A DNA stretch of 64,000 nucleotides from Oscillospiraceae bacterium (lineage in GTDB: Bacteria; Bacillota; Clostridia; Oscillospirales; CAG-272). Location: the NCBI GenBank assembly GCA_015065385.1, contig SVQK01000056.1, forward strand, positions 1 to 64,000, read 5' to 3'. Below the pieces are notes generated by a model, which was given only the letters and a program-made list of their open reading frames with translations, searched no databases and was not told the origin of the DNA. Positions 1 through 64,000 of this stretch are shown piece by piece; position 1 is the stretch's first letter; every line of letters begins with the position of its first letter. Position numbers and translations under genes: made by a program.

Positions 1-220
1 AGTGGATCCGGTAGCTGGACGTGTAGCCTTTGCCCCGCAGGTGAGTGGGCTCCACCCGGAAAACCTCCGGCTTCGGGGGCATACCGTCAAATTCCAATCC
101 TATCGTGTCTTCGAGGATCTCCGACCGCCTCGCTTTCCATTCCTCAAGGTTTTTCACCCTGTGCCCGTCACGGCAGACGAACGGGTCCGGCAGCATCCCA
201 AGACGCTGATCTTTGCGCAT
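1..220 (-). CDS. N-terminal fragment of an esterase/alpha-beta hydrolase-like protein, truncated by the window edge
   Basis: Minus-strand reading from ATG at 220 gives MRKDQRLGMLPDPFVCRDGHRVKNLEEWKARRSEILEDTIGLEFDGMPPKPEVFRVEPTHLRGKGYTSSYRIH..., preceded by GGGAGGT; resembles the N-terminus of glucuronoyl/acetylxylan esterase-like proteins. Not in the ORF track because it runs off the edge. Confidence 0.6.
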   Translation of the reverse strand, partial: MRKDQRLGMLPDPFVCRDGHRVKNLEEWKARRSEILEDTIGLEFDGMPPKPEVFRVEPTHLRGKGYTSSYRIH

Positions 221-516
221 AGCAGTGACCTCCCTGTAACTGATCGCGTTTTTTATAGTATATCTCACTCTTCGGATGCTGTCAATCGTTTCCCTAAAGA
301 TCTTTCATTTGCTGAGTGTGCATCGGCATCCGTTCCGTGCGCGTAAACGCCCGATGGAAGAAACCGCATCCCCTTGACGAAAGGATTGTCCCCATGGTAT
401 AATGATTCAGCCGCCGCGTCGTTATGAATATTCATGCGGTGCGGGCACACGGGAGCGAAGAAACGTCCCGCTGCGGAGGATGATCGCGCTTTCAGGGGAT
501 AAGGAGTACAGAACCT

Positions 517-1446
517 ATGTCAGATACATTCCAGATCCATCGCTTCAAGGTTTCGGCGGACTGCTCCGATATCCGGGGAGAGGAACCGGAGAAGATCTTT
601 TCCGACCACGCGATGCTGGCGCTGCCACAGAGCTATCGGAAAACGGGGACGCCCACAAGACTGGTGATCAACTGTCACGGAGCCGGAGGCACGGTATCCG
701 CGGACGGTTCGCAGGTCGAGGAACAGGTGATCACCAAATACCTGCTCGCAAACGGATATGCGGTTATGGACACGAACGGCCTGCCGGAGGAGTACGCCGG
801 ACAGGCGGGGATCGATATACGGAACAATATCGGCAGTCCCATAGCCGTGCAGTGCTATGTGAAAGCTTATCACGCCTGTATCGAAAATTTCAACCTGTAC
901 AGGGATGTTTTCGTCCACGGCGCTTCCATGGGCGGGATCAGCAGCACGAACGTCGTTCTGTCAGGCTGTATTCCGGTAATCGCGCAGACCGGCTACTGCC
1001 CCGTACTGGACACATGGAATCAGATCTTTCTGCATCCGTGGTCGGACGGGCTGCCGAAAACCGCGCTCGGAAAAGTTTACGGTTTCGACAAGGACGCGAG
1101 GGGCGAATACATCTACGACGAGGAACGCCTTGCGGGATTCAATCCGATGGGTCGGTGCGTCGCTGCCGGTGGGAGGGAAACCCTGCGTTATCCCGTACCG
1201 GTGAAATTCTGGCAGTGCGAGGATGATCCCACCGTTTCCATCGAAACGACGAAACGGTTTGTACAGGCGATACGAAACGGCGGCGGGATCGCTTACCTTC
1301 GGACCCTCCCTCATGGCGGACACGAACCGCAGGAATACGGGGATTTTGTCGCGGAACCGAGCGGGAAGACCGTCCTCGGAGGGGAAGAGCTCCAAATCCG
1401 CCCCGCAGTGGAAGAAACCTTCCGCTGGATCAGACGGTTCAGCTGA
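517..1446 (+). CDS. alpha/beta hydrolase (esterase/peptidase-like)
   Basis: 309 aa; NCHGAGG oxyanion-type motif, VHGASMGG nucleophile elbow, LPHGGHEP catalytic His region; AAGGAG RBS upstream. Confidence 0.8.
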   Translation: MSDTFQIHRFKVSADCSDIRGEEPEKIFSDHAMLALPQSYRKTGTPTRLVINCHGAGGTVSADGSQVEEQVITKYLLANGYAVMDTNGLPEEYAGQAGIDIRNNIGSPIAVQCYVKAYHACIENFNLYRDVFVHGASMGGISSTNVVLSGCIPVIAQTGYCPVLDTWNQIFLHPWSDGLPKTALGKVYGFDKDARGEYIYDEERLAGFNPMGRCVAAGGRETLRYPVPVKFWQCEDDPTVSIETTKRFVQAIRNGGGIAYLRTLPHGGHEPQEYGDFVAEPSGKTVLGGEELQIRPAVEETFRWIRRFS

Positions 1447-1502
1447 CGGCTTGCGGCAGAATGACAGAAGATTGAGAATCTGAATAAAACGAATCGCATC
1501 CG

Positions 1503-1624
1503 AAAAGGGAAACGCGGCTTTCTTTCGGATGAAAGCACGCTCAATGAGTTGAGCAGGAAAGCCGTTCGCCTCCCGCACGGAGCGATCGAAACCCATGAAG
1601 GTTTACTTTTTGGCTGAGAGCAGT
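1503..1624 (+). repeat. dispersed intergenic repeat, copy A
   Basis: AAAAGGGAAACGCGGCTTTCTTTCGGATGAAAGC..GCTCAATGAGTTGAGC...GGAGCGATCGAAACCCAT...TGGCTGAGAGCAGT; matches 38228..38348 and the reverse complement of 52665..52908. Confidence 0.75.
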
Positions 1625-1784
1625 TTGTCTTTGCGGTCTCAGCCGTAAAACCGGAGGAATCCGACATTTTTGTGATTCCCCCTTTTCATCCCGGAAAAGA
1701 TGTGATATACTCATTTCCACAGACAGACAAGAACGAAGAGGTCACGCCGGAACAGCAGCAAGAAAGACAAAGGGAGATCATCCT

Positions 1785-3134
1785 ATGAAAATCACTTATT
1801 CGAAAGAGATCGAAATCAAATACGAGGCAGACGTGTTCATAGCAGGCGGCGGTCCGGCGGGTGTCGCGGCTGCCGTGACCTGCGCGCGGGCAGGGCGGAG
1901 CGTGTTTCTCGCGGAGAGCTATTCGGCGTTCGGCGGCGCGGCGGTCACCATGCTCGTTCCGGCGTTCATGTCCTTCGGGAACGGCACGCAGTTTCTGGCG
2001 GACGGGTTCGGCCGGGAGGTCCGGGACAGGATCGCGGATGAGGCCGGGGAACGCTGGCGGACATACTGCCCGGATTCGATTCCGGCGGAAACGCTGAAAC
2101 GGATCTACGACGATATGGTGACCGACGCCGGGGTCCGGTTCCAGTTCCACACCACCCTGACGGACGCGGTTGCGGAGGACGGAAAGATCCGGTATGTGGT
2201 CTGCGCCGCGAAGGGACAGGTTTTCGCGGTCAAGGCAAAGCTCTACATCAACTGCACCGGTGACGGGGAGCTTTCCATGATGGCGGGAGCGGAATGCGAA
2301 TACGGGGACGAGAACGGACGCACCATGGCGGCGACCCTCTGCGGGCTGTGGAGCGGGATCGACTGGAGCCGCGTGCAGGGACCGGACAGACGGCGCCTCG
2401 ACGACGCGTTTGCCGACAACGTGTTCACCAACATCGACCGGCATCTTCCCGGCATGTGGCGGCTCTGCGCGGAAACAACGGACGAAACCGGAGCGCACCG
2501 TCCGGACGGAATCGGCGGATCGAACGCGGGGCACGTCTACGGCATCGACGCCCGGGACGCCGCCTCCCTGACCGAAGGGATCATCCGCGGGCGGAAGCAG
2601 CTCATGGAGTACCGGAAGTACTACCGCGAATACCTGACGGGATTTGAAACAATGGAGCTTGTCGCCACCGCTTCCCACCTCGGGATCCGGGAGAGCCGGC
2701 GGGTCATGGGCGACTACTGCCTCGTACTGGACGACTTCCGGAACCGGGCCGTGTTCGACGACGAGATCGGGCGGTACAACTACCCCGTGGACATCCACTC
2801 TCCGACGAACGACAGCGCGGGTTACAACAAGTTCATGAAGGAATATACCTCCTTTGTGATGGGGCCGGGCGAGAGCTACGGGATCCCGTACCGCTGCCTT
2901 GCACCCCGGGGACTGACCAATCTTCTGACCGCGGGACGGTGCATCTCCACCGACCGGTCGCTGCAGGCATCCGTCCGCGTCATGCCGGGATGCTATATCA
3001 CCGGACAGGCGGCGGGTATGGCGGCAGCAGTCCTGTGCGACGCGCATTCCGACGACGTGCACGGGGCGGACGTCCATGAGATCCAGAAGAGGCTCGTCGG
3101 GATCGGAGCCTTCCTGCCGAATTATCGGCCCTGA
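1785..3134 (+). CDS. FAD-dependent oxidoreductase
   Basis: 449 aa; N-terminal dinucleotide-binding motif ADVFIAGGGPAGVAAAVTCARAG; C-terminal LTAGRCISTD...GQAAGMAAAV. Confidence 0.85.
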   Translation: MKITYSKEIEIKYEADVFIAGGGPAGVAAAVTCARAGRSVFLAESYSAFGGAAVTMLVPAFMSFGNGTQFLADGFGREVRDRIADEAGERWRTYCPDSIPAETLKRIYDDMVTDAGVRFQFHTTLTDAVAEDGKIRYVVCAAKGQVFAVKAKLYINCTGDGELSMMAGAECEYGDENGRTMAATLCGLWSGIDWSRVQGPDRRRLDDAFADNVFTNIDRHLPGMWRLCAETTDETGAHRPDGIGGSNAGHVYGIDARDAASLTEGIIRGRKQLMEYRKYYREYLTGFETMELVATASHLGIRESRRVMGDYCLVLDDFRNRAVFDDEIGRYNYPVDIHSPTNDSAGYNKFMKEYTSFVMGPGESYGIPYRCLAPRGLTNLLTAGRCISTDRSLQASVRVMPGCYITGQAAGMAAAVLCDAHSDDVHGADVHEIQKRLVGIGAFLPNYRP

Positions 3135-3308
3135 CTTCCGGACGGCCTGTGCCATCGGCGGCGGTATCCGGCTATGACGAAAGCCTCCGCTCCATCCCCC
3201 TTTTTCGCAGTTCGGGAACGGGACTGTCCGCTCATGGAGGCCATTACCGAAGAACGTTCAGGAATAAGAGAAAACCCTTGACGGGACAACGGCTCCGGCG
3301 GGGAACAA

Positions 3309-3345
3309 GAAAGGACGATGAGACTTGCTTCTCACCGTCCTTTTT
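3309..3345. terminator. Rho-independent terminator between convergent genes
   Basis: AAAGGACGATGAGA-CTTGCT-TCTCACCGTCCTTTTT hairpin with T tract. Confidence 0.7.
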
Positions 3346-3365
3346 CCCTTGCGCCGGGCGGGGCG

Positions 3366-4874
3366 TTATCCTTCCAGCCCGTAATACTTGGCGATGCGCG
3401 CGAGAGTCTTTGTCACGAGCTTCTGCTTCGATTTCCATGTGGACATGATGTCCGGCGAATGGTTGATGATCTGATTGCGGAAGATGTACGGGATCTCGAT
3501 GTCGTTGCCGTACTGGAAGGAAAACTCGAAGAGCCTGCCGTCCATGATGATGTCGATGATTTTGGCGGTGTTGGCGTCCATGGAATAGCGGTTCTTCAGC
3601 GCGCTGTCGTAGAACGCGGGCACCACGTCCCGTTTGGAGATCAGGGAGAGCGCTTCGGTGATCGTGCCGAGGTATTCGTAGTCCGTGTCCGGCGTGTTGA
3701 TCGGGTAGGCGAGGACGGTGAACTGGTCAGAAGCCACAGTGTAATACGCGTTCTGCTCCTCGTCCCACATCGGGAAGGGAAGGACGCCGAAATCGTTTTC
3801 CATGCCCGCGAAGCTCGTTCTCGCGTTGTTCAGGATCCCGGTCGTGAACAGCCCGTGATTGGACGCGAACATCGGGAAGGCGACGCTCTCCTCCTTCCAT
3901 GCGCCGGGATTGTACGTTCCCGTGTTGTCGTAATACAGAGCCAGTACCTTTTCGAGGGCGCTTACGGTCTTGTCCGTGAACATCACGACCTCGATCACCC
4001 CCGCTTCCGAGGCTTCCGTCAGAGGCTGATGAAAGGCGGTGAGCCATTCGTCGCAGTGCGCGCAGGGCGAAAGGATCACGCCGTACAGATCGTCCGCATC
4101 CTTGGACGAGTTGCCGTTGGAATCCTCATATACGTCCGCCGTAAGGGAGGCGAATTGGTCGAAGGTCCATTTCTTTTCAAATACCATGTCCTGCAGGGAG
4201 GCGGTCGTGATCCCGTAGTTCTCGCACAGCGGGGCGTTGTAAAAGATGACGTTGCCGTAGAGGATGTTCGTGACGCAGTAATCCCCGGTCATGGTGAAAA
4301 GACGTCCGTTGATCGTCGCCTCGTTGTTTGCCGCCGTCGTCCACCAGGGCTTGTCAAGCTCGAGGACCGGGATGTCGAGCCAGTTGCCGCAGCTGCCGTT
4401 GCCGACGATCGCATAGGTCTTGAAATCGACCTGCGCGATAAGGTTGTAGAGATAATCTCCCGCGGTTACGGAGGCGCGCAGCTTGTCGCTCACGCCGTCC
4501 CAGTTCCCGCCCTCGAACGCGGAAATCTCGATTTCAAACGTGTCTTCGATCAGCTGATTCCGGTTGAAGACCGCGTCGTTCGTCACCTCGCCGGTCAGGT
4601 CTTCGGAAACGAGCTCGAACATGACGTTCGTCCTTGTGAGGATGTTGAAGGCCCGCCCGTCGTATTTCCGGACGGTCAGCGCGTTCAGCGCGTCTTCGTA
4701 GAGATCCGGCTCCGTCTCGGGCTCGGCCGTAGGGCTGAGGATCTCCTGTTCAGGCTGGGCCGTCGGCGTCTCCTCGTTCTCCGCGGGTTTTTCCGAGCAG
4801 GAGAGCAGCGCGCCGGAAAGCAGCAGAAGGACGAGGGCCAGAGAGAGGAAGCGTAAGGGGGTGGTGTGTTTCAT
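3366..4874 (-). CDS. solute-binding-protein-like lipoprotein
   Basis: 502 aa; lipobox LLLSGALLSCS; shares RVxxFYDSALKNRYSMD-type C-terminal block and Ca-loop-like DSNGNSSKDADD with five paralogs in the window. Confidence 0.8.
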   Translation of the reverse strand: MKHTTPLRFLSLALVLLLLSGALLSCSEKPAENEETPTAQPEQEILSPTAEPETEPDLYEDALNALTVRKYDGRAFNILTRTNVMFELVSEDLTGEVTNDAVFNRNQLIEDTFEIEISAFEGGNWDGVSDKLRASVTAGDYLYNLIAQVDFKTYAIVGNGSCGNWLDIPVLELDKPWWTTAANNEATINGRLFTMTGDYCVTNILYGNVIFYNAPLCENYGITTASLQDMVFEKKWTFDQFASLTADVYEDSNGNSSKDADDLYGVILSPCAHCDEWLTAFHQPLTEASEAGVIEVVMFTDKTVSALEKVLALYYDNTGTYNPGAWKEESVAFPMFASNHGLFTTGILNNARTSFAGMENDFGVLPFPMWDEEQNAYYTVASDQFTVLAYPINTPDTDYEYLGTITEALSLISKRDVVPAFYDSALKNRYSMDANTAKIIDIIMDGRLFEFSFQYGNDIEIPYIFRNQIINHSPDIMSTWKSKQKLVTKTLARIAKYYGLEG

Positions 4875-4949
4875 GTGAATCTCCTTTCCGATGATTCCTT
4901 CAATTCTATCAAAACACGGGCAGAACTCCGCCAGGTCCGCCGATTCCGG

Positions 4950-6677
4950 TCAGACGGGCTCGTCGGTCGTGAGCGTGCATGTCTCCGGGTCCGCGGAAAT
5001 TCTGTCCAGCGTGAAGTGACCCGTCCAGGTATTCCCCCGCACGACGGCTCCCCGGACGTGGCGCAGCCGGATCAAGGCGCTTCCGGGATGCCACCTCTCC
5101 GCGCGGGGGCTCTTTGTGATCCGGTTGTTCTCGAAGCGGAGGCCGTCGCAGGAGAAGCCGCAGAGGACCGGAACGTCCGGTGAGTCGAAGATGTTGTCGT
5201 GGATGCGGATGTTCTTATGGAACGGCTTGTCCGGTTTTGGATCCGGCACGACGGGGCAGATGCTGACGACGCCCTCGCAGAACTGATACATCGAGGAGAG
5301 GCAGGAATCGGTGAACACATTGCCCGCAATCTCCACGTCGTGACATTCGCCGGACTCGAACCACCCGTTCGCGTCCCCCGCCACGAGGATCGCCGAGCCG
5401 GAGGACTCGAACCAGTTGTTGCGGATCCTGACCGGCTTCGGGGTCGAGATGAGCACGCCGCGCGCCCGGCAGCTTCCGAAGCGGTTGTTCTCGCACACGA
5501 ATGCCGCCGTGTGGCTGAGATTGTCCACGGCGACGCTCCTCGAGCGGATCCCGTGTCCCTGCGGCGCGTCGAAGGTCAGAAGGAAGGTGTGCGGATCTTC
5601 CGTGCGGAACGCGGCGGCACGCGCTGTCCCGAGCTGTTCCATGGACCGGCGGTCGATGAAGGCGATCTCGTCTCCCTCTTCCGCCCACCAATCGAAGCCG
5701 CAGGCCTGCGGATGGCCGTACCGGCAGCGAACCGTCCGATCGTCCAGCCATTCGGCGACGGGGACACAGCAGCCGTGCACGTTGATCGGGTCGTCCATGA
5801 GGCCGAGGAAGCTGCATCCTTCCACCGTAACCGTCCCGGAGCAGCAGGTGATGTGCATCCCGTCGTCCCGGCCGCTCACGACGGTCCTCCCCGACGCCCG
5901 GTTTGGCAGGAAATTCACGTCCCGGAAGGTCAGAGTGTCGCAGAACTGGCAGAGGCAGCCAAGCCCGCCGGAGCTGTGGATGTTGATATGCTCGAAGGTG
6001 AGGTTTCTGCATTTTTCGGAGAAGATCGCGGCATGTTCCCGCGCGTTGTGGCGGAGAACCACGATGTTCCCGACGGTGGTGTCGGGATGATCCGCCCGGA
6101 ATCGGTACACATGATCGCCCGTCGCGCCGACGATCGGGCCGAGGCCGAACCGGTCCCCCGTCGTCCGGCGCACGGTGCGGGTGTTCGCGTCAAACTGCAT
6201 CACGCCGCATATACCAGACCATTCGCCGCCGATGTCGAAGAAGATCCGCCCGTCCTCGAACTTGTGCGGGAAGGCAGCCGGGTCGATGAAGAGATCGACG
6301 GACGAATCGGTGAACGCCGTGACGATGCCCTCGGCGACCATGGGCTTTTCCCAGTCGATCACGAAGTCCGCCGCCGTGACGTTTTCGCATCCGAGCAGCG
6401 TCAGGGGCTGCATCCGGCCTTCGCACAGGAAACGCGCGCCGGAACCGGTCAGACGGATGTCCTTCATGTTTTCGAGGACGATCCCGAGGCGGCGGTACGG
6501 GATCACGTCGGTGTTGGAGAGGGAGAGCGGTCTTTCCTGCCAGCCGGTCAGTCTGTAGTCGCCGGGCGCGAAGACAAATTCGCAGTCTTCCGGGTACTCC
6601 TGAAAAAGCTGTGTCAGGGCCGGCAGAAAATCCGTGCCGGGGGTGATTCCGTATTCGGGAAGAACAATGGTTTTCAT
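4950..6677 (-). CDS. right-handed parallel beta-helix protein, GH110 (alpha-1,3-galactosidase)-like
   Basis: 575 aa; repeated beta-helix rungs; DDGMHITCCSGTVTVEGCSFLGLMDDPINVHG resembles the GH110 catalytic region. Confidence 0.6.
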   Translation of the reverse strand: MKTIVLPEYGITPGTDFLPALTQLFQEYPEDCEFVFAPGDYRLTGWQERPLSLSNTDVIPYRRLGIVLENMKDIRLTGSGARFLCEGRMQPLTLLGCENVTAADFVIDWEKPMVAEGIVTAFTDSSVDLFIDPAAFPHKFEDGRIFFDIGGEWSGICGVMQFDANTRTVRRTTGDRFGLGPIVGATGDHVYRFRADHPDTTVGNIVVLRHNAREHAAIFSEKCRNLTFEHINIHSSGGLGCLCQFCDTLTFRDVNFLPNRASGRTVVSGRDDGMHITCCSGTVTVEGCSFLGLMDDPINVHGCCVPVAEWLDDRTVRCRYGHPQACGFDWWAEEGDEIAFIDRRSMEQLGTARAAAFRTEDPHTFLLTFDAPQGHGIRSRSVAVDNLSHTAAFVCENNRFGSCRARGVLISTPKPVRIRNNWFESSGSAILVAGDANGWFESGECHDVEIAGNVFTDSCLSSMYQFCEGVVSICPVVPDPKPDKPFHKNIRIHDNIFDSPDVPVLCGFSCDGLRFENNRITKSPRAERWHPGSALIRLRHVRGAVVRGNTWTGHFTLDRISADPETCTLTTDEPV

Positions 6678-7059
6678 CGTATCCTGCGCGGCGCGCGGGT
6701 CAAGCGAACGCCGTCCTTTCTATGGGGATCTTCGGCGGGGATGTTGGATTTTCGTTTGTATTGTACCATATCCCACAGGTGCTTGCAAGAGGGGTATGCG
6801 CAAAAGCCGCGGATTCGTCCCAAAGCGCGGCGAAAAATGGGGGATCTCTTCTTTACCGGACAGACGCAAAAAAGTCTGCGGATATCCACAGAACGGGCTT
6901 CATGGGCGGATCCGGTGCGTCAGATATTTATACTATTCTCAGCTTAACACTTTCCCGGCGTCACGTTCAGACTATATGGTTCTACAAAAATATATTTTAG
7001 TTTGCTCCTTCCTTCCCGTAAATGTCATTGAAAAAGACAGAAAAATCCCCAAAAACAGC

Positions 7060-7088
7060 TTGACATGCTCCCTGATTTCTGCTATCAT
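7060..7088 (+). promoter_or_regulatory. sigma70/A promoter for the nucleotide-sugar cassette
   Basis: TTGACA-17 nt-TATCAT upstream of 7161. Confidence 0.75.
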
Positions 7089-7160
7089 TAGTGAACAGGA
7101 AAACTCATAATCAATACCGGCGGTGTCTCTGAAAATGACAACCGCAAGAAAGAAGCCAAT

Positions 7161-8687
7161 ATGCCCAAAAGATTCTCGCTCCCCCTCCTCACAAAAACCG
7201 TAACCGAAAGGCGGAAGAAGCTGAACTTGACCCAAGCGCAGCTGGCACAGGCAACCGGCATCCACAGGGGATTGCTGTCCCGTCTGGAAAACGGAGATTT
7301 TACACCGTCCGTCGATCAGATCCAGGCATTGGCAGACGTACTTCAGTTCGATGTGACGGATGTATTTGCGGAAGACCCGGCACAGATGATCCCGGATGCT
7401 CAGGCTGTCACAAGCGATCCGGAGAAGAAACGGATCGCCGTCGCCGGAACGGGTTACGTCGGTCTCTCCCTCGCGGTTCTTTTGGCCCAGAACAATCAAG
7501 TGACCGCTGTCGATATTCTCCCGGAGAAGGTGGAGAAGCTCAACAAGTTCATCTCCCCGATTCAGGACGAGTACATCGAAAAGTATCTCGACGAGGCGAA
7601 AACGGGAAAACGGATTCTGCATCTGACCGCCACGACGGACGGCGCGTCTGCTTATGCCGAAGCGGATTTCATCATCATCGCCGCGCCTACAAACTACGAT
7701 CCGAAGCTGAACTTCTTCGACTGCTCCGCCGTGGAGAGCGTCCTCTCCATGATCAGCGCCGCTACGGTGGGACGGGAAAAGCTGCCCACCGTCATTATCA
7801 AGTCCACCGTTCCGGTCGGGTACACGGCGCACATCCGGAAGGAGTTCGGGATGGACAACATTCTGTTCAGCCCGGAATTTCTGCGGGAATCGAAAGCGCT
7901 TTACGACAATCTCTATCCCTCCCGCATCATCGTCGGGTGCGACGAAGAAAACGCGGAAGCCGCCCGCACCTTTGCCGGACTGTTACAGCAGGGGGCAATC
8001 AAGAATCCCGTTGAAACCTTATTCATGGGAACCACCGAAGCGGAGGCGACCAAGCTGTTCGTCAACACCTATCTCGCGCTCCGGGTGTCCTATTTCAACG
8101 AGCTCGACACCTACGCAGAGGTCAAGGGACTCGAAACCGCTCCGATCATCAAGGGCGTCTGCCTCGATCCGCGGGTCGGGGATTATTACAACAACCCCTC
8201 CTTCGGCTACGGCGGGTACTGCCTCCCGAAGGACACGAAGCAGCTTCTGGCGAACTATCAGGACGTGCCCGAAAACCTGATTCAGGCGATCGTGGAGTCG
8301 AACCGCACGCGGAAGGATTTCATCGCCGACCGCGTCATGGAGATCGCCGGAACCTACACCGCGTCCGCCAATTATGACTCGTCGCAGGAGGAAAAGCAGA
8401 AGGAAACCGTGGTCGGCGTGTACCGGCTCACGATGAAAGCCAATTCCGACAACTTCCGCCAGTCGTCCATTCAGGGCGTCATGAAGCGGATCAAGGCGAA
8501 GGGCGCGACCGTGGTGATCTACGAGCCGACGCTCGAGGACGGATCCACCTTCTTCGGGAGCAAGGTGGTCAACAACATCCGGAAATTCAAGAAAATGTGC
8601 GGCTGCATCATCGCCAACCGCTACGATCCCGTACTCGACGACGTGGAAGACAAGGTTTACACAAGGGATCTGTTCCGCAGAGACTGA
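7161..8687 (+). CDS. XRE-family HTH domain fused to nucleotide-sugar (UDP-glucose/UDP-ManNAc-type) 6-dehydrogenase
   Basis: 508 aa; [45 protein letters not shown] = HTH_3; then [21 protein letters not shown] Rossmann motif and [24 protein letters not shown] and [14 protein letters not shown] dehydrogenase motifs. Confidence 0.9.
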
Positions 8688-8699
8688 TAGATGAGGTAA

Positions 8700-9878
8700 A
8701 TGAACATGCAGTGTGAAGAAAGATTTTTTGAGATCTACAACCGCGAACCGGACAATGTGGCGTTCTGCCCCTACCGGATCTGCCCCCTCGGGGCGCACGT
8801 TGACCACAACCTCGGCAAGATCACAGGCCTTGCCATCGACAAGGGGATCCACATCGCGTACAGCCCGAAGCACAACGGCGTGATCGAGCTGGTGTCCCTG
8901 CAGTTCGACAAGAGAGCGCAGTGGCACATCTCCTCCACGCCCGAGGTGAAGCAGAACGACTGGGCGGACTATCTGCGCGGCGCGACCATCGAGCTGGCGA
9001 AGCGGTTCCCGCTTCAGGTCGGGCTGTCCGGCGTGATCGAGGGGACCCTTCCCATCGGCGGGCTGTCCTCCTCCGCGGCGGTGATCATCTCGTTCCTCGC
9101 CGCCCTCTGCAAGGTGAACCGCCTCCATCCGACGGCCCATGAGATCATCATGACCGCATTGGCGGCGGAAAACAAGTACGTCGGCGTCTCCTGCGGCAAG
9201 CTGGACCAGAGCTGCGAGGTCTACTCCATGAAGGACCGCCTGCTCTATCTGGACACGAAGGACGACAGCTACGAGCTGATCCCCCAGAACCGGAACATGA
9301 AACCCTACGAGATCATGATCTTCTTCTCCGGGATCGAGCGCACTCTTGCCGGATCGAAGTTCAACATGCGCGTGGACGAACTCCGGAGCGCGGCGTACGC
9401 CCTCAAAGCCTTCTCCGGCATGGAGTACGGCAAGTACAACGAGACCTACCTGCGGGACGTTCCGCGCGAGGTCTACGAGCAGTACAAGGACAAGCTCCCC
9501 GAGACTTGGGCGAAGCGGGCCGAGCACTGGTACACGGAGTACGACCGCGTGGAGGCCGGAGCCGAGGCATGGCGTCGGGGCGATATCGAGGAATACGGGC
9601 GGCTGTCGTTCGAGAGCGGCAAGTCCTCCATTTACAACTGGGAAACCGGATCCCCCGAGCTGAAAAAGCTCTATGAGATCATGACCCGCACGGACGGGAT
9701 CTACGGCGGTCGGTTCTCCGGAGCGGGCTTCAAGGGATGCTGCATGGCGCTGGTCGATCCGGCGTTTGAGGAAAGCATTCTCGAGAAGGTCGGCCGGGAG
9801 TACCTCGCGGCGTTCCCGGAGCTCGAAGGCAAATACAGCGCGCACGTCTGTCACAGCGCGGACGGCGTACAGTTCTGA
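8700..9878 (+). CDS. GHMP-family sugar kinase, galactokinase/galacturonokinase-like
   Basis: 392 aa; CPYRICPLGAHVDHNLG (resembles galacturonokinase SPYRICPLGAHIDHQGG), LPIGGLSSSAAVIISF GHMP motif, FSGAGFKGCCMALVD. Confidence 0.8.
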   Translation: MNMQCEERFFEIYNREPDNVAFCPYRICPLGAHVDHNLGKITGLAIDKGIHIAYSPKHNGVIELVSLQFDKRAQWHISSTPEVKQNDWADYLRGATIELAKRFPLQVGLSGVIEGTLPIGGLSSSAAVIISFLAALCKVNRLHPTAHEIIMTALAAENKYVGVSCGKLDQSCEVYSMKDRLLYLDTKDDSYELIPQNRNMKPYEIMIFFSGIERTLAGSKFNMRVDELRSAAYALKAFSGMEYGKYNETYLRDVPREVYEQYKDKLPETWAKRAEHWYTEYDRVEAGAEAWRRGDIEEYGRLSFESGKSSIYNWETGSPELKKLYEIMTRTDGIYGGRFSGAGFKGCCMALVDPAFEESILEKVGREYLAAFPELEGKYSAHVCHSADGVQF

Positions 9879-9889
9879 GGTAAACGAAC

Positions 9890-10630
9890 ATGAAGTGTCT
9901 GATTCTCGCGGCGGGCTACGCGACCCGTCTCTATCCCCTGACGGAAAACTTCCCGAAGCCTCTCTTGAAGGTGGGGGAGAAGACCATCCTCGACTGGCTG
10001 ATCGACGACATCGACGGCGCGGGGCTTGTGGACGAATACATCGTGATCTCCAACCACAAGTTTGCCGGTCACTTTGATGCGTGGGCTAAGGAACACACCC
10101 TTCCCATCACCGTGGTGGACGACGGGACTTCGACGAACGAGACCCGGCTCGGCGCGGTATGCGATATGCAGTTCGCCATCGACAAGCTGGGGATCGACGA
10201 CGATCTTCTGGTCATCGCCGGGGACAATGTGCTCGACTTCTCGCTGACGGCGTTCATCCGATACGCGAAGGAGAAGGACACCTCCTGTACCATGCGATAC
10301 TGGGAGGAGGACGTGAAGCGGCTGAGAAAGAGCGGCATTTCCGAACTCGGCGAGGGCGACGTCCTCCTGTCCCTCGAGGAAAAGCCGGAGGAGCCCAAGT
10401 CCAACTGGTGCACGCCGCCCTTCTATTTCTACAAGAAGGAAGACGCCCGGAAGATCAGGGACGCCATCGCAGACGGATGCGGAACCGACGCGCCGGGTTC
10501 GCTTGTGGCGTGGATGTGTAAGCATTCCGTCCTTCACAGCATGGAAATGCCCGGGAGCCGGTACGACATCGGCAATCTCGAGAGCTACGAGGCGGTCAAG
10601 CGGGACTACCGCGGCATCGTGAAGGAATGA
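9890..10630 (+). CDS. sugar-phosphate nucleotidylyltransferase
   Basis: 246 aa; MKCLILAAGYATRLYPLTENFPKPLLKVGEKTILDW. Confidence 0.85.
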   Translation: MKCLILAAGYATRLYPLTENFPKPLLKVGEKTILDWLIDDIDGAGLVDEYIVISNHKFAGHFDAWAKEHTLPITVVDDGTSTNETRLGAVCDMQFAIDKLGIDDDLLVIAGDNVLDFSLTAFIRYAKEKDTSCTMRYWEEDVKRLRKSGISELGEGDVLLSLEEKPEEPKSNWCTPPFYFYKKEDARKIRDAIADGCGTDAPGSLVAWMCKHSVLHSMEMPGSRYDIGNLESYEAVKRDYRGIVKE

Positions 10631-11328
10631 AGCGGTTCAAAGGTTCCGCGTTTGCGGTTCTGTTTGCTGTCCTGTCCCTGCTCATGTTTCTCGGATGCCG
10701 ATGGGAGGAAATGGAAACGAATCCGGTCGAATCTGTAGAGGAAACTGAACCGATCCTCCCTGAACCGGAGCCGGTCAAGCCTGTTGAGACCTGCGTCATG
10801 CTCGGAGACAGCATCACGGCACAGGGGGATTTTCAGCCGTATTTTGAATCCGTCACGATGTACAACCTCGGGATATCGGGGGATACCATCGTCGGCGTGA
10901 CGGAGCGGATCGGACAGGTTGCGGAACTCTCTCCGGATCTCTTGATGATCCTGTGCGGGATCAACAGTCTGTCGGACGACACGCTGGAACAGAGTCTTGC
11001 GGAGTACAATCTGCTGGCCGAGCGAGCGGCGGACTTGCCCGGGGAGACGCGGATCGTGATCCAGAGCGTTCTTCCGGCGGACGAGGTTTTCATGCGCTGG
11101 AAGCCCTGCTCCGACGATACGATCCGCGCGTTCAACGACGGGCTCCGGGCGATCGCGGAAAAATCCGGCTTCGACTATCTCGATCTCTATTCCAGCTTTG
11201 CGGTGGACGGCGCGATGGATCCCGAGCTGACGACGGACGGGTTACACTTGAACAAAAAAGGCTACGACACATGGGCGGAGCTGATCCGGCCCATCATTGA
11301 GGTGCAACATGAAGAAAACGCGCGTTGA
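10627..11328 (+). CDS. SGNH/GDSL-type hydrolase lipoprotein
   Basis: 233 aa; lipobox LLMFLGC; MLGDSITAQGDF block I, GINSL block, DGLHLNKKGYDTWAELI block V; 4-nt overlap with upstream CDS. Confidence 0.8.
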   Translation: MKRFKGSAFAVLFAVLSLLMFLGCRWEEMETNPVESVEETEPILPEPEPVKPVETCVMLGDSITAQGDFQPYFESVTMYNLGISGDTIVGVTERIGQVAELSPDLLMILCGINSLSDDTLEQSLAEYNLLAERAADLPGETRIVIQSVLPADEVFMRWKPCSDDTIRAFNDGLRAIAEKSGFDYLDLYSSFAVDGAMDPELTTDGLHLNKKGYDTWAELIRPIIEVQHEENAR

Positions 11329-12376
11329 TTTGTACGGAAAAACCATTCTCGTCACCGGGTCTCCCGGATTCATCGGGGCGAACCTCGTCCTGCGGCTGCT
11401 CCGGGAAATGACCTCCGGCACGGTGATTTCCCTCGACAACATGAACGACTACTACGATCCGAAGCTCAAGGAATACCGCCTCGGTCTGATCGAGGAAGCG
11501 GCGAAGACGTCCCCGGTGAAGCATGTTTTCATCAAGGGATCGATCGCGGACAAGGCGCTGATCGACAGGATCTTTGCGGAGTACAAGCCGGCGGTTGTCG
11601 TCAATCTGGCGGCGCAGGCGGGTGTGCGGTATTCCATCGACCATCCGGACGTCTACATCGAGTCGAACATCATCGGATTCTACAATATCCTCGAGGCCTG
11701 CCGGAACCATCCGGTGGAGCATCTGGTCTACGCGTCCAGCTCCTCGGTGTACGGGGGCAATAAAAAAGTGCCGTTCTCGACAGACGACAAGGTGGACACC
11801 CCGGTCAGTCTGTACGCGGCAACCAAAAAGAGCAACGAACTGCTGGCGCACAGCTATTCGAAGCTCTACAACATCCCCTCGACCGGACTGCGGTTCTTCA
11901 CCGTGTACGGCCCGGCGGGACGTCCGGATATGTTCTATTTCTCCGCCACAAACACGCTGGCGAAGGGCGGGACGATCAAGATCTTCAACTACGGCAACTG
12001 CAAGCGGGACTTCACCTTTGTGGACGACATCGTAGAGGGCGTGTTCCGGGTCATGCAGGGCGCGCCGGAGAAGACGAACGGTGAGGACGGGCTGCCCCTG
12101 CCTCCCTACGCGGTCTACAACATCGGCGGAGGAACACCGGAGAATCTGCTCGACTACATCTCCACTTTACAGGAAGAGCTGGTGCGTGCGAAGGTGCTGC
12201 CGGAGGATTACGACTTCGAAGGCCACCGCGAGCTCGTCGGGATGCAGCCGGGGGATGTGCCGGTGACGTACGCGGATTCGGAGGCACTGGAGCGGGATTA
12301 CGGGTTCACGCCGAAGATCGGGATCCGCGAAGGGCTGAGACGGTTCGCGGAGTGGTATAAGGAGTATAATCAATAG
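11309..12376 (+). CDS. NAD-dependent epimerase, UDP-glucuronate 4-epimerase-like
   Basis: KTILVTGSPGFIGANLVLRLL Rossmann motif, SSSSVYG, YAATKKSNE, FFTVYGPAGRPDMFYF; start refined to MKKTRVDLYGK within ORF 11297..12376. Confidence 0.85.
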   Translation: MKKTRVDLYGKTILVTGSPGFIGANLVLRLLREMTSGTVISLDNMNDYYDPKLKEYRLGLIEEAAKTSPVKHVFIKGSIADKALIDRIFAEYKPAVVVNLAAQAGVRYSIDHPDVYIESNIIGFYNILEACRNHPVEHLVYASSSSVYGGNKKVPFSTDDKVDTPVSLYAATKKSNELLAHSYSKLYNIPSTGLRFFTVYGPAGRPDMFYFSATNTLAKGGTIKIFNYGNCKRDFTFVDDIVEGVFRVMQGAPEKTNGEDGLPLPPYAVYNIGGGTPENLLDYISTLQEELVRAKVLPEDYDFEGHRELVGMQPGDVPVTYADSEALERDYGFTPKIGIREGLRRFAEWYKEYNQ

Positions 12377-12406
12377 CTTTTTGCCCGGCTGTTTTTCCTG
12401 CGGGGC

Positions 12407-12435
12407 TTGTCAATCCCGGAGCGAGATGCTATAAT
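12407..12435 (+). promoter_or_regulatory. sigma70/A promoter
   Basis: TTGTCA-17 nt-TATAAT upstream of 12468. Confidence 0.7.
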
Positions 12436-12467
12436 GGGGTTGACTGCAATGGGAAAGGGGCGTAAGC

Positions 12468-14654
12468 ATGAAACGATTTTCACTGCTTGCTGTAACGATG
12501 CTTTTCTGCGCGGTTTCGCTTCTCCTCGTTTTCGCCGGATGTGAACGGAGCGCGACAACGGAGCCGTCGATCGGTTCGCCGGACGCGGCCGCTTCGGGAA
12601 ACAGCGGGAAACAGGATCCCGATGCGGAGGGAGAGACTTCCGCGAAGACGGACAGCCCGGAAACCGTGAATGATCCGGCGGAAGCGGAAAGCGACGTTCT
12701 GACGATCGTGCGGGGGGACAACTCGTCCGCCGCGGTGACAGAAGCCGCGAAGAGCCTGCGCAGGCTGCTCGAAAGCCGGAATTTTCAGGTTGACATCAAG
12801 ACGGACTGGGTGAAGCGCGGCGAAGAGATCAAGCCCTACCCGAACGAAATTCTGATCGGCCCGACGAACCGCCCGGCGTCGGAGGAACTGCACGCGGAGA
12901 TGGCGGAGACGGGGGAGACTTACGATTATTTCATCCGGCTCGGGGCGGTGAATTGCATTGCCGGCACGGACGATTGCATCGGGGAAGCAGCCGAGCTTTT
13001 CGCCGATGAATACGCCGCCCTGAGAGCCGCGGGAAATACGGAGGAGACGAAGGAAATGAAACGTGTTCATGTTTTTCCGGCACAGGGAATGACCCTTTGC
13101 GGCGCGGATCTCTCCGAATGGTCGATCGTGTGTCCCGTCGTGTATCACAAGGAGGATCGTGAGGAGCTTGAACTGCTCGCCTCGCTCTTCTATGAAGCAT
13201 GCGGAAAGAGACCCGCGGTTGTCGGAGCCTCGGAAACGGTCCCGACCTCCCACGCGATGATCTTCGGGACCGCTTCGAAACTGACTCCGCGGGAATGGGA
13301 TCTGTCCTATATCGTCCACTACGACGGGAAGGATCTGCACATCGGCGGCGGGAACCTGTGGGCGGATCTGCGCGCGCTGTACAACGAGCTGATCTACGGC
13401 GCGCTCGGAGCGGGGATCGATCTGAGCATGCCGAATCCGCCGCTTTCGATCGAGCTCGAAGACAAAACCGTCCCGGATGTAAACGGGCACAGGGCCTTTT
13501 CGGTTTCGGCGTGGGTGACGAGCGGGGATGCCTACAACACGGAGGCACAGGTGAAGGAGACCGCGGAGGCCGGCTTTACAAAGATCAGCGTCAGCGGACT
13601 CACGAATGACAGCCTCAGGCGGAACATCATGAAGTGGTGCGCGATCTATGACCTCGAGATCCTTTGGGCGGATGCGCACTATACCTCGATCGGCGAGAAC
13701 TTCTGGACCCGGTATTCCGCCGGACTCGACGCGCCGCACATTTGGGGCCTTTACCTCTGCGACGAGCCGAATTCCTCGATTTTCCCCGATCTGGCGAGGT
13801 GCGCGCAGGAGGTCGCCGGGGAATCGCTGCAGGTTCCTTTCATCAACCTCTTTCCCAACTATGCGAATCAGCAGCAGCTCGGAAACAGGAATTACGGGGA
13901 ACATATCGACGAGTTCTTTTCAACCGTCGAGCCGCCCTATGCGTCCGTCGATATATACCCCTGCGATACGAGCGGACTCTACAGCGGCTACATGGACAAT
14001 CTGGACGTCTTTGCATCCGCTTGCCGGCGCACGAAGACACCGTTCAGCGTATATCTCCAGAGTGTGTCCTTCGCGGCAAGCAAGCGAACCCCGTCCGAAA
14101 AGGATCTTGAATGGCAGACCTGGTGTATCCGGTCCTTCGGCGCGTCTGAGGCGATTTACTTCACCTACATCACCCCGTACAGTACGGCGGAGGATTTCAA
14201 GCCCGCCCTCATCGACCACGACTTGAAGCGTACCGACCGCTGGTATGCCGCGCAGAAGATCAACGGCGAATTCGCGGCGCTCGATCCGGCGTTCGCCCGC
14301 TATCCCGAAAACCTCGGCGCATTCACTGCCAACGTCTCGAAGTCCAATGTCTCCCAGGCCTTCATGCGTTTCACGGGGCAGTACGATTTCAGCGCCGTCC
14401 TCGAAGAGATCGATTCGGAATCCCCCCTGCTGTTCGGATGCTTCACCGACGGAGCGGACGGATACGCCTTCACCGTTGTCAACTGCGAGAACCTTTTGCG
14501 GGATAAAACGGCGGAGGTGCGGCTGAAACTATCCGGGAAAGCTCTCACCGTCTGGCAGAACGGAAACTCTTCCCGTCTCGAACCGGACGGAGAAGGGTAT
14601 GTATCCGTTTCGCTGGCCTGCGGAGAAGGCGCATTCTGTGAAGTCGAACAATAA
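12468..14654 (+). CDS. large secreted lipoprotein with possible carbohydrate-active fold
   Basis: 728 aa; lipobox LLVFAGC; N-terminal region resembling the alpha-glucuronidase-type N-domain (LTIVRGDNSSAAVTEAAKSLRRLLE...EILIGPTNRP); central TIM-barrel-like stretch. Confidence 0.6.
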   Translation: MKRFSLLAVTMLFCAVSLLLVFAGCERSATTEPSIGSPDAAASGNSGKQDPDAEGETSAKTDSPETVNDPAEAESDVLTIVRGDNSSAAVTEAAKSLRRLLESRNFQVDIKTDWVKRGEEIKPYPNEILIGPTNRPASEELHAEMAETGETYDYFIRLGAVNCIAGTDDCIGEAAELFADEYAALRAAGNTEETKEMKRVHVFPAQGMTLCGADLSEWSIVCPVVYHKEDREELELLASLFYEACGKRPAVVGASETVPTSHAMIFGTASKLTPREWDLSYIVHYDGKDLHIGGGNLWADLRALYNELIYGALGAGIDLSMPNPPLSIELEDKTVPDVNGHRAFSVSAWVTSGDAYNTEAQVKETAEAGFTKISVSGLTNDSLRRNIMKWCAIYDLEILWADAHYTSIGENFWTRYSAGLDAPHIWGLYLCDEPNSSIFPDLARCAQEVAGESLQVPFINLFPNYANQQQLGNRNYGEHIDEFFSTVEPPYASVDIYPCDTSGLYSGYMDNLDVFASACRRTKTPFSVYLQSVSFAASKRTPSEKDLEWQTWCIRSFGASEAIYFTYITPYSTAEDFKPALIDHDLKRTDRWYAAQKINGEFAALDPAFARYPENLGAFTANVSKSNVSQAFMRFTGQYDFSAVLEEIDSESPLLFGCFTDGADGYAFTVVNCENLLRDKTAEVRLKLSGKALTVWQNGNSSRLEPDGEGYVSVSLACGEGAFCEVEQ

Positions 14655-14692
14655 CGCGCTGTTTTCGAAGGTATTCCCGTCAAATAAAATCG

Positions 14693-14737
14693 CTCCTCCC
14701 CGTGAGTTCGTTTTCTCCGGGGAGGAGACTTTTTTCA
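14693..14737. terminator. Rho-independent terminator between convergent genes
   Basis: CTCCTCCCC...GGGGAGGAG stem followed by ACTTTTTT. Confidence 0.75.
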
Positions 14738-14749
14738 TCCTGTCTGCGG

Positions 14750-16936
14750 TCAGTGTATATCGGCGTGTTCCGTCCGGTGGAGGATATCCTCCTGCACATC
14801 CCTGCCGAGTCCGGTGAAGTAGGCTGAGAAACCGGACACCCGCACTACGAGATCGGCGTAGTTCTCGGGATGTGCCATCGCGTCCTTGAGCGTTTCGCGG
14901 GAGACGCAGTTGATCTGCACCTCCTGTCCGCCCTGACTGAAATACACCTGAATGGCCGCCCTCAGAGCCGCGCGCTTGACGGGATCTGTGAGCATATCCG
15001 GCGTGTACTTCTGATTCACGACCGTCCCGCAGGATACCAGGCGGTAGTCCGGCTTGCACAGGGACAGGAACGCGGAGGTCGGTCCGTTTTTGTCCATACC
15101 GTAGGTCGGGGAAGCCGCGTCGGAGAGGGGAACGCCCGCATGCCGCCCATCCGGGGTCGCGCCGGTGATATGCCCCGCGGAGACGCTCTGGGTGTTCGAG
15201 GCGATAGCCGTGTAGAAATCGCCGCCGTCCCGGGTGTGATACTGCGCGAAGACCCGGTCGAGGAATTCTACATACCACACGGCGTATTTATCGACGAAAT
15301 CGTCGTTGTTGCCGTACTTCACGACGTTTTGCAAACGGGCGCGGAGGGGCTCGTACCCCTTGAAATCGGCGGCCATCGCGTCCCGCAATTCCGTCAGGGT
15401 GCAGGCGCGGTCCAGATATACGACCTTCTCCACCGCCGCGAGGGAATCCGCCACCGTTGCGATCCCCATGCCGCACGCGCCGTGAACGGAGGGATACCGC
15501 GCGCCGCCGCAGTTGATATCCTCCCCGCGCGCGATGCAATCGTCGCAGAACAGGGACATGAAAGGCTGGGCATAATGCCGGTAGTTGTAACGCCCGTTTT
15601 CGTTGTTGAAGATAGTGACGTATTCTCCGGCCGCGAAGGCGATCTGTTTTTCAAACGCGCCGAGGAAGTCTTCCATCGTTTCCATGTCTTCGAGCGCGCC
15701 TGTGTCCAGACCCAGATAGTCTGGGTCAAGCGCGGAGGTCCCTCTGTAGAAAACCGCTTCGAGAAACTGCGGCACGTTGAACCGACCGTCGGACCACGCT
15801 GGCTGCTTTCCGGGGATGAAATTCTCGATGCACCCCACGAAGCAGTAGTCTCGCGCGTCTTCTAGAGAATACCCGTGGCGTTTCAGCGCGGGGATGTTCA
15901 CGCGGTCGTTCATCAGGGCGGGGTAGCCGAGCCCGGTTCCGATGACCTGCAGGCATTCGTCGAGGAACCTGTCGGGCATTCCCTCGTGAAGTCTGGCGGA
16001 GAGGTTCGGCCCGGGGACGTTGCAGTCCCGGACGGCGTGGAGGACTCTGTAGGAAAGGTCGTTGATCCCTTCCTCCCCCGCCGGCGTGACCCCGCCGATG
16101 CAGATGTTCACCACGTCGCTGTTTCCGTATTCCACGATTTTGATGAAGCAGCAGGCGATCAGATCCTCCGCGTCTTCGGGCGTCAGGATCCCCGCCTCGA
16201 TATCGTGTTCGTAATGGGGCAAAAGATACTGGTCGATCCGGCCAAAGGCCATCGCGTATTTGTTCTGGAACAGGAAGGAGAGGTGGACGAGCCAAACAAG
16301 GTTCAAGGCCTGACGGAACGTCACCGGGGCTTCCCAGGCGGCGAAATCCAGATCGTCCGCAAGGGAGAGGAGTTCGGCTTCGCAGGCGGGATCGTCGGTC
16401 CGTGAGGCTGCTTCGCGCGCGGCGTCGGCATGACGGCGGACGAAGGCGGAAAAACCGGTCAGCACGGTCTTCATCGCGGTGAGGAATTCCACTTTTTCGG
16501 GCTCTTCCCGGTGGACGAGGAGGGAAGAGTCTATCCTCGCCATCGTACCGCGGATGCCTTCCTTCAGGAAGCGATCATATCCGGGCGCGAAGTGGTCGGA
16601 ATTCGTCCAGAAGCCGAGGTATCCGTAGGATCCGCAGATGGCTCCCGCCCGTTTCAGCTCCAGCGGATCGGCGTTTTCGACGTAATTCCCGCGGCGAGAT
16701 CCCGCGATCCGGTCGCATTCGTAAACATAGACGGGGAAATTCTCAAACCATGCTTTCTGTGCCAGCGCGCAGGCAGTCAGCGGAGACTGTCCGTAGGTAT
16801 TCCGAAAGGATCTGTACCGGATCAGCTCGGTGTTGCGGTACTCCCCGGCGGGGGCGTGTTTCTGCGCTTCTTTCAGGAGAGGAAGATGTTTCATGTCCGT
16901 GTGCTCCCTGATCGGTAAATAGTCTGCTTTTGCCAT
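14750..16936 (-). CDS. glycyl radical enzyme (pyruvate formate-lyase family)
   Basis: 728 aa; active-site Cys region DARDYCFVGCIEN and C-terminal glycyl radical motif RVSGFSAYF. Confidence 0.85.
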   Translation of the reverse strand: MAKADYLPIREHTDMKHLPLLKEAQKHAPAGEYRNTELIRYRSFRNTYGQSPLTACALAQKAWFENFPVYVYECDRIAGSRRGNYVENADPLELKRAGAICGSYGYLGFWTNSDHFAPGYDRFLKEGIRGTMARIDSSLLVHREEPEKVEFLTAMKTVLTGFSAFVRRHADAAREAASRTDDPACEAELLSLADDLDFAAWEAPVTFRQALNLVWLVHLSFLFQNKYAMAFGRIDQYLLPHYEHDIEAGILTPEDAEDLIACCFIKIVEYGNSDVVNICIGGVTPAGEEGINDLSYRVLHAVRDCNVPGPNLSARLHEGMPDRFLDECLQVIGTGLGYPALMNDRVNIPALKRHGYSLEDARDYCFVGCIENFIPGKQPAWSDGRFNVPQFLEAVFYRGTSALDPDYLGLDTGALEDMETMEDFLGAFEKQIAFAAGEYVTIFNNENGRYNYRHYAQPFMSLFCDDCIARGEDINCGGARYPSVHGACGMGIATVADSLAAVEKVVYLDRACTLTELRDAMAADFKGYEPLRARLQNVVKYGNNDDFVDKYAVWYVEFLDRVFAQYHTRDGGDFYTAIASNTQSVSAGHITGATPDGRHAGVPLSDAASPTYGMDKNGPTSAFLSLCKPDYRLVSCGTVVNQKYTPDMLTDPVKRAALRAAIQVYFSQGGQEVQINCVSRETLKDAMAHPENYADLVVRVSGFSAYFTGLGRDVQEDILHRTEHADIH

Positions 16937-17160
16937 CGAATCCAGTATAGCATGAATCGGCCGCTTTGTCTATGGATTTTTGAGATAAATCCGGACAAAT
17001 CTGCCGACGCTTTGCGCGGCGTCGTTTCTTACCGCGCGCAGTCCATGGCGGGAGATTTTTCCTGCACGATCCCCCTGTCGAGGACTTGACTGTGGTCTTT
17101 CATATTGTATGCTGTGGATCTTGAACCGCGTTTTTCCGCATGTCAGACTGCGGAATCCTA

Positions 17161-17189
17161 TTGCACCGCCGCTCCGCATGTGTTATAAT
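17161..17189 (+). promoter_or_regulatory. sigma70/A promoter
   Basis: TTGCAC-17 nt-TATAAT upstream of 17241. Confidence 0.65.
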
Positions 17190-17240
17190 AAATTCAGTAT
17201 AGCATAACGTGAAAACAGACGGTGCCGGAAAGGAGAAGAC

Positions 17241-20213
17241 ATGAACTGTCCTCATTGCGGAAAAGAAGTGAAAGACGGCGCGAAATTCTGCCAGCACTGC
17301 GGGAGCAGGTTGACGGAAGCCGAACTCGTGAAGCGCGAGCGCTGGTGCCCCTCCTGCGGCGCGCTGCTGCCAGACGGCGCGAAGTTCTGCAACAAATGCG
17401 GGCTGCCCCTCCGACCGACAGCGGCCCGGCAGGTTCAGACAGCGGCGCAGCCGGTTTATAATCAGACCCCCGCGGTACGGACCTCCAGGCCGCAGAAGCG
17501 GAAGAGCCGTTTTTCCGGCTTCACCCGCGCGTTGTCCCTCCTCCTCGCCGCCGCGCTTCTTGTGACAGGGCTGTGGAAGCCGGGATTCATGCTGCCTTGG
17601 ATCGGCAGGATCGGCATCTTCAAACCGGCAAACCCGAAGGTGGCATACAACACGGATTCCCTCGTTCTGGACCGAAAGGAAACCGAAGCGGTCAAACCCG
17701 TTACCGCGGCGCTCAGCATGGACGAACCCGCTGTGACCGTTGGGGAGATCAAGGTCGATTTCGGCGTGATGGAGGGGGAGCACACGCTCGAGATCCGGGA
17801 CGTCGGGATCAAAAGGGACAATTCCGAAGACGCCGAGGTGCATGTGTACGATTTCCGGCTCGACGGGGGGAAGACCCAGCCGGATACCTGCGTCGCCGTC
17901 ACCGTTCCGTACAACCCGGAAAACATGGATCCGTACGACACCGTCACCGCCCGGCATTACGACGCGAAGACGAAGAGCTGGACCGTGCTTCCCGCCGAAT
18001 TCGACACGGACGCGAAAACGGTCACGTTCTGGACGGATCATTTCTCCGAGGACGGGATCTACGACACCTGGCAGTCCCGGCTCGCCATCGCGGAGTATGA
18101 ATACGGGGCGGTCGCGGGCGGATCCGCTTCTCTTGAAATGCCCTATCAGGAGTACAAGCAGGACGGGACAGGGTTCGATCCGGACGGCGCGGGAACGGGC
18201 GCGGCGATCGGCTCATCCGTGGGAGGCATGATCCCGGGCGGTTCCGTTGCGGGAGCGGCTGCGGGCTTCTATATCGGCGGGAAGATGGCCGAATGGAACA
18301 ACGACGAACCTTTCCTCTACAATCAGAAGGATATTCAGGAGGGCAAGGGCGCGCTCTCAAGAGTCACCTTCAACGCGAACCGGCTGAATCAGATCGCAAA
18401 GAACATCAACACGCAGTTTGATTCGCTCCAAGCCATTGCGAAAGAAGAGCTGAACTGGCAGAACGACACCTCTGTCGCGGGCAAAGCAGCCGTCGCCACC
18501 GGATTCGGAGGGAACGCCGCCACCGCTTCCGACAATATTCAGCAGGTGTTCTCCTCCATGGGCAGGATCGCGGAAGGGACCTCCGCCGCGCTCTCCAAAG
18601 CGTTCTTCGCCGTCGGCGCGGTTCTGACCGCCGTCAAATTCAGCCTGAGCTGGTACGACAACGGCAGCTTCACGTCCGCCCTGTGGGATAACGCGGCGGA
18701 TATCGGTCTGGTTGCGCTCGGCGCTCTGTCGCTCGGAACGGGAGGAGCCGCCGGGGTCGCCATCGGGATCGTAGCGGCCGGGCTGTGGGCAGTGACATCG
18801 GTCGGCTCCGCGGTCAACGACAGCGATTTCGACTACATCACCGGCCTGCGCAACGGACACTACGACAACGACACGCAGAGGACCTACATGGTGTTCACCA
18901 CAAACTATATCTCCTACTCGGCGCAGGCGGAGAACAGCGGCAAGTGGCCGGGCGGGCTGACCTTCTCCAAATTCCCCGCATCCATGGAGAAAACGCGGGA
19001 TTACATTTTTAATACCTATAAAACCTACGGCTTTGACGACAGCTGGGCGCTCGGGAACGAGTCCTACGACAAGGGGCTCACGCATTGGAGATCATACCTC
19101 AAAGCGAAGGCGGATTCGTCCTCGAAGGATACCGCGCAGCTTGCGGGAAATATCGACGCGTGTTTCGCAAATGCCGCGGGCGTGTTCTGGAAGCTGCCCG
19201 CGGAAGTCCGGCAGGAGTTTGCGAAAGATATTAAGGCCTATAACTATCAGGAACCGGATTCCGGCACGAGAGGGACCTATACGTCACAGATGAAGCAGAT
19301 CCTCTCCATGCTGAATTCCGACAACATCAAGTATTTTTACGAGCAGCGCAGTACAAAGGCGAAGAACGACGCCCTTCGGAACATCGACGAGCTGACCAAG
19401 GCGATGAACACCGTCACGAGCTTCTCCTTCTTTGTGAAGGAAACGGACGGGAACGGAAGGGAAAAGAAGGTCCCGCTGGCGGAATCGCAGTATAAGGGGT
19501 ATATCGCCGCGTTCTGCGAAGGGAAGGAGAGCGCGCCCCGCAACGCAGGGTACGGCACGGTTGACGACTGGATCTTCGAGACCGGAAAGGAAACCGTCCA
19601 GTTCCAGTGCACCGCGTACAACTGGCTCAAATCCGGAGGAAAGGACGGTCAGCCGCTCGGATGGGTCCGGCTGTTCCCGGATGAAAACGCGCTGAAGCGG
19701 AACGTCTCCGCGGCGGAAGCGTCCTTTGAGTTTGCGAACGGCGGCGTGGAGGTGATCTTCGGCGCTTCGGACGACATCGAGGGCGAGTACGCGGGGACCG
19801 TCACGCCCACCGGTTTCTATCTCGGCGATCTCTGGTACAAGGTCTGGGGCGAGAAGCTCGGACTGTCCCGCGAGGACTGCGCGGATTCGGTCTCCATGTC
19901 GGAGAATATGCGGATCACGGGGGTGACCGTTGCGAAGGGAGGACTTCTCAGCGGCGGAAAATACAAGCTCACCTTCCACATGCTGGACACAGAGGAGGAC
20001 ACCGCGCTCAACGTTCCCGTGGACGCGGAATTCAGGGGAGGAAAGCTCATCATCAAGAACGACAAGGGGACCACGTCGATTTCGGTGATACAGGAGAGCG
20101 GGAAGCCGACCCGGCTCGAAGGCACGGGCGTGATCATCAATTTCGACCAGACCGCGCAGGCGTATGCGCAGATGTACCTGATCATCGACATCAGCGTGCA
20201 GAAGAGGGAATGA
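17241..20213 (+). CDS. double zinc-ribbon membrane/secreted protein with glycine-zipper-like segments, unknown function
   Basis: 990 aa; CPHCGKEVKDGAKFCQHCG and CPSCGALLPDGAKFCNKCG; TM after about residue 95; GTGAAIGSSVGGMIPGGSVAGAAAGFYIGG. Confidence 0.75.
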   Translation: MNCPHCGKEVKDGAKFCQHCGSRLTEAELVKRERWCPSCGALLPDGAKFCNKCGLPLRPTAARQVQTAAQPVYNQTPAVRTSRPQKRKSRFSGFTRALSLLLAAALLVTGLWKPGFMLPWIGRIGIFKPANPKVAYNTDSLVLDRKETEAVKPVTAALSMDEPAVTVGEIKVDFGVMEGEHTLEIRDVGIKRDNSEDAEVHVYDFRLDGGKTQPDTCVAVTVPYNPENMDPYDTVTARHYDAKTKSWTVLPAEFDTDAKTVTFWTDHFSEDGIYDTWQSRLAIAEYEYGAVAGGSASLEMPYQEYKQDGTGFDPDGAGTGAAIGSSVGGMIPGGSVAGAAAGFYIGGKMAEWNNDEPFLYNQKDIQEGKGALSRVTFNANRLNQIAKNINTQFDSLQAIAKEELNWQNDTSVAGKAAVATGFGGNAATASDNIQQVFSSMGRIAEGTSAALSKAFFAVGAVLTAVKFSLSWYDNGSFTSALWDNAADIGLVALGALSLGTGGAAGVAIGIVAAGLWAVTSVGSAVNDSDFDYITGLRNGHYDNDTQRTYMVFTTNYISYSAQAENSGKWPGGLTFSKFPASMEKTRDYIFNTYKTYGFDDSWALGNESYDKGLTHWRSYLKAKADSSSKDTAQLAGNIDACFANAAGVFWKLPAEVRQEFAKDIKAYNYQEPDSGTRGTYTSQMKQILSMLNSDNIKYFYEQRSTKAKNDALRNIDELTKAMNTVTSFSFFVKETDGNGREKKVPLAESQYKGYIAAFCEGKESAPRNAGYGTVDDWIFETGKETVQFQCTAYNWLKSGGKDGQPLGWVRLFPDENALKRNVSAAEASFEFANGGVEVIFGASDDIEGEYAGTVTPTGFYLGDLWYKVWGEKLGLSREDCADSVSMSENMRITGVTVAKGGLLSGGKYKLTFHMLDTEEDTALNVPVDAEFRGGKLIIKNDKGTTSISVIQESGKPTRLEGTGVIINFDQTAQAYAQMYLIIDISVQKRE

Positions 20214-20214
20214 G

Positions 20215-20994
20215 ATGTGCCCGGTCATCCGCGTCTTCGGTCAGACGTTCTCTGCCTATCTCCTCTTTGGCGGAGCCGCCTGCGCCGCGTTCTGGATCCT
20301 CTTTTCGCACGCTCTGAGGCGGGATCTCTCCGGCCGACGTCGGTTCCTTCTGCCCCCGGCGGTCATCCTTGCCTCCCTGCTCGGCGCGAGACTGTTCCAC
20401 GCCGCGCTCCATCCCACGCGCTACGGGCCGGGGTATCCCATATGGACGCTGCGCTTCGAACGCCTCTATCTGATGGGAGGGCTGATCCTCGGCGCCGCTG
20501 TCCTCTACGCCGTCTGTCACGAGGCGAAGCTCCCTTTTTCGAGGATCTCGGACGATCTGACGCCCGCCGCCGGATGCGCGCTGGTCCTCCTCAAGGTCGG
20601 ATGCTTTCTGAACGGCTGCTGCGGAGGAAAGCCCACGACGAGTCCGTTCGGGATGGTTTTTCCCGCCCGCGCCGTCTTTTACGATCTGATGCACACCCCC
20701 GAGGAGGCGCGGAGGGTCTGGCCCGTGCAGCTCTTTGAATGCGCGGCCTATCTTCTGGGGATCGCCGCGCTCCTGCTGTTCTCGAAAAAAAGAAACCTCC
20801 CGGACGGCGGGCGGTTTCTCCTGTACGCCGCGTATGTCTCCGCTGTCCGGCTGACGCTTCACCCCCTGCGGGAGGCGGTCTATCCCGCGGCATGGAAAAT
20901 CCTCTATCCGGCTCTCTACGGCGCGCTGCTGGCCATTTCGGCAGTATGGCTGATCCTAAGGATGTGTCGCCGTATCGGACCGGCCTCTTCCTGA
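20215..20994 (+). CDS. prolipoprotein diacylglyceryl transferase (Lgt)-like membrane protein
   Basis: 259 aa polytopic; LKVGCFLNGCCGGKPT resembles the Lgt signature; start nearly contiguous with the upstream stop. Confidence 0.65.
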   Translation: MCPVIRVFGQTFSAYLLFGGAACAAFWILFSHALRRDLSGRRRFLLPPAVILASLLGARLFHAALHPTRYGPGYPIWTLRFERLYLMGGLILGAAVLYAVCHEAKLPFSRISDDLTPAAGCALVLLKVGCFLNGCCGGKPTTSPFGMVFPARAVFYDLMHTPEEARRVWPVQLFECAAYLLGIAALLLFSKKRNLPDGGRFLLYAAYVSAVRLTLHPLREAVYPAAWKILYPALYGALLAISAVWLILRMCRRIGPASS

Positions 20995-21036
20995 TTTCCG
21001 TCCCTGAACCGATTTCTTCATCACGGAGGACAAGTT

Positions 21037-21453
21037 ATGTTCTGCAATAAGTGTTCGTCAAAGATCCCGGACGGCAGCGTCTTCTGCCCCGAATGCGGAC
21101 AGCGGCTGACCGCGGCTCCGGCTCCCGCACAGATCCCGCCCCGCCAGGCGCCGCAGTACGTTCAGCCCCAGCCCCGGTCATTCATTCCCCCGCAGGCTCC
21201 CGCCGCCGATCCGCTGAATGCGCCGCTGACCACGGGGAACTTCTTCTGGATGCCCGTAGTGCTGGCCATCCCGGTCGTGGGGTTGATCGTGCTCCTCGTG
21301 TGGGCGTTCTCGAAAAGCGCCAACCTCAACCGGAAGCACTATGCCCGCGCGACGCTGATCTGGATGCTGATCTCCCTGATTCTGGTCGTCATCGTCACCT
21401 TCGCAGGCGGCGGGATCCTCGGGAGTCTCGGAGGGCTGCTCTCTTCTCTGTGA
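21037..21453 (+). CDS. zinc-ribbon membrane protein
   Basis: 138 aa; CNKCSSKIPDGSVFCPECGQRL; two predicted TM segments. Confidence 0.75.
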   Translation: MFCNKCSSKIPDGSVFCPECGQRLTAAPAPAQIPPRQAPQYVQPQPRSFIPPQAPAADPLNAPLTTGNFFWMPVVLAIPVVGLIVLLVWAFSKSANLNRKHYARATLIWMLISLILVVIVTFAGGGILGSLGGLLSSL

Positions 21454-21564
21454 GAAACCGGAACGGAAAGACAGGCGGCTCCCCGTCCCTCCCGCCCAGA
21501 GCAGGGCATTCAATTCCAGAAACGCGCAGCGTTTCATTCCTTAATATCCCTATAGAAGGGATAT

Positions 21565-22527
21565 TTATATCCTTCTGGCTGCCTCTGCCGCCCAGCGGAT
21601 CCTCTCATCGGGCAGGGAACTGTCCATGCTGCAATCCGCGCCGAGGATATAACCGGTCTTCCCGGCTTCGCCGATGAGGTTTGCGGTCTCCGCCTCGATT
21701 TCTTCACGCGTCCCGGTAAAGAGAAGGGAACCGGCATGGTTTTCAAAGCCGCCCCAGATCGTGCATCCGAAGCGTTTCTTCGCTTCCCGCATGTCCTTGA
21801 GGTCAACGTTCCGCGCCCAGCTGACGACCGCCGCCTTATAATCGTCCCAGACGGAAAGCCGGTTCGGAACGCCTTCCCAGCCGCAGAGGTGAATCACATT
21901 CCGATCGCTCAGCGTGTTGGCGTAATCGAGGACCTCCTTGTCGCTCGGCGTGACCCAGGAACGGTATTCTTCCTCCGTGAAGCGGTCGATCTCACCGTTC
22001 TGAACGCTGTAGAATATGCCGTCGGCTCCCGCGTCCTCGATCACGCCTTTGACGAGCAGTTTCTGATCCTGCGCGATGACACGGCAGGCATACGTGACCG
22101 CGTCGGGATTTTCCCGGATCAGTTCCATCATTTTCGGGTATCCGATCACCAGCCGGAGGGCGGAGAGGGGAACGAAGACCAGATAGACCGCCATGCACTC
22201 GCCGTGAAGACCCTTGATGACTTTCGCGGTTCGTTCGATCTGTCCGCGGATATAGGGATGGTTTGCTCCGAGCGGCTCGAGGCGCAGAAGGTCTTCCGCT
22301 TTTTCGACTCCCTTCAATAACGGAGACGGCCAGCCGAAGTACCCGTCGGCGGAGAGCTTCATGAAGTCCACATCCGTGGTCCGGAAAGAGTTGACCTGAT
22401 ACTCCGCGAAGCGGTCGAAGTCGTACCAGTACTCCCCGGGCACATGTTTCCACATGCAGACAGGGACGTGATCGACTTCTTTGCCCTGGAAAGCGGCAAG
22501 GGTGCGTTCTTTTTTCGTCATGAACAT
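21565..22527 (-). CDS. uroporphyrinogen decarboxylase family protein (MtaA/CmuA-like)
   Basis: 320 aa; GADGIFYSVQNGEIDRFTEEEYRSWV, VIHLCGWEGVP, IWGGFENHAGSLLFTGTREEIEAE. Confidence 0.8.
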   Translation of the reverse strand: MFMTKKERTLAAFQGKEVDHVPVCMWKHVPGEYWYDFDRFAEYQVNSFRTTDVDFMKLSADGYFGWPSPLLKGVEKAEDLLRLEPLGANHPYIRGQIERTAKVIKGLHGECMAVYLVFVPLSALRLVIGYPKMMELIRENPDAVTYACRVIAQDQKLLVKGVIEDAGADGIFYSVQNGEIDRFTEEEYRSWVTPSDKEVLDYANTLSDRNVIHLCGWEGVPNRLSVWDDYKAAVVSWARNVDLKDMREAKKRFGCTIWGGFENHAGSLLFTGTREEIEAETANLIGEAGKTGYILGADCSMDSSLPDERIRWAAEAARRI

Positions 22528-22569
22528 GATGCAGAACGGTCCTTTCTAAATTTAGTTTTGCTATAGAAT

Positions 22570-23121
22570 CTATCTTTCCGATTTCAGCAGGGCGTACCAG
22601 CATGCGTCACAAATGCCCTGATTATTTCTGTCCGAACTGCGCAGGGTGCCTTCATAGGTCATTCCGCACTTTTTCATGACCATGCCGGAGTGCGGATTTC
22701 TCGGATCATGGCGGCTTTCTATCCGGTTCACCCCCACCTTGTCAAAGAAGTAATCCATGACCGCTTTCAGCGCCTCGGACATGATCCCGCGATGCCACAG
22801 GTTTTTGCCGAGGCAGTAGCCGATATGTACCATATCGATATCGTCGTTGATCTGTACGGCGGCGATGCTTCCGACCGGACCGTCCCCGCGTTCCTTCAGG
22901 ACGATGGCCCATTGATAGTAGTTCTCCTGTGCGTATGACCGCACCCATTCTTCCAGTACGGCTTTTGTGGCATTTACGTCGGCATGCGGCTGCCACGTCA
23001 AAAACTTTGTCACATCGGGATCGGAAGCCCAGTTTTTGTACATCGCTTCCGCATCATCGATCGTGAACCTTCTCAATATAAGCCTGTCTGTTTCAATCCG
23101 CTGCGTTCCGCGATGCCTCAT
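22570..23121 (-). CDS. GNAT family N-acetyltransferase
   Basis: TDRLILRRFTIDDAEAMYKNW...IGYCLGKNLWHRGIMSEALKAVMDYFF; start refined to MRHRGTQRIETDR within ORF 22570..23139. Confidence 0.85.
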   Translation of the reverse strand: MRHRGTQRIETDRLILRRFTIDDAEAMYKNWASDPDVTKFLTWQPHADVNATKAVLEEWVRSYAQENYYQWAIVLKERGDGPVGSIAAVQINDDIDMVHIGYCLGKNLWHRGIMSEALKAVMDYFFDKVGVNRIESRHDPRNPHSGMVMKKCGMTYEGTLRSSDRNNQGICDACWYALLKSER

Positions 23122-23317
23122 GGCTTTTCCTCCGATCATTCCGACTTTCCGCCCCGCTCAACTTTATTATACACCCCGGGAGTTGAGAATTCAAGAGCCA
23201 GTTTTGTCAAGCGGGGGAAAACGCACAGACTCCATTGATGTGAACAAAGCATAATCCAGACGTACGGAAATCCGCTCCCAAGGCCCGCTTCCCGTTTTTC
23301 ATACAGCCGACCGTCTC

Positions 23318-23346
23318 TTGACATTCCCTTGTTTTTCCTGTACAAT
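23318..23346 (+). promoter_or_regulatory. sigma70/A promoter
   Basis: TTGACA-17 nt-TACAAT upstream of 23459. Confidence 0.75.
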
Positions 23347-23458
23347 GGCGATAACAGCAGCCGGCACAATCTTTCTGAGCTTCGATCAGGTGAGAAGACG
23401 CGGCTTTCAGCGGCGTCGGAGTAAAGGTTCAGCCCACATAAGTACAGGAGGATGTACC

Positions 23459-24964
23459 ATGAAAAAAGCAGGTTGCCTGTCCCTCGTTTTCCTGATGATC
23501 CTGCCTCTTTTGTTTTCCTGCGGCGAACGGAAAGAGGCTCAGGAAGACTCGCCCGCAGCAGACCTGGTACAGGCGCTCGGCGAAGACGTCTCAGCCGCCG
23601 GCGATGCTGCCGCGGAAACGGAGATCACGCGCGAGAACGTGCCTGACTCCCTCCCCGCCGATCTGGATTTCAACGGAAAAACCTGCACGATCTATTACAG
23701 CAACGGCAGGGATCGGTTCCCGTTCATCGAAGGCGGAGAAGAACTCAGCGGGGAGATCGTGAGCGATTCGGTTTTCAACTGCAACGAATCCGTCGCAAAC
23801 CGCCTGAATGTGGATTTGCGGTACTTTGCGGAGAATACCGGCAACTGGGATACCATCACGTCCCTCGTCAGCAATCTGATCATGGCGGACGACGACACCT
23901 ACGACGTCTATCTCGGCGAACAGTTCGGCATGGTTCAGACGGTGGCGAAGGGGTTCTACCGCAACGCGTTCGAGCTCCCCTACCTGGATTTTGAACAGCC
24001 GTGGTGGAACTCCGTCTTCATGGAAAATCTACAGATGACGTCGGATAACCGGATGTTCCTGACCGGTGATTTCGGTCTCACCACCCTGCGCGATCTCTGG
24101 ATCGAGTACTACAACAAGGGGATCTATGAAAGACTGTTCGGCGATCCGGACGAACCGTACAATCTGGTGCTCGAAGGGAAGTGGACCGTCGACAAAATGA
24201 GCGAGCTGGTTGCCGCTTCCTATCTGGATCTCGACGGCAACGGGGAAGTGAACCTCGACGACCAGTTTGGTCTTGTGGTGTACAAACTCTATTCGACCGT
24301 GGATCCCTTCATGTACTGCGCCGACGTTCCCTACACATCCCGCGACGAGGCGGGCAGGATCGTGATTGATATGAATCAGGAGCGCGGTGTCACGCTGACG
24401 GAAAAGACAGTCAGCCTCTTCCTTCAGAAGGGCGTCTTCTCGAATTCGCTGGATCCTTTCGCAGCGGGTGGATCGTTATTCTGCGGGTATACGTTGGGCA
24501 TGTCTGAATCCTTGCGTGAAATGGAGGATGATTTCGGCTTTCTGCCCTGTCCCAAGCTGGACGAGGAACAGGAGCACTACCGGGATCTCGTTGCCGACGT
24601 CTGCCTGCTGATGGCGATCCCCGTGACCAGCCGGGACGCGGATCTTGCGGCCTGCGTTCTGGAAGCCCTTGAAGCGCAGACCTATCGCACCGTCACCCCG
24701 GCGTGGTATGAGGTCGCTCTGAAATGCAAGTATTCCCGCGACCTCTTGTCGTCCGAGATCATCGACCTGATCCACGACTCGATCTATACCGATTTCCTCT
24801 TTGCATATTCCCCGATGGTCAACAATATCGGCCAGATCATGCGTTCTCTGGTCAATTCCGACAGCCCGAATTACGCGTCTACCGTCGCCTCCATGGACAA
24901 GGCCGCGAGCAAACAGCTCGAGCGGGTATATAAGGCTCTCGATAAACTCACCGAGCAGCCGTAA
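23459..24964 (+). CDS. solute-binding-protein-like lipoprotein
   Basis: Start refined to MKKAGCLSLVFLMILPLLFSC; DLDGNGEVNLDDQFG loop; TVTPAWYEVALKCKYSRD conserved block. Confidence 0.85.
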   Translation: MKKAGCLSLVFLMILPLLFSCGERKEAQEDSPAADLVQALGEDVSAAGDAAAETEITRENVPDSLPADLDFNGKTCTIYYSNGRDRFPFIEGGEELSGEIVSDSVFNCNESVANRLNVDLRYFAENTGNWDTITSLVSNLIMADDDTYDVYLGEQFGMVQTVAKGFYRNAFELPYLDFEQPWWNSVFMENLQMTSDNRMFLTGDFGLTTLRDLWIEYYNKGIYERLFGDPDEPYNLVLEGKWTVDKMSELVAASYLDLDGNGEVNLDDQFGLVVYKLYSTVDPFMYCADVPYTSRDEAGRIVIDMNQERGVTLTEKTVSLFLQKGVFSNSLDPFAAGGSLFCGYTLGMSESLREMEDDFGFLPCPKLDEEQEHYRDLVADVCLLMAIPVTSRDADLAACVLEALEAQTYRTVTPAWYEVALKCKYSRDLLSSEIIDLIHDSIYTDFLFAYSPMVNNIGQIMRSLVNSDSPNYASTVASMDKAASKQLERVYKALDKLTEQP

Positions 24965-25045
24965 CGTTTGCGGGATCAAGTCCGCCAAAAGGCTTCCGCC
25001 GATCCGCAAGCGCGCGGGGCCATCCCGAAGCAGATACCGAAGACA

Positions 25046-25096
25046 GAAAAACACGCCGTATCATCATTCAGAGATCCACGGCGTGTTTCTTTTTTC
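25046..25096 (+). terminator. Rho-independent terminator
   Basis: AAACACGCCGT...ACGGCGTGTTTCTTTTTT. Confidence 0.75.
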
Positions 25097-25263
25097 TGTC
25101 AAACGGTCTGCTCCCTTATACATTTCCCCTTACCGCGGTCTATCCCCACGGTCCGGGCAGCTGCCGCATCCGTCGGCGGGCGCTCCCGATCATGGTCAAG
25201 GGAATGCCGGACAGCGCAGAGCGGCTGCTTTTTCGAGCGGCTCGGTGAAAGAATGGCGGGGAG

Positions 25264-26712
25264 TCAGTCGGCGAAGTTTGCCAACAATTTATCAAGCTGT
25301 TTGTTCGCGTTCTTTTCGACCTTCTGGAGATAGGAGGCAACAGCTAAATTACTGTTGTTGAGCATATCCTCGATCATGTTGCTCGCGGGGAGCTCGTAAG
25401 CATACGCAAAGCCGATCGTTCTGGTGTCTGCGAGAAGCTGAAGCATTTCAGCGTCGTCGGGTTCGTCTGCGATCCGGGCTTTCATCGTGACCTCGTAATA
25501 AGCGGGAAGAATGTTCTTGTAGTTGTAGCAGGACATAGCCTCCACGACCGCGCCGATCACATCCTGCTGTTCGGGGCCGACGATTGCCGGGATACCCCAC
25601 GGAGCGTCCGTGCAGCAGTTGATATACTCTGCCTGATTCTCGTCCAGCTTCGGTGTGGAAAGAAATCCGGCGTGCGCTTCGCAGTCGTTGACATACGCGT
25701 ACACGTCCTTCAACTGCATATAGGCGAAGAGGAAGTTCCCGCCGTCCAGCATACCGGGTTTGAATTCACCGGCGGTGTAGAACCGATCCGGAGTGGTCAT
25801 AGCGCGAAGTCTTGACATGATGGAGTCTGCGCGGTCCACGTCAAAATCCAGATAGATCGAGCCCTCGTTATCGCGGCGGTACAGCGGAAGATCCAGCGCT
25901 TCCTGCATGGCGTACCACGATCCGCGGAAACAGCAGAACCCGAAACGGTCCTGTTCGGTCATTTTCCCGTTTCCGTCAAGATCGTTCGTTGCCTGATCCG
26001 CAAGAGATTTCAAAGCATCCAGCGTCCAATTACCCTCGCGCACGGTGTTGTACGGAACCTCGATTCCGAGATCTGCGGCAAGATCCTTGTTGACCAGCAT
26101 CATTCTCGTCCAGTGCAGACCGCAGTAGCTGAGATAATTGGAGACAGCATACATTTTACCGTTGATCGTCCACGATTCGGTCGCCAGCTCGGGCCACCAC
26201 GGCATGGAGAAATCGAACTGATCGATGTCATATACATTGAACAGAAAGCCTTGCGTGCCGAGAGAGACGGTTTTTTTGTCGTGACCGATCGTAATGTCGA
26301 ATGCGTTGTCGCCCCCTTTGACCGTGGTCTTGACTGTCGTCGCGTTTCCGTCCGTATCGCCGGAATCGATGGAAGACAGTTTGACGTTGAAACGATCCTC
26401 GATGTACGCTTTGGACTGATAGAGCGCGTCATTGAGAGGCGTGCCGTTGATTTCGTCGCTTGCGATGAAAGAATATGTGTCCTGATGGTGCATGCAGGAC
26501 AGGACGCGGAACTCATAACCTGCAAGATCGGTCTCGGGCACGGCGTCCATGAGTTCGGTTTCTTCCGGTTCCTCGGCGGGGGATTCGACGGAAGGCATCG
26601 ACGCGGGTGCGCCTGTCTGCGGGGCAGTTTCGGGGACGGTTTCTCCGCACGAGACCGTGACAAAGGACGCTGAGATCAGCGCGCAAAACAGAGCGTTCAA
26701 CCGTTTTTTCAT
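25264..26712 (-). CDS. solute-binding-protein-like lipoprotein
   Basis: Start refined to MKKRLNALFCALISASFVTVSC; DLDGNGKMTEQDRFG loop; ILPAYYEVTMKARIAD block. Confidence 0.85.
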   Translation of the reverse strand: MKKRLNALFCALISASFVTVSCGETVPETAPQTGAPASMPSVESPAEEPEETELMDAVPETDLAGYEFRVLSCMHHQDTYSFIASDEINGTPLNDALYQSKAYIEDRFNVKLSSIDSGDTDGNATTVKTTVKGGDNAFDITIGHDKKTVSLGTQGFLFNVYDIDQFDFSMPWWPELATESWTINGKMYAVSNYLSYCGLHWTRMMLVNKDLAADLGIEVPYNTVREGNWTLDALKSLADQATNDLDGNGKMTEQDRFGFCCFRGSWYAMQEALDLPLYRRDNEGSIYLDFDVDRADSIMSRLRAMTTPDRFYTAGEFKPGMLDGGNFLFAYMQLKDVYAYVNDCEAHAGFLSTPKLDENQAEYINCCTDAPWGIPAIVGPEQQDVIGAVVEAMSCYNYKNILPAYYEVTMKARIADEPDDAEMLQLLADTRTIGFAYAYELPASNMIEDMLNNSNLAVASYLQKVEKNANKQLDKLLANFAD

Positions 26713-26741
26713 GACTGTTCTCCTTTCTGTCTTTCCGATGA

Positions 26742-27605
26742 TCATTTGTTCCGGGACTCCCACCATTCGGTGAAAGCTGCCGCATAATTGGTCTTGAACC
26801 CGAGAGCGCCGGTTTCGCACATTTCTTCCCACCAGCGCGGGTAGTCGCCGAGATTCGAGAAGACCTGAATTCCCCTGTCGTTCAGATAGTTCACATCGTC
26901 CCGCGTGTATTTCCGGTCGTTCAGGCCGATCTCAAACAAATCGAGGTTTTGGATATATGCTTTGTTTTCCTCGGTGAGATACCGGATATTCGCGCCGAGA
27001 CGGAGTCCCTCGGGTTTTCCGAGCATCCGGCAGGTTTTCTGCATGTCGTCGATGATATCCCGGTGGCCGGAGAACAGGATATACTGCCGGCGGTTCGGAG
27101 ATACGTCGAGGATCTCGAGCATCCGCTTCATCAGGCCGGGAGCGCAGAATTCCACCTCGACCGTGATCTTGCGCTCCTGCTGCGCCAGCCACCGATCAAA
27201 ATCCGAGAAACGCATCAGCTTGGCCATGCGCGGCTCTGTCATATACGCTTTCTCGTAATCTCCGAGCACGGTCCAAGGGACTGTGGCAAGCGATTCGTTT
27301 TCCGTATAAGGAGGCAGAGCTTCCGGGAGCAGATGCAGCGCATAGGGCAGCTCGATCTGACTGAGCTCTTCCCACGTCATATCCGCGAGGTGGCGGATCG
27401 AATACCGGGTCGGGTGACCGCAGGTCAATCGGGCAAAATGGCTGTCATGACAGACCACCGCTTCTCCGTCCTTCGAAAGACGGATATCCAGTTCGATTCC
27501 TTCATATCCCGCGTCTACGGCGGCCTGGAACGCTCCTTCCGTGTTTTCGGGCGCCTTCTGTGCAACCCCTCTGTGCGCAAAACGCATCGGTCCGGTATAG
27601 TTCAT
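26742..27605 (-). CDS. glycerophosphodiester phosphodiesterase family protein
   Basis: 287 aa; FAHRGVAQKAPENTEGAFQAAVDAGYEGIELDIRLSKDGEAVVCHD. Confidence 0.9.
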   Translation of the reverse strand: MNYTGPMRFAHRGVAQKAPENTEGAFQAAVDAGYEGIELDIRLSKDGEAVVCHDSHFARLTCGHPTRYSIRHLADMTWEELSQIELPYALHLLPEALPPYTENESLATVPWTVLGDYEKAYMTEPRMAKLMRFSDFDRWLAQQERKITVEVEFCAPGLMKRMLEILDVSPNRRQYILFSGHRDIIDDMQKTCRMLGKPEGLRLGANIRYLTEENKAYIQNLDLFEIGLNDRKYTRDDVNYLNDRGIQVFSNLGDYPRWWEEMCETGALGFKTNYAAAFTEWWESRNK

Positions 27606-27745
27606 ACGGTTGTCCTCACAAAACTCTCTGCGGCACTGTCGGCGGAACAGAACAGAAATGCCGCTTTTCTCATAGGTGTCTCCTCATTATCTGGAATCTC
27701 AACGATCCCATACAAATTCCGCAGGGGAAGGCCCCGGTCAGGAAT

Positions 27746-27774
27746 ATGATACAACAAATTCCCGCCCCTGTCAA
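27746..27774 (-). promoter_or_regulatory. sigma70/A promoter for the GDPD-lipoprotein pair
   Basis: Minus strand TTGACA-17 nt-TATCAT. Confidence 0.7.
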
Positions 27775-27925
27775 GAGCCGTTTTCGCGTCAGCCGTTGAC
27801 AAGGGCGGGTACAAGGGGGGAGATCATGGAGTTGTGGGAGGTCGTCCTCCCGCTTCACTTGCCGCCTCAGCGACCGCTCGCGGAAAAGCGGGGACCGCAA
27901 AAAGCCGGAGGATGTGCCGAGTTGC

Positions 27926-28525
27926 TTACAGACTGTTCAGGATGCCCGCGAGCAGTTCGTCATAGGTTTCGAATGCCGGAAGATCCGGGTTGTCGCGGCG
28001 GATCGCGTCGGTCGTGCGGAACAGGAAACCGGCCTTGCTCTGACGGATCATGGCCAGATCGTTGAAGCTGTCCCCGGCCGCGACGGTTTCGATCCCCATG
28101 GACTGAAAGGCTTTGACCGTCGTCAGCTTCGGAGAAGGACACCGGAGGGTATAGCCTGTGATCGTCCCGTCTTGCGCCACAGTCAGCTGATTGCACAGGA
28201 TCGTGGGGCGTCCCAGCTTTTTCATCAGCGGATCCGCAAACTGCGTGAAGGTGTCGCTGAGGATCACCACCTGAGCTTCTTCCCGGAGCGCGTCCAGAAA
28301 CTCCCTTGCGCCGGGCATCGGGTCGATCGTCTGAATGGTCTTCTGAATCTGAGAAAGTCCCAGACCGTGTTCCTTCAAAATCTGAATACGGCTTTTCATC
28401 AGCTTGTCGTAATCCGGTTCGTCCCGGGTGGTCCGGCGGAGTTCGGGAATCCCCGCGGCCTCTGCGAACGCGATCCAGATCTCCGGCACAAGCACACCTT
28501 CCAGATCCAAACATACCAGCGTCAT
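27926..28525 (-). CDS. thrH: HAD phosphatase, ThrH-like (phosphoserine phosphatase/homoserine phosphotransferase)
   Basis: 199 aa; MTLVCLDLEGVLVPEIWIAFAE, VILSDTFTQFADPLMKKLGRPTILCN, AAGDSFNDLAMI. Confidence 0.8.
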   Translation of the reverse strand: MTLVCLDLEGVLVPEIWIAFAEAAGIPELRRTTRDEPDYDKLMKSRIQILKEHGLGLSQIQKTIQTIDPMPGAREFLDALREEAQVVILSDTFTQFADPLMKKLGRPTILCNQLTVAQDGTITGYTLRCPSPKLTTVKAFQSMGIETVAAGDSFNDLAMIRQSKAGFLFRTTDAIRRDNPDLPAFETYDELLAGILNSL

Positions 28526-28630
28526 ACTTGTTGGTTCCTCCTATCCTTGATTGAAGCCGGACACGCAAAACAACGCGTTCCCAGCCTTGGGCGTTTCAGA
28601 ACGATACAGCCCCTGTTTCCTTTTTTTGCA

Positions 28631-29086
28631 TCAGAGCGAACCGGATCGCCTTCTGCGGAATCCCATTTTTTTCAATACCCGCTCTGCCAGGCGAACGCCG
28701 CAGACGGTCGCCGCTCTGACCGGATAAACCGCGTTCCAGAATCGGACGTAGGCCCGATAGGTTTTATCCTCCGCGCCGATTTCCTTTCCGTTCCGCTGAA
28801 ATCCCGTCAGCACGCCGATCACAGCGTCGTCCGGAACCGTTTCCAGAGCGTAGGTGTTGTCTCCCCGGATCAGGTAATACCCCTCCCGGACCTCGATCAC
28901 CCGGTGGAGCACATATGCATCCCCGCGCCGGTAGAGGGCGACGTCCAGGGGCTTCAGCCGCCCTTCCGGTACCCGGATCATCACAAGATCCCGGTTCTGC
29001 CGCAGCATCGGACGCATGCTCACGCCTTTGGTTTTGTACACCAGAACGCCGTCCCGGGCAAGAAGCTCGTCAAAGGTTCCGCTCAT
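28631..29086 (-). CDS. S26-family signal peptidase-like protein (RiPP cluster)
   Basis: 151 aa; KGVSMRPMLRQNRDLVMI (Ser region), RRGDAYVLHRVIEVREGYYLIRGDN. Confidence 0.8.
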   Translation of the reverse strand: MSGTFDELLARDGVLVYKTKGVSMRPMLRQNRDLVMIRVPEGRLKPLDVALYRRGDAYVLHRVIEVREGYYLIRGDNTYALETVPDDAVIGVLTGFQRNGKEIGAEDKTYRAYVRFWNAVYPVRAATVCGVRLAERVLKKMGFRRRRSGSL

Positions 29087-29343
29087 TCCTCAAGCGCATG
29101 GATCCGGCGCAGGGTGTTCAGAATGGTTTCCACGTCTTTTGCGATGGTTTCCCGGGGCGCGTCGTATTTTTTGCACATGGCGTCCACGATCTGATCTTTC
29201 GTGGTCTCCTCTTTCAGGCAGTTCACGATGAACGCCGCGGTTTTGTTGCTCCGCACGATGCCGTGGAAGGTCTCGGCTCCGACCGGCACCAGAAACTGGG
29301 TGCCTTCGATGTCCTGTGTGATGAAATCGTCTTTGAGTTTCAT
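29083..29343 (-). CDS. PqqD family peptide chaperone
   Basis: 86 aa; short PqqD-type sequence FHGIVRSNKTAAFIVNCLKEETTKDQIVDAMCKKYDAPRETIAKDVETILNTL; 4-nt overlap with the peptidase gene. Confidence 0.8.
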   Translation of the reverse strand: MKLKDDFITQDIEGTQFLVPVGAETFHGIVRSNKTAAFIVNCLKEETTKDQIVDAMCKKYDAPRETIAKDVETILNTLRRIHALEE

Positions 29344-29362
29344 ATGGTTTCTCCTGATTGGT

Positions 29363-30709
29363 TCAGCAGTCGGACGGCTCGTTCCCGCTCCCGGATCCGG
29401 AGCTGTCCTCTGCGTGTTGTTCGATTTTCCGATCGATCATCCGTTTCAGCGCTTCGACGGTGCACATTTCCAGCGATTTCCGGCAATGGGTGTTCTCCAC
29501 GGGGCAGGAGGCAAAATTGGTGCAGTCCGGCAGGAACGGACAGCTCCGGCATTTCTCGCGCGTCCGGTCAACCCGGATGAATTCCGCGCGCGCCGCCCCG
29601 TCCGTCACCCCGTTCCAGACGTCGCCGAAGCGGCTTTGGGGAGGACACTGCTCGCAGGCGTACAGGCTCCCGTCCGGCCCGATCACCACGCACCCGCTGT
29701 CCGCCATGCAGTGGTTGGCGGAAAAGGTTGAAACACTTTGAATCGAACGGTGAATCCGAAATCCGCTCTGTTCGATCAAGGGGTAGACATCCAGTATTCT
29801 TTTTCGGATGGATAAATCGTCCTCGCCCACCCGTTCGCTGAACAGAGGCACGATGTGAATCGAAACCCGCTCTTTGTCTTCTACCGAAGCGCTGAGATCC
29901 GCAAAGAAGCCGGACAGCCGGTCAACGTTGTCGCGGTCTACGTTGCAGCGGACCAGTACCCAGACACCGGCTTTGGCCAGACAGTCAACTGCCCGGATCA
30001 CGGTATGATACTCGTCGTGATACGTCCTGTAACGCTTTCTGGCAATATAGTCCGCTTCCGCTCCGTCCATGGAGATCTGAATGCTTTCGATCTTCCAGCG
30101 GTTCACCATGGTGTCCACGATCTCGGGCGTGATCAGGCTCCCGTTGGATACCATGTAACCGCGGTAGTTCACCTTTTCATCGCGCATCGCCTGACAAATG
30201 CGCTCGATGCAGTCCGGACGGAGCATCGGCTCTCCTCCGAACCAGCGGAGCTTGATCGATCCGCTCTGCCGGTTGGCGAGAATGTAGCGGATCACCTGCT
30301 CCTCGACCTTCGCGTCCATGGAAACCTGCTCCCGTCCCGCTTCGTAGCAGTAGACGCAGCGCGCGTTGCAGGCGAGGGTCGGCAGCACGGTAAAGGTTCC
30401 GATCTTGCTTTTCCGGGTGAACGCGCGGAACAGGGAGGAGACGGATGTGTAATATTGAACCTCGTCCTTATCCGAGGGAACAAGAAACTGCCCCCGGATC
30501 AGGTCGGCAACCTGTTCCACCGCCTCCGCATGCGAAGGGATCCCCCCTTCGATACATTCCTTCGTCAGGGTGTTGAAGGAATATCGCGTCCCTCTGTGTT
30601 CAAACTGCACGACAAACCGGGAGGGAACATAATCGATCCCGCTCTGCATCCGGACAGGTGGCAGAACCTTTTGCAGGGCAGGATCCGGCATCTGAATTCT
30701 GTTGATCAT
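29363..30709 (-). CDS. radical SAM/SPASM peptide maturase
   Basis: 448 aa; CNARCVYCYEAGRE (CxxxCxxC); Cys-rich C-terminal SPASM-like region (CMADSGC...CEQC...CRSCPFLPDC...CPVENTHC). Confidence 0.9.
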   Translation of the reverse strand: MINRIQMPDPALQKVLPPVRMQSGIDYVPSRFVVQFEHRGTRYSFNTLTKECIEGGIPSHAEAVEQVADLIRGQFLVPSDKDEVQYYTSVSSLFRAFTRKSKIGTFTVLPTLACNARCVYCYEAGREQVSMDAKVEEQVIRYILANRQSGSIKLRWFGGEPMLRPDCIERICQAMRDEKVNYRGYMVSNGSLITPEIVDTMVNRWKIESIQISMDGAEADYIARKRYRTYHDEYHTVIRAVDCLAKAGVWVLVRCNVDRDNVDRLSGFFADLSASVEDKERVSIHIVPLFSERVGEDDLSIRKRILDVYPLIEQSGFRIHRSIQSVSTFSANHCMADSGCVVIGPDGSLYACEQCPPQSRFGDVWNGVTDGAARAEFIRVDRTREKCRSCPFLPDCTNFASCPVENTHCRKSLEMCTVEALKRMIDRKIEQHAEDSSGSGSGNEPSDC

Positions 30710-30725
30710 TTACACCTCAACAAGG

Positions 30726-30761
30726 AAAATGCGGCATGCAGAATGGTACATACCGCATTTT
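30726..30761 (-). terminator. hairpin between precursor and maturase genes (partial terminator/attenuator or processing stem)
   Basis: Minus strand AAAATGCGGTATG-TACCATTCTG-CATGCCGCATTTT, 13 pairs including one G-U, followed by CC rather than a long U tract. Confidence 0.5.
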
Positions 30762-30769
30762 ATCGTTTG

Positions 30770-30928
30770 TTAGAGAGACTCTTTGTTGACCGGGCGGCTG
30801 CTGTCGATTCCGTATCCATTTCCAGGGCTACCGCCATTTTCAGTACCAGTACCAACACAATCACCAATAGTTATGAGTTCATCCTCGATCTCCACGACCT
30901 CCATGACGGGCGTTTCGTATGCTTCCAT
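30770..30928 (-). CDS. candidate RiPP precursor peptide, 52 aa (below ORF-track size cut-off)
   Basis: MEAYETPVMEVVEIEDELITIGDCVGTGTENGGSPGNGYGIDSSRPVNKESL*; strong GGAGGAG RBS; lies between the HprK-like kinase and rSAM genes; acidic leader and Gly/Ser/Thr/Asn-rich core with one Cys. Confidence 0.8.
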   Translation of the reverse strand: MEAYETPVMEVVEIEDELITIGDCVGTGTENGGSPGNGYGIDSSRPVNKESL

Positions 30929-30975
30929 GCTGTATCTCCTCCTTTCCGAAGATGTAATTTCTATGCCAATCCGGA

Positions 30976-31722
30976 TTACCGGTCTTGACCTTGATTCATC
31001 CCCTCATACGCGATCTTTGCCGCTTCGGGATCCATGTTGCAGCCCAGTTTATAAAACGGAACGGTGTTCAGAATCCGCTTTTCCATCTCTGCAATCCGCC
31101 GGGCGACCACGGGCTTTTCCGACGAGAAGCATTGGCCGAAAAGCGTGGGATAGGCGTCCGCTGCGCTCAGGGGGGTGATCCGGTTTTCCGCATCACGTTC
31201 CAGCTTTACGATAGCTTTCAGCGGTGCGGAGGCGTTCCGACCGAGACCGTGCTTGCCCTTCCAGGGAGAGCCGTACACCGTGACACCTTCCTCCGCAACT
31301 TTCAGCATAGGCTTGTCGTCGTTTACCATCCAGACCCGATTCCCAAAGACTTCCCGCCAGAGCCGGGCGTGTGTGCTCTTGCCGGTTCCGCTTTTTGCGG
31401 TGAAAACGTAGGCTTCTCCGTCCATGCTAAGCGCAGAGCCGTGCATGGCGATAACGTCGAACTCTGTCAGGGTTTCCGCCAGCAGCGTGTGAATGGCGGA
31501 GTTTTCCAGAGCAACATCAGTTTTTTGGACAGGTTCGAACCCAGCGCGTCTGCATAAAAAATCAAATCCTTCCTGTATTTTCGAAAGATCGCTTTCCTTC
31601 GGCTCGATAGACAAGAGCGGTTCCTTGTCCGTTCGAAAGTCTTTCAGGAAAGCTTCGGTCTCTGAAAACCGACAGCGGATTTCCACAGGTACACCGGCGA
31701 TCTCAACTCTGAAAATGGGCAC
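30976..31722 (-). CDS. HPr kinase C-domain-like kinase (RiPP cluster)
   Basis: 248 aa; AMHGSALSMDGEAYVFTAKSGTGKSTHARLWREVFGNRVWMVNDDKP (Walker A plus HprK-like region). Confidence 0.8.
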   Translation of the reverse strand: MPIFRVEIAGVPVEIRCRFSETEAFLKDFRTDKEPLLSIEPKESDLSKIQEGFDFLCRRAGFEPVQKTDVALENSAIHTLLAETLTEFDVIAMHGSALSMDGEAYVFTAKSGTGKSTHARLWREVFGNRVWMVNDDKPMLKVAEEGVTVYGSPWKGKHGLGRNASAPLKAIVKLERDAENRITPLSAADAYPTLFGQCFSSEKPVVARRIAEMEKRILNTVPFYKLGCNMDPEAAKIAYEGMNQGQDR

Positions 31723-31794
31723 GTTCGGGTCTCCTTGCTGATGATAACGGGGAGTGAAACGGACAGTCCTTGACAGAACGCCGCTTCATCTTCT

Positions 31795-31823
31795 ATTATA
31801 GACCAGTTTTCCCCCAAAGTCAA
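31795..31823 (-). promoter_or_regulatory. sigma70/A promoter for the kinase-precursor-maturase unit
   Basis: Minus strand TTGACT-17 nt-TATAAT. Confidence 0.75.
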
Positions 31824-31855
31824 GTGGAATTTGCTCCAAAACCGCGCCTTCCCGT

Positions 31856-33604
31856 TCACTCCCCGATCTTCGTCTGGTTCACGCTGGTCATGTCATAGTA
31901 CAGCCCGCCTTTGGCAATCAGTTCGTCGTGCGTGCCGCGCTCCGCGATTTTTCCGTCCTTCATGACGAGGATCTTGTCCGCCTTCATGATGGTGGTGAGA
32001 CGGTGGGCGATGACGATCAGCGTCTGCGGCTTTCCTCCGCCGCGGCGGTTGTGGAGATTTTCGATCGCCTGCTGGATCCGCGCCTCGGTTTCGTTGTCCA
32101 CCGCAGAGGTCGCCTCGTCCAGAATCAGCACGGGCGTGTTCCGGAGTACGGCGCGGGCGATGGCGAGACGCTGCTTCTGACCGCCGGAGAGACGGACGCC
32201 GCGCTCGCCGATCATGGTCCCGTATCCCTCCGGCATCGCACGGATGAATTCGTCCGCGCACGCAATCCGGGCCGCTTCGTACACCGCTTCGGGATCCGGA
32301 TGATCCGCGCCGTAGGCGATGTTGTCGTACACCGTCCCGTTGAAGAGGAACACATCCTGCAGCACGATCGAAAGATTCCGCCTCAGCGATTTCAGCGTCC
32401 CGTGCCGGATATCGTGACCCGAGAGCAGGATCCTGCCGTCCCCCGGCTGATAGAACCGCTCGAGCAGGGAGACAATGGTGGTTTTTCCGACTCCCGTCGC
32501 GCCGACCAGAGCCACCATCTCCCCCGGCTTGGCGGTGAAGGACACGTCGTCCAGCACGGTGGTTCCCTCGTTGTAGCCGAAGGTCACATGATCGAACGCC
32601 ACCTCGCCCGAGCCCGCGGGAATTTCCTCCGCGTCCGGATCCTCCTTCACTTCGCTCTCCGTGTCGAGCAGTTCAAGCACCCGGTCCGCGCAGGCTCCCG
32701 AGATGTGGATATCCTCCGCCAGCCGCGCCAAGGTGGAGAGGGGAGAGTAGAACAGGGAGAGGTACATGAAGAAGCCCACGATATCGGCCGTGGACATGCT
32801 CCCCCGCATGGCGAAGAGACCGCCCACGCCCATGACGATGATCGTCCCGACGGAGGTCATGAACTCCACGGAGGGGTGGTACATGGCGGCGTAGAAATTG
32901 GCGCGGATGTTCACATAGGCATAGTGCCTGCAATACTCGACGAACCGGAGGGATTCCGCCTCTTCCTTTCCGAAGGCCTGAATCTCCTTCATGCCGGAGA
33001 GGTTGTCCTGCGTGTGCCCGTTCAGATCCGCCAGAACCTCCTGATTGATCTTGAAGAGCGGCGCGACCTTCGTCACGAAGATCCGGGACAGCCAGACGAT
33101 GATCGGCACGGGGAGCATGGTGAACAGCGCGAGCTTCCAGTTGATCCGGAAGATCATCACCGCGACCCCGACGATCACGAGGACGTTCGAGGACAGATCC
33201 GGGATGGAGTGGGCGATGAGCAGCTCGAGCTGGCGCGTGTCGTTGATCATCCGGGACATGATCTGCCCGGTCTGCTTGTCGGCAAAATAGCGCATGGACA
33301 GGCTCTGCAGCTTGTCGTAGCACATCCGCGTCAGATGGGCTACGAAGTTCCACGCCGCGATGTGGGCCTGCCACATGGCGAGAAACCGGAACAGCGCGCG
33401 CAGCAGATACGCCCCGAGCAAAATCCCCGCGTAGGTCAGAAGCAGACGGTGGGTGAGCGTGTCGGGCGTCTGGAGCGCGGCGGTCAGGCGTCTCACCGCC
33501 TCGGGCGTAACCAGATTGAGCAGGGACGCGAAGAGCAGCGACACGATGGTGATTCCCAGATTCGGCCACCAAGGGCGCGCGATTGTGAGCATTCGTCGGA
33601 ACAT
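31856..33604 (-). CDS. ABC transporter, fused permease and ATPase (exporter type)
   Basis: 582 aa; GATGVGKTT Walker A, LSGGQKQRLAIARAVL signature, VLILDEATSAVD Walker B; N-terminal TM domain without a C39 peptidase. Confidence 0.9.
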   Translation of the reverse strand: MFRRMLTIARPWWPNLGITIVSLLFASLLNLVTPEAVRRLTAALQTPDTLTHRLLLTYAGILLGAYLLRALFRFLAMWQAHIAAWNFVAHLTRMCYDKLQSLSMRYFADKQTGQIMSRMINDTRQLELLIAHSIPDLSSNVLVIVGVAVMIFRINWKLALFTMLPVPIIVWLSRIFVTKVAPLFKINQEVLADLNGHTQDNLSGMKEIQAFGKEEAESLRFVEYCRHYAYVNIRANFYAAMYHPSVEFMTSVGTIIVMGVGGLFAMRGSMSTADIVGFFMYLSLFYSPLSTLARLAEDIHISGACADRVLELLDTESEVKEDPDAEEIPAGSGEVAFDHVTFGYNEGTTVLDDVSFTAKPGEMVALVGATGVGKTTIVSLLERFYQPGDGRILLSGHDIRHGTLKSLRRNLSIVLQDVFLFNGTVYDNIAYGADHPDPEAVYEAARIACADEFIRAMPEGYGTMIGERGVRLSGGQKQRLAIARAVLRNTPVLILDEATSAVDNETEARIQQAIENLHNRRGGGKPQTLIVIAHRLTTIMKADKILVMKDGKIAERGTHDELIAKGGLYYDMTSVNQTKIGE

Positions 33605-33637
33605 GACGGTTTCCCCCGGAGTTGCGGATTTTTCCCT

Positions 33638-33666
33638 ATTGTATCACACCCCGCCCGGATCCGCAA
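33638..33666 (-). promoter_or_regulatory. sigma70/A promoter for the ABC exporter
   Basis: Minus strand TTGCGG-17 nt-TACAAT. Confidence 0.6.
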
Positions 33667-33801
33667 GCGGGTTGAAAAAGAAAAGAGCGTTGAGAAAACA
33701 AAGCAGTTCAACGCGCAGAGAATCCCCTCACAAAAACACAGCCCCGCGCCTGACACTTGCAGAACGCGGAGCTGAATTCCTCTTTCCGGGGAGCTTCTCC
33801 C

Positions 33802-34716
33802 TCAATTCCCGCTCTTCCTGTACCCTTCCTTTTCGAGCCTCTCGTAAAGCTCTTTTGTCTTTTTCTTCTTCCGCAGAGCCGGGACGAAGATCAGCGCGCC
33901 GACGCCGAGAACGGCAAGAGCGAGCAGGATGTAGTCCACCCAGCCGGGAACGGAGTCGCCGAGCAGAACGCTCTTCGCGTGGAACTTCGCCAGCCCCTTG
34001 CCGTGGACGGAGTTTTCACCGCCGTACTCGCTGCCCGAGAAGTCGATGTTCTTGATCTCCAGATTCTTCGACACAAGGGCTGGGGAGGAGGCTTCGATAT
34101 CGACGCTCACGCCGTTGACGATGAGGGACTGCGTCGCCTCCACGGGGGAGTCCGCCGTGAACGACCCGCCGAGGAGATTCACGCACCGTCCGAGGATCGC
34201 CTTGCCGCCGGAGGAGATCTTCATGGATTTCCCCACAAAGGAGAAGTCCGCCGCGTCGCTGTAAACGCCGTATTTGCCGCCCGTCACGGAGTAGGTCCCC
34301 TCGATCAGGCGGATCTTCTGCGTCCTGTCCTGCGTGATGAGGTAGATCCCGATTTCCCCGGCGTCGATCGTCAAAGAGCCCGTGCCCTTGAAAATCACGG
34401 TTCCCGCGCAGGAGAGGCCGTATTTGGCGGATTTCACATAGTTGTCCCCCTCGAGGATCACGGTGCAGTCCTTCGGCAGGCGCAGGCCGTACGGTTCGTC
34501 CGTCTCCACCCGCATGCCGGAGAGGGTCAGGGTGTCGTAGCGGTTGGCCCAGTAGTAGCCGGGGCCGCTTTCGTTCTTGTTGGCCGCCGCGATGTTGACG
34601 GTCTTCGTGATGGTCTGTACAGCGGCGGAGACGGAAACGGGGAGGACCCCCGCGGACAGAAGGAGGAACAGGCACAGGGCGAGGAAAAGAGAAGCGGTTT
34701 TCACATGGGTTTTCAT
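33802..34716 (-). CDS. secreted beta-helix/carbohydrate-binding-like protein with C-terminal TM anchor
   Basis: 304 aa; signal peptide, repetitive beta strands, YILLALAVLGVGALIFVPALRKKKK anchor. Confidence 0.6.
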   Translation of the reverse strand: MKTHVKTASLFLALCLFLLLSAGVLPVSVSAAVQTITKTVNIAAANKNESGPGYYWANRYDTLTLSGMRVETDEPYGLRLPKDCTVILEGDNYVKSAKYGLSCAGTVIFKGTGSLTIDAGEIGIYLITQDRTQKIRLIEGTYSVTGGKYGVYSDAADFSFVGKSMKISSGGKAILGRCVNLLGGSFTADSPVEATQSLIVNGVSVDIEASSPALVSKNLEIKNIDFSGSEYGGENSVHGKGLAKFHAKSVLLGDSVPGWVDYILLALAVLGVGALIFVPALRKKKKTKELYERLEKEGYRKSGN

Positions 34717-35321
34717 CTGGAAAAGCCTTTCTTAGGTGATTCGGAGGATTGTTCGGCCCGCCTCCCGCGCATCTCGACGGGCAGGAGCAGACGGAACGCA
34801 AGCGCCGCGCCGACGCCGGAGAGCAGGATCAGACAGTCGATGGGGGTATATCGGTTGACCGTGAGCACGGCGTAAAACGGCGTGAGAAGGAGAAACAGAA
34901 CGGAGGACAGGAGATTTGCCGCGGTACGGATCTTCGGCAGGGGGCCGGTTTTCAGCTTCGGAGAGGAGCGCGCGCCGAGGGAGGAGAAGGCGAGGACGAG
35001 GAACAGCAGGGCGAATACGGGGGCGGCGATCCGGTAGTACCCCGAGAACATGTCCCGGTCCCATCCCATCGTGTCGTTCCGCCATTCCCCCGTGACGCCG
35101 TTCCGCCCGGTGACGATCATTCCGGCGGCAAAGGACGCGGCGAAGATCAGGATCCCCGCGATCCCGAGCGCGAGCTCGAGCCGGATCCGTTTCCGCTCCG
35201 ATTCGCTGCCGCGCGCTTTTCGCAAAGTTAGGACGAACAGCGCGATCACAAGAACGGCGGCGAGGACAACGTAAACCGTTTCGACGATCGCGGTCCGGTA
35301 TGACAGCTCGAGACCGGTCAT
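34713..35321 (-). CDS. integral membrane protein, unknown function
   Basis: 202 aa with several hydrophobic segments; 4-nt overlaps with both neighbours. Confidence 0.6.
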   Translation of the reverse strand: MTGLELSYRTAIVETVYVVLAAVLVIALFVLTLRKARGSESERKRIRLELALGIAGILIFAASFAAGMIVTGRNGVTGEWRNDTMGWDRDMFSGYYRIAAPVFALLFLVLAFSSLGARSSPKLKTGPLPKIRTAANLLSSVLFLLLTPFYAVLTVNRYTPIDCLILLSGVGAALAFRLLLPVEMRGRRAEQSSESPKKGFSR

Positions 35322-35896
35322 TCCACGATCACGTCCTCGAGGGAACGCTTCGGGACAAAGTGGAGATTGGCCTTGTCGCGGAAATAGTCCGTGGAGCCGC
35401 TCTCCGGGATCTCGCAGAGGAAGACCGTCTCGTCCGGCACGCCCAGCGCGATCAGCAGCATGGGGGAGAGCTTTTTCGGCAGACGGAGACAGACGGCGGT
35501 TTCCTCCCGGTCAAACGCCCCGATCATGCAGCCGCCGAACCCGAGCTCCGCTGCCATCAGCAGAATGGTCTGGGCCGCGATGCCGCAGTCCGTTTCCGCA
35601 TGGGCCGGATCTTTCGTGATTGAGGTGTCGCAGCAGACGGCGATGAACGCGGTGGGATGATGTCCGTCCGGCGGGAGCTTGATATCCGGGAGCAGACCCG
35701 CCCAGTGGGTGTGGGAGAGGACTTCCTCCACCTCGTCCGGCTCGTAAACCGGGCGGTATTTCAGCGGCTGGCGGTTGACGGCGGAGGGGCAGAGGCGCGC
35801 GGTGTCGATGAGGTCGTAAAGATCCTCCTTCCCGATGCGCTTCGATTCGTCAAAGGAGCGGTAGCTCCGGCTTTCGATGACAAGATCTCGGATCAT
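35318..35896 (-). CDS. nitroreductase family protein
   Basis: 192 aa; ESRSYRSFDESKRIGKEDLYDLIDTARLCPSAVNRQPLKY, DCGIAAQTILLMAAELGFGGCMIGAF. Confidence 0.85.
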   Translation of the reverse strand: MIRDLVIESRSYRSFDESKRIGKEDLYDLIDTARLCPSAVNRQPLKYRPVYEPDEVEEVLSHTHWAGLLPDIKLPPDGHHPTAFIAVCCDTSITKDPAHAETDCGIAAQTILLMAAELGFGGCMIGAFDREETAVCLRLPKKLSPMLLIALGVPDETVFLCEIPESGSTDYFRDKANLHFVPKRSLEDVIVE

Positions 35897-36014
35897 GGAT
35901 GCGGTTCCTTCCGTTGGATTTTCGGTCGGGCTGACTTCGTTTGATCCATTATAGGCGAATCCCGCGCGGAATGCAAGGCGTTTTTGTGAAGTTTTGCGGA
36001 TTCTCCCGAAGTTC

Positions 36015-36043
36015 TTGACAAAGACCGGCGTTTGCTTTATACT
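36015..36043 (+). promoter_or_regulatory. sigma70/A promoter
   Basis: TTGACA-17 nt-TATACT upstream of 36114. Confidence 0.75.
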
Positions 36044-36113
36044 GAAAAGGATCGGACGGGGAACCCGGAAACCGGACCTCCATCCTCTTTCATGCGGGAA
36101 AGGATTGCTTTAT

Positions 36114-37781
36114 ATGAAACTCAACGAAAAATTCGGCGTTTACGGCATCGACGACGAACGGCAGAGACGGGTGCTGTTCCCGACGAGAGTGGTTCTGACA
36201 AAGGGCAGCGTCCGGGGCTCGGAGCACCTCACCGCCTACAAGCCCGCGCAGGTCGCCATCTACGGCTATCACGACCAGTGCGTGCTCGACAACCGGAACT
36301 CCGGGGAGAACGCCGCCGTGCTTGTGGACTTCGGACGGGAGCTGCACGGCACCGTCACCGTCTCCGTCTGGAGCATGCAGGGCTCCTACGCCAACTATAC
36401 GGTCCGGCTCGGCGAGAGCGTTTCCGAGGCCCTGACGCCGGTCGGCGAGAAGAACGCCACCAACGACCACGCCAACCGGGACATGAAGACCGGCTCCGGC
36501 CCGTGGTCCTCGAACGAAACCAACGAGAGCGGCTTCCGCTTTGCCTATGTGGAGCTCACGACGCCCGGCGTCTTCATGGAGATCCGCTGCATCACCGCCA
36601 CCCTCGTGTTCCGGGATATCGAATACCGCGGCTCCTTCGCGTGCAGCGATCCGCTTCTCGAGAGGATCTACGACACCGCCGCCTACACCGTCCACCTCAA
36701 CATGCAGCGGTATCTCTGGGACGGCATCAAGCGCGACCGTCTGGTCTGGGCCGGGGATATGAATACCGAGGTCGAAACGATCCTCGCGGTCTTCGGCGAA
36801 AACGAGGTGGTTCCGAAGTCCCTCGACCTCGTCCGCGACGTGACCCCGACCTCCGACGCCATGAACGGTATTTCCGCCTACAACCTCTGGTGGATCCTCT
36901 GCCACGAGGCATGGTACCGCGGGACCGGGAACTACGATTATCTCGCCGCGCAGAAGGACTACATCCGCGCCCTTCTCGAGCGTTACGCCTCCTATGTGGA
37001 CGAAAACGGCTCCGAGACCCTCCCGGAAGGACGCTTCTTCGACTGGCCCACGGCGAACGACCCGGCGGCGACCCACGCGGGATTGCAGGGACTTCTCCGC
37101 ATGGCTCTGCTCGGCGGCGCAAACATCATGACCGCCCTCGGGGAAAGCGAGGTGGCTGAGACCTGCGTCCGTTCCGCCGACCGTCTGCTCGCCCACGTTC
37201 CCGCTTACGGCGCATGGAAACAGCCCGCCGCCATCCTCGCCCTGTCCGGCATCGTCGATTCGAAGACCGCATTCGATTCCTGCATCGGAAAGGGAGGCGC
37301 GAAGGGCCTTTCCACCTTCCTCGGCTTCTACACGCTCAACGCCGTGGCCGCGGCAGGGGAGTACGAATCCGCGCTCGGGATCATGCGGGATTACTGGGGC
37401 CGGATGCTCGAGCTGGGCGCGACGACCTTCTGGGAGGACTTCAACGTGGACTGGGCCGAGGGAGCGACCGGGATCGATAAGGTTGTCCCCGCGGGCGGCA
37501 TCGATATCCACGGGGATTTCGGCGCGCACTGCTATGTGAAGCTCCGCCACAGCCTCTGCCACGGATGGGCTTCCGGTCCCGCTCCGTATCTGGCGAAGAC
37601 CATCCTCGGCCTCACCCCGCTCAAGCCGGGCTGCCGGGAAATGCGCTTCGATCCCCATCTCTCCGGCCTTGACTGGGCGCGCGGGACCTATCCGACTCCC
37701 TTCGGCGACATCGAGGTGGAGGTCACGAAGAACGGCGCGAAGTGCAAAGCTCCGGACGGCGTCACCATCGTAGGAGTGTGA
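36114..37781 (+). CDS. alpha-L-rhamnosidase-like glycoside hydrolase (GH78-like)
   Basis: 555 aa; RYLWDGIKRDRLVWAGDMNTE (GH78 catalytic-domain-like), SLCHGWASGPAPYLAKTILGLTPLKPGC; start refined to MKLNEKFGVYG. Confidence 0.8.
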   Translation: MKLNEKFGVYGIDDERQRRVLFPTRVVLTKGSVRGSEHLTAYKPAQVAIYGYHDQCVLDNRNSGENAAVLVDFGRELHGTVTVSVWSMQGSYANYTVRLGESVSEALTPVGEKNATNDHANRDMKTGSGPWSSNETNESGFRFAYVELTTPGVFMEIRCITATLVFRDIEYRGSFACSDPLLERIYDTAAYTVHLNMQRYLWDGIKRDRLVWAGDMNTEVETILAVFGENEVVPKSLDLVRDVTPTSDAMNGISAYNLWWILCHEAWYRGTGNYDYLAAQKDYIRALLERYASYVDENGSETLPEGRFFDWPTANDPAATHAGLQGLLRMALLGGANIMTALGESEVAETCVRSADRLLAHVPAYGAWKQPAAILALSGIVDSKTAFDSCIGKGGAKGLSTFLGFYTLNAVAAAGEYESALGIMRDYWGRMLELGATTFWEDFNVDWAEGATGIDKVVPAGGIDIHGDFGAHCYVKLRHSLCHGWASGPAPYLAKTILGLTPLKPGCREMRFDPHLSGLDWARGTYPTPFGDIEVEVTKNGAKCKAPDGVTIVGV

Positions 37782-38062
37782 ACAATCGTGTGTTCACACG
37801 ATGAGGAGGAAAGAAACGCTCCGCGTTTCTGGATTTTATGACCCTACGCGGGTCGGGCGCCGGGAGGGATACCATCTCATGGCCGATCAAGCTTCGCTCT
37901 GCGAACTTGGGTGCCCCTCCCGGGGGTCCCTGAGTTGCTTGCAACTCGGTTGGCCGTATGGCATAAACTTACAGCTCGTATCCGGATCGAAAGCCCGACT
38001 GTGCATCCCACTGTCCTCGCGCGAAGTTTCGCCTTTGGCGAACTTCAGAAATTCGCCTTTGG
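37776..38062. repeat. array of short inverted repeats/hairpins in intergenic region
   Basis: GTGTGAACA..TGTTCACAC; GAAACGCTCCGCGTTTC; GACCCTACGCGGGTC; CCGGGAGGG...CCCTCCCGG enclosing CAAGCTTCGCTCTGCGAACTTG; GAGTTGCTTGCAACTC; two tandem TTCGCCTTTGGCGAA hairpins. Confidence 0.7.
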
Positions 38063-38227
38063 CGAACTTTCAGCGGTCCGCGTTGGTGCGGTCGGAGGTC
38101 GAAGAGCTTCAGTCGCGCATTGCACGGGCGCGGGTACAAACAGCGAAACATGAGTGCAGCCGCGCGGAATGAAGGGTTACGGGATCGATGTCCTATCGTT
38201 TATGGGAACACTCCCTGATCTCAGGTG

Positions 38228-38348
38228 AAAAGGGAAACGCGGCTTTCTTTTGGATGTAAGCCCGTTCAACTCGTTGAACCGCACGGCGATTCGCCATCTG
38301 CATGAAGCGTTCAAAATCTGTAAAGTCAGTTATTGGCTGAGAATAGTA
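38228..38348 (+). repeat. dispersed intergenic repeat, copy B
   Basis: AAAAGGGAAACGCGGCTTTCTTTTGGATGTAAGC..GTTCAACTCGTTGAAC...GGCGATTCGCC...TTGGCTGAGAATAGTA. Confidence 0.75.
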
Positions 38349-38369
38349 CGAAAAAGGAGAAACAGATCC

Positions 38370-39587
38370 ATGACACTGCTTGAACGATTCCTTTCATATG
38401 TGGCTGTTCCGACATCCAGCGATGAACGCGCCGACACCGTGCCCACCACGGAGAAGCAGTTCGTTCTCGCCCGCCGCCTTGCCGACGACCTGAAAGCGCT
38501 CGGCGCTGAGGACGCCCATGTGGACGAAAAGTGCTACGTCTACGGCCATATCCCCGCGACCACCGGTTATGAGGATCGGACGAAGATCGGCTTCATCTCC
38601 CACATGGATACCTCTCCGGACTTTGCCGACGCGCCCGTCGATCCGCAGATCCGCCCGGACTACGACGGGGAAGACGTCGTCCTCGGGGAGAGCGGACGGG
38701 TCATCTCCGTCTCGAACTTCCCCCATCTGAAATCCCTCAAAGGACGCACCCTCGTCACCACCGACGGCACGACCCTTCTCGGCGCGGACGACAAGGCGGG
38801 CGTGGCGGAGATCCTTCATGCCGTGTCCCGGATCGTCGGGGAGAACATCCCCCACGGGCCGCTGTCCGTCGCCTTCACGCCCGACGAAGAGGTCGGTACC
38901 TCCGCGGATCATTTTGACCTCGACGCGTTTCGGGCGGATTTCGGCTACACCGTGGACGGCTCGGCGGAGGGCGAGGTGGTCTTTGAAAACTTCAACGCCT
39001 GCTCCGCGGTCTTTACGGTGAGCGGCTGCAACATCCACCCCGGCGAGGCGAAAAACCGCATGATCAACGCTTCTCTCGTGGCGATGGAGATCAACGGGAT
39101 GCTCCCATCGGCTGACATTCCGCGCCTGACGGAAGGCTACGAGGGCTTCTTCCACCTCACCGACATGACGGGGAACTGCGAAAAAGCGGAGCTGCGCTAC
39201 ATCGTCCGGGATCACTCCGCCGCCATGTTCGACGCGCGGAAGGAGATTCTGCGCCACATCGAAAAGACGCTCAACGAGAAGTACGGCCCGGGAACGGTCA
39301 GACTGACGCTCCGGGACTCCTACCGGAATATGGAGGAGATGATCCGTCCCGTCTTCAAGGTTGTACAGATCGCGGATCAGGCGGTCCGGGACGCCGGGCT
39401 CGAGCCGATCCACGAACCGATCCGGGGCGGAACCGACGGCGCGCGCCTGTCCTTCATGGGGCTCCCCTGTCCCAATCTCGGCACGGGCGGCTACGCGTTC
39501 CACGGCCCCTACGAGCACACCACCGTCGAGGGCATGGAAAAGGCCGCGGAGATCATTGTCAACATCGTGAAACGCTGGGCGGAGTAA
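38370..39587 (+). CDS. pepT: peptidase T (tripeptide aminopeptidase)
   Basis: 405 aa; IGFISHMDTSPDF, LLGADDKAGVAEIL, FTPDEEVGTSADHFDLDAF, PIRGGTDGARLSFMGLPCPNLGTGGYAFHGPYE. Confidence 0.92.
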   Translation: MTLLERFLSYVAVPTSSDERADTVPTTEKQFVLARRLADDLKALGAEDAHVDEKCYVYGHIPATTGYEDRTKIGFISHMDTSPDFADAPVDPQIRPDYDGEDVVLGESGRVISVSNFPHLKSLKGRTLVTTDGTTLLGADDKAGVAEILHAVSRIVGENIPHGPLSVAFTPDEEVGTSADHFDLDAFRADFGYTVDGSAEGEVVFENFNACSAVFTVSGCNIHPGEAKNRMINASLVAMEINGMLPSADIPRLTEGYEGFFHLTDMTGNCEKAELRYIVRDHSAAMFDARKEILRHIEKTLNEKYGPGTVRLTLRDSYRNMEEMIRPVFKVVQIADQAVRDAGLEPIHEPIRGGTDGARLSFMGLPCPNLGTGGYAFHGPYEHTTVEGMEKAAEIIVNIVKRWAE

Positions 39588-39600
39588 ATCAGACCGAAAG

Positions 39601-39629
39601 AAAAGGAAGGGCGAAGAACCCTTCCTTTT
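39601..39629. terminator. bidirectional Rho-independent terminator
   Basis: AAAAGGAAGGG-CGAAGAA-CCCTTCCTTTT perfect 11-bp stem between convergent genes. Confidence 0.8.
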
Positions 39630-39648
39630 GTCATGCGGTTTTCCGAAA

Positions 39649-41169
39649 TCAGTCGTCCAGACCTTCGAACGCCTTGATGAGCTTGTCCATGGTCTTGCTC
39701 CAGACCTTCGAGTTCTTGGCGATGGTGGAAGCGATGGATTCTTCCTTCGCGTCCGCGCGTCCGCGGAAGAAGTGGTTGATGTCGCCGAGCTTGTTGGACC
39801 ACTGCGCCGCGAAGTCAATGGAGATGTTCTCGTGGCAAAGCTCGATCATCCGGCCGGAGTCGGAGTCGCGGGTGAACTTCACCTTTAGCGCGATCTCATA
39901 GTAAGCGGGCGTGACTTCCTTGAAGGATTCGGAGGCCAGCGCTTCGAGAACCGCGGAGAGGCACTCCGTACCGCCGATGGATACCGGAACGCCGAACAGC
40001 GTGCAGGAGTCGTGGATTCTCGTGTTGTAATGCGGCTGCGTGTCATCCAGCTTCGGCATCGGGAGGATCTTGAAGTCGTCCTCCATGTCGCGCAGGTAGA
40101 TCGGGGACTGGTAGAGCTTGTTGTCGGTCATCATGAACTGACCGGCGGAGAAAGCGGTCATGATGGCGACGGAGTCGTCCGTGCCGACGGGATTGAGCAT
40201 GCAGGCTTCGTTGTTGAACATGAGAGAGTAGTACTTGTCCCAGAATTTGTAGGTCCACTCGTTGTCGAGGGAGATGACCGGGATGTTGTTCTCGTCGCGG
40301 GTCGAGAAATCGACCATGCAGCCCGCCGCAATGCCGTCCGTCAGGTCGTTGGACTGGGTCACGAAGCCGAACTGGTCGTTTCCGTCCACGGAGCCGTTGC
40401 CGTTCAGGTCAACATACGCGGCGGAGGAGAGCTCCGAGACCTTGTCCATCGTCCAGCTGCCTTCATCGACGATGGAGTACAGATTGAGTTCCGGATAGTA
40501 GTTGCTGAAAATCGTGGAGTTGACGTAGGTGACGTACATGCCGCCCGTGTAGCGGAGCGCGATGTCGCCGGTGGCCCAGTACATCTTCTGGCCGTCGAAG
40601 GACATGTTCTTCATGTAGCCGGAGCCCCAGTATTCGCGGTCGAAATCGTTGTAGGGGAAGTTTTCCTTGTTGTTCAGGTTGTAAAGGATGCCCTCGCTGC
40701 CGATGACGATTCCGTAGTACTGATAGGCGCCGAACACGTCGTAGTCGGTGGATCCGGCGCTGACCATGTTGCGGATGACGGTGGCGTTGCCGCTCCAGTC
40801 GGTGTTGACTTCCGGCTGGTTGATGGTGATGTTGAGTCGGTCCGTAACGGTCAGGTTTCTCTGGAAGACGGCGGAGTCAACGACTTCACCGGTGTCCTCC
40901 TCGGCCCAGATCGACAGCTCGGTGATGTTGCCGTTCGATCCTTCGGTTAGGAGGAAGTTGAGTCCGCGGCCCTCAAAGTCCATCGTCTCGGGCATGGAAT
41001 CGAGGAATCGGGCGGTCTCTTCCTCCTCGGTCAGATCCGCGGTCGGGGTCTGGGAGTTCGACTGGTTGTTCTTCTGTTCGTCCGCCGCGTTCTCCGAGTT
41101 GGTGGAGCAGGCGGCCAGAGATCCGGCCAGAAGAAGCGCGGCCAGAAGAACGGATAACGATTTCTTCAT
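39649..41169 (-). CDS. solute-binding-protein-like lipoprotein, tandem paralog 1
   Basis: MKKSLSVLLAALLLAGSLAACS lipobox; DLNGNGSVDGNDQFG loop; near-identical blocks to 41369..42889. Confidence 0.85.
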   Translation of the reverse strand: MKKSLSVLLAALLLAGSLAACSTNSENAADEQKNNQSNSQTPTADLTEEEETARFLDSMPETMDFEGRGLNFLLTEGSNGNITELSIWAEEDTGEVVDSAVFQRNLTVTDRLNITINQPEVNTDWSGNATVIRNMVSAGSTDYDVFGAYQYYGIVIGSEGILYNLNNKENFPYNDFDREYWGSGYMKNMSFDGQKMYWATGDIALRYTGGMYVTYVNSTIFSNYYPELNLYSIVDEGSWTMDKVSELSSAAYVDLNGNGSVDGNDQFGFVTQSNDLTDGIAAGCMVDFSTRDENNIPVISLDNEWTYKFWDKYYSLMFNNEACMLNPVGTDDSVAIMTAFSAGQFMMTDNKLYQSPIYLRDMEDDFKILPMPKLDDTQPHYNTRIHDSCTLFGVPVSIGGTECLSAVLEALASESFKEVTPAYYEIALKVKFTRDSDSGRMIELCHENISIDFAAQWSNKLGDINHFFRGRADAKEESIASTIAKNSKVWSKTMDKLIKAFEGLDD

Positions 41170-41297
41170 TTGTGTTTTCCCTTTCTGAAAAACTGAAAAA
41201 CACCGCATTTCGGTGTGTACTTATTCATTATAGCGCACTATCGATTGAATTGCAAGAGGTTTCCGGGAGAAAATGAAAAAACTCGATCGAAAGACGC

Positions 41298-41335
41298 AAA
41301 AACACTCCCGAAACGGGCGGACCGTCCCGGGAGTG
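41298..41335 (-). terminator. Rho-independent terminator
   Basis: Minus strand CACTCCCG...CGGGAGTGTTTTT just downstream of 41369..42889. Confidence 0.7.
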
Positions 41336-41368
41336 CCGATGGTGTTCGGTTTGGCTGTTCCGCGCTGA

Positions 41369-42889
41369 TCAGTCGTCGAGGCCTTCCAGAGAGGAGACGA
41401 GCTTGCTCATGGATTTGTCCCAGACCTTCTGATTCTTCTGGAGCGTGGAGGCGATGGCTTCGTTGCCGGCGTCCGCGCACTTGCGGAAGAAGTGGTTGAT
41501 GTCGCCGAGCTTGTTGGACCACTGCGCCGCGAAGTCGATGGTGACGTTCTCGTGAACCAGCTCGATCATGCGCCCGGAGTCGGAGTCGCGGGTGAACTTG
41601 ACCTTCAGCGCGATCTCATAGTAAGCGGGGGTGACTTCCTTGAAGGACTCGGAGGCCAGCGCTTCGAGAGAGGCAGAGATGCAGTCCGTGCCGCCGACGG
41701 TGACGGGAACGCCGAAGATCGTGCAGGAGTCGTGGATTCTGGTGTTGTAGTGTTCCTGTTCCACGTTCAGTTTCGGAAGGGGCAGGATCTTGAAGTCGTC
41801 TTCCATGTCGCGGAGGTAGATCGGGGACTGGAAGAGCTTGTTGCAGGTCATCATGTACTGGCCCGCGCCGAAGTTGGTCATGATGGCGACGGAGTCGTCG
41901 GTTTCGGGGTTCAGCATGACGCCTTCGTTGTTGAACATGAGGGCGTAGTATTTGTCCCAGAAGGTGTAGGTGCGCTCGTTGTCCAGCGTGATGTAGGGCA
42001 GGCCGGCCTCGTTGCGGGAGGAGAAGTCCACCATACAGCCCGCGGCCATACCGTCGGTCGGGTCGATGGACTGGAGCACGAAGCCGAACTGGTCCTTCTT
42101 GTCCTTCTTGCCGTCCGCGTTCAGGTCGATGTACACGCTCTTGGCGAGCTCCGCGATCTTGTCCATGGTCCATTCGCCTTCGTCCACGATGGCGTAGAGA
42201 TTGACGTCCGGATAGAAGTCGGTGAAGATCTTGGAGTTGACGTAGGTGACGTACATGCCGCCGGTGTACCGGAGAGCCAGGTCGCCGGTCGCCCAGTACA
42301 TTTTCTGCCCGTCGTAGGACATGTTCTTCATGTAGCCGGAGCCCCAGTATTCGCGGTCAAAGTCGTTGTAGGGGAAGTTGTCCTTGTTGTTCAGGTTGAG
42401 CAGCATGCCCTCGGACGCCAGCACGATGTTGTAGTACTGGTAGCCGCCGAACACGTCGTATTCTGCGGAACCGGACTTGACGGCGTTGCGGATGCTGTTG
42501 CCGTTCGCGCCGGAGTCGGTGGAGACGATCGGCTGGTTGATGACGATGTTGAGACGTTCGGTCACGGTCAGGTTTCTCTTGAAGACGGCGGCGTCCACGA
42601 CTTCGCCCGTGTCTTCTTCGGCCCAGATGGACTGCTCGGTGATGTTGCCGTTTGCGCCCTCAGTCAAAAGGAAGTTCAGTCCGCGGCCCTCAAAGTTCAT
42701 CTCTTCGGGCATGGAGTCGAGGAAGCGCGCGGTCTCTTCGACCTCTTCGGTCAGGTCGGCAGTCGGGGTCTGGGTGTTCGTCTGGGTGGTCTTCTGTTCT
42801 TCCGCGGCGTTCTCCGTGTTGGTGGAGCAGGCAGCCAGGGAAGAAGCCAGAAGGAGCGCGGCCAGAAGAACGGATAACGATTTCTTCAT
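41369..42889 (-). CDS. solute-binding-protein-like lipoprotein, tandem paralog 2
   Basis: MKKSLSVLLAALLLASSLAACS lipobox; DLNADGKKDKKDQFG loop; start refined from ORF 41369..42982. Confidence 0.85.
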   Translation of the reverse strand: MKKSLSVLLAALLLASSLAACSTNTENAAEEQKTTQTNTQTPTADLTEEVEETARFLDSMPEEMNFEGRGLNFLLTEGANGNITEQSIWAEEDTGEVVDAAVFKRNLTVTERLNIVINQPIVSTDSGANGNSIRNAVKSGSAEYDVFGGYQYYNIVLASEGMLLNLNNKDNFPYNDFDREYWGSGYMKNMSYDGQKMYWATGDLALRYTGGMYVTYVNSKIFTDFYPDVNLYAIVDEGEWTMDKIAELAKSVYIDLNADGKKDKKDQFGFVLQSIDPTDGMAAGCMVDFSSRNEAGLPYITLDNERTYTFWDKYYALMFNNEGVMLNPETDDSVAIMTNFGAGQYMMTCNKLFQSPIYLRDMEDDFKILPLPKLNVEQEHYNTRIHDSCTIFGVPVTVGGTDCISASLEALASESFKEVTPAYYEIALKVKFTRDSDSGRMIELVHENVTIDFAAQWSNKLGDINHFFRKCADAGNEAIASTLQKNQKVWDKSMSKLVSSLEGLDD

Positions 42890-43094
42890 TTTGCGTTCGG
42901 CCTTTCTGGAAACAATAATAGATAAAACACCGTTATTCGGCGTAGACTGAATCATTATATCACGGGTCGGGCCGGTTTGCAAGAACTTTCCGGAAAAAAG
43001 AGAAAAATTCCGTCACGGAATTGTCCGCGGCGGGACGGGACTCCTTCCTCCGCGCGCATACCCGGACGGATGCCGGAAATTCTTACAAAAACGC

Positions 43095-43123
43095 TTGCTT
43101 TTTTCCCGCCTTCCGTGTACAAT
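43095..43123 (+). promoter_or_regulatory. sigma70/A promoter
   Basis: TTGCTT-17 nt-TACAAT upstream of 43193. Confidence 0.55.
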
Positions 43124-43192
43124 AAAGATAAAGACAATTAACCGTCCGGGGGAGCGTATCGCAGCTCCGTTCCGGACAGAAGGGAAAGTTTC

Positions 43193-43951
43193 ATGATCGA
43201 CAGAATAGGACTTCAGCTTTTTTCCATCCGCAACACCATGAACATGGCGGAGAACATCCGCGAGAGCTTCCGCCGCATCCGGGAGATGGGATACGAGCAC
43301 GGACAGACCGCCGGATGCGCCGTTCCGTACGCGGAATTCGGAAGGATCGCGCGGGAGGAGGGACTTGAGATCTGCGGTACCCACGACGATTTCGGCCTGA
43401 TGGTGCGCGATCCGGACGAAGCTATGCGGAATCACGAGGCGCTGGGAACGCGTCTGATGGGCATCGGCGGATTCCACGCGACGGATCCCGACGAGGTGGA
43501 GCGGTTCATCGAACAGGCCAATGCCGTCGCCGCAGCCATCGCGCCCCACGGGTTCAAATTCACCTATCACAACCACTCCCACGAGTTCATGCGCATGAAG
43601 AACGGCAGAACGGTCATGGACATGCTGGTCGAAGGACTGGATCCCGCGGGGACCTCCTTTGTGCTCGATACCTACTGGGTCCAGCACGGCGGCGGGGACG
43701 TGCGCCACTGGATCGAAAAGCTCTCCGGGCGCATCGACATTCTCCACCTCAAAGACATGGGGCGGGGAGAGAACGGCCCCTTCATCACCGAGGTCGGAAA
43801 CGGCAACCTCTGGTGGGAGGGCATCCTCGGCGCGGCGGAAAAAGCCGGCGTGAAGTACTACGTCGTCGAGCAGGATACCTGGCCCGGCGATCCCTTCGAT
43901 TCCGTCAAACAGTCCGCCGACTACCTCAAAGCGAATTTCATGAAGAAATAA
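43193..43951 (+). CDS. sugar phosphate isomerase/epimerase (xylose isomerase-like TIM barrel)
   Basis: 252 aa; IGLQLFSIRNTM, FTYHNHSHEF, LDTYWVQHGGGDVRHWI, ILHLKDMG. Confidence 0.85.
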   Translation: MIDRIGLQLFSIRNTMNMAENIRESFRRIREMGYEHGQTAGCAVPYAEFGRIAREEGLEICGTHDDFGLMVRDPDEAMRNHEALGTRLMGIGGFHATDPDEVERFIEQANAVAAAIAPHGFKFTYHNHSHEFMRMKNGRTVMDMLVEGLDPAGTSFVLDTYWVQHGGGDVRHWIEKLSGRIDILHLKDMGRGENGPFITEVGNGNLWWEGILGAAEKAGVKYYVVEQDTWPGDPFDSVKQSADYLKANFMKK

Positions 43952-44016
43952 ATGGTTTGCAGCCGCAGAAATGCCGCCTTCCGGTACGGCGGTGTTTTTG
44001 CGCGAAGGAGCGTATT

Positions 44017-44691
44017 GTGAACAAGAATATTGAAATCCTGATCGGCCCGACTGCGAACGGGAAGGCGGCGGACGCGCAGAAGCTCTTCGAAAACTACCGC
44101 GAGTACGCCGAGATGGAACACCTCTACAACGCGGCCATCCGCCAGCTCACCATCAAATTCGAGATTTTGAACGACGAATTCAAGGTGAAGTACGAGCGCA
44201 GTCCCATCCATCACATCGAATCGCGCGTCAAGACCGCGGCGTCCATCGTCAATAAGCTGCTGTCCCGGGGCGCGGAGGTGACGCCCGCTTCGGCGAGGGA
44301 GAACATCAACGATATCGCGGGCGTGCGCGTGGTCTGCTGCTACATCGACGATGTGTACTCCGTCGCGGACATGCTGCTGAGACAGTCCGACATCCGCCTT
44401 CTGAGAGAGCAGGACTACATCCGCGAGCCCAACTACAACGGCTACCGGAGCCTCCATCTCGATATCGAGCTGCCGATCTATCTCTCGGAGCGCACGGAAA
44501 TGGTCAAGGCCGAGGTCCAACTGCGGACCGTTGCGATGGACTTCTGGGCCAGCCTCGAGCACGACCTGCGGTACAAATCCGACAAGGCGATCCCGCCGGG
44601 ACTCGGCGCGCAGATGCTGTCCTGCGCGAACGAAATCGCCGCCATCGACCGGCAGATGCAGGAAATCTACAAGCAGATCCAGGCGATCTGA
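44017..44691 (+). CDS. small alarmone synthetase (GTP pyrophosphokinase, RelQ-like)
   Basis: 224 aa from GTG start; SRVKTAASIVNKLL, INDIAGVRVVCCYIDDVYSVAD, REPNYNGYRSLHLDI, VEVQLRT-type VQLRTVAMDFWASLEHDLRYK. Confidence 0.85.
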   Translation: MNKNIEILIGPTANGKAADAQKLFENYREYAEMEHLYNAAIRQLTIKFEILNDEFKVKYERSPIHHIESRVKTAASIVNKLLSRGAEVTPASARENINDIAGVRVVCCYIDDVYSVADMLLRQSDIRLLREQDYIREPNYNGYRSLHLDIELPIYLSERTEMVKAEVQLRTVAMDFWASLEHDLRYKSDKAIPPGLGAQMLSCANEIAAIDRQMQEIYKQIQAI

Positions 44692-44706
44692 GAGGGGAGC
44701 GCGTTC

Positions 44707-45819
44707 ATGAGCTTGGAAACGGAAACGGTCCGCGGGTCCGTCACACAGGTGGTTGCCGCCCTGATCTGGGACGGTCCCCGGTTTCTGGCCTGTCAGCGTC
44801 CCGCCTCGAAGAAACGGGGCCTGCTGTGGGAGTTTGCCGGCGGGAAGGTGGAGCCGGGCGAGACGAAGGAGGAAGCGCTCGTCCGGGAGTGCCGGGAGGA
44901 GCTTGACATCACGGTCGCCGTGGACGAGGTCTTCATGACCGTGGTGCACGAATACGCGGACATGACCGTCGAGCTGACCCTGTTTTCCGCCCGGATCCGG
45001 GAAGGCGAGCCGAAGCTGCTCGAACATGCCGCCCTTGCGTGGATCACCGCGGACGAGGCCGGAGAGTACCCCTTCTGTCCCGCGGACGTGGAGATCCTTG
45101 CGCGGCTGAAACGGACGGCGGGGAATCTGATCGTCACCGAAAAGGACGGGATGCGGGCGGTCGCTCTCCTTCCGGACGGGCCGTTCGATACCGCGGTCTG
45201 GCTCCACGAGGATTTTCTCACGGCGGCCCGGATCCGGGAGCGGCTTTCCGCCTGCCTTCCTGCCGGGAAAGTGCCCGTGCTTCTCACCTCGGACAGCGTG
45301 GTGTGGGACCGCGATCTCTCCCCGTGGCCTGCCGAGGGCGTCTTCCGCGGGCAGACCTTCACCGGGGAGGCCGAGGCATACCGGATCCGCCTGACCGAAG
45401 AGCTGATTCCCGAGGCCGAGCGGTCCCTGCCGTTTGCGCCCGTCCGCCGGTTCATCGCAGGGTATTCGCTCGCGGGCCTGTTCTCCCTGTGGAGCGCGTT
45501 CCGGTGCGGCTGCTTTTCCGGCGTCGCGTCCGTTTCGGGATCCCTCTGGTACGACGGATTCACGGAGTTTGTCCGGGATCACGATCTGTCGCGTGAGGTG
45601 AAGGCTCTGTATCTCTCCCTCGGCGACCGCGAGAAGAACGCGAAGAATCCCCGGATGGCGAAGGTGGAAGAAGCGACGGGGGAGATCGCGCGGATCCTGC
45701 GGGAGAAGACCGGCCTGCCCGTTCCGTTCGAGCTTAATCCCGGCGGCCATTTCCGGGACGTCCCCGAACGGATGGAAAAGGCGATTCTGTCCCTGATCAA
45801 AGAAACGGAGGAGAAATAA
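44707..45819 (+). CDS. fusion: NUDIX (MutT-like) domain plus alpha/beta-hydrolase esterase domain
   Basis: 370 aa; GGKVEPGETKEEALVRECREEL Nudix box; C-terminal FIAGYSLAGLFSLW nucleophile elbow and NPGGHFRDVPERM. Confidence 0.85.
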   Translation: MSLETETVRGSVTQVVAALIWDGPRFLACQRPASKKRGLLWEFAGGKVEPGETKEEALVRECREELDITVAVDEVFMTVVHEYADMTVELTLFSARIREGEPKLLEHAALAWITADEAGEYPFCPADVEILARLKRTAGNLIVTEKDGMRAVALLPDGPFDTAVWLHEDFLTAARIRERLSACLPAGKVPVLLTSDSVVWDRDLSPWPAEGVFRGQTFTGEAEAYRIRLTEELIPEAERSLPFAPVRRFIAGYSLAGLFSLWSAFRCGCFSGVASVSGSLWYDGFTEFVRDHDLSREVKALYLSLGDREKNAKNPRMAKVEEATGEIARILREKTGLPVPFELNPGGHFRDVPERMEKAILSLIKETEEK

Positions 45820-45820
45820 C

Positions 45821-46171
45821 ATGCTGTTTGTCTGCTATCCGAAGTGCTCCACCTGCCAGAAGGCAAGAAAATGGCTCGAGTCCCGCGGCGCGGCGTTCGA
45901 GGAGAGGCATATCGCGGAGAACAACCCGATGAAGGAAGAACTGCGGCTCTGGGCGCGGAAGAGCGGGCTGCCGCTGAATAAATTCTTCAATACGAGCGGC
46001 CTGCTCTACCGGTCCATGAACCTGAAAGACCGCCTGCCCGCCATGAGCGACGAAGAAAAGCTCGATCTGCTCGCCTCGGACGGTATGCTGGTGAAGCGGC
46101 CCGTTCTCGTGACGGAGGACGCGGTGCTTGTCGGATTCCGCGAGGCGGAGTGGGAAAAAACGGTGAAATGA
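45821..46171 (+). CDS. ArsC/Spx-family protein
   Basis: 116 aa; YPKCSTCQKARKWLESRGAAFEERHI, FNTSGLLYRSMNLKDRL, VKRPVLV. Confidence 0.85.
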   Translation: MLFVCYPKCSTCQKARKWLESRGAAFEERHIAENNPMKEELRLWARKSGLPLNKFFNTSGLLYRSMNLKDRLPAMSDEEKLDLLASDGMLVKRPVLVTEDAVLVGFREAEWEKTVK

Positions 46172-46192
46172 GGCAAAAATCCGCCCGGATGA

Positions 46193-46221
46193 TTGAAAAA
46201 ATCTCCTGTCTGTGATAGAAT
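46193..46221 (+). promoter_or_regulatory. sigma70/A promoter
   Basis: TTGAAA-17 nt-TAGAAT upstream of 46273. Confidence 0.6.
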
Positions 46222-46272
46222 GAACCCGGATCGATCCGAAGTTGTTCATTCTTCCGGAAGGAGATTTTTCCT

Positions 46273-47073
46273 ATGACCGCTCTGCCGTACAGAAACAAGA
46301 TCGCCGTCGCGGGACACCGCGGGAACGCGAAGTATTTCCCCGAAAACACGATGGCCGGATTCCGCTCCTCCGTCTCGCTCCGTCCCGATATGATCGAGAT
46401 GGACGTTCACATGACGAAGGACCGCCGCCTCGTGGTCATGCACGATCACCGGGTGAACCGCACCACCGACGGAGACGGCTTCATCCGAGGCATGACATTT
46501 GAAGAGATCCGCGCCCTCGACGCCGGGAGCTGGAAAGGGGAAGAATTCCGCGGTGAAAAGGTCCCCTCCCTTGAGGAGTTTTTCGGTCTGATGGCGGAGA
46601 ATCCGGATATCATGCTGAACGTGGAGCTGAAAGACTATCCCGCCATGTCCGGACCCTTCGCCTACGAATCTGCCGAGCGCGCGATCGCTATGATGGACGA
46701 ATACGGCCTGACGGAGCGGAGCGTAGTCAACAGCTGGAGCGGGGAGCTCAACGAATGGATCGCTGAAAAATACGGCGGGAGGATCCGCATCCACGCCTAT
46801 CACCCCCAGGAGCTGATGGGAGCCGGGCAGAAGCGGTTCGTCTACGATTACGCCTACTGCGTCTGCCTGTTCTCCACATGGAAGGGACAGACCGTGGTCC
46901 CGAAGCCGATGTTCGACTTCGCCCTGTCGTACGGAGTGGAGCCGTGGGTCTTCTATTCGCCCGACACGCCCGAGGTCTATGATCAGGCTGTCGAAAACGG
47001 CGCGAAGCTCTTCACCTCGAATGATCCCGCGTGGGCGCTCTCTTATCTGCGCTCGAAGGGACTGCACGACTGA
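46273..47073 (+). CDS. glycerophosphodiester phosphodiesterase
   Basis: 266 aa; VAGHRGNAKYFPENTMAGFRSSVSLRPDMIEMDVHMTKDRRLVVMHDHRVNRTTDG. Confidence 0.9.
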   Translation: MTALPYRNKIAVAGHRGNAKYFPENTMAGFRSSVSLRPDMIEMDVHMTKDRRLVVMHDHRVNRTTDGDGFIRGMTFEEIRALDAGSWKGEEFRGEKVPSLEEFFGLMAENPDIMLNVELKDYPAMSGPFAYESAERAIAMMDEYGLTERSVVNSWSGELNEWIAEKYGGRIRIHAYHPQELMGAGQKRFVYDYAYCVCLFSTWKGQTVVPKPMFDFALSYGVEPWVFYSPDTPEVYDQAVENGAKLFTSNDPAWALSYLRSKGLHD

Positions 47074-47095
47074 CGGATTCGGAAGGAGAAACCAT

Positions 47096-48145
47096 ATGGC
47101 TGTCATCACCATCGTCGGCGCGGGCATGATGGGATCCGCGCTCGCGTTTCCGGCCCGGGAAAACGGACACGAGGTCCGGCTCACGGGAACCCATCTCGAC
47201 CGGGAGATCATCGAGTCCTGCCGCCGCACGGGCCGTCATCCCAAATTCAAAAAGGACTTTCCCGAGGGAGTGATCTTCTGTCAGACCGAGGAGACGGCGG
47301 AGGCGGTCCGGGACGCGGATCTTGTGATCGGCGGGGTGTCCTCCTTCGGCGTGGACTGGTTCGGGGAAACCGTCCTGCCCCTCGTTCCGGAATCCACCCC
47401 GGTCCTCACCGTCACAAAGGGACTGCTCGACACCCCGGACGGGAGGCTTCTGACCTATCCCGCCGTTTGGGAAGAGCGGCTCGCGGAAAAGGGCCTGAAG
47501 CGGAATCTCAACGCCGTCGGAGGCCCCTGCACGTCCTACGAGCTCGTGGCGCACGATCAGACCGAGGTCGCGTTCTGCGGGCACGACATGGACACGCTCC
47601 GCTTCATCCGGGATCTGATGCGGACGGACTACTACCACATCAGCCTGTCGCGGGACGTCACCGGGATCGAGAGCGCGGTTGCCCTCAAAAACGGGTACGC
47701 CCTCGGGATCGCCTTGACCGTCGGCGTCAATCAGCGGCTCTTCGGGCTCGATTCGGAGCTGCACTACAACTCTCAGGCCGCCGTTTTCGGGGAGGCCGTG
47801 CGGGAGATGGCGAAGCTGCTCGAACTGCAGGGCGCGGGGACGCTGGACAATCTCGCGGTCGGCGCGGGGGATCTCTATGTCACGGTCTACGGAGGCCGGA
47901 CCAGACTTGTCGGCATTCTGCTCGGGCGCGGGCTCGACATCGACGAAGCTAAGGCGGAGCTGAACGGCGTGACCCTCGAATCGCTCGTGGTGGCGGTCCG
48001 GGTGGCGCGCGCGGTCCGGATCCTAGCGGAGGCGGGGAAGGCGGATCTGGGCGACTATCCCCTGCTCATGCATGTGGACGCGATCCTCACCGAAAAGGCG
48101 CCCGTCGATCTCCCGTGGGAGTCCTTCGTCTTCGAGCGTCCCTGA
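47096..48145 (+). CDS. NAD(P)-dependent glycerol-3-phosphate dehydrogenase-like
   Basis: 349 aa; ITIVGAGMMGSALAFPARENGHEVRL, VTKGLL, ALKNGYALGIAL; GpsA-like; start refined from 46979. Confidence 0.75.
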   Translation: MAVITIVGAGMMGSALAFPARENGHEVRLTGTHLDREIIESCRRTGRHPKFKKDFPEGVIFCQTEETAEAVRDADLVIGGVSSFGVDWFGETVLPLVPESTPVLTVTKGLLDTPDGRLLTYPAVWEERLAEKGLKRNLNAVGGPCTSYELVAHDQTEVAFCGHDMDTLRFIRDLMRTDYYHISLSRDVTGIESAVALKNGYALGIALTVGVNQRLFGLDSELHYNSQAAVFGEAVREMAKLLELQGAGTLDNLAVGAGDLYVTVYGGRTRLVGILLGRGLDIDEAKAELNGVTLESLVVAVRVARAVRILAEAGKADLGDYPLLMHVDAILTEKAPVDLPWESFVFERP

Positions 48146-48150
48146 GCGGA

Positions 48151-48654
48151 TCATGGCTTTTCGAAGCCGTGGATGAATCCCGTCACGTCGGAGGAACACA
48201 GATCTCCCCCGATCACCCGGTTCCGCCAGAGGATCACGTTCGCCATGACCGTGCCTTTGTAATCCGGATAGTTCGTGACGGCGAAGGTGTAGCGGGTGAC
48301 CTCCTTGCCGCGGTATTTCGCAAGATCGAGGCCCTGTCCCTTCTGGAGTTCGTTGTAGGACTTCATCACCTTGTCAAATTCCTCCGGAATGCGGATCTTC
48401 ATTTCCTCGAGCGGCTCTGGCTCGACCTCCCAGCCGAACTGCGCGAGAAAGGCGATCACGTCGTCCTTGGTTTTGATCCTTGTGTAGCGGACGTTTTCGG
48501 TCGCCGCCGCCACGGCCTTTGTGGACGCCGGGACATAGGCCGGAACGGACAGGACCGCCGCGCAGAGGACGGCCAGCGACACGGCGATAACGCCGAAGAA
48601 TTTCAGCGTATTCGCCCTGACGGTGCAGATAAACATAAACGCCTCCTGCTTCAT
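48151..48654 (-). CDS. DUF4830-like membrane-anchored protein
   Basis: 167 aa; N-terminal TM; FLAQFGWEVEPEPLEEMKIRIPEEFDKVMKSYNELQKGQGLDLAKYRGKEVTRYTFAVTNYP. Confidence 0.65.
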   Translation of the reverse strand: MKQEAFMFICTVRANTLKFFGVIAVSLAVLCAAVLSVPAYVPASTKAVAAATENVRYTRIKTKDDVIAFLAQFGWEVEPEPLEEMKIRIPEEFDKVMKSYNELQKGQGLDLAKYRGKEVTRYTFAVTNYPDYKGTVMANVILWRNRVIGGDLCSSDVTGFIHGFEKP

Positions 48655-48713
48655 GGATTCGGATTTTCACCCGATCCTATGCGGCGGAGGGAAGGAATAG
48701 AACGGAGAATACC

Positions 48714-49991
48714 ATGTTCGAACATGTGCTGAACATCATGAACGCCTGCCCCTGCGGGAGACGGCATACCCTTCTGACGGAGGAATGCGTCGTATCGAAG
48801 GACGCCGCTGTCAGGATGAAGGACTATATCCGCAAAAAAGGATGGCGCGCGCCCGCGGTCGTCGCCGACGAAAACACCCGGATCTTCGCGGACCGTCTGC
48901 TCGCGGAATTTCCCGCCAAGGTCACGACTGTCGCCGGGAACGCCCACGCCACCGAGATCTGGTGCGCGAAGGTCGGCGCGTTCTGCGATGAAGAGAAGCC
49001 GGACGTCCTCATCGCCTGCGGATCGGGATCGGTTCACGACATCACGCGGTACGTCGCCTGCGAGAAGAAGCTGCCCTTTTTGTCCTATCCCACCGCTGCC
49101 TCCGTGGACGGATTCGTCTCGGGTGTCGCGGCCATGACGTGGCACGGGCAGAAGCTGACCTTCCCGTCCGTCCCTCCCGTCGCCGCCTTCGCCGATCCGG
49201 AGGTCTTCTCCTCCGCTCCCGGCAGGCTGACCGCGTCCGGCGTGGGAGACGTGCTCGGCAAATACGTTTCCCTCTTCGACTGGCGCGCGGGACAGATTTT
49301 CACCGGCGAATATCTCTGCGAGGAGCTCTGTTCCCTCGAGTCGGAGGCGGTCGATGAGGTGATCGGGGCGCTCGAGAACCGCGGGAAGATCGGGGAGGCC
49401 GCCTACTGCGAAAAGGTGATGAACGCTCTTCTGATCTCCGGCCTCACCATCCAGCTCTCCGGCAACTCCCGCCCCGCCTCCGCCGCCGAGCACCATCTGT
49501 CCCACCTCTGGGAGATGCACCGGATCAACGAGACGAACGACGGACTGCACGGCGAACAGGTGGCGGTCGGCCTCCTGCTGGCGGCGCGTCGGTATGAGAA
49601 GGCTTTCCGGGACGGGTTGGATTACGAGAAGATCGCCGCGATCGATCCCGTCCGGGTCATGGATCGGAACCGACTGGAACCGATATTCCGGGATCTGACG
49701 GACGGCATTCTCCGGGAGAATCAGCCGGACGGGACACCCGCCTCCTCCAGCCTCGCCCGGATCCGCCTGACCGGGGACACCGACGCGCGTCTCAGAGAGG
49801 CTGCCCGGACGATCCTGCCTCCCTCCGAAGAGATCGAGCGGCTGCTGAAGCTGGCCGGAACGCCCGTCACGACGGCGGAAATCGGCCTCGATCCGTCCCC
49901 GGAGTTCGCCGCGAAATCCCTCGCCTTCGCCCCCTATGTCCGCGACCGGCTGACGCTTCTGAAGGTGCTCGCCGCCGCCGAACTGGATTGA
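48714..49991 (+). CDS. sn-glycerol-1-phosphate dehydrogenase (AraM/EgsA-like)
   Basis: 425 aa; LIACGSGSVHDITRYVACEKKLPFLSYPTAASVDGFVSGVAAM, GVGDVLGKYVSLFDWR, AEHHLSHLWEM. Confidence 0.85.
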   Translation: MFEHVLNIMNACPCGRRHTLLTEECVVSKDAAVRMKDYIRKKGWRAPAVVADENTRIFADRLLAEFPAKVTTVAGNAHATEIWCAKVGAFCDEEKPDVLIACGSGSVHDITRYVACEKKLPFLSYPTAASVDGFVSGVAAMTWHGQKLTFPSVPPVAAFADPEVFSSAPGRLTASGVGDVLGKYVSLFDWRAGQIFTGEYLCEELCSLESEAVDEVIGALENRGKIGEAAYCEKVMNALLISGLTIQLSGNSRPASAAEHHLSHLWEMHRINETNDGLHGEQVAVGLLLAARRYEKAFRDGLDYEKIAAIDPVRVMDRNRLEPIFRDLTDGILRENQPDGTPASSSLARIRLTGDTDARLREAARTILPPSEEIERLLKLAGTPVTTAEIGLDPSPEFAAKSLAFAPYVRDRLTLLKVLAAAELD

Positions 49992-50020
49992 ATCCGGTGC
50001 GTCCCGAAAGGAAAGATCGA

Positions 50021-51139
50021 ATGATGAAACAGACCGTATCGCGTTTTCTCGCGCTGCTCTTGTCCCTCGCGCTTTTTGCGTCCTGCTCTGGCAAAGATCC
50101 CGATTCCGGGACACAAGATCCCTCTTTCGCAGAGGCTGAAACCGAGCCGGACGCCGGATCCGTCCCGGAGGAGTCCCGGCCTGAGACCGCGCCCGCCGCG
50201 TTCGTGTCGGACTACCCGAAGCTGACGGATTACAGCTGGTCCCTCACGGGTTCCGATGCCGTGGGCGTTCTGACCTTCAGCGGCGGGGAGGCGGAGCTCC
50301 TTCTCTGCGCGGACGGACAGAACATGAAGCTGTCCGGCTCGGCGACCGTCGGGGACAAGATCCTCACGATCGGGGACACCAAAATCGGATGGGCGGTGCT
50401 GGCCTCCTTCTGCCGGCTGACCGTCGATGGCGTCGGCTATTCCTTTATGAAATGTGACGATCCCGACGCGGCGAGAGGACCGATCGAGCTGATTGCCAAC
50501 ACATGGAAAGGGGACGGCGTGACGCTCTCCTTCGAGGGGGGCACCGCACGTCTCACCGTCGAGGGAGGAAGGAGCGCGGCCGGATCGTGGGAGCTCACAG
50601 CCGGAAAGACCCTGACCATTCTGGACGACGCAAGGGGCAATTCCACCGAAAATCTGGCGCTCGGCTCGACGGCGACCTCCTCCTCCGTGGAGACGCCCGA
50701 TTTTCCTCCGAAGCTGGCGGTGGACGGCGATTTCGGCACGCGGTTTTCCTCCGAATACATCGATCCCTCGTGGGTGCTGCTGGATCTCGGAAAGGAGAAA
50801 ACGGTCGGAGCGGCGGTCGTCTACTTTGAGGTGGCGTGCAGCGCGGACTTCTCCTTCGAGGTGTCCTCCGACGGAAAGACCTTCACCGAAGCAGCTTCCG
50901 TGACGGGCAATACCTCGTCCGGGGTGGAGAATCCGGTCACGGTGCTGTTCGACAAGCCGTATGACTGCCGCTATGTCCGCTTCAACGGGCTGTCCCGCGC
51001 GACGAGCTGGGGGCATTCGATCTACGAGCTCGAGCTTTACGAATACATTCCCGGCTCCGCGGAGTGCGGGATCGAATTCGACGGGGAGAAAATCAACCTG
51101 ACGATGGACGGCAAGGTCTACGCGCTGACAAAACAGTAA
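50021..51139 (+). CDS. lipoprotein with F5/8 type C (discoidin)-like domain
   Basis: Lipobox SLALFASCS; AVDGDFGTRFSSEYIDPSWVLLDLGKEKTVGAAVVYFE...RYVRFNGLSRATSWGHSIYELELYE. Confidence 0.75.
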   Translation: MMKQTVSRFLALLLSLALFASCSGKDPDSGTQDPSFAEAETEPDAGSVPEESRPETAPAAFVSDYPKLTDYSWSLTGSDAVGVLTFSGGEAELLLCADGQNMKLSGSATVGDKILTIGDTKIGWAVLASFCRLTVDGVGYSFMKCDDPDAARGPIELIANTWKGDGVTLSFEGGTARLTVEGGRSAAGSWELTAGKTLTILDDARGNSTENLALGSTATSSSVETPDFPPKLAVDGDFGTRFSSEYIDPSWVLLDLGKEKTVGAAVVYFEVACSADFSFEVSSDGKTFTEAASVTGNTSSGVENPVTVLFDKPYDCRYVRFNGLSRATSWGHSIYELELYEYIPGSAECGIEFDGEKINLTMDGKVYALTKQ

Positions 51140-51145
51140 GAAACA

Positions 51146-51200
51146 CCCGCTCCCGCCTTTCATTCCGCGGACGGAACAGGAGGCAGGGGCGGGATTTTTT
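51146..51200 (+). terminator. Rho-independent terminator
   Basis: CCCGCTCCCGCCT...AGGCAGGGGCGGGATTTTTT. Confidence 0.7.
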
Positions 51201-51214
51201 GCGCGGGGGGCCGT

Positions 51215-51709
51215 TCAGTTCACAGCAGTAGTCCGGTCATCCTCGCCTTTTTCGAGGTCGAGAATGTCGAGCCAGTAGCTGTTCGTTTCGTTGACCTGTA
51301 CCGTGACGCGGTCGCCGACCTTGTGCCCGATGAGCGCTTTTCCAAGCGGGGAGTCCTTGCTGATCTTGTTGTTGAGAATGTCCGCCCGCAGATGGGTGAC
51401 GAGGGTCACGGTGCTCTCCTCTTCGAATTCGTCCCGGATGGTCACCCGGTCGAAGAGGCCGATTTCGTCCGCGTCAGAAGCGTATTCCACCAGTACCCCG
51501 GACGCGAGCAGTCCTTTCAGATAGCGGATGCGGGAATAGTTCCGGTTCAGCTCCCGCTTGGCGGTACGGTATTCGTCGTTCTCGGAAAGGTCTCCGAAGG
51601 CCCGGGTTCTCTGAACCTCCGCGATGCACTGGGGTGTGACTTCGGTCTGGCGATGGCGGATTTCCTCTTCGATGCTGGCGATCTCGGCCGCGGTCAATTC
51701 ATGCGGCAT
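51215..51709 (-). CDS. greA: transcription elongation factor GreA/GreB family
   Basis: 164 aa; ELTAAEIASIEEEIRHRQTEVTPQCIAEVQRTRAFGDLSENDEYRTAKRELN, DSPLGKALIGHKVGDRVTV. Confidence 0.88.
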   Translation of the reverse strand: MPHELTAAEIASIEEEIRHRQTEVTPQCIAEVQRTRAFGDLSENDEYRTAKRELNRNYSRIRYLKGLLASGVLVEYASDADEIGLFDRVTIRDEFEEESTVTLVTHLRADILNNKISKDSPLGKALIGHKVGDRVTVQVNETNSYWLDILDLEKGEDDRTTAVN

Positions 51710-51829
51710 GGCAAAAATGCCTCCTTGTGATTTCGATTTTCCCCATTATACCGCATCCGGGAACGAAAATCAAGTGCGGGGCGGGGAAGAGTCAGCAGGG
51801 AGGACGCACAGGAAATTTTGCCGGAGCAC

Positions 51830-51858
51830 TTGCAATCCGGGACACAATGTGGTATAAT
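51830..51858 (+). promoter_or_regulatory. sigma70/A promoter for tRNA-Arg
   Basis: TTGCAA-17 nt-TATAAT, 11 nt upstream of the tRNA. Confidence 0.75.
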
Positions 51859-51869
51859 AACAAAAGCAG

Positions 51870-51943
51870 GTCTGCGTAGCTCAGCTGGATAGAGCAGCCG
51901 CCTCCTAAGCGGCAGGTCAGGTGTTCGAATCACCCCGCGGACG
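51870..51943 (+). tRNA. tRNA-Arg (anticodon CCT)
   Basis: Cloverleaf by eye: GTCTGCG/CGCGGAC acceptor, GCTC..GAGC D arm, GCCGC-CTCCTAA-GCGGC anticodon arm, TTCGAAT T loop. Confidence 0.93.
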
Positions 51944-52000
51944 GCACGGCGGGAGACGGTTGGTCTTCCGCTTTTTATCGTTTACGGGGGAGGGATTTCC

Positions 52001-52612
52001 GTGAAACCGGTTCTGAAACGGACGGCAGTCATTTTCGCGTGCGTCCTTCTGCTTTCAGCCGCCCTCTTTGCCGCCGTCGCCGTTCCGATCGTCCGGTACG
52101 CCCAGACGGACGAAACCCGGCCCGCTGACTGTGTGATCGTTCTCGGCGCGGGAACGTGGGAGGGCGAGGTCTCCCCGGTGTTCGCCGAGCGTCTGCGGCA
52201 TGCCCTCGATCTCTACCGGTCCGGGCTCGCGCCAAAGATCATCCTCACGGGAGGGCTCGATCCGCGGAACACGGTCACCGACGCGGAAGCCGCCCGCCGA
52301 TGGGTCGAAGCGGAAGGCATCCCCGCGCAGGACGTCTTCATGGAGGAGAAATCGCGCTACACCCACGAGAATTTCCTCTACGCCGGGGAAATCATGGCGA
52401 AGGAGGGCTGGGACGACGCCCTCGTGGTGAGCGATCCGCTCCACATGAAGCGGGCCATGCTCTGCGCGCGGGATTTCGGCGTGACGGCGTATTCCTCCCC
52501 GACGCCCACCTCCATGTACCGCAGTACCGGCGCGAAGGCGAAATTCCTCGTCCGCGAGACCGGCTGCATGATCGTCTACGGCGTCTGGAGACTCTTCGGA
52601 GTCCGCTCATAA
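52001..52612 (+). CDS. YdcF/SanA-like (DUF218) envelope protein
   Basis: 203 aa; N-terminal TM; DCVIVLGAGTWEGEVSPVFAERLRHALDLYRSGLAPKIILTGG, EEKSRYTHENFLYA, VVSDPLHMKRAML. Confidence 0.85.
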   Translation: MKPVLKRTAVIFACVLLLSAALFAAVAVPIVRYAQTDETRPADCVIVLGAGTWEGEVSPVFAERLRHALDLYRSGLAPKIILTGGLDPRNTVTDAEAARRWVEAEGIPAQDVFMEEKSRYTHENFLYAGEIMAKEGWDDALVVSDPLHMKRAMLCARDFGVTAYSSPTPTSMYRSTGAKAKFLVRETGCMIVYGVWRLFGVRS

Positions 52613-52617
52613 GTAAG

Positions 52618-52657
52618 AACCGCGCGTCCGCAGCGAAACGGATACGCGGTTTTTTTA
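52618..52657 (+). terminator. Rho-independent terminator
   Basis: AACCGCGCGTCCG-CAGCGAAA-CGGATACGCGGTTTTTTT. Confidence 0.75.
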
Positions 52658-52664
52658 CAGTTCA

Positions 52665-52908
52665 TACTATTCTCAGCCTAAAAAGCTAAACTATATGGGT
52701 TTTGATCGCTCCATGTAGGGTGCGAATCGCCTTGCGATGAGCTCGCGTACGATAACACTGATAAGGTTGGATAGCTAAATTGGTGTGCCGAAGCCTCAGC
52801 TTCACTTGATTGGTATAGCCTATCCATTATCTCCTCCCCCATGAAGTTCTTTGCTGCTCAACTTGTTGAGCGAGCTTTCATCCGAAAGAAAGCCGCGTTT
52901 CCCTTTTA
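52665..52908 (-). repeat. dispersed intergenic repeat, copy C (with about 120-nt internal insertion)
   Basis: Reverse complement reads AAAAGGGAAACGCGGCTTTCTTTCGGATGAAAGCTCGCTCAACAAGTTGAGC...GGCGATTCGC...CATGGAGCGATCAAAACCCATATAGTTTAGCTTTTTAGGCTGAGAATAGTA. Confidence 0.75.
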
Positions 52909-52922
52909 GCTTGAGATTAGTA

Positions 52923-53951
52923 TCAGATCTGATCCGCGATCGCGTAGATCAGCTTTTCCGAATCCGCCCAGCCGAGGCAGGGGTCGGTGATGGATTTTCC
53001 GTATATCCCCTCGCCGATCTTCTGGGAGCCTTCCTCGATATAGCTCTCGATCATGAGGCCCTTGACCAGCTTCCGGATGTCTTCGGAATGGCGGCGGGCG
53101 TGGAGCACCTCGCTTGCGATGCGGGGCTGCTCGCGGAACTGCTTGCCGGAGTTGGCGTGGTTGGTGTCCACGAGGACCGCGGGATTTGCGAGGCCGGATT
53201 CGGCGTACCGTTCCGCAAGGAAGATCAGGTCTTCGTAGTGATAATTCGGCAGGCTCTGCCCGTGCTTGTTCACATAGCCGCGGAGGATGGCGTGCGCCAG
53301 CGGATTCCCCGCGCTCTCCACCTCCCATCCGCGGTAGATGAACGCGTGCGGATGCTGAGCCGCGGTGATGGAGTTCATCATGACCGAGATGTCGCCGCCC
53401 GTCGGGTTCTTCATCCCGACCGGAATGTCCAGCCCGCTCGCCGTCAGACGGTGCTGCTGGTTTTCCACGCTCCGCGCGCCGACGGCGGTGTAGGCGAGAA
53501 GATCCGAGAGATACCGGTAGTTCTCCGGATAGAGCATCTCGTCCGCCGTGGACAGTCCCGTCTCCTCGAGCACCCGGATGTGGACCTCCCGGATGGCGAT
53601 GATGCCTTTCAGAAGGTCGCTCTCCGCTGTGGGATCGGGCTGATGGAGCATGCCCTTGTAGCCGTCGCCGATGGTCCGGGGCTTGTTGGTGTAGACGCGC
53701 GGGATCAGGATCAGCTTGTCCGCCACCTTCTCCTGAACCGCCGCGAGCCGTGTGACGTAATCCAGCACGGGTTCCTCGGAGTCCGCGGAGCAGGGGCCGA
53801 TCACGAGGATGAACTTGTCGCTCTTCCCCTCAAAGACCTGACGGATGGCGACGTCGCGGGCGGTTTTCTTCTGTTCGTTGGCGAGGGAGAGCGGATAGAG
53901 CTCCTTGATTTCCATCGGGATCGGGAGCTTGCGCTTGAAATTCATGTTCAT
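52923..53951 (-). CDS. aroF: 3-deoxy-7-phosphoheptulonate synthase (DAHP synthase, type I)
   Basis: 342 aa; FILVIGPCSADSEEPVLDYVTRLA, IPRVYTNKPRTIGDGYKGMLHQPD, GARSVENQQHR, KNPTGGDISVMMNSITAAQHPHAF. Confidence 0.92.
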   Translation of the reverse strand: MNMNFKRKLPIPMEIKELYPLSLANEQKKTARDVAIRQVFEGKSDKFILVIGPCSADSEEPVLDYVTRLAAVQEKVADKLILIPRVYTNKPRTIGDGYKGMLHQPDPTAESDLLKGIIAIREVHIRVLEETGLSTADEMLYPENYRYLSDLLAYTAVGARSVENQQHRLTASGLDIPVGMKNPTGGDISVMMNSITAAQHPHAFIYRGWEVESAGNPLAHAILRGYVNKHGQSLPNYHYEDLIFLAERYAESGLANPAVLVDTNHANSGKQFREQPRIASEVLHARRHSEDIRKLVKGLMIESYIEEGSQKIGEGIYGKSITDPCLGWADSEKLIYAIADQI

Positions 53952-53963
53952 CTCTGTAACCTC

Positions 53964-54836
53964 TCAGTTTTCTTTCGGTTTCGGTTTGTCGAACAGTGCG
54001 CGTCTCGCCGTGGAGATGCGCATCATCTCTTTCATCTTGTCCACGTTCTCGTCCGCCAGATAGGTGCGCATCCGGTGCAGCTCCCCGGTGAAGGCGTCGA
54101 TCTGCGCCACGAGCTTTTTCTTGTTCAGGAGGAAGAGCTCCGACCACATGTCCTCGTTGATCCGGGCGATCCGGGTGAGATCCCGGAAGGAGTCGCCCGT
54201 GTAGTCCACCAGATGCGGTTCCGTGTTGGAGGTCATGAGGGCGACGGCGATGCAGTGGGTGAGCTGGGAAAGAAACGCGATCATGTCGTCGTGCTTGTCC
54301 GGCGTGAGCTCGCTGATCCGCGCGAATCCGAGGACCTCTCCCAGCTCCCGGCAGAGCGCGACAGCCTCCGGTGTGTTCTTCTCCGTGGGGATCACGATGT
54401 AGTTCGCCCCTTTGAAAAGCTCAGCGGTGCTGTTCTCCACGCCGTAGACCTCCCGGCCCGCCATGGGATGCGCCGCGATGAACTCCACGCCCTCGGGCAG
54501 CATCGCCTGAATGTCGTAGACCACCGCGCACTTGACGCCCGTGACGTCGGTGACGACCGTGCCCGGGCGAAGGAGCGAACCGTGCTCCGCGATCCATTCC
54601 CGGAAGACGTGGGGATACAGGGCAAAAATCACAAGGTCGGAGTCGGCGATGAGCGCGGGATCGACCTCTGTCGTGCCGAAGGAGACGATCCCCTCCCGCA
54701 GAGCGTAGTCCACGGAGGCCGGATCGATCTCGACGCAGCGGACGTCATAGCCCTTTCCCGTCAGGACCCGGGCATAGCTCCCGCCCAGGAGTCCCAGACC
54801 CACGATCAGGATTTTTCTCTCATTCAGTGATTTCAT
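53964..54836 (-). CDS. tyrA: prephenate dehydrogenase
   Basis: 290 aa; ILIVGLGLLGGSYARVLTGKGYDV, TDVTGVKCAVV, FIAAHPMAGREVYGVENS. Confidence 0.88.
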   Translation of the reverse strand: MKSLNERKILIVGLGLLGGSYARVLTGKGYDVRCVEIDPASVDYALREGIVSFGTTEVDPALIADSDLVIFALYPHVFREWIAEHGSLLRPGTVVTDVTGVKCAVVYDIQAMLPEGVEFIAAHPMAGREVYGVENSTAELFKGANYIVIPTEKNTPEAVALCRELGEVLGFARISELTPDKHDDMIAFLSQLTHCIAVALMTSNTEPHLVDYTGDSFRDLTRIARINEDMWSELFLLNKKKLVAQIDAFTGELHRMRTYLADENVDKMKEMMRISTARRALFDKPKPKEN

Positions 54837-56032
54837 TGGAGTTCCACCTCGATTCCGAGCGAACGAATCGCTTCAAAGTAGTCGGGCCAGCTTTTCCGGA
54901 CGGCCTCCGCTCGCGTCAGCTCCCCGCCGGTCAGAGAGAGCAGAACGGACAGAGCCATGGCGACGCGGTGATCGTTGTGCGAGTCCACCGGAGTCGTCGG
55001 CGCATGAGGCTGGGCAGGGCAGACGACGATTCTGTCCTCCCCGACGTCGCAGCGGATCCCGCATTTGGCAAGCTCTTCGGCCATCGCCGCGCCCCGGTCG
55101 CTCTCCTTCATCCGGAGCCGCGCGGTTCCGGTGAGGGTCACGCCGTGAAGAATACCGCCGAGAACCATGAGGATGGGGGAGAGATCCGGAATGTCCTCCA
55201 CCGCGATCGTCGGCGCGCCGTCCGCCAGCTTCGGATAGAGTTGCCGGTAGATCCGGTCCCCCTGTCCGCTTTCCGGATCGAGCCCCGTGACAAGGACCGA
55301 TCCCCCCGTGAGATTGAAGGCGTCCGGGAACGCCGCGTTGGACCAGTCGCCCTCCACAGTGACGTTCTGCGCCGATAAAGCCTGATTTCCCGGGATCGTC
55401 CAGCGCAGGGAGCCGGATTCCTCGATTTCAGCCCCGGCTTTTCTGAGCACGTCGAGCGTGAGGCGCAGATAGGGCAGGCTGACGGCGGGGGGAATCAGCT
55501 CGAGCGTCGATTCCCCGGGCAGACAGGGCAGGGCGAAGAGCAGTCCCGTCAGAAACTGGCTCGATACGTCCCCGCGCACCCGGAACAGTCCCGGCCCGAG
55601 CGGCCCCTTCACATGGATCCCGTCCTCACCGCGCCGGAAGGTCAGCCCCCGCTCCCGGCAGAGATCCTCGTACACGCCGAGGGGACGGGAGAGGAGCCGT
55701 TCGCTGCCCGTGAACACGGATTCCGAGTCCCGCAGAAGGGCCAGCGGAAGGAAGAACCGCAGCGTGCTCCCGCTCTCCCGGCAGGGGAAGAGAGAGGAGG
55801 GGGAATGCGCTCCGGGGGTGATTCTTGCCGTTCCGTTCTCAATCTCGATTGCCGCTCCGAGAGCTCTGGCGCAGTCCACGGTGGCGAGCACGTCTTCGCT
55901 GAGCATCAATCCGGCGATCGTCGAGGGCTCCCGGGCAAGGCAGGCCGCGATGAGCTCCCGGTGGGCGAGGGTTTTCGAGGGCGGCGCCGCGATCGATCCG
56001 GACGCGCGGGAGGGGGAGAAGACGGCCTTCAT
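54833..56032 (-). CDS. aroA: 3-phosphoshikimate 1-carboxyvinyltransferase (EPSP synthase)
   Basis: 399 aa; SRASGSIAAPPSKTLAHRELIAACLA, ESGSTLRFFLPLAL, VDSHNDHRVAMALSVL. Confidence 0.9.
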   Translation of the reverse strand: MKAVFSPSRASGSIAAPPSKTLAHRELIAACLAREPSTIAGLMLSEDVLATVDCARALGAAIEIENGTARITPGAHSPSSLFPCRESGSTLRFFLPLALLRDSESVFTGSERLLSRPLGVYEDLCRERGLTFRRGEDGIHVKGPLGPGLFRVRGDVSSQFLTGLLFALPCLPGESTLELIPPAVSLPYLRLTLDVLRKAGAEIEESGSLRWTIPGNQALSAQNVTVEGDWSNAAFPDAFNLTGGSVLVTGLDPESGQGDRIYRQLYPKLADGAPTIAVEDIPDLSPILMVLGGILHGVTLTGTARLRMKESDRGAAMAEELAKCGIRCDVGEDRIVVCPAQPHAPTTPVDSHNDHRVAMALSVLLSLTGGELTRAEAVRKSWPDYFEAIRSLGIEVELQ

Positions 56033-56472
56033 CTCCGCACCTCCCCGAAGTTTTCACGCAGATAATCCATCGCCTCGAGATAGCCTTCGAATCCGTGTCC
56101 CGCGATGGTGAGGACCGCCGCCTGACGGATGTAGCTGACCTGCCGGAAATCCTCCCGCTTCGATACGTCGGAGATGTGAACCTCCACAGTAGGAATGCCA
56201 ACCCCCTTGACCGCGTCGAGCAGGGCGACGGAGGTGTGCGTGTAAGCCGCCGGATTGATCACCAGCCCGTCGTACCGGCCGTACATCCACTGAATGGCGG
56301 TCACGAGATCCCCCTCGTAATTGGATTGGGCGACGGCGGCAAATACGCCCGTTTCTCTGGCATGCCGGTGGATCAGGTTCACTAAATCCCGGTAGGTGCG
56401 GCGTCCGTAGACGTTGGGCTCCCGGATCCCCAGCAGATTGAGGTTCGGGCCGTTCAGAACAAGAAGTTTCAT
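56029..56472 (-). CDS. aroQ: type II 3-dehydroquinate dehydratase
   Basis: MKLLVLNGPNLNLLGIREPNVYG, QSNYEGDLVTAIQ, INPAAYTHTSVALLDA; start refined. Confidence 0.92.
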   Translation of the reverse strand: MKLLVLNGPNLNLLGIREPNVYGRRTYRDLVNLIHRHARETGVFAAVAQSNYEGDLVTAIQWMYGRYDGLVINPAAYTHTSVALLDAVKGVGIPTVEVHISDVSKREDFRQVSYIRQAAVLTIAGHGFEGYLEAMDYLRENFGEVRR

Positions 56473-56491
56473 CATGCGGAAGAATCTCCCT

Positions 56492-57583
56492 TCAGGCAAG
56501 ACAGTCGGTTCCGAAGCGCGCCGTCATGAGATCGGCCAGCACAAAGGCGCAGAGGCTGTCCACAACGATCCGCGCCCGGTGGATGATCGCGGGATCGTGG
56601 CGTCCGCGGACCTCGGTCACGGCGTTTTCTCCGGTGAGGAAGTTGACGGTGTCCTGCTCGATCCGGATGGACGGGGTGGGCTTCACGGCCGTCCGCATGA
56701 GGATCGGCATTCCGTTCGAGATTCCGCCGTTGATCCCGCCGCTGTGATTGGTGACCGTATAAAACCCTCCGTCCGGGGATACGCGGATGGGATCGTTAGC
56801 CGCGCTGCCCGTCATGTCCGCGAATCCGAATCCGGCGCCGAACTCCACGCCTTTCACGGCGGGAACGGAGAAAACCGCGTGCGCCAGCCGGCTTTCGACG
56901 GAATCGAAGAACGGCTCTCCCAGACCCGCGGGCAACCCTGCGACGGCGGTTTCCAGAATGCCGCCCACGCTGTCCCCAGCCCCCGCCTCTTCCTCGATCC
57001 GACGGGTCATCGCCTCCGCCGCTTCGTCCTCGAGAACGGGGAAGAACTTCGCGGACAGGGCCTCGATGTCCCCGGTCAGGTTCGATTCGTCAAAATTCCG
57101 GTCTCTCAGCTCCCCGATCCGCAGAATGTGGGTGCCGATGCCGATCCCTTTTTTCCGCAGCGCATCCCTCAGCGGCGCGCAGACCGCAACGACCGCCGCC
57201 GTCAGCCTGCCCGAGAAGTGGCCGCCTCCCCGGTAATCCTCGAATCCGTGGTACTTGATGAAAGCCGTGAGATCCGCGTGGGAGGGACGGGCGACGCCGT
57301 AGGAGTAATCCCCGCTTCTTGTGTCGGCATTCGGAATGAGGATCGTCAGGGGCGTTCCGGTGGTCTTTCCGTTGAATACGCCGCTCACGATCTCGAACTC
57401 GTCCGCCTCGGACCGCGCGGTGGAAATCGCTCCCCTCGGACGGCGGAGATCCAGCGCGGCGCGGATGGAACGCCCGTCCACCTCCATGCCGGGAGCCAGC
57501 CCGTCCAGCGTCGCGCCGATCATCTTGCCGTGGCTCTCGCCGAACAGGGTCAGAATCAGGCTGTCGCCGAAGCTGTTTTTCAT
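56492..57583 (-). CDS. aroC: chorismate synthase
   Basis: 363 aa; LTLFGESHGKMIGATLDGLAPGM, HADLTAFIKYHGFEDYRGGGHFSGRLTA, GGINGGISNGMPI, GRHDPAI. Confidence 0.93.
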   Translation of the reverse strand: MKNSFGDSLILTLFGESHGKMIGATLDGLAPGMEVDGRSIRAALDLRRPRGAISTARSEADEFEIVSGVFNGKTTGTPLTILIPNADTRSGDYSYGVARPSHADLTAFIKYHGFEDYRGGGHFSGRLTAAVVAVCAPLRDALRKKGIGIGTHILRIGELRDRNFDESNLTGDIEALSAKFFPVLEDEAAEAMTRRIEEEAGAGDSVGGILETAVAGLPAGLGEPFFDSVESRLAHAVFSVPAVKGVEFGAGFGFADMTGSAANDPIRVSPDGGFYTVTNHSGGINGGISNGMPILMRTAVKPTPSIRIEQDTVNFLTGENAVTEVRGRHDPAIIHRARIVVDSLCAFVLADLMTARFGTDCLA

Positions 57584-58605
57584 GTTCTTTCACCTCCGAA
57601 TACGGACGCGTACCGTTCTGCCAGCTCGTCGGGCGTCATGCGGACCACCCGGCAGGAACCCGGCTCCTCCACCGTGACCGCGTCGATCCCGCCCCCCGCG
57701 CTCTTCTTGTCGTGGAGCATGGCCTCCCGGACGGCGGAGACGGGAAGGGAAACCGAGACGGGCAGATTCAGCTTTTCGAGAACCGGGACGAGCCGTTCCC
57801 TCACCGCGGGGGCGCACATCGGCAGCATCCCGAGGGCGACGCATTCCCCGTGATAGAGCTCCGGGGCCGCCGCGCTCTCGATGGCATGTCCGACGGTGTG
57901 GCCGAAATTCAGGATCTTCCGCAGTCCCGCCTCCCGCTCGTCCGCCTCCACCACGGCCTTCTTGATCCGGAGCGAGCGGACAATGATCTCGCCGAGCGCG
58001 GATTTGTCCGCGGGATCCTCCTCCTCGAAGAGACGGAACAGCTCCGCGTCCGAGGTCAGCGACATTTTCAAAGCCTCCGCCATGCCGTTCGAGAGGTGGC
58101 GCGGGGAGAGGGTTCCGAGGGTGTCCGGATCGATCAGAACGCCCTTCGGCTGCCAGAAGGAACCGACGACGTTCTTGACGCCGTGAAAATCCACCGCGGT
58201 CTTGCCCCCGATGGAGGAATCCACCTGTGAGAGCAGGGTGGTCGGGATGTTGTAGAAGTCGATCCCGCGCATGTAGAGGGACGCGGCGAATCCGACCAGA
58301 TCCCCGACGACGCCCCCGCCCACCGCGACGGCGCAGTCATGCCGGTCGAATCCGTTTTCAAGCATCGCCGAGAGCAGGATTTCGAGAGTCTGCATGGATT
58401 TGGACGCCTCGCCCTCCGGGATCGTGAGGATCACGGGATGCTTCACATTCCGCGCAACGGTTTTGACATATTCCCCGGGCACGCCGGAATCGGTCACCAG
58501 CAGCGCCCGCCGGTCCAGACGGAAGAGCTCGCCCGCCCGGGACAGCGCGCCGGATTCCACGATGATCCCGTAGCTTCTCTCGCCGAGATTCATGGTCAGC
58601 GTCAT
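57580..58605 (-). CDS. aroB: 3-dehydroquinate synthase
   Basis: 341 aa; DCAVAVGGGVVGDLVGFAASLYMRGIDFYNIPTTLLSQVDSSIGGKTAVDFHGVKNVVGSFWQPKGVLID. Confidence 0.93.
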   Translation of the reverse strand: MTLTMNLGERSYGIIVESGALSRAGELFRLDRRALLVTDSGVPGEYVKTVARNVKHPVILTIPEGEASKSMQTLEILLSAMLENGFDRHDCAVAVGGGVVGDLVGFAASLYMRGIDFYNIPTTLLSQVDSSIGGKTAVDFHGVKNVVGSFWQPKGVLIDPDTLGTLSPRHLSNGMAEALKMSLTSDAELFRLFEEEDPADKSALGEIIVRSLRIKKAVVEADEREAGLRKILNFGHTVGHAIESAAAPELYHGECVALGMLPMCAPAVRERLVPVLEKLNLPVSVSLPVSAVREAMLHDKKSAGGGIDAVTVEEPGSCRVVRMTPDELAERYASVFGGERT

Positions 58606-58606
58606 C

Positions 58607-59695
58607 TCATTTTCCTCCCGTCCGGTATGAGCCCAGTACTTTCAGTTTGTCGCAGACCGCGGAGAGCTCTTCGAGCATGGAGCGCCCGTTGTCCGAGCGG
58701 ATATTGCCCTCGCCCTCCACGGTGAAGTAGTAGTTCCAGAGGAGCGTTTTGAGCGGCCGGGAATGGAGGCTGCGCATATTGTAGCCGTGCCGCCCGATGA
58801 TATTCACCGCCTCGGCGAGCGACCCCGCCTGATTCTTGACCGAGAAGACGAGGAAAAAGCTGTCGTCCTCCCGGCCCGGCGCGTCGTTTTCCGTGCGGGA
58901 GAGGACCGCGAACCGGGTGGTGTTCTGCCCGCTCTCGTTGATCTTGCGGGCCAGCACCTCGAGACCGTAAAGCCGGGCCGCTTCCTCCGTTCCGATCGCG
59001 GCGAGGGAGGCGTCCCCCAGTTCCGCGACGAATTTGGCCGCCTGCGCGGTATTGCCGTATTCCCGGGTCTCGAATCCGTGCTCCCGGATGAAGGGGGCGC
59101 ACTGGCTCAGAGCCTGCAGATGGCTGATCACGGTGCGGATCCCGCCGAGCTTTGTCCCCGGGAGGACCAGAAGATTCTGGGTCACGGCGAGCTCGAGGAT
59201 CCGGTTGACGTAAAGCGGCCCGGAGAAGAGCAGGTCGTACACCGCGCTGACCTCGCCCGCGAAGCTGTTCTCCATCGGGAGCACCGCCAGATCGCAATCC
59301 CCGCTTTCCGCCGCTCCGTATGCGGCAGCGAAGTCGGGGCAGGGGACCGGGATCCCGTCCGGGAAGAGTTTTTTCACGGCTTCTTCCGCAAAGGCTCCGG
59401 GAACGCCCGCGTACGCGATCCTCATTCCCGAAATCAGCCGGGTCTGATACGCGCGGGAGGTCGCCATCATGTCTTTCAGAAAGCGGACGTAGTAGTCCCG
59501 GAGAACCGGATCCCCGATCCTTCCGCTGCCCGCCCGGATCACGGCCTCTTCCCGTTCCGGATCGAGAACCGGAAGACCGCGCTCCTTCTTGTAGGCCGCC
59601 ACCTGTTCCGCCGCTCTCATCCGCTCCTCGAACAGGACGGCCATTTTCGCGTCGGTTTCGGATATGATCTGCCTTGCCTTTTCCAGCTCGTTCAT
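58607..59695 (-). CDS. pheA: bifunctional chorismate mutase/prephenate dehydratase
   Basis: MNELEKARQIISETDAKMAVLFEERM (CM), MRIAYAGVPGAFAEEAVKKLFPD and LAVLPMENSFAGEVSAVYDLL (PDT), ACT-like C-terminus; start refined from 59914. Confidence 0.9.
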   Translation of the reverse strand: MNELEKARQIISETDAKMAVLFEERMRAAEQVAAYKKERGLPVLDPEREEAVIRAGSGRIGDPVLRDYYVRFLKDMMATSRAYQTRLISGMRIAYAGVPGAFAEEAVKKLFPDGIPVPCPDFAAAYGAAESGDCDLAVLPMENSFAGEVSAVYDLLFSGPLYVNRILELAVTQNLLVLPGTKLGGIRTVISHLQALSQCAPFIREHGFETREYGNTAQAAKFVAELGDASLAAIGTEEAARLYGLEVLARKINESGQNTTRFAVLSRTENDAPGREDDSFFLVFSVKNQAGSLAEAVNIIGRHGYNMRSLHSRPLKTLLWNYYFTVEGEGNIRSDNGRSMLEELSAVCDKLKVLGSYRTGGK

Positions 59696-59803
59696 GGGGA
59701 AAACCCTCCTGATCAACAGAAAAACACAGAAAACGGGATGCTGCCGTCTTCTGCGTTCTCTCGTAAAACGAACCGGACCGCGCCGGAACGCTTCGGATAT
59801 GAC

Positions 59804-59835
59804 AAAACCGCAGAAGACCTTCCGGCATTCTGCGG
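59804..59835 (-). terminator. attenuator terminator upstream of pheA
   Basis: Minus strand CCGCAGAATGCCGGAAGGTCTTCTGCGGTTTT. Confidence 0.8.
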
Positions 59836-59852
59836 CGCGTGAAAATCGACGT

Positions 59853-59936
59853 TCACTGTGCGGACCCAGACTGCCGGGAGCAGAGAGCGTAATAATAATA
59901 AAATCGCACAGCAAAGCAATCGATGCGGTTTTTCAT
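59853..59936 (-). CDS. pheL: aromatic amino-acid attenuator leader peptide (27 aa)
   Basis: MKNRIDCFAVRFYYYYALCSRQSGSAQ*; AAGGAG RBS; run F-Y-Y-Y-Y; followed 17 nt later by the terminator hairpin. Confidence 0.85.
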   Translation of the reverse strand: MKNRIDCFAVRFYYYYALCSRQSGSAQ

Positions 59937-60097
59937 CCTGCGCTCCTTCTCCGGGTTCAGATCCGGCTTTTGATGTGAATGATTATACCACGGAATGTAT
60001 GTTTTGTCAAGGATGATTGCGCGATGGAATCGAAATCGGCCATTTGTACGGAACCGTCCCCGTCTCCGCGCGCGGGTTCGGGTGATTTGACCGGAAA

Positions 60098-60763
60098 TCA
60101 GTCCTTGTTCCCGCGGAGTCCCTCGGACACTTTTTCCCGTCCCAGCAGCAAAAGCCGGGCAAAGAGCAGGTTCGCCGCCAGTATGACGAGGACGGTGATG
60201 TACCACCGCCCGCCGATGTTGAAGCCGTAGAAATCCGGCCATCCGCCCCGGTCCGCGCCGACGAAGATCACCATCCGGACGTAGACCGCTCCGTAGACCA
60301 GCGTCCCGGCGATCCCCGCAAAGGGGTTCTTCCTCGGGTAATCCGCCCCCGGCTCGAAGAACAGGAAGGAAACGATCGCCAGAACCGGGACGATCAGATG
60401 AAACCAGAAATTCGCGCCCGTGAGCACGGCGGCGTACCCGAAGAGCGGGCCGAGGAAGCAGAACACCGTCATCATCGTCAGCGTCAGAGCGGAGACGGAC
60501 ATGTAGCGGAGCAGGGACAGGACTTTCGGCACGCGGTCTCCCCCTCCGGCAAGCGTCCGGACCGCGCAGACCGCCATGGGGACGGCGGCGAGAGCGGCGA
60601 GGACGTTCGACAGGGTGGTGTAGTAGCGGAAGACCTTATACCTCGGCACAAAATCCGGTCGGTCCGGGATAAAGACAAGGGCGAAGATACAGACCGCCAC
60701 GATGACGAAAATCAGAAGATTCGAGACAAGGGAAAGGGCGGAGCGCAGGCGTTCGTTTTTCAT
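60098..60763 (-). CDS. multipass membrane protein, unknown function
   Basis: 222 aa; MKNERLRSALSLVSNLLIFVIVAVCIFALVF... several TM segments; start refined from 60850. Confidence 0.75.
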   Translation of the reverse strand: MKNERLRSALSLVSNLLIFVIVAVCIFALVFIPDRPDFVPRYKVFRYYTTLSNVLAALAAVPMAVCAVRTLAGGGDRVPKVLSLLRYMSVSALTLTMMTVFCFLGPLFGYAAVLTGANFWFHLIVPVLAIVSFLFFEPGADYPRKNPFAGIAGTLVYGAVYVRMVIFVGADRGGWPDFYGFNIGGRWYITVLVILAANLLFARLLLLGREKVSEGLRGNKD

Positions 60764-60782
60764 GGAGTCCCCTCCGAATCGG

Positions 60783-61589
60783 TCACTTGGCGTAGAGAGA
60801 TCCGACGATCCGGTTGAACAGCGAGGCGGGCAAAATCCGCGCGAGCGCACAGACGGCCTTGTAGGAGAACCCGATCGTGGACACCGGGGGAACCGACTTT
60901 CTCAGCGCCTGAGCCGCGATGTACACCCCGGCCTTGGCGGGATCCATGCCGTTCTGCTCGTCTCGCTCCATTTTCGATACGCTCCGGGAGATCCGGCCCC
61001 CGTATTCGTCGTCGCCGAGCGCGGATTTTTCCCTCGCCGCCGTGAATCCGGTCCGGATATCCCCGGGCTGAACGGCCGTGACGCGGATCCCGTACGGGCG
61101 CACCTCGTTGGCGAGCGCGGCGGAAAACGCGTTCAGCGCGGCCTTGGCAGAGGAATAGAACGCCTGAAACGGGATGGAGACGGGCGCGGCGACGGAGGAA
61201 ATATTGACGATCATGCCGTCTCCCTGCTTCCTCATGTGCGGCAGAACGGCCTTCGTCACGCTGACGGCTCCGAAGAAGTTCACGTCGAACTGCTTCTTCG
61301 CGTCGGAGAGATTCGTGAACTCGATCGCCCCGGAGATGCCGAATCCGGCGCAGTTCACAAGGATATCGATCCGTCCGGCGTCCGCGAGCAGGGAAGAGAC
61401 GGCCTCGTTTACGGCAGCCTCGTCCGTGACGTCCGCCGTCAGGGAGACGATCCCCGGGACGGAGGCGGGGCGGCGGCTGAGCGTGTACACCCGGCATCCG
61501 CGGTCCCGCAGGGCTTTCGCAGTCTCAAGCCCGATCCCGGAGGTCCCGCCAGTGACAAGGGCAGTACGTCCGGCTCCCTTATTCTTCAT
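60783..61589 (-). CDS. short-chain dehydrogenase/reductase (candidate 3-ketosphinganine-type reductase by context)
   Basis: 268 aa; TALVTGGTSGIGLETAKALRDRG, NCAGFGISG, YSSAKAALNAFS; overlaps the upstream PLP enzyme gene by 11 nt. Confidence 0.85.
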   Translation of the reverse strand: MKNKGAGRTALVTGGTSGIGLETAKALRDRGCRVYTLSRRPASVPGIVSLTADVTDEAAVNEAVSSLLADAGRIDILVNCAGFGISGAIEFTNLSDAKKQFDVNFFGAVSVTKAVLPHMRKQGDGMIVNISSVAAPVSIPFQAFYSSAKAALNAFSAALANEVRPYGIRVTAVQPGDIRTGFTAAREKSALGDDEYGGRISRSVSKMERDEQNGMDPAKAGVYIAAQALRKSVPPVSTIGFSYKAVCALARILPASLFNRIVGSLYAK

Positions 61590-62757
61590 GGGGAATGATG
61601 GAGGCGATGATGTCGTCCGCCTCTTCCACCAGCGCTTCGGTCAGGGTCGCCATGCAGGAGGTCCTCAGCAGGCATTCGTGCTCCGCGCAGGCCGGGGTGA
61701 TGACCGGGTTGACATAGACGCCGGCGTCGTACAGCTCGCGGGCTTTGCGGAGGGTGTTTTCCTCTTCGTAGGTGTAGATCGGAACCACGGGGGTTTCGGA
61801 TTCGATGATGCGGATATGGCGGTCGCGCAGGCACTTGCGGTGATACGCGCTGATATCGCGGAGCCTGTCCACGCGCTCGGGGTGCTTCTCGAGATAGCGG
61901 AGCGCGGCCAGAGCCACGGCACAGGAGGAAGGCGTGATGGACGCGGAGAAGATGAACGGACGGGACACATGGCGCACATATTCCACGACCTCGCGGGACG
62001 CGGCCATGTATCCGCCGAGGGAGGCGAGGGACTTGGAGAAGGTGCCCATGTAAATGTCCACCTGATCCTCGAGCCCGAAGTGGGACGCGGAGCCGCGCCC
62101 GCCCTTTCCGATGACGCCGAGCGCGTGAGCGTCGTCCACCATGACCTTCGCGCCGTACTTCTTCGCCAGAGCGCAGATTTCCGGGAGCTTGGCGATGTCG
62201 CCGCCCATGGAGAAAATGCCGTCCGTGACGATGAGGCAGCCGAAGGTGTCCGGAACCTTCTGCAGCTGGGCCTCGAGGTCCTCCATGTCGGCGTGCCGGT
62301 ACATCATCAGCCGTCCGAAGGAGAGGCGGCAGCCGTCATAGATGGACGCGTGGTTTTCGCGGTCGCAGATCACGGCGTCGTGACGGCCCACCACCGCGGA
62401 AATGATGCCGAGATTCGACTGGAATCCGGTGGAGAAGGTGGTGACGGCCTCCTTGCCGAGGAACCGCGCCAGCTCCTCCTCAAGCTCGATGTGCATGCGG
62501 AGCGTGCCGTTGAGGAAGCGGGAACCGGAGCAGCCCGTGCCGTACTGTTCGAGGGCGCGGATCCCGGCTTCGATCACCTCGGGCTCGGTGGTGAGCCCCA
62601 GATAGTTGTTGGAGCCGAGCATGATGCGCCGCTTGCCCTCCATGACCACCTCGCAGTCCTGACGGGTTTCCAGCGCGTGGAAATAGGGATAAATACCGGC
62701 GTCCTTCGCGTCGTCCACGCGGGAACGCTGCCTGCACTTGTCAAAAAGATCAACCAT
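61579..62757 (-). CDS. alpha-oxoamine synthase, serine palmitoyltransferase-like
   Basis: MLGSNNYLGLTTEPEVIEAGIRALEQYGTGCSGSRFLNGTLRMHIELE, VDDAHALGVIGKGGRG, MGTFSKSLASLGGYMA (SPT-type PLP-lysine motif); start refined from 62826. Confidence 0.85.
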   Translation of the reverse strand: MVDLFDKCRQRSRVDDAKDAGIYPYFHALETRQDCEVVMEGKRRIMLGSNNYLGLTTEPEVIEAGIRALEQYGTGCSGSRFLNGTLRMHIELEEELARFLGKEAVTTFSTGFQSNLGIISAVVGRHDAVICDRENHASIYDGCRLSFGRLMMYRHADMEDLEAQLQKVPDTFGCLIVTDGIFSMGGDIAKLPEICALAKKYGAKVMVDDAHALGVIGKGGRGSASHFGLEDQVDIYMGTFSKSLASLGGYMAASREVVEYVRHVSRPFIFSASITPSSCAVALAALRYLEKHPERVDRLRDISAYHRKCLRDRHIRIIESETPVVPIYTYEEENTLRKARELYDAGVYVNPVITPACAEHECLLRTSCMATLTEALVEEADDIIASIIPHEE

Positions 62758-62808
62758 GACGGATTTGCCTCCGGGAAGTTCAAAACTCCGAACTATATTT
62801 TTTGAGTT

Positions 62809-62837
62809 ATTATACGCCCTGAACATGGATTTGTCAA
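62809..62837 (-). promoter_or_regulatory. perfect-consensus sigma70/A promoter for the SPT-like/SDR pair
   Basis: Minus strand TTGACA-17 nt-TATAAT. Confidence 0.85.
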
Positions 62838-63042
62838 CAGGATTCGGAAAAACTTCATTGTTTATTCATGATTATCAGAAGTACGAAGTATTCACATGTA
62901 CGAATTGAGTTGTACGGCCTCCGGACGGCTGCGGAAAACGCCTGTCCGAACCGGGCGTGAGGTGAACTGCCCAAATCTTCTCGGGGAGAATTGTGCGGAA
63001 TGACGAAATGCGCATGAATACTAAAAAGTTCACGTCCTTTTC

Positions 63043-63071
63043 TTGAAATCCTGGGACGGATCGAATATAAT
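63043..63071 (+). promoter_or_regulatory. sigma70/A promoter
   Basis: TTGAAA-17 nt-TATAAT upstream of 63142. Confidence 0.75.
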
Positions 63072-63141
63072 ATTAGATTGATAGTTCAACCTTTTTGAAC
63101 ACCTTTTTCTATCCCTCAGCGGAAGGAGTGATCGCGTACCT

Positions 63142-64000
63142 ATGAAACTGAAACGCGTTTTGGCCCTGATCCTCGCCGGACTTCTTTTGAGCGCGGCCGG
63201 ATGCGGCGAGTCGGCGGAGAACACGGACTCCCCGCAAACGGACGACGGAGCCCAGCCCGCCTCCGAGACTCCCGGCAGCGAGGAAACCGTTCCCGAGGAA
63301 ACGGAGGAATCCTTCGATCCGGGACTCCCGGCTAAGGACTTCGGGGGCCGCACCTTCACGTTCATGACGAAGAACAGCGCCACATGGAGCGACTGGAAGG
63401 AATCCAGCGTCTGGTCCGAGGGCATGTCCGGCGAGGTGCTGAACGACGCCGTTTTCGAGCGGAACAACTATGTGGCAGAAACGTATAACGTCGAGTTCGT
63501 GGAATACGGTCCCGACTCCGGAAAGCTCTCCTCCGAAGCCGCCAACGCGGTCACAGCCGGGGACGCCACCTACGACGTGATCATGCCTCCCCTGAACGTG
63601 GCGGGCGAGCTTCTGAAGAAGGGCTATCTCGTCGATCTGACGCAGGTGGACAACCTCAATCTCAGCCAGAAGTGGTGGGATGAACGCTCCATCGCGGACC
63701 TCAGCATCGCGCACAAGCTCTACATGGTCTCCGGCGATATCAGCACGCTGAACAACGACGCCACATGGTGCACCATGATCAACCTCCAGCTGATCAGCGA
63801 CTACGATCTGAAAAAGCCCTACGAGTATGTCGCCAACGACGAGTGGACCTTCGACACCTACAAGCAGCTCTGCTCCACCGCCTCCCGCGATCTGGACGGC
63901 GACGGGGACTTCGATTCCGACGACGCCATCGCCAACCTGACCCAGAACGAGAACGCGACCGCCATGCTCGTGACCTTCGGCTATCATCTGATCGACAAGG
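63142..64000 (+). CDS. solute-binding-protein-like lipoprotein, truncated at the window edge
   Basis: Own translation MKLKRVLALILAGLLLSAAGCGESAENT...DLDGDGDFDSDDAIANLTQNENATAMLVTFGYHLIDK, open to the window end; not in the plus-strand ORF track. Confidence 0.85.
   Translation, partial: MKLKRVLALILAGLLLSAAGCGESAENTDSPQTDDGAQPASETPGSEETVPEETEESFDPGLPAKDFGGRTFTFMTKNSATWSDWKESSVWSEGMSGEVLNDAVFERNNYVAETYNVEFVEYGPDSGKLSSEAANAVTAGDATYDVIMPPLNVAGELLKKGYLVDLTQVDNLNLSQKWWDERSIADLSIAHKLYMVSGDISTLNNDATWCTMINLQLISDYDLKKPYEYVANDEWTFDTYKQLCSTASRDLDGDGDFDSDDAIANLTQNENATAMLVTFGYHLIDK

Follow-up and report, generated by a model that had tools for sequence, protein, structure and literature searches.

A candidate his-like six-segment attenuator preceding a phenylalanine/tyrosine/shikimate operon in an uncultured Clostridia genome

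The locus lies on the minus strand of the 64,000-nucleotide stretch of contig SVQK01000056.1 that was analysed as a whole (the window) and comprises a promoter, a short leader reading frame, two successive U-tracted hairpins and a seven-gene operon. Leader reading frame, codon run, five alternative helices, promoter and operon are supported by the sequence and its conservation, and their coordinates are collected in Table 1. The original prediction had placed the leader, its Shine-Dalgarno sequence, the hairpin at 59835-59804 and the antiterminator arms correctly, and the gene order pheA-aroB-aroC-aroQ-aroA-tyrA-aroF was confirmed using NCBIfam profiles. The matches of PheA to NF008866 and NF007910 were below the curated cut-offs, with a full-length architecture. 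Promoters closely resembling the box at 60010-59982 were found in the relatives L002, L003, L004 and L006-L008, none being evident in L005. Directly 5' of the -35 box, an inverted repeat (e.g. CCGAT...ATCGG), which may either terminate transcription of the preceding gene or act as an operator, is conserved in L006-L008 and L132, and a similar CCGATTT is located near the -35 box in L001-L003.

Table 1. Features of the leader locus and operon, numbered as positions of the window
Feature	Position	Strand	Basis or remark
Sigma-70 promoter TTGACA-17-TATAAT, extended -10 (TG)	59982..60010	-	12/12 consensus match
Shine-Dalgarno AAGGAG of leader peptide	59943..59948	-	sequence
Leader peptide MKNRIDCFAVRFYYYYALCSRQSGSAQ, 27 codons, with Phe-Tyr-Tyr-Tyr-Tyr	59853..59936	-	ORF and conserved F/Y-run leaders in relatives
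Segment A, CTGTGCG	59905..59911	-	pairs with B
Regulatory codons TTT TAT TAT TAT TAC (Phe Tyr4)	59889..59903	-	Phe 59903-59901, Tyr 59900-59889
Segment B 5' part, CCGGCAGTCTG, antiterminator arm	59867..59877	-	pairs with C
Segment B 3' part, CGCACAG	59856..59862	-	closes pause hairpin A:B
Segment C, CCGCAGAATGCCGG, hairpin 1 5' arm	59822..59835	-	pairs with B or D
Segment D, GGTCTTCTGCGG, and U-tract TTTT of hairpin 1	59804..59819	-	pairs with C or E
Segment E, CGCAGAAGACGG	59744..59755	-	pairs with D (10 bp) or F (12 bp)
Segment F, CCGTTTTCTGTG, and U-tract TTTTT	59720..59736	-	terminator hairpin E:F
pheA, chorismate mutase/prephenate dehydratase, first structural gene	58607..59695	-	NF008866, NF007910
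aroB, aroC, aroQ, aroA, tyrA, aroF, remainder of operon	52923..58605	-	NCBIfam profiles

The 27-codon Phe-Tyr4 leader with its ribosome-binding site is present as described previously, extending from an ATG at 59936-59934 to a TGA at 59855-59853. Its Phe/Tyr codons are enclosed by a 7-bp pause-type hairpin (A:B, CTGTGCG/CGCACAG) with a 3' arm at the end of the reading frame, and the antiterminator arm (59877-59867) is positioned approximately 12 nt past the last Tyr codon and approximately 12 nt short of the stop. The reported complementarity of this arm (CCGGCAGTCTG) to CAGAATGCCGG at 59832-59822, with one mismatch, was reproduced. The terminator that had been assigned at 59804 exists as hairpin 1 (CCGCAGAA...TTCTGCGG-TTTT, 59835-59804; -17.4 kcal/mol), but the last and best U-tracted hairpin is hairpin 2 (E:F, 59755-59720; -16.4 kcal/mol), located between hairpin 1 and pheA. 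Taken from its predicted start, the leader RNA folded better than shuffled sequences (z = -2.93), and the segment 59710-59880 did so more strongly than the whole leader RNA (z = -3.95).

Orthologues of pheA were drawn from the genus, the family and the order, and leaders with an F/Y run were identified in 37 of 113 upstream regions, compared with a mean of 2.2 and a maximum of 5 in dinucleotide shuffles and with 3 on the reverse strand; the other 76 regions displayed no such leader directly before pheA. In the window and its seven closest relatives (L002-L008, PheA 66-82% identical to that of the window), the leader peptide and both hairpins were present in 8/8 and indels within the leader reading frame were multiples of 3 nt only. 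The comparison with relatives proposed in the original prediction was thus borne out, as the F/Y run was found in all eight leaders and the alternative helices were retained. Farther F/Y-run leaders include MFKQYAYFYYFMSAMDRCIVPGLAK and MRNNFKCYYYFYFTEAMDCCVVRNLAA, as well as MFFESCYFYFYFTRRCPYSF from another family of the order, and the order pheA-aroB-aroC is retained in many relatives. The leader is genuine and well beyond chance expectation: that a chance reading frame stands ahead of a constitutive double terminator, short reading frames being common, is scarcely credible against 37 leaders with 2.2 expected and a codon run kept from genus to genus and even in a second family of the order. 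The leader, predicted to be translated, carries a run of codons for end products of the operon, a feature by which attenuators are recognised. When a covariance model was built on the eight leaders, the genome of the window yielded a single copy and 30 of 397 genomes in the family yielded matches, the weakest of them perhaps by chance; matches in other genera were weak (E 1e-4 to 1e-2). A contig search for relatives yielded six, of which two appear to be identical to the L002/L003 contigs.

Aromatic genes of low-GC Gram-positives are often controlled by T-boxes, of which the same genome displays 11 matches, and a T-box, a riboswitch or a protein-bound leader could on these grounds be proposed instead of ribosome-mediated control. 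However, an Rfam scan of the whole window matched tRNA as the sole family, a permissive scan of the leader with E up to 5 returned no match, T-box (RF00230) included, and nothing was found in a scan of the leaders of 20 relatives, whilst the conserved feature is an F/Y codon run within a reading frame; control of this kind is very improbable. The present short leader genes escape Rfam. Behind some of the T-boxes in the same genome (loci L037 and L041-L044), the genes resemble, by eye, valS, serS, thrS, a trpB-like gene and a transporter gene, and T-box and leader-peptide control apparently coexist in this genome, split by pathway.

The six segments A-F form a chain of five helices (A:B, B:C, C:D, D:E and E:F) in which neighbours are mutually exclusive. 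Given the six segments and the complementarity of D to E, the chain resolves into either A:B, C:D and E:F (stop) or B:C and D:E (go). In an alignment of eight species, 95.8% of cells were paired in the off-state helices and 94.9% in the on-state helices, compared with 35-55% and 33-49%, respectively, when the arms were slid. For the individual helices, the values were 94.6% for A:B (with both-side changes at two pairs), 89.5% for B:C and 100% for D:E versus 92.7% for E:F. As the arms hardly vary, there is little base-pair covariation within the genus. The B segment of L005 was misplaced by MAFFT, and B:C of this species was therefore judged by duplex energy and not by alignment columns. Among ten representatives, native D:E duplexes were stronger than between-species swaps (mean -19.4 versus -16.4 kcal/mol, p = 0.0005), as were native B:C duplexes (p = 0.014). 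As in known attenuators, antiterminator and terminator pairings are predicted to exclude one another, and the antiterminator arm lies shortly downstream of the regulatory codons.

Since C and E are similar, as are D and F, some cross-pairing would arise automatically if the two hairpins were independent tandem terminators with arms alike through duplication, the D:E complementarity being incidental. Such an arrangement predicts C:F and D:E duplexes of similar strength; however, D:E was the stronger in 13 of 13 species (means of -18.8 and -12.6 kcal/mol for D:E and C:F, respectively), which indicates that it is not a mere by-product of two similar hairpins, and D:E is both better kept than E:F and stronger in native than in swapped pairs (p 0.0005, as above). 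The contrast does not hold in genus g45 (L135-L137, L141-L143), in most species of which C:F equals or exceeds D:E, with D:E weak in three of six, and this genus was not counted in its support. On balance, incidental complementarity is unlikely, and a relay through D:E is preferred. In g45 the same chain heads an aminotransferase-like gene followed by pheA. In this genus C can pair strongly with either D or F, and the stop state there may differ.

A second U-tracted hairpin precedes pheA in all eight orthologues, none of which is accordingly of the single-terminator (four-segment) form, and the extra hairpin C:D was also identified in the further two-hairpin leaders L046, L048, L049, L052, L054 and L055. 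The U-tract of hairpin 2 was found in 14 of the 14 two-hairpin leaders examined. That of hairpin 1 is present in L001-L004, L007, L046, L048 and L049, interrupted in L006 and L008, poor in L054/L055 and genus g45, and without a usable form in L005 and L052. Where it is absent (L005, L052) or poor (L054, g45), hairpin 2 must terminate; it is probably the terminator that matters, and hairpin 1 would be a relay everywhere and perhaps an extra terminator in some species. A circuit of the four-segment trp/phe type, in which hairpin 1 (59835-59804) is the sole regulated terminator and hairpin 2 is irrelevant, would draw on the stability of hairpin 1 (-17.4 kcal/mol) with its UUUU and on the single terminator found behind a similar leader in relatives outside the two-hairpin group. 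Hairpin 2, however, matches hairpin 1 in stability, surpasses it in its U-tract and is retained in 8/8 orthologues; hairpin 1 of L005 and L052 has no U-tract, and if D did not pair with E, hairpin 2 would halt transcription in every condition. The four-segment circuit is for these reasons improbable. Of the trp/phe-style attenuation originally proposed, the ribosome-mediated Phe/Tyr leader was upheld, with codon run, arms and operon context kept, and the four-segment circuit was replaced by one of six segments. Hairpin 2 would have blocked the operon even in starvation under the earlier scheme, and the D:E relay explains why it need not.

The locus is, in our judgement, very likely a ribosome-mediated, his-like six-segment attenuator of the seven-gene Phe/Tyr/shikimate operon, as far as can be read from sequence and comparison. 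We infer stalling of the ribosome, a defined order of folding and limitation of Tyr/Phe as the signal. If charged Tyr-tRNA (and Phe-tRNA) runs low, a ribosome would stall on FYYYY and cover A, so that B would pair with C and leave D free; D would then pair with E once E is transcribed, F would be left without a partner, no terminator would form and the polymerase would read through into pheA. With ample Tyr and Phe, the ribosome would reach the stop codon and cover B, C:D would form, E would pair with F and the polymerase would halt at E:F, or earlier, at C:D, in leaders whose hairpin 1 has its own U-tract. In the case of no translation, A:B, C:D and E:F would all form and transcription would halt too. 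Pairing of D with E is thereby predicted to disable the terminator once B:C has formed, as is characteristic of his-type attenuators, more weakly so in genus g45.

Folding of the leader in both states, the check suggested with the original prediction, agreed with this scheme when carried out in stages. With a ribosome footprint on the Tyr codons, B:C formed first and D:E next in 13/13 species, and placing the ribosome at the stop codon gave C:D in 13/13, followed in the full transcript by E:F in most species, not clearly so in L006 and L048. Fully relaxed folding, in contrast, often preferred C:D and E:F, even with A covered, and for the complete RNA it favoured the terminators in most species; the go state would therefore have to be kinetic. 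Such a preference of relaxed folds for terminators is usual among attenuators. In L002, L004, L007, L008, L046, L048, L049 and L052, E:F largely displaced D:E in the full transcript despite a locked B:C.

The attenuators of E. coli pheA and trp are four-segment systems with one antiterminator and one terminator. Aromatic codons in the leader, a pause hairpin, an antiterminator, a terminator and the pheA pathway are shared with them, whereas the Clostridia leader couples two hairpins via D:E. In the his attenuator of Salmonella, the E:F terminator forms with plentiful His-tRNA, and B:C and D:E form when the ribosome slows (PMC4046918); for E. coli his, AB, CD and EF are likewise opposed to BC and DE (PMC10989985), and the extra hairpin was proposed in a modelling study to lower basal read-through (PMC1183508). 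The Clostridia leader resembles the his attenuators of Salmonella enterica and E. coli in its run of end-product codons in a short leader reading frame, its six segments, its off (A:B, C:D, E:F) and on (B:C, D:E) states and the additional hairpin that separates the pause hairpin from the terminator. It differs in that the codons are Phe/Tyr and not His, that the hosts are uncultured Clostridia and not enterobacteria, and that C:D has its own U-tract in several species and may terminate too. Sequence similarity to the enterobacterial his leader was not detected and common descent with it received no support, no Rfam family being matched at E up to 5, and the likeness is one of architecture. The chained double hairpin was considered as a new design and dropped, as the his attenuator has the same layout (PMC4046918, PMC10989985, PMC1183508). 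Here the six-segment his layout would serve a different amino acid, in bacteria of a different phylum.

Among Firmicutes, leader-peptide attenuators have been predicted or demonstrated in bacilli for hisZ/hisS* (hisS paralogues) (PMC2965389) and in Staphylococcus aureus for the branched-chain ilv-leu operon (PMC5794164), and one for Clostridium difficile hisZ is cited in a passage of PMC4833913, as is a discussion of RNA helix chains in attenuators (Lopatovskaya et al., 2010). These his and ilv-leu leaders share with the present one ribosome-mediated attenuation in a T-box-dominated phylum and differ in their amino acids and genes. The pheA motif is an RNA element named for pheA in Actinobacteria (PMC2864571), a different phylum; the Clostridia leader and 20 relatives match no Rfam family. 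The open literature searched yielded no account of Clostridia with a Phe/Tyr leader ahead of pheA/aro genes; such leaders may be mentioned in comparative surveys available by subscription. Classical ribosome-mediated attenuation of aromatic synthesis would be added by the present leaders to a large group of uncultured Clostridia. This group is usually regarded as T-box territory.

On the PheA tree, the two-hairpin form requires three changes, a number as low being obtained in 0/500 shuffles, and occurs solely within a single supported group (98/96), which encompasses genera g1, g12, g45, g52 and g91. Single-terminator leaders (e.g. L015, L017 and L018) occur both inside and outside this group. 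Because a single family includes both forms, it is possible to trace how the extra hairpin was gained or lost and, with this, the proposal on basal read-through (PMC1183508). A more tentative reading, to which we give somewhat less than an even chance, is that C:D acts as both relay and terminator in a double lock, one stalled ribosome opening two terminators, and that this arose in the Clostridia clade from the single-terminator Phe/Tyr attenuators of related genera, independently of the enterobacterial his leader. L015, L016 and L011 are single-terminator leaders of the same genus as the two-hairpin leaders L001-L008, and their PheA is approximately 53-55% identical to that of the window; horizontal exchange of the operon is possible.

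Elsewhere in the window, a putative operon at 60098-62837 on the minus strand is located behind another 12/12 promoter (62837-62809). It encodes a serine palmitoyltransferase-like protein (NF047600, 521 bits, below the cut-off of 640), a 3-ketodihydrosphingosine-reductase-like SDR (NF049977, 228 bits, below the cut-off of 400) and a Pr6Pr-type membrane protein, and sphingolipid synthesis in this Clostridia genome is possible.
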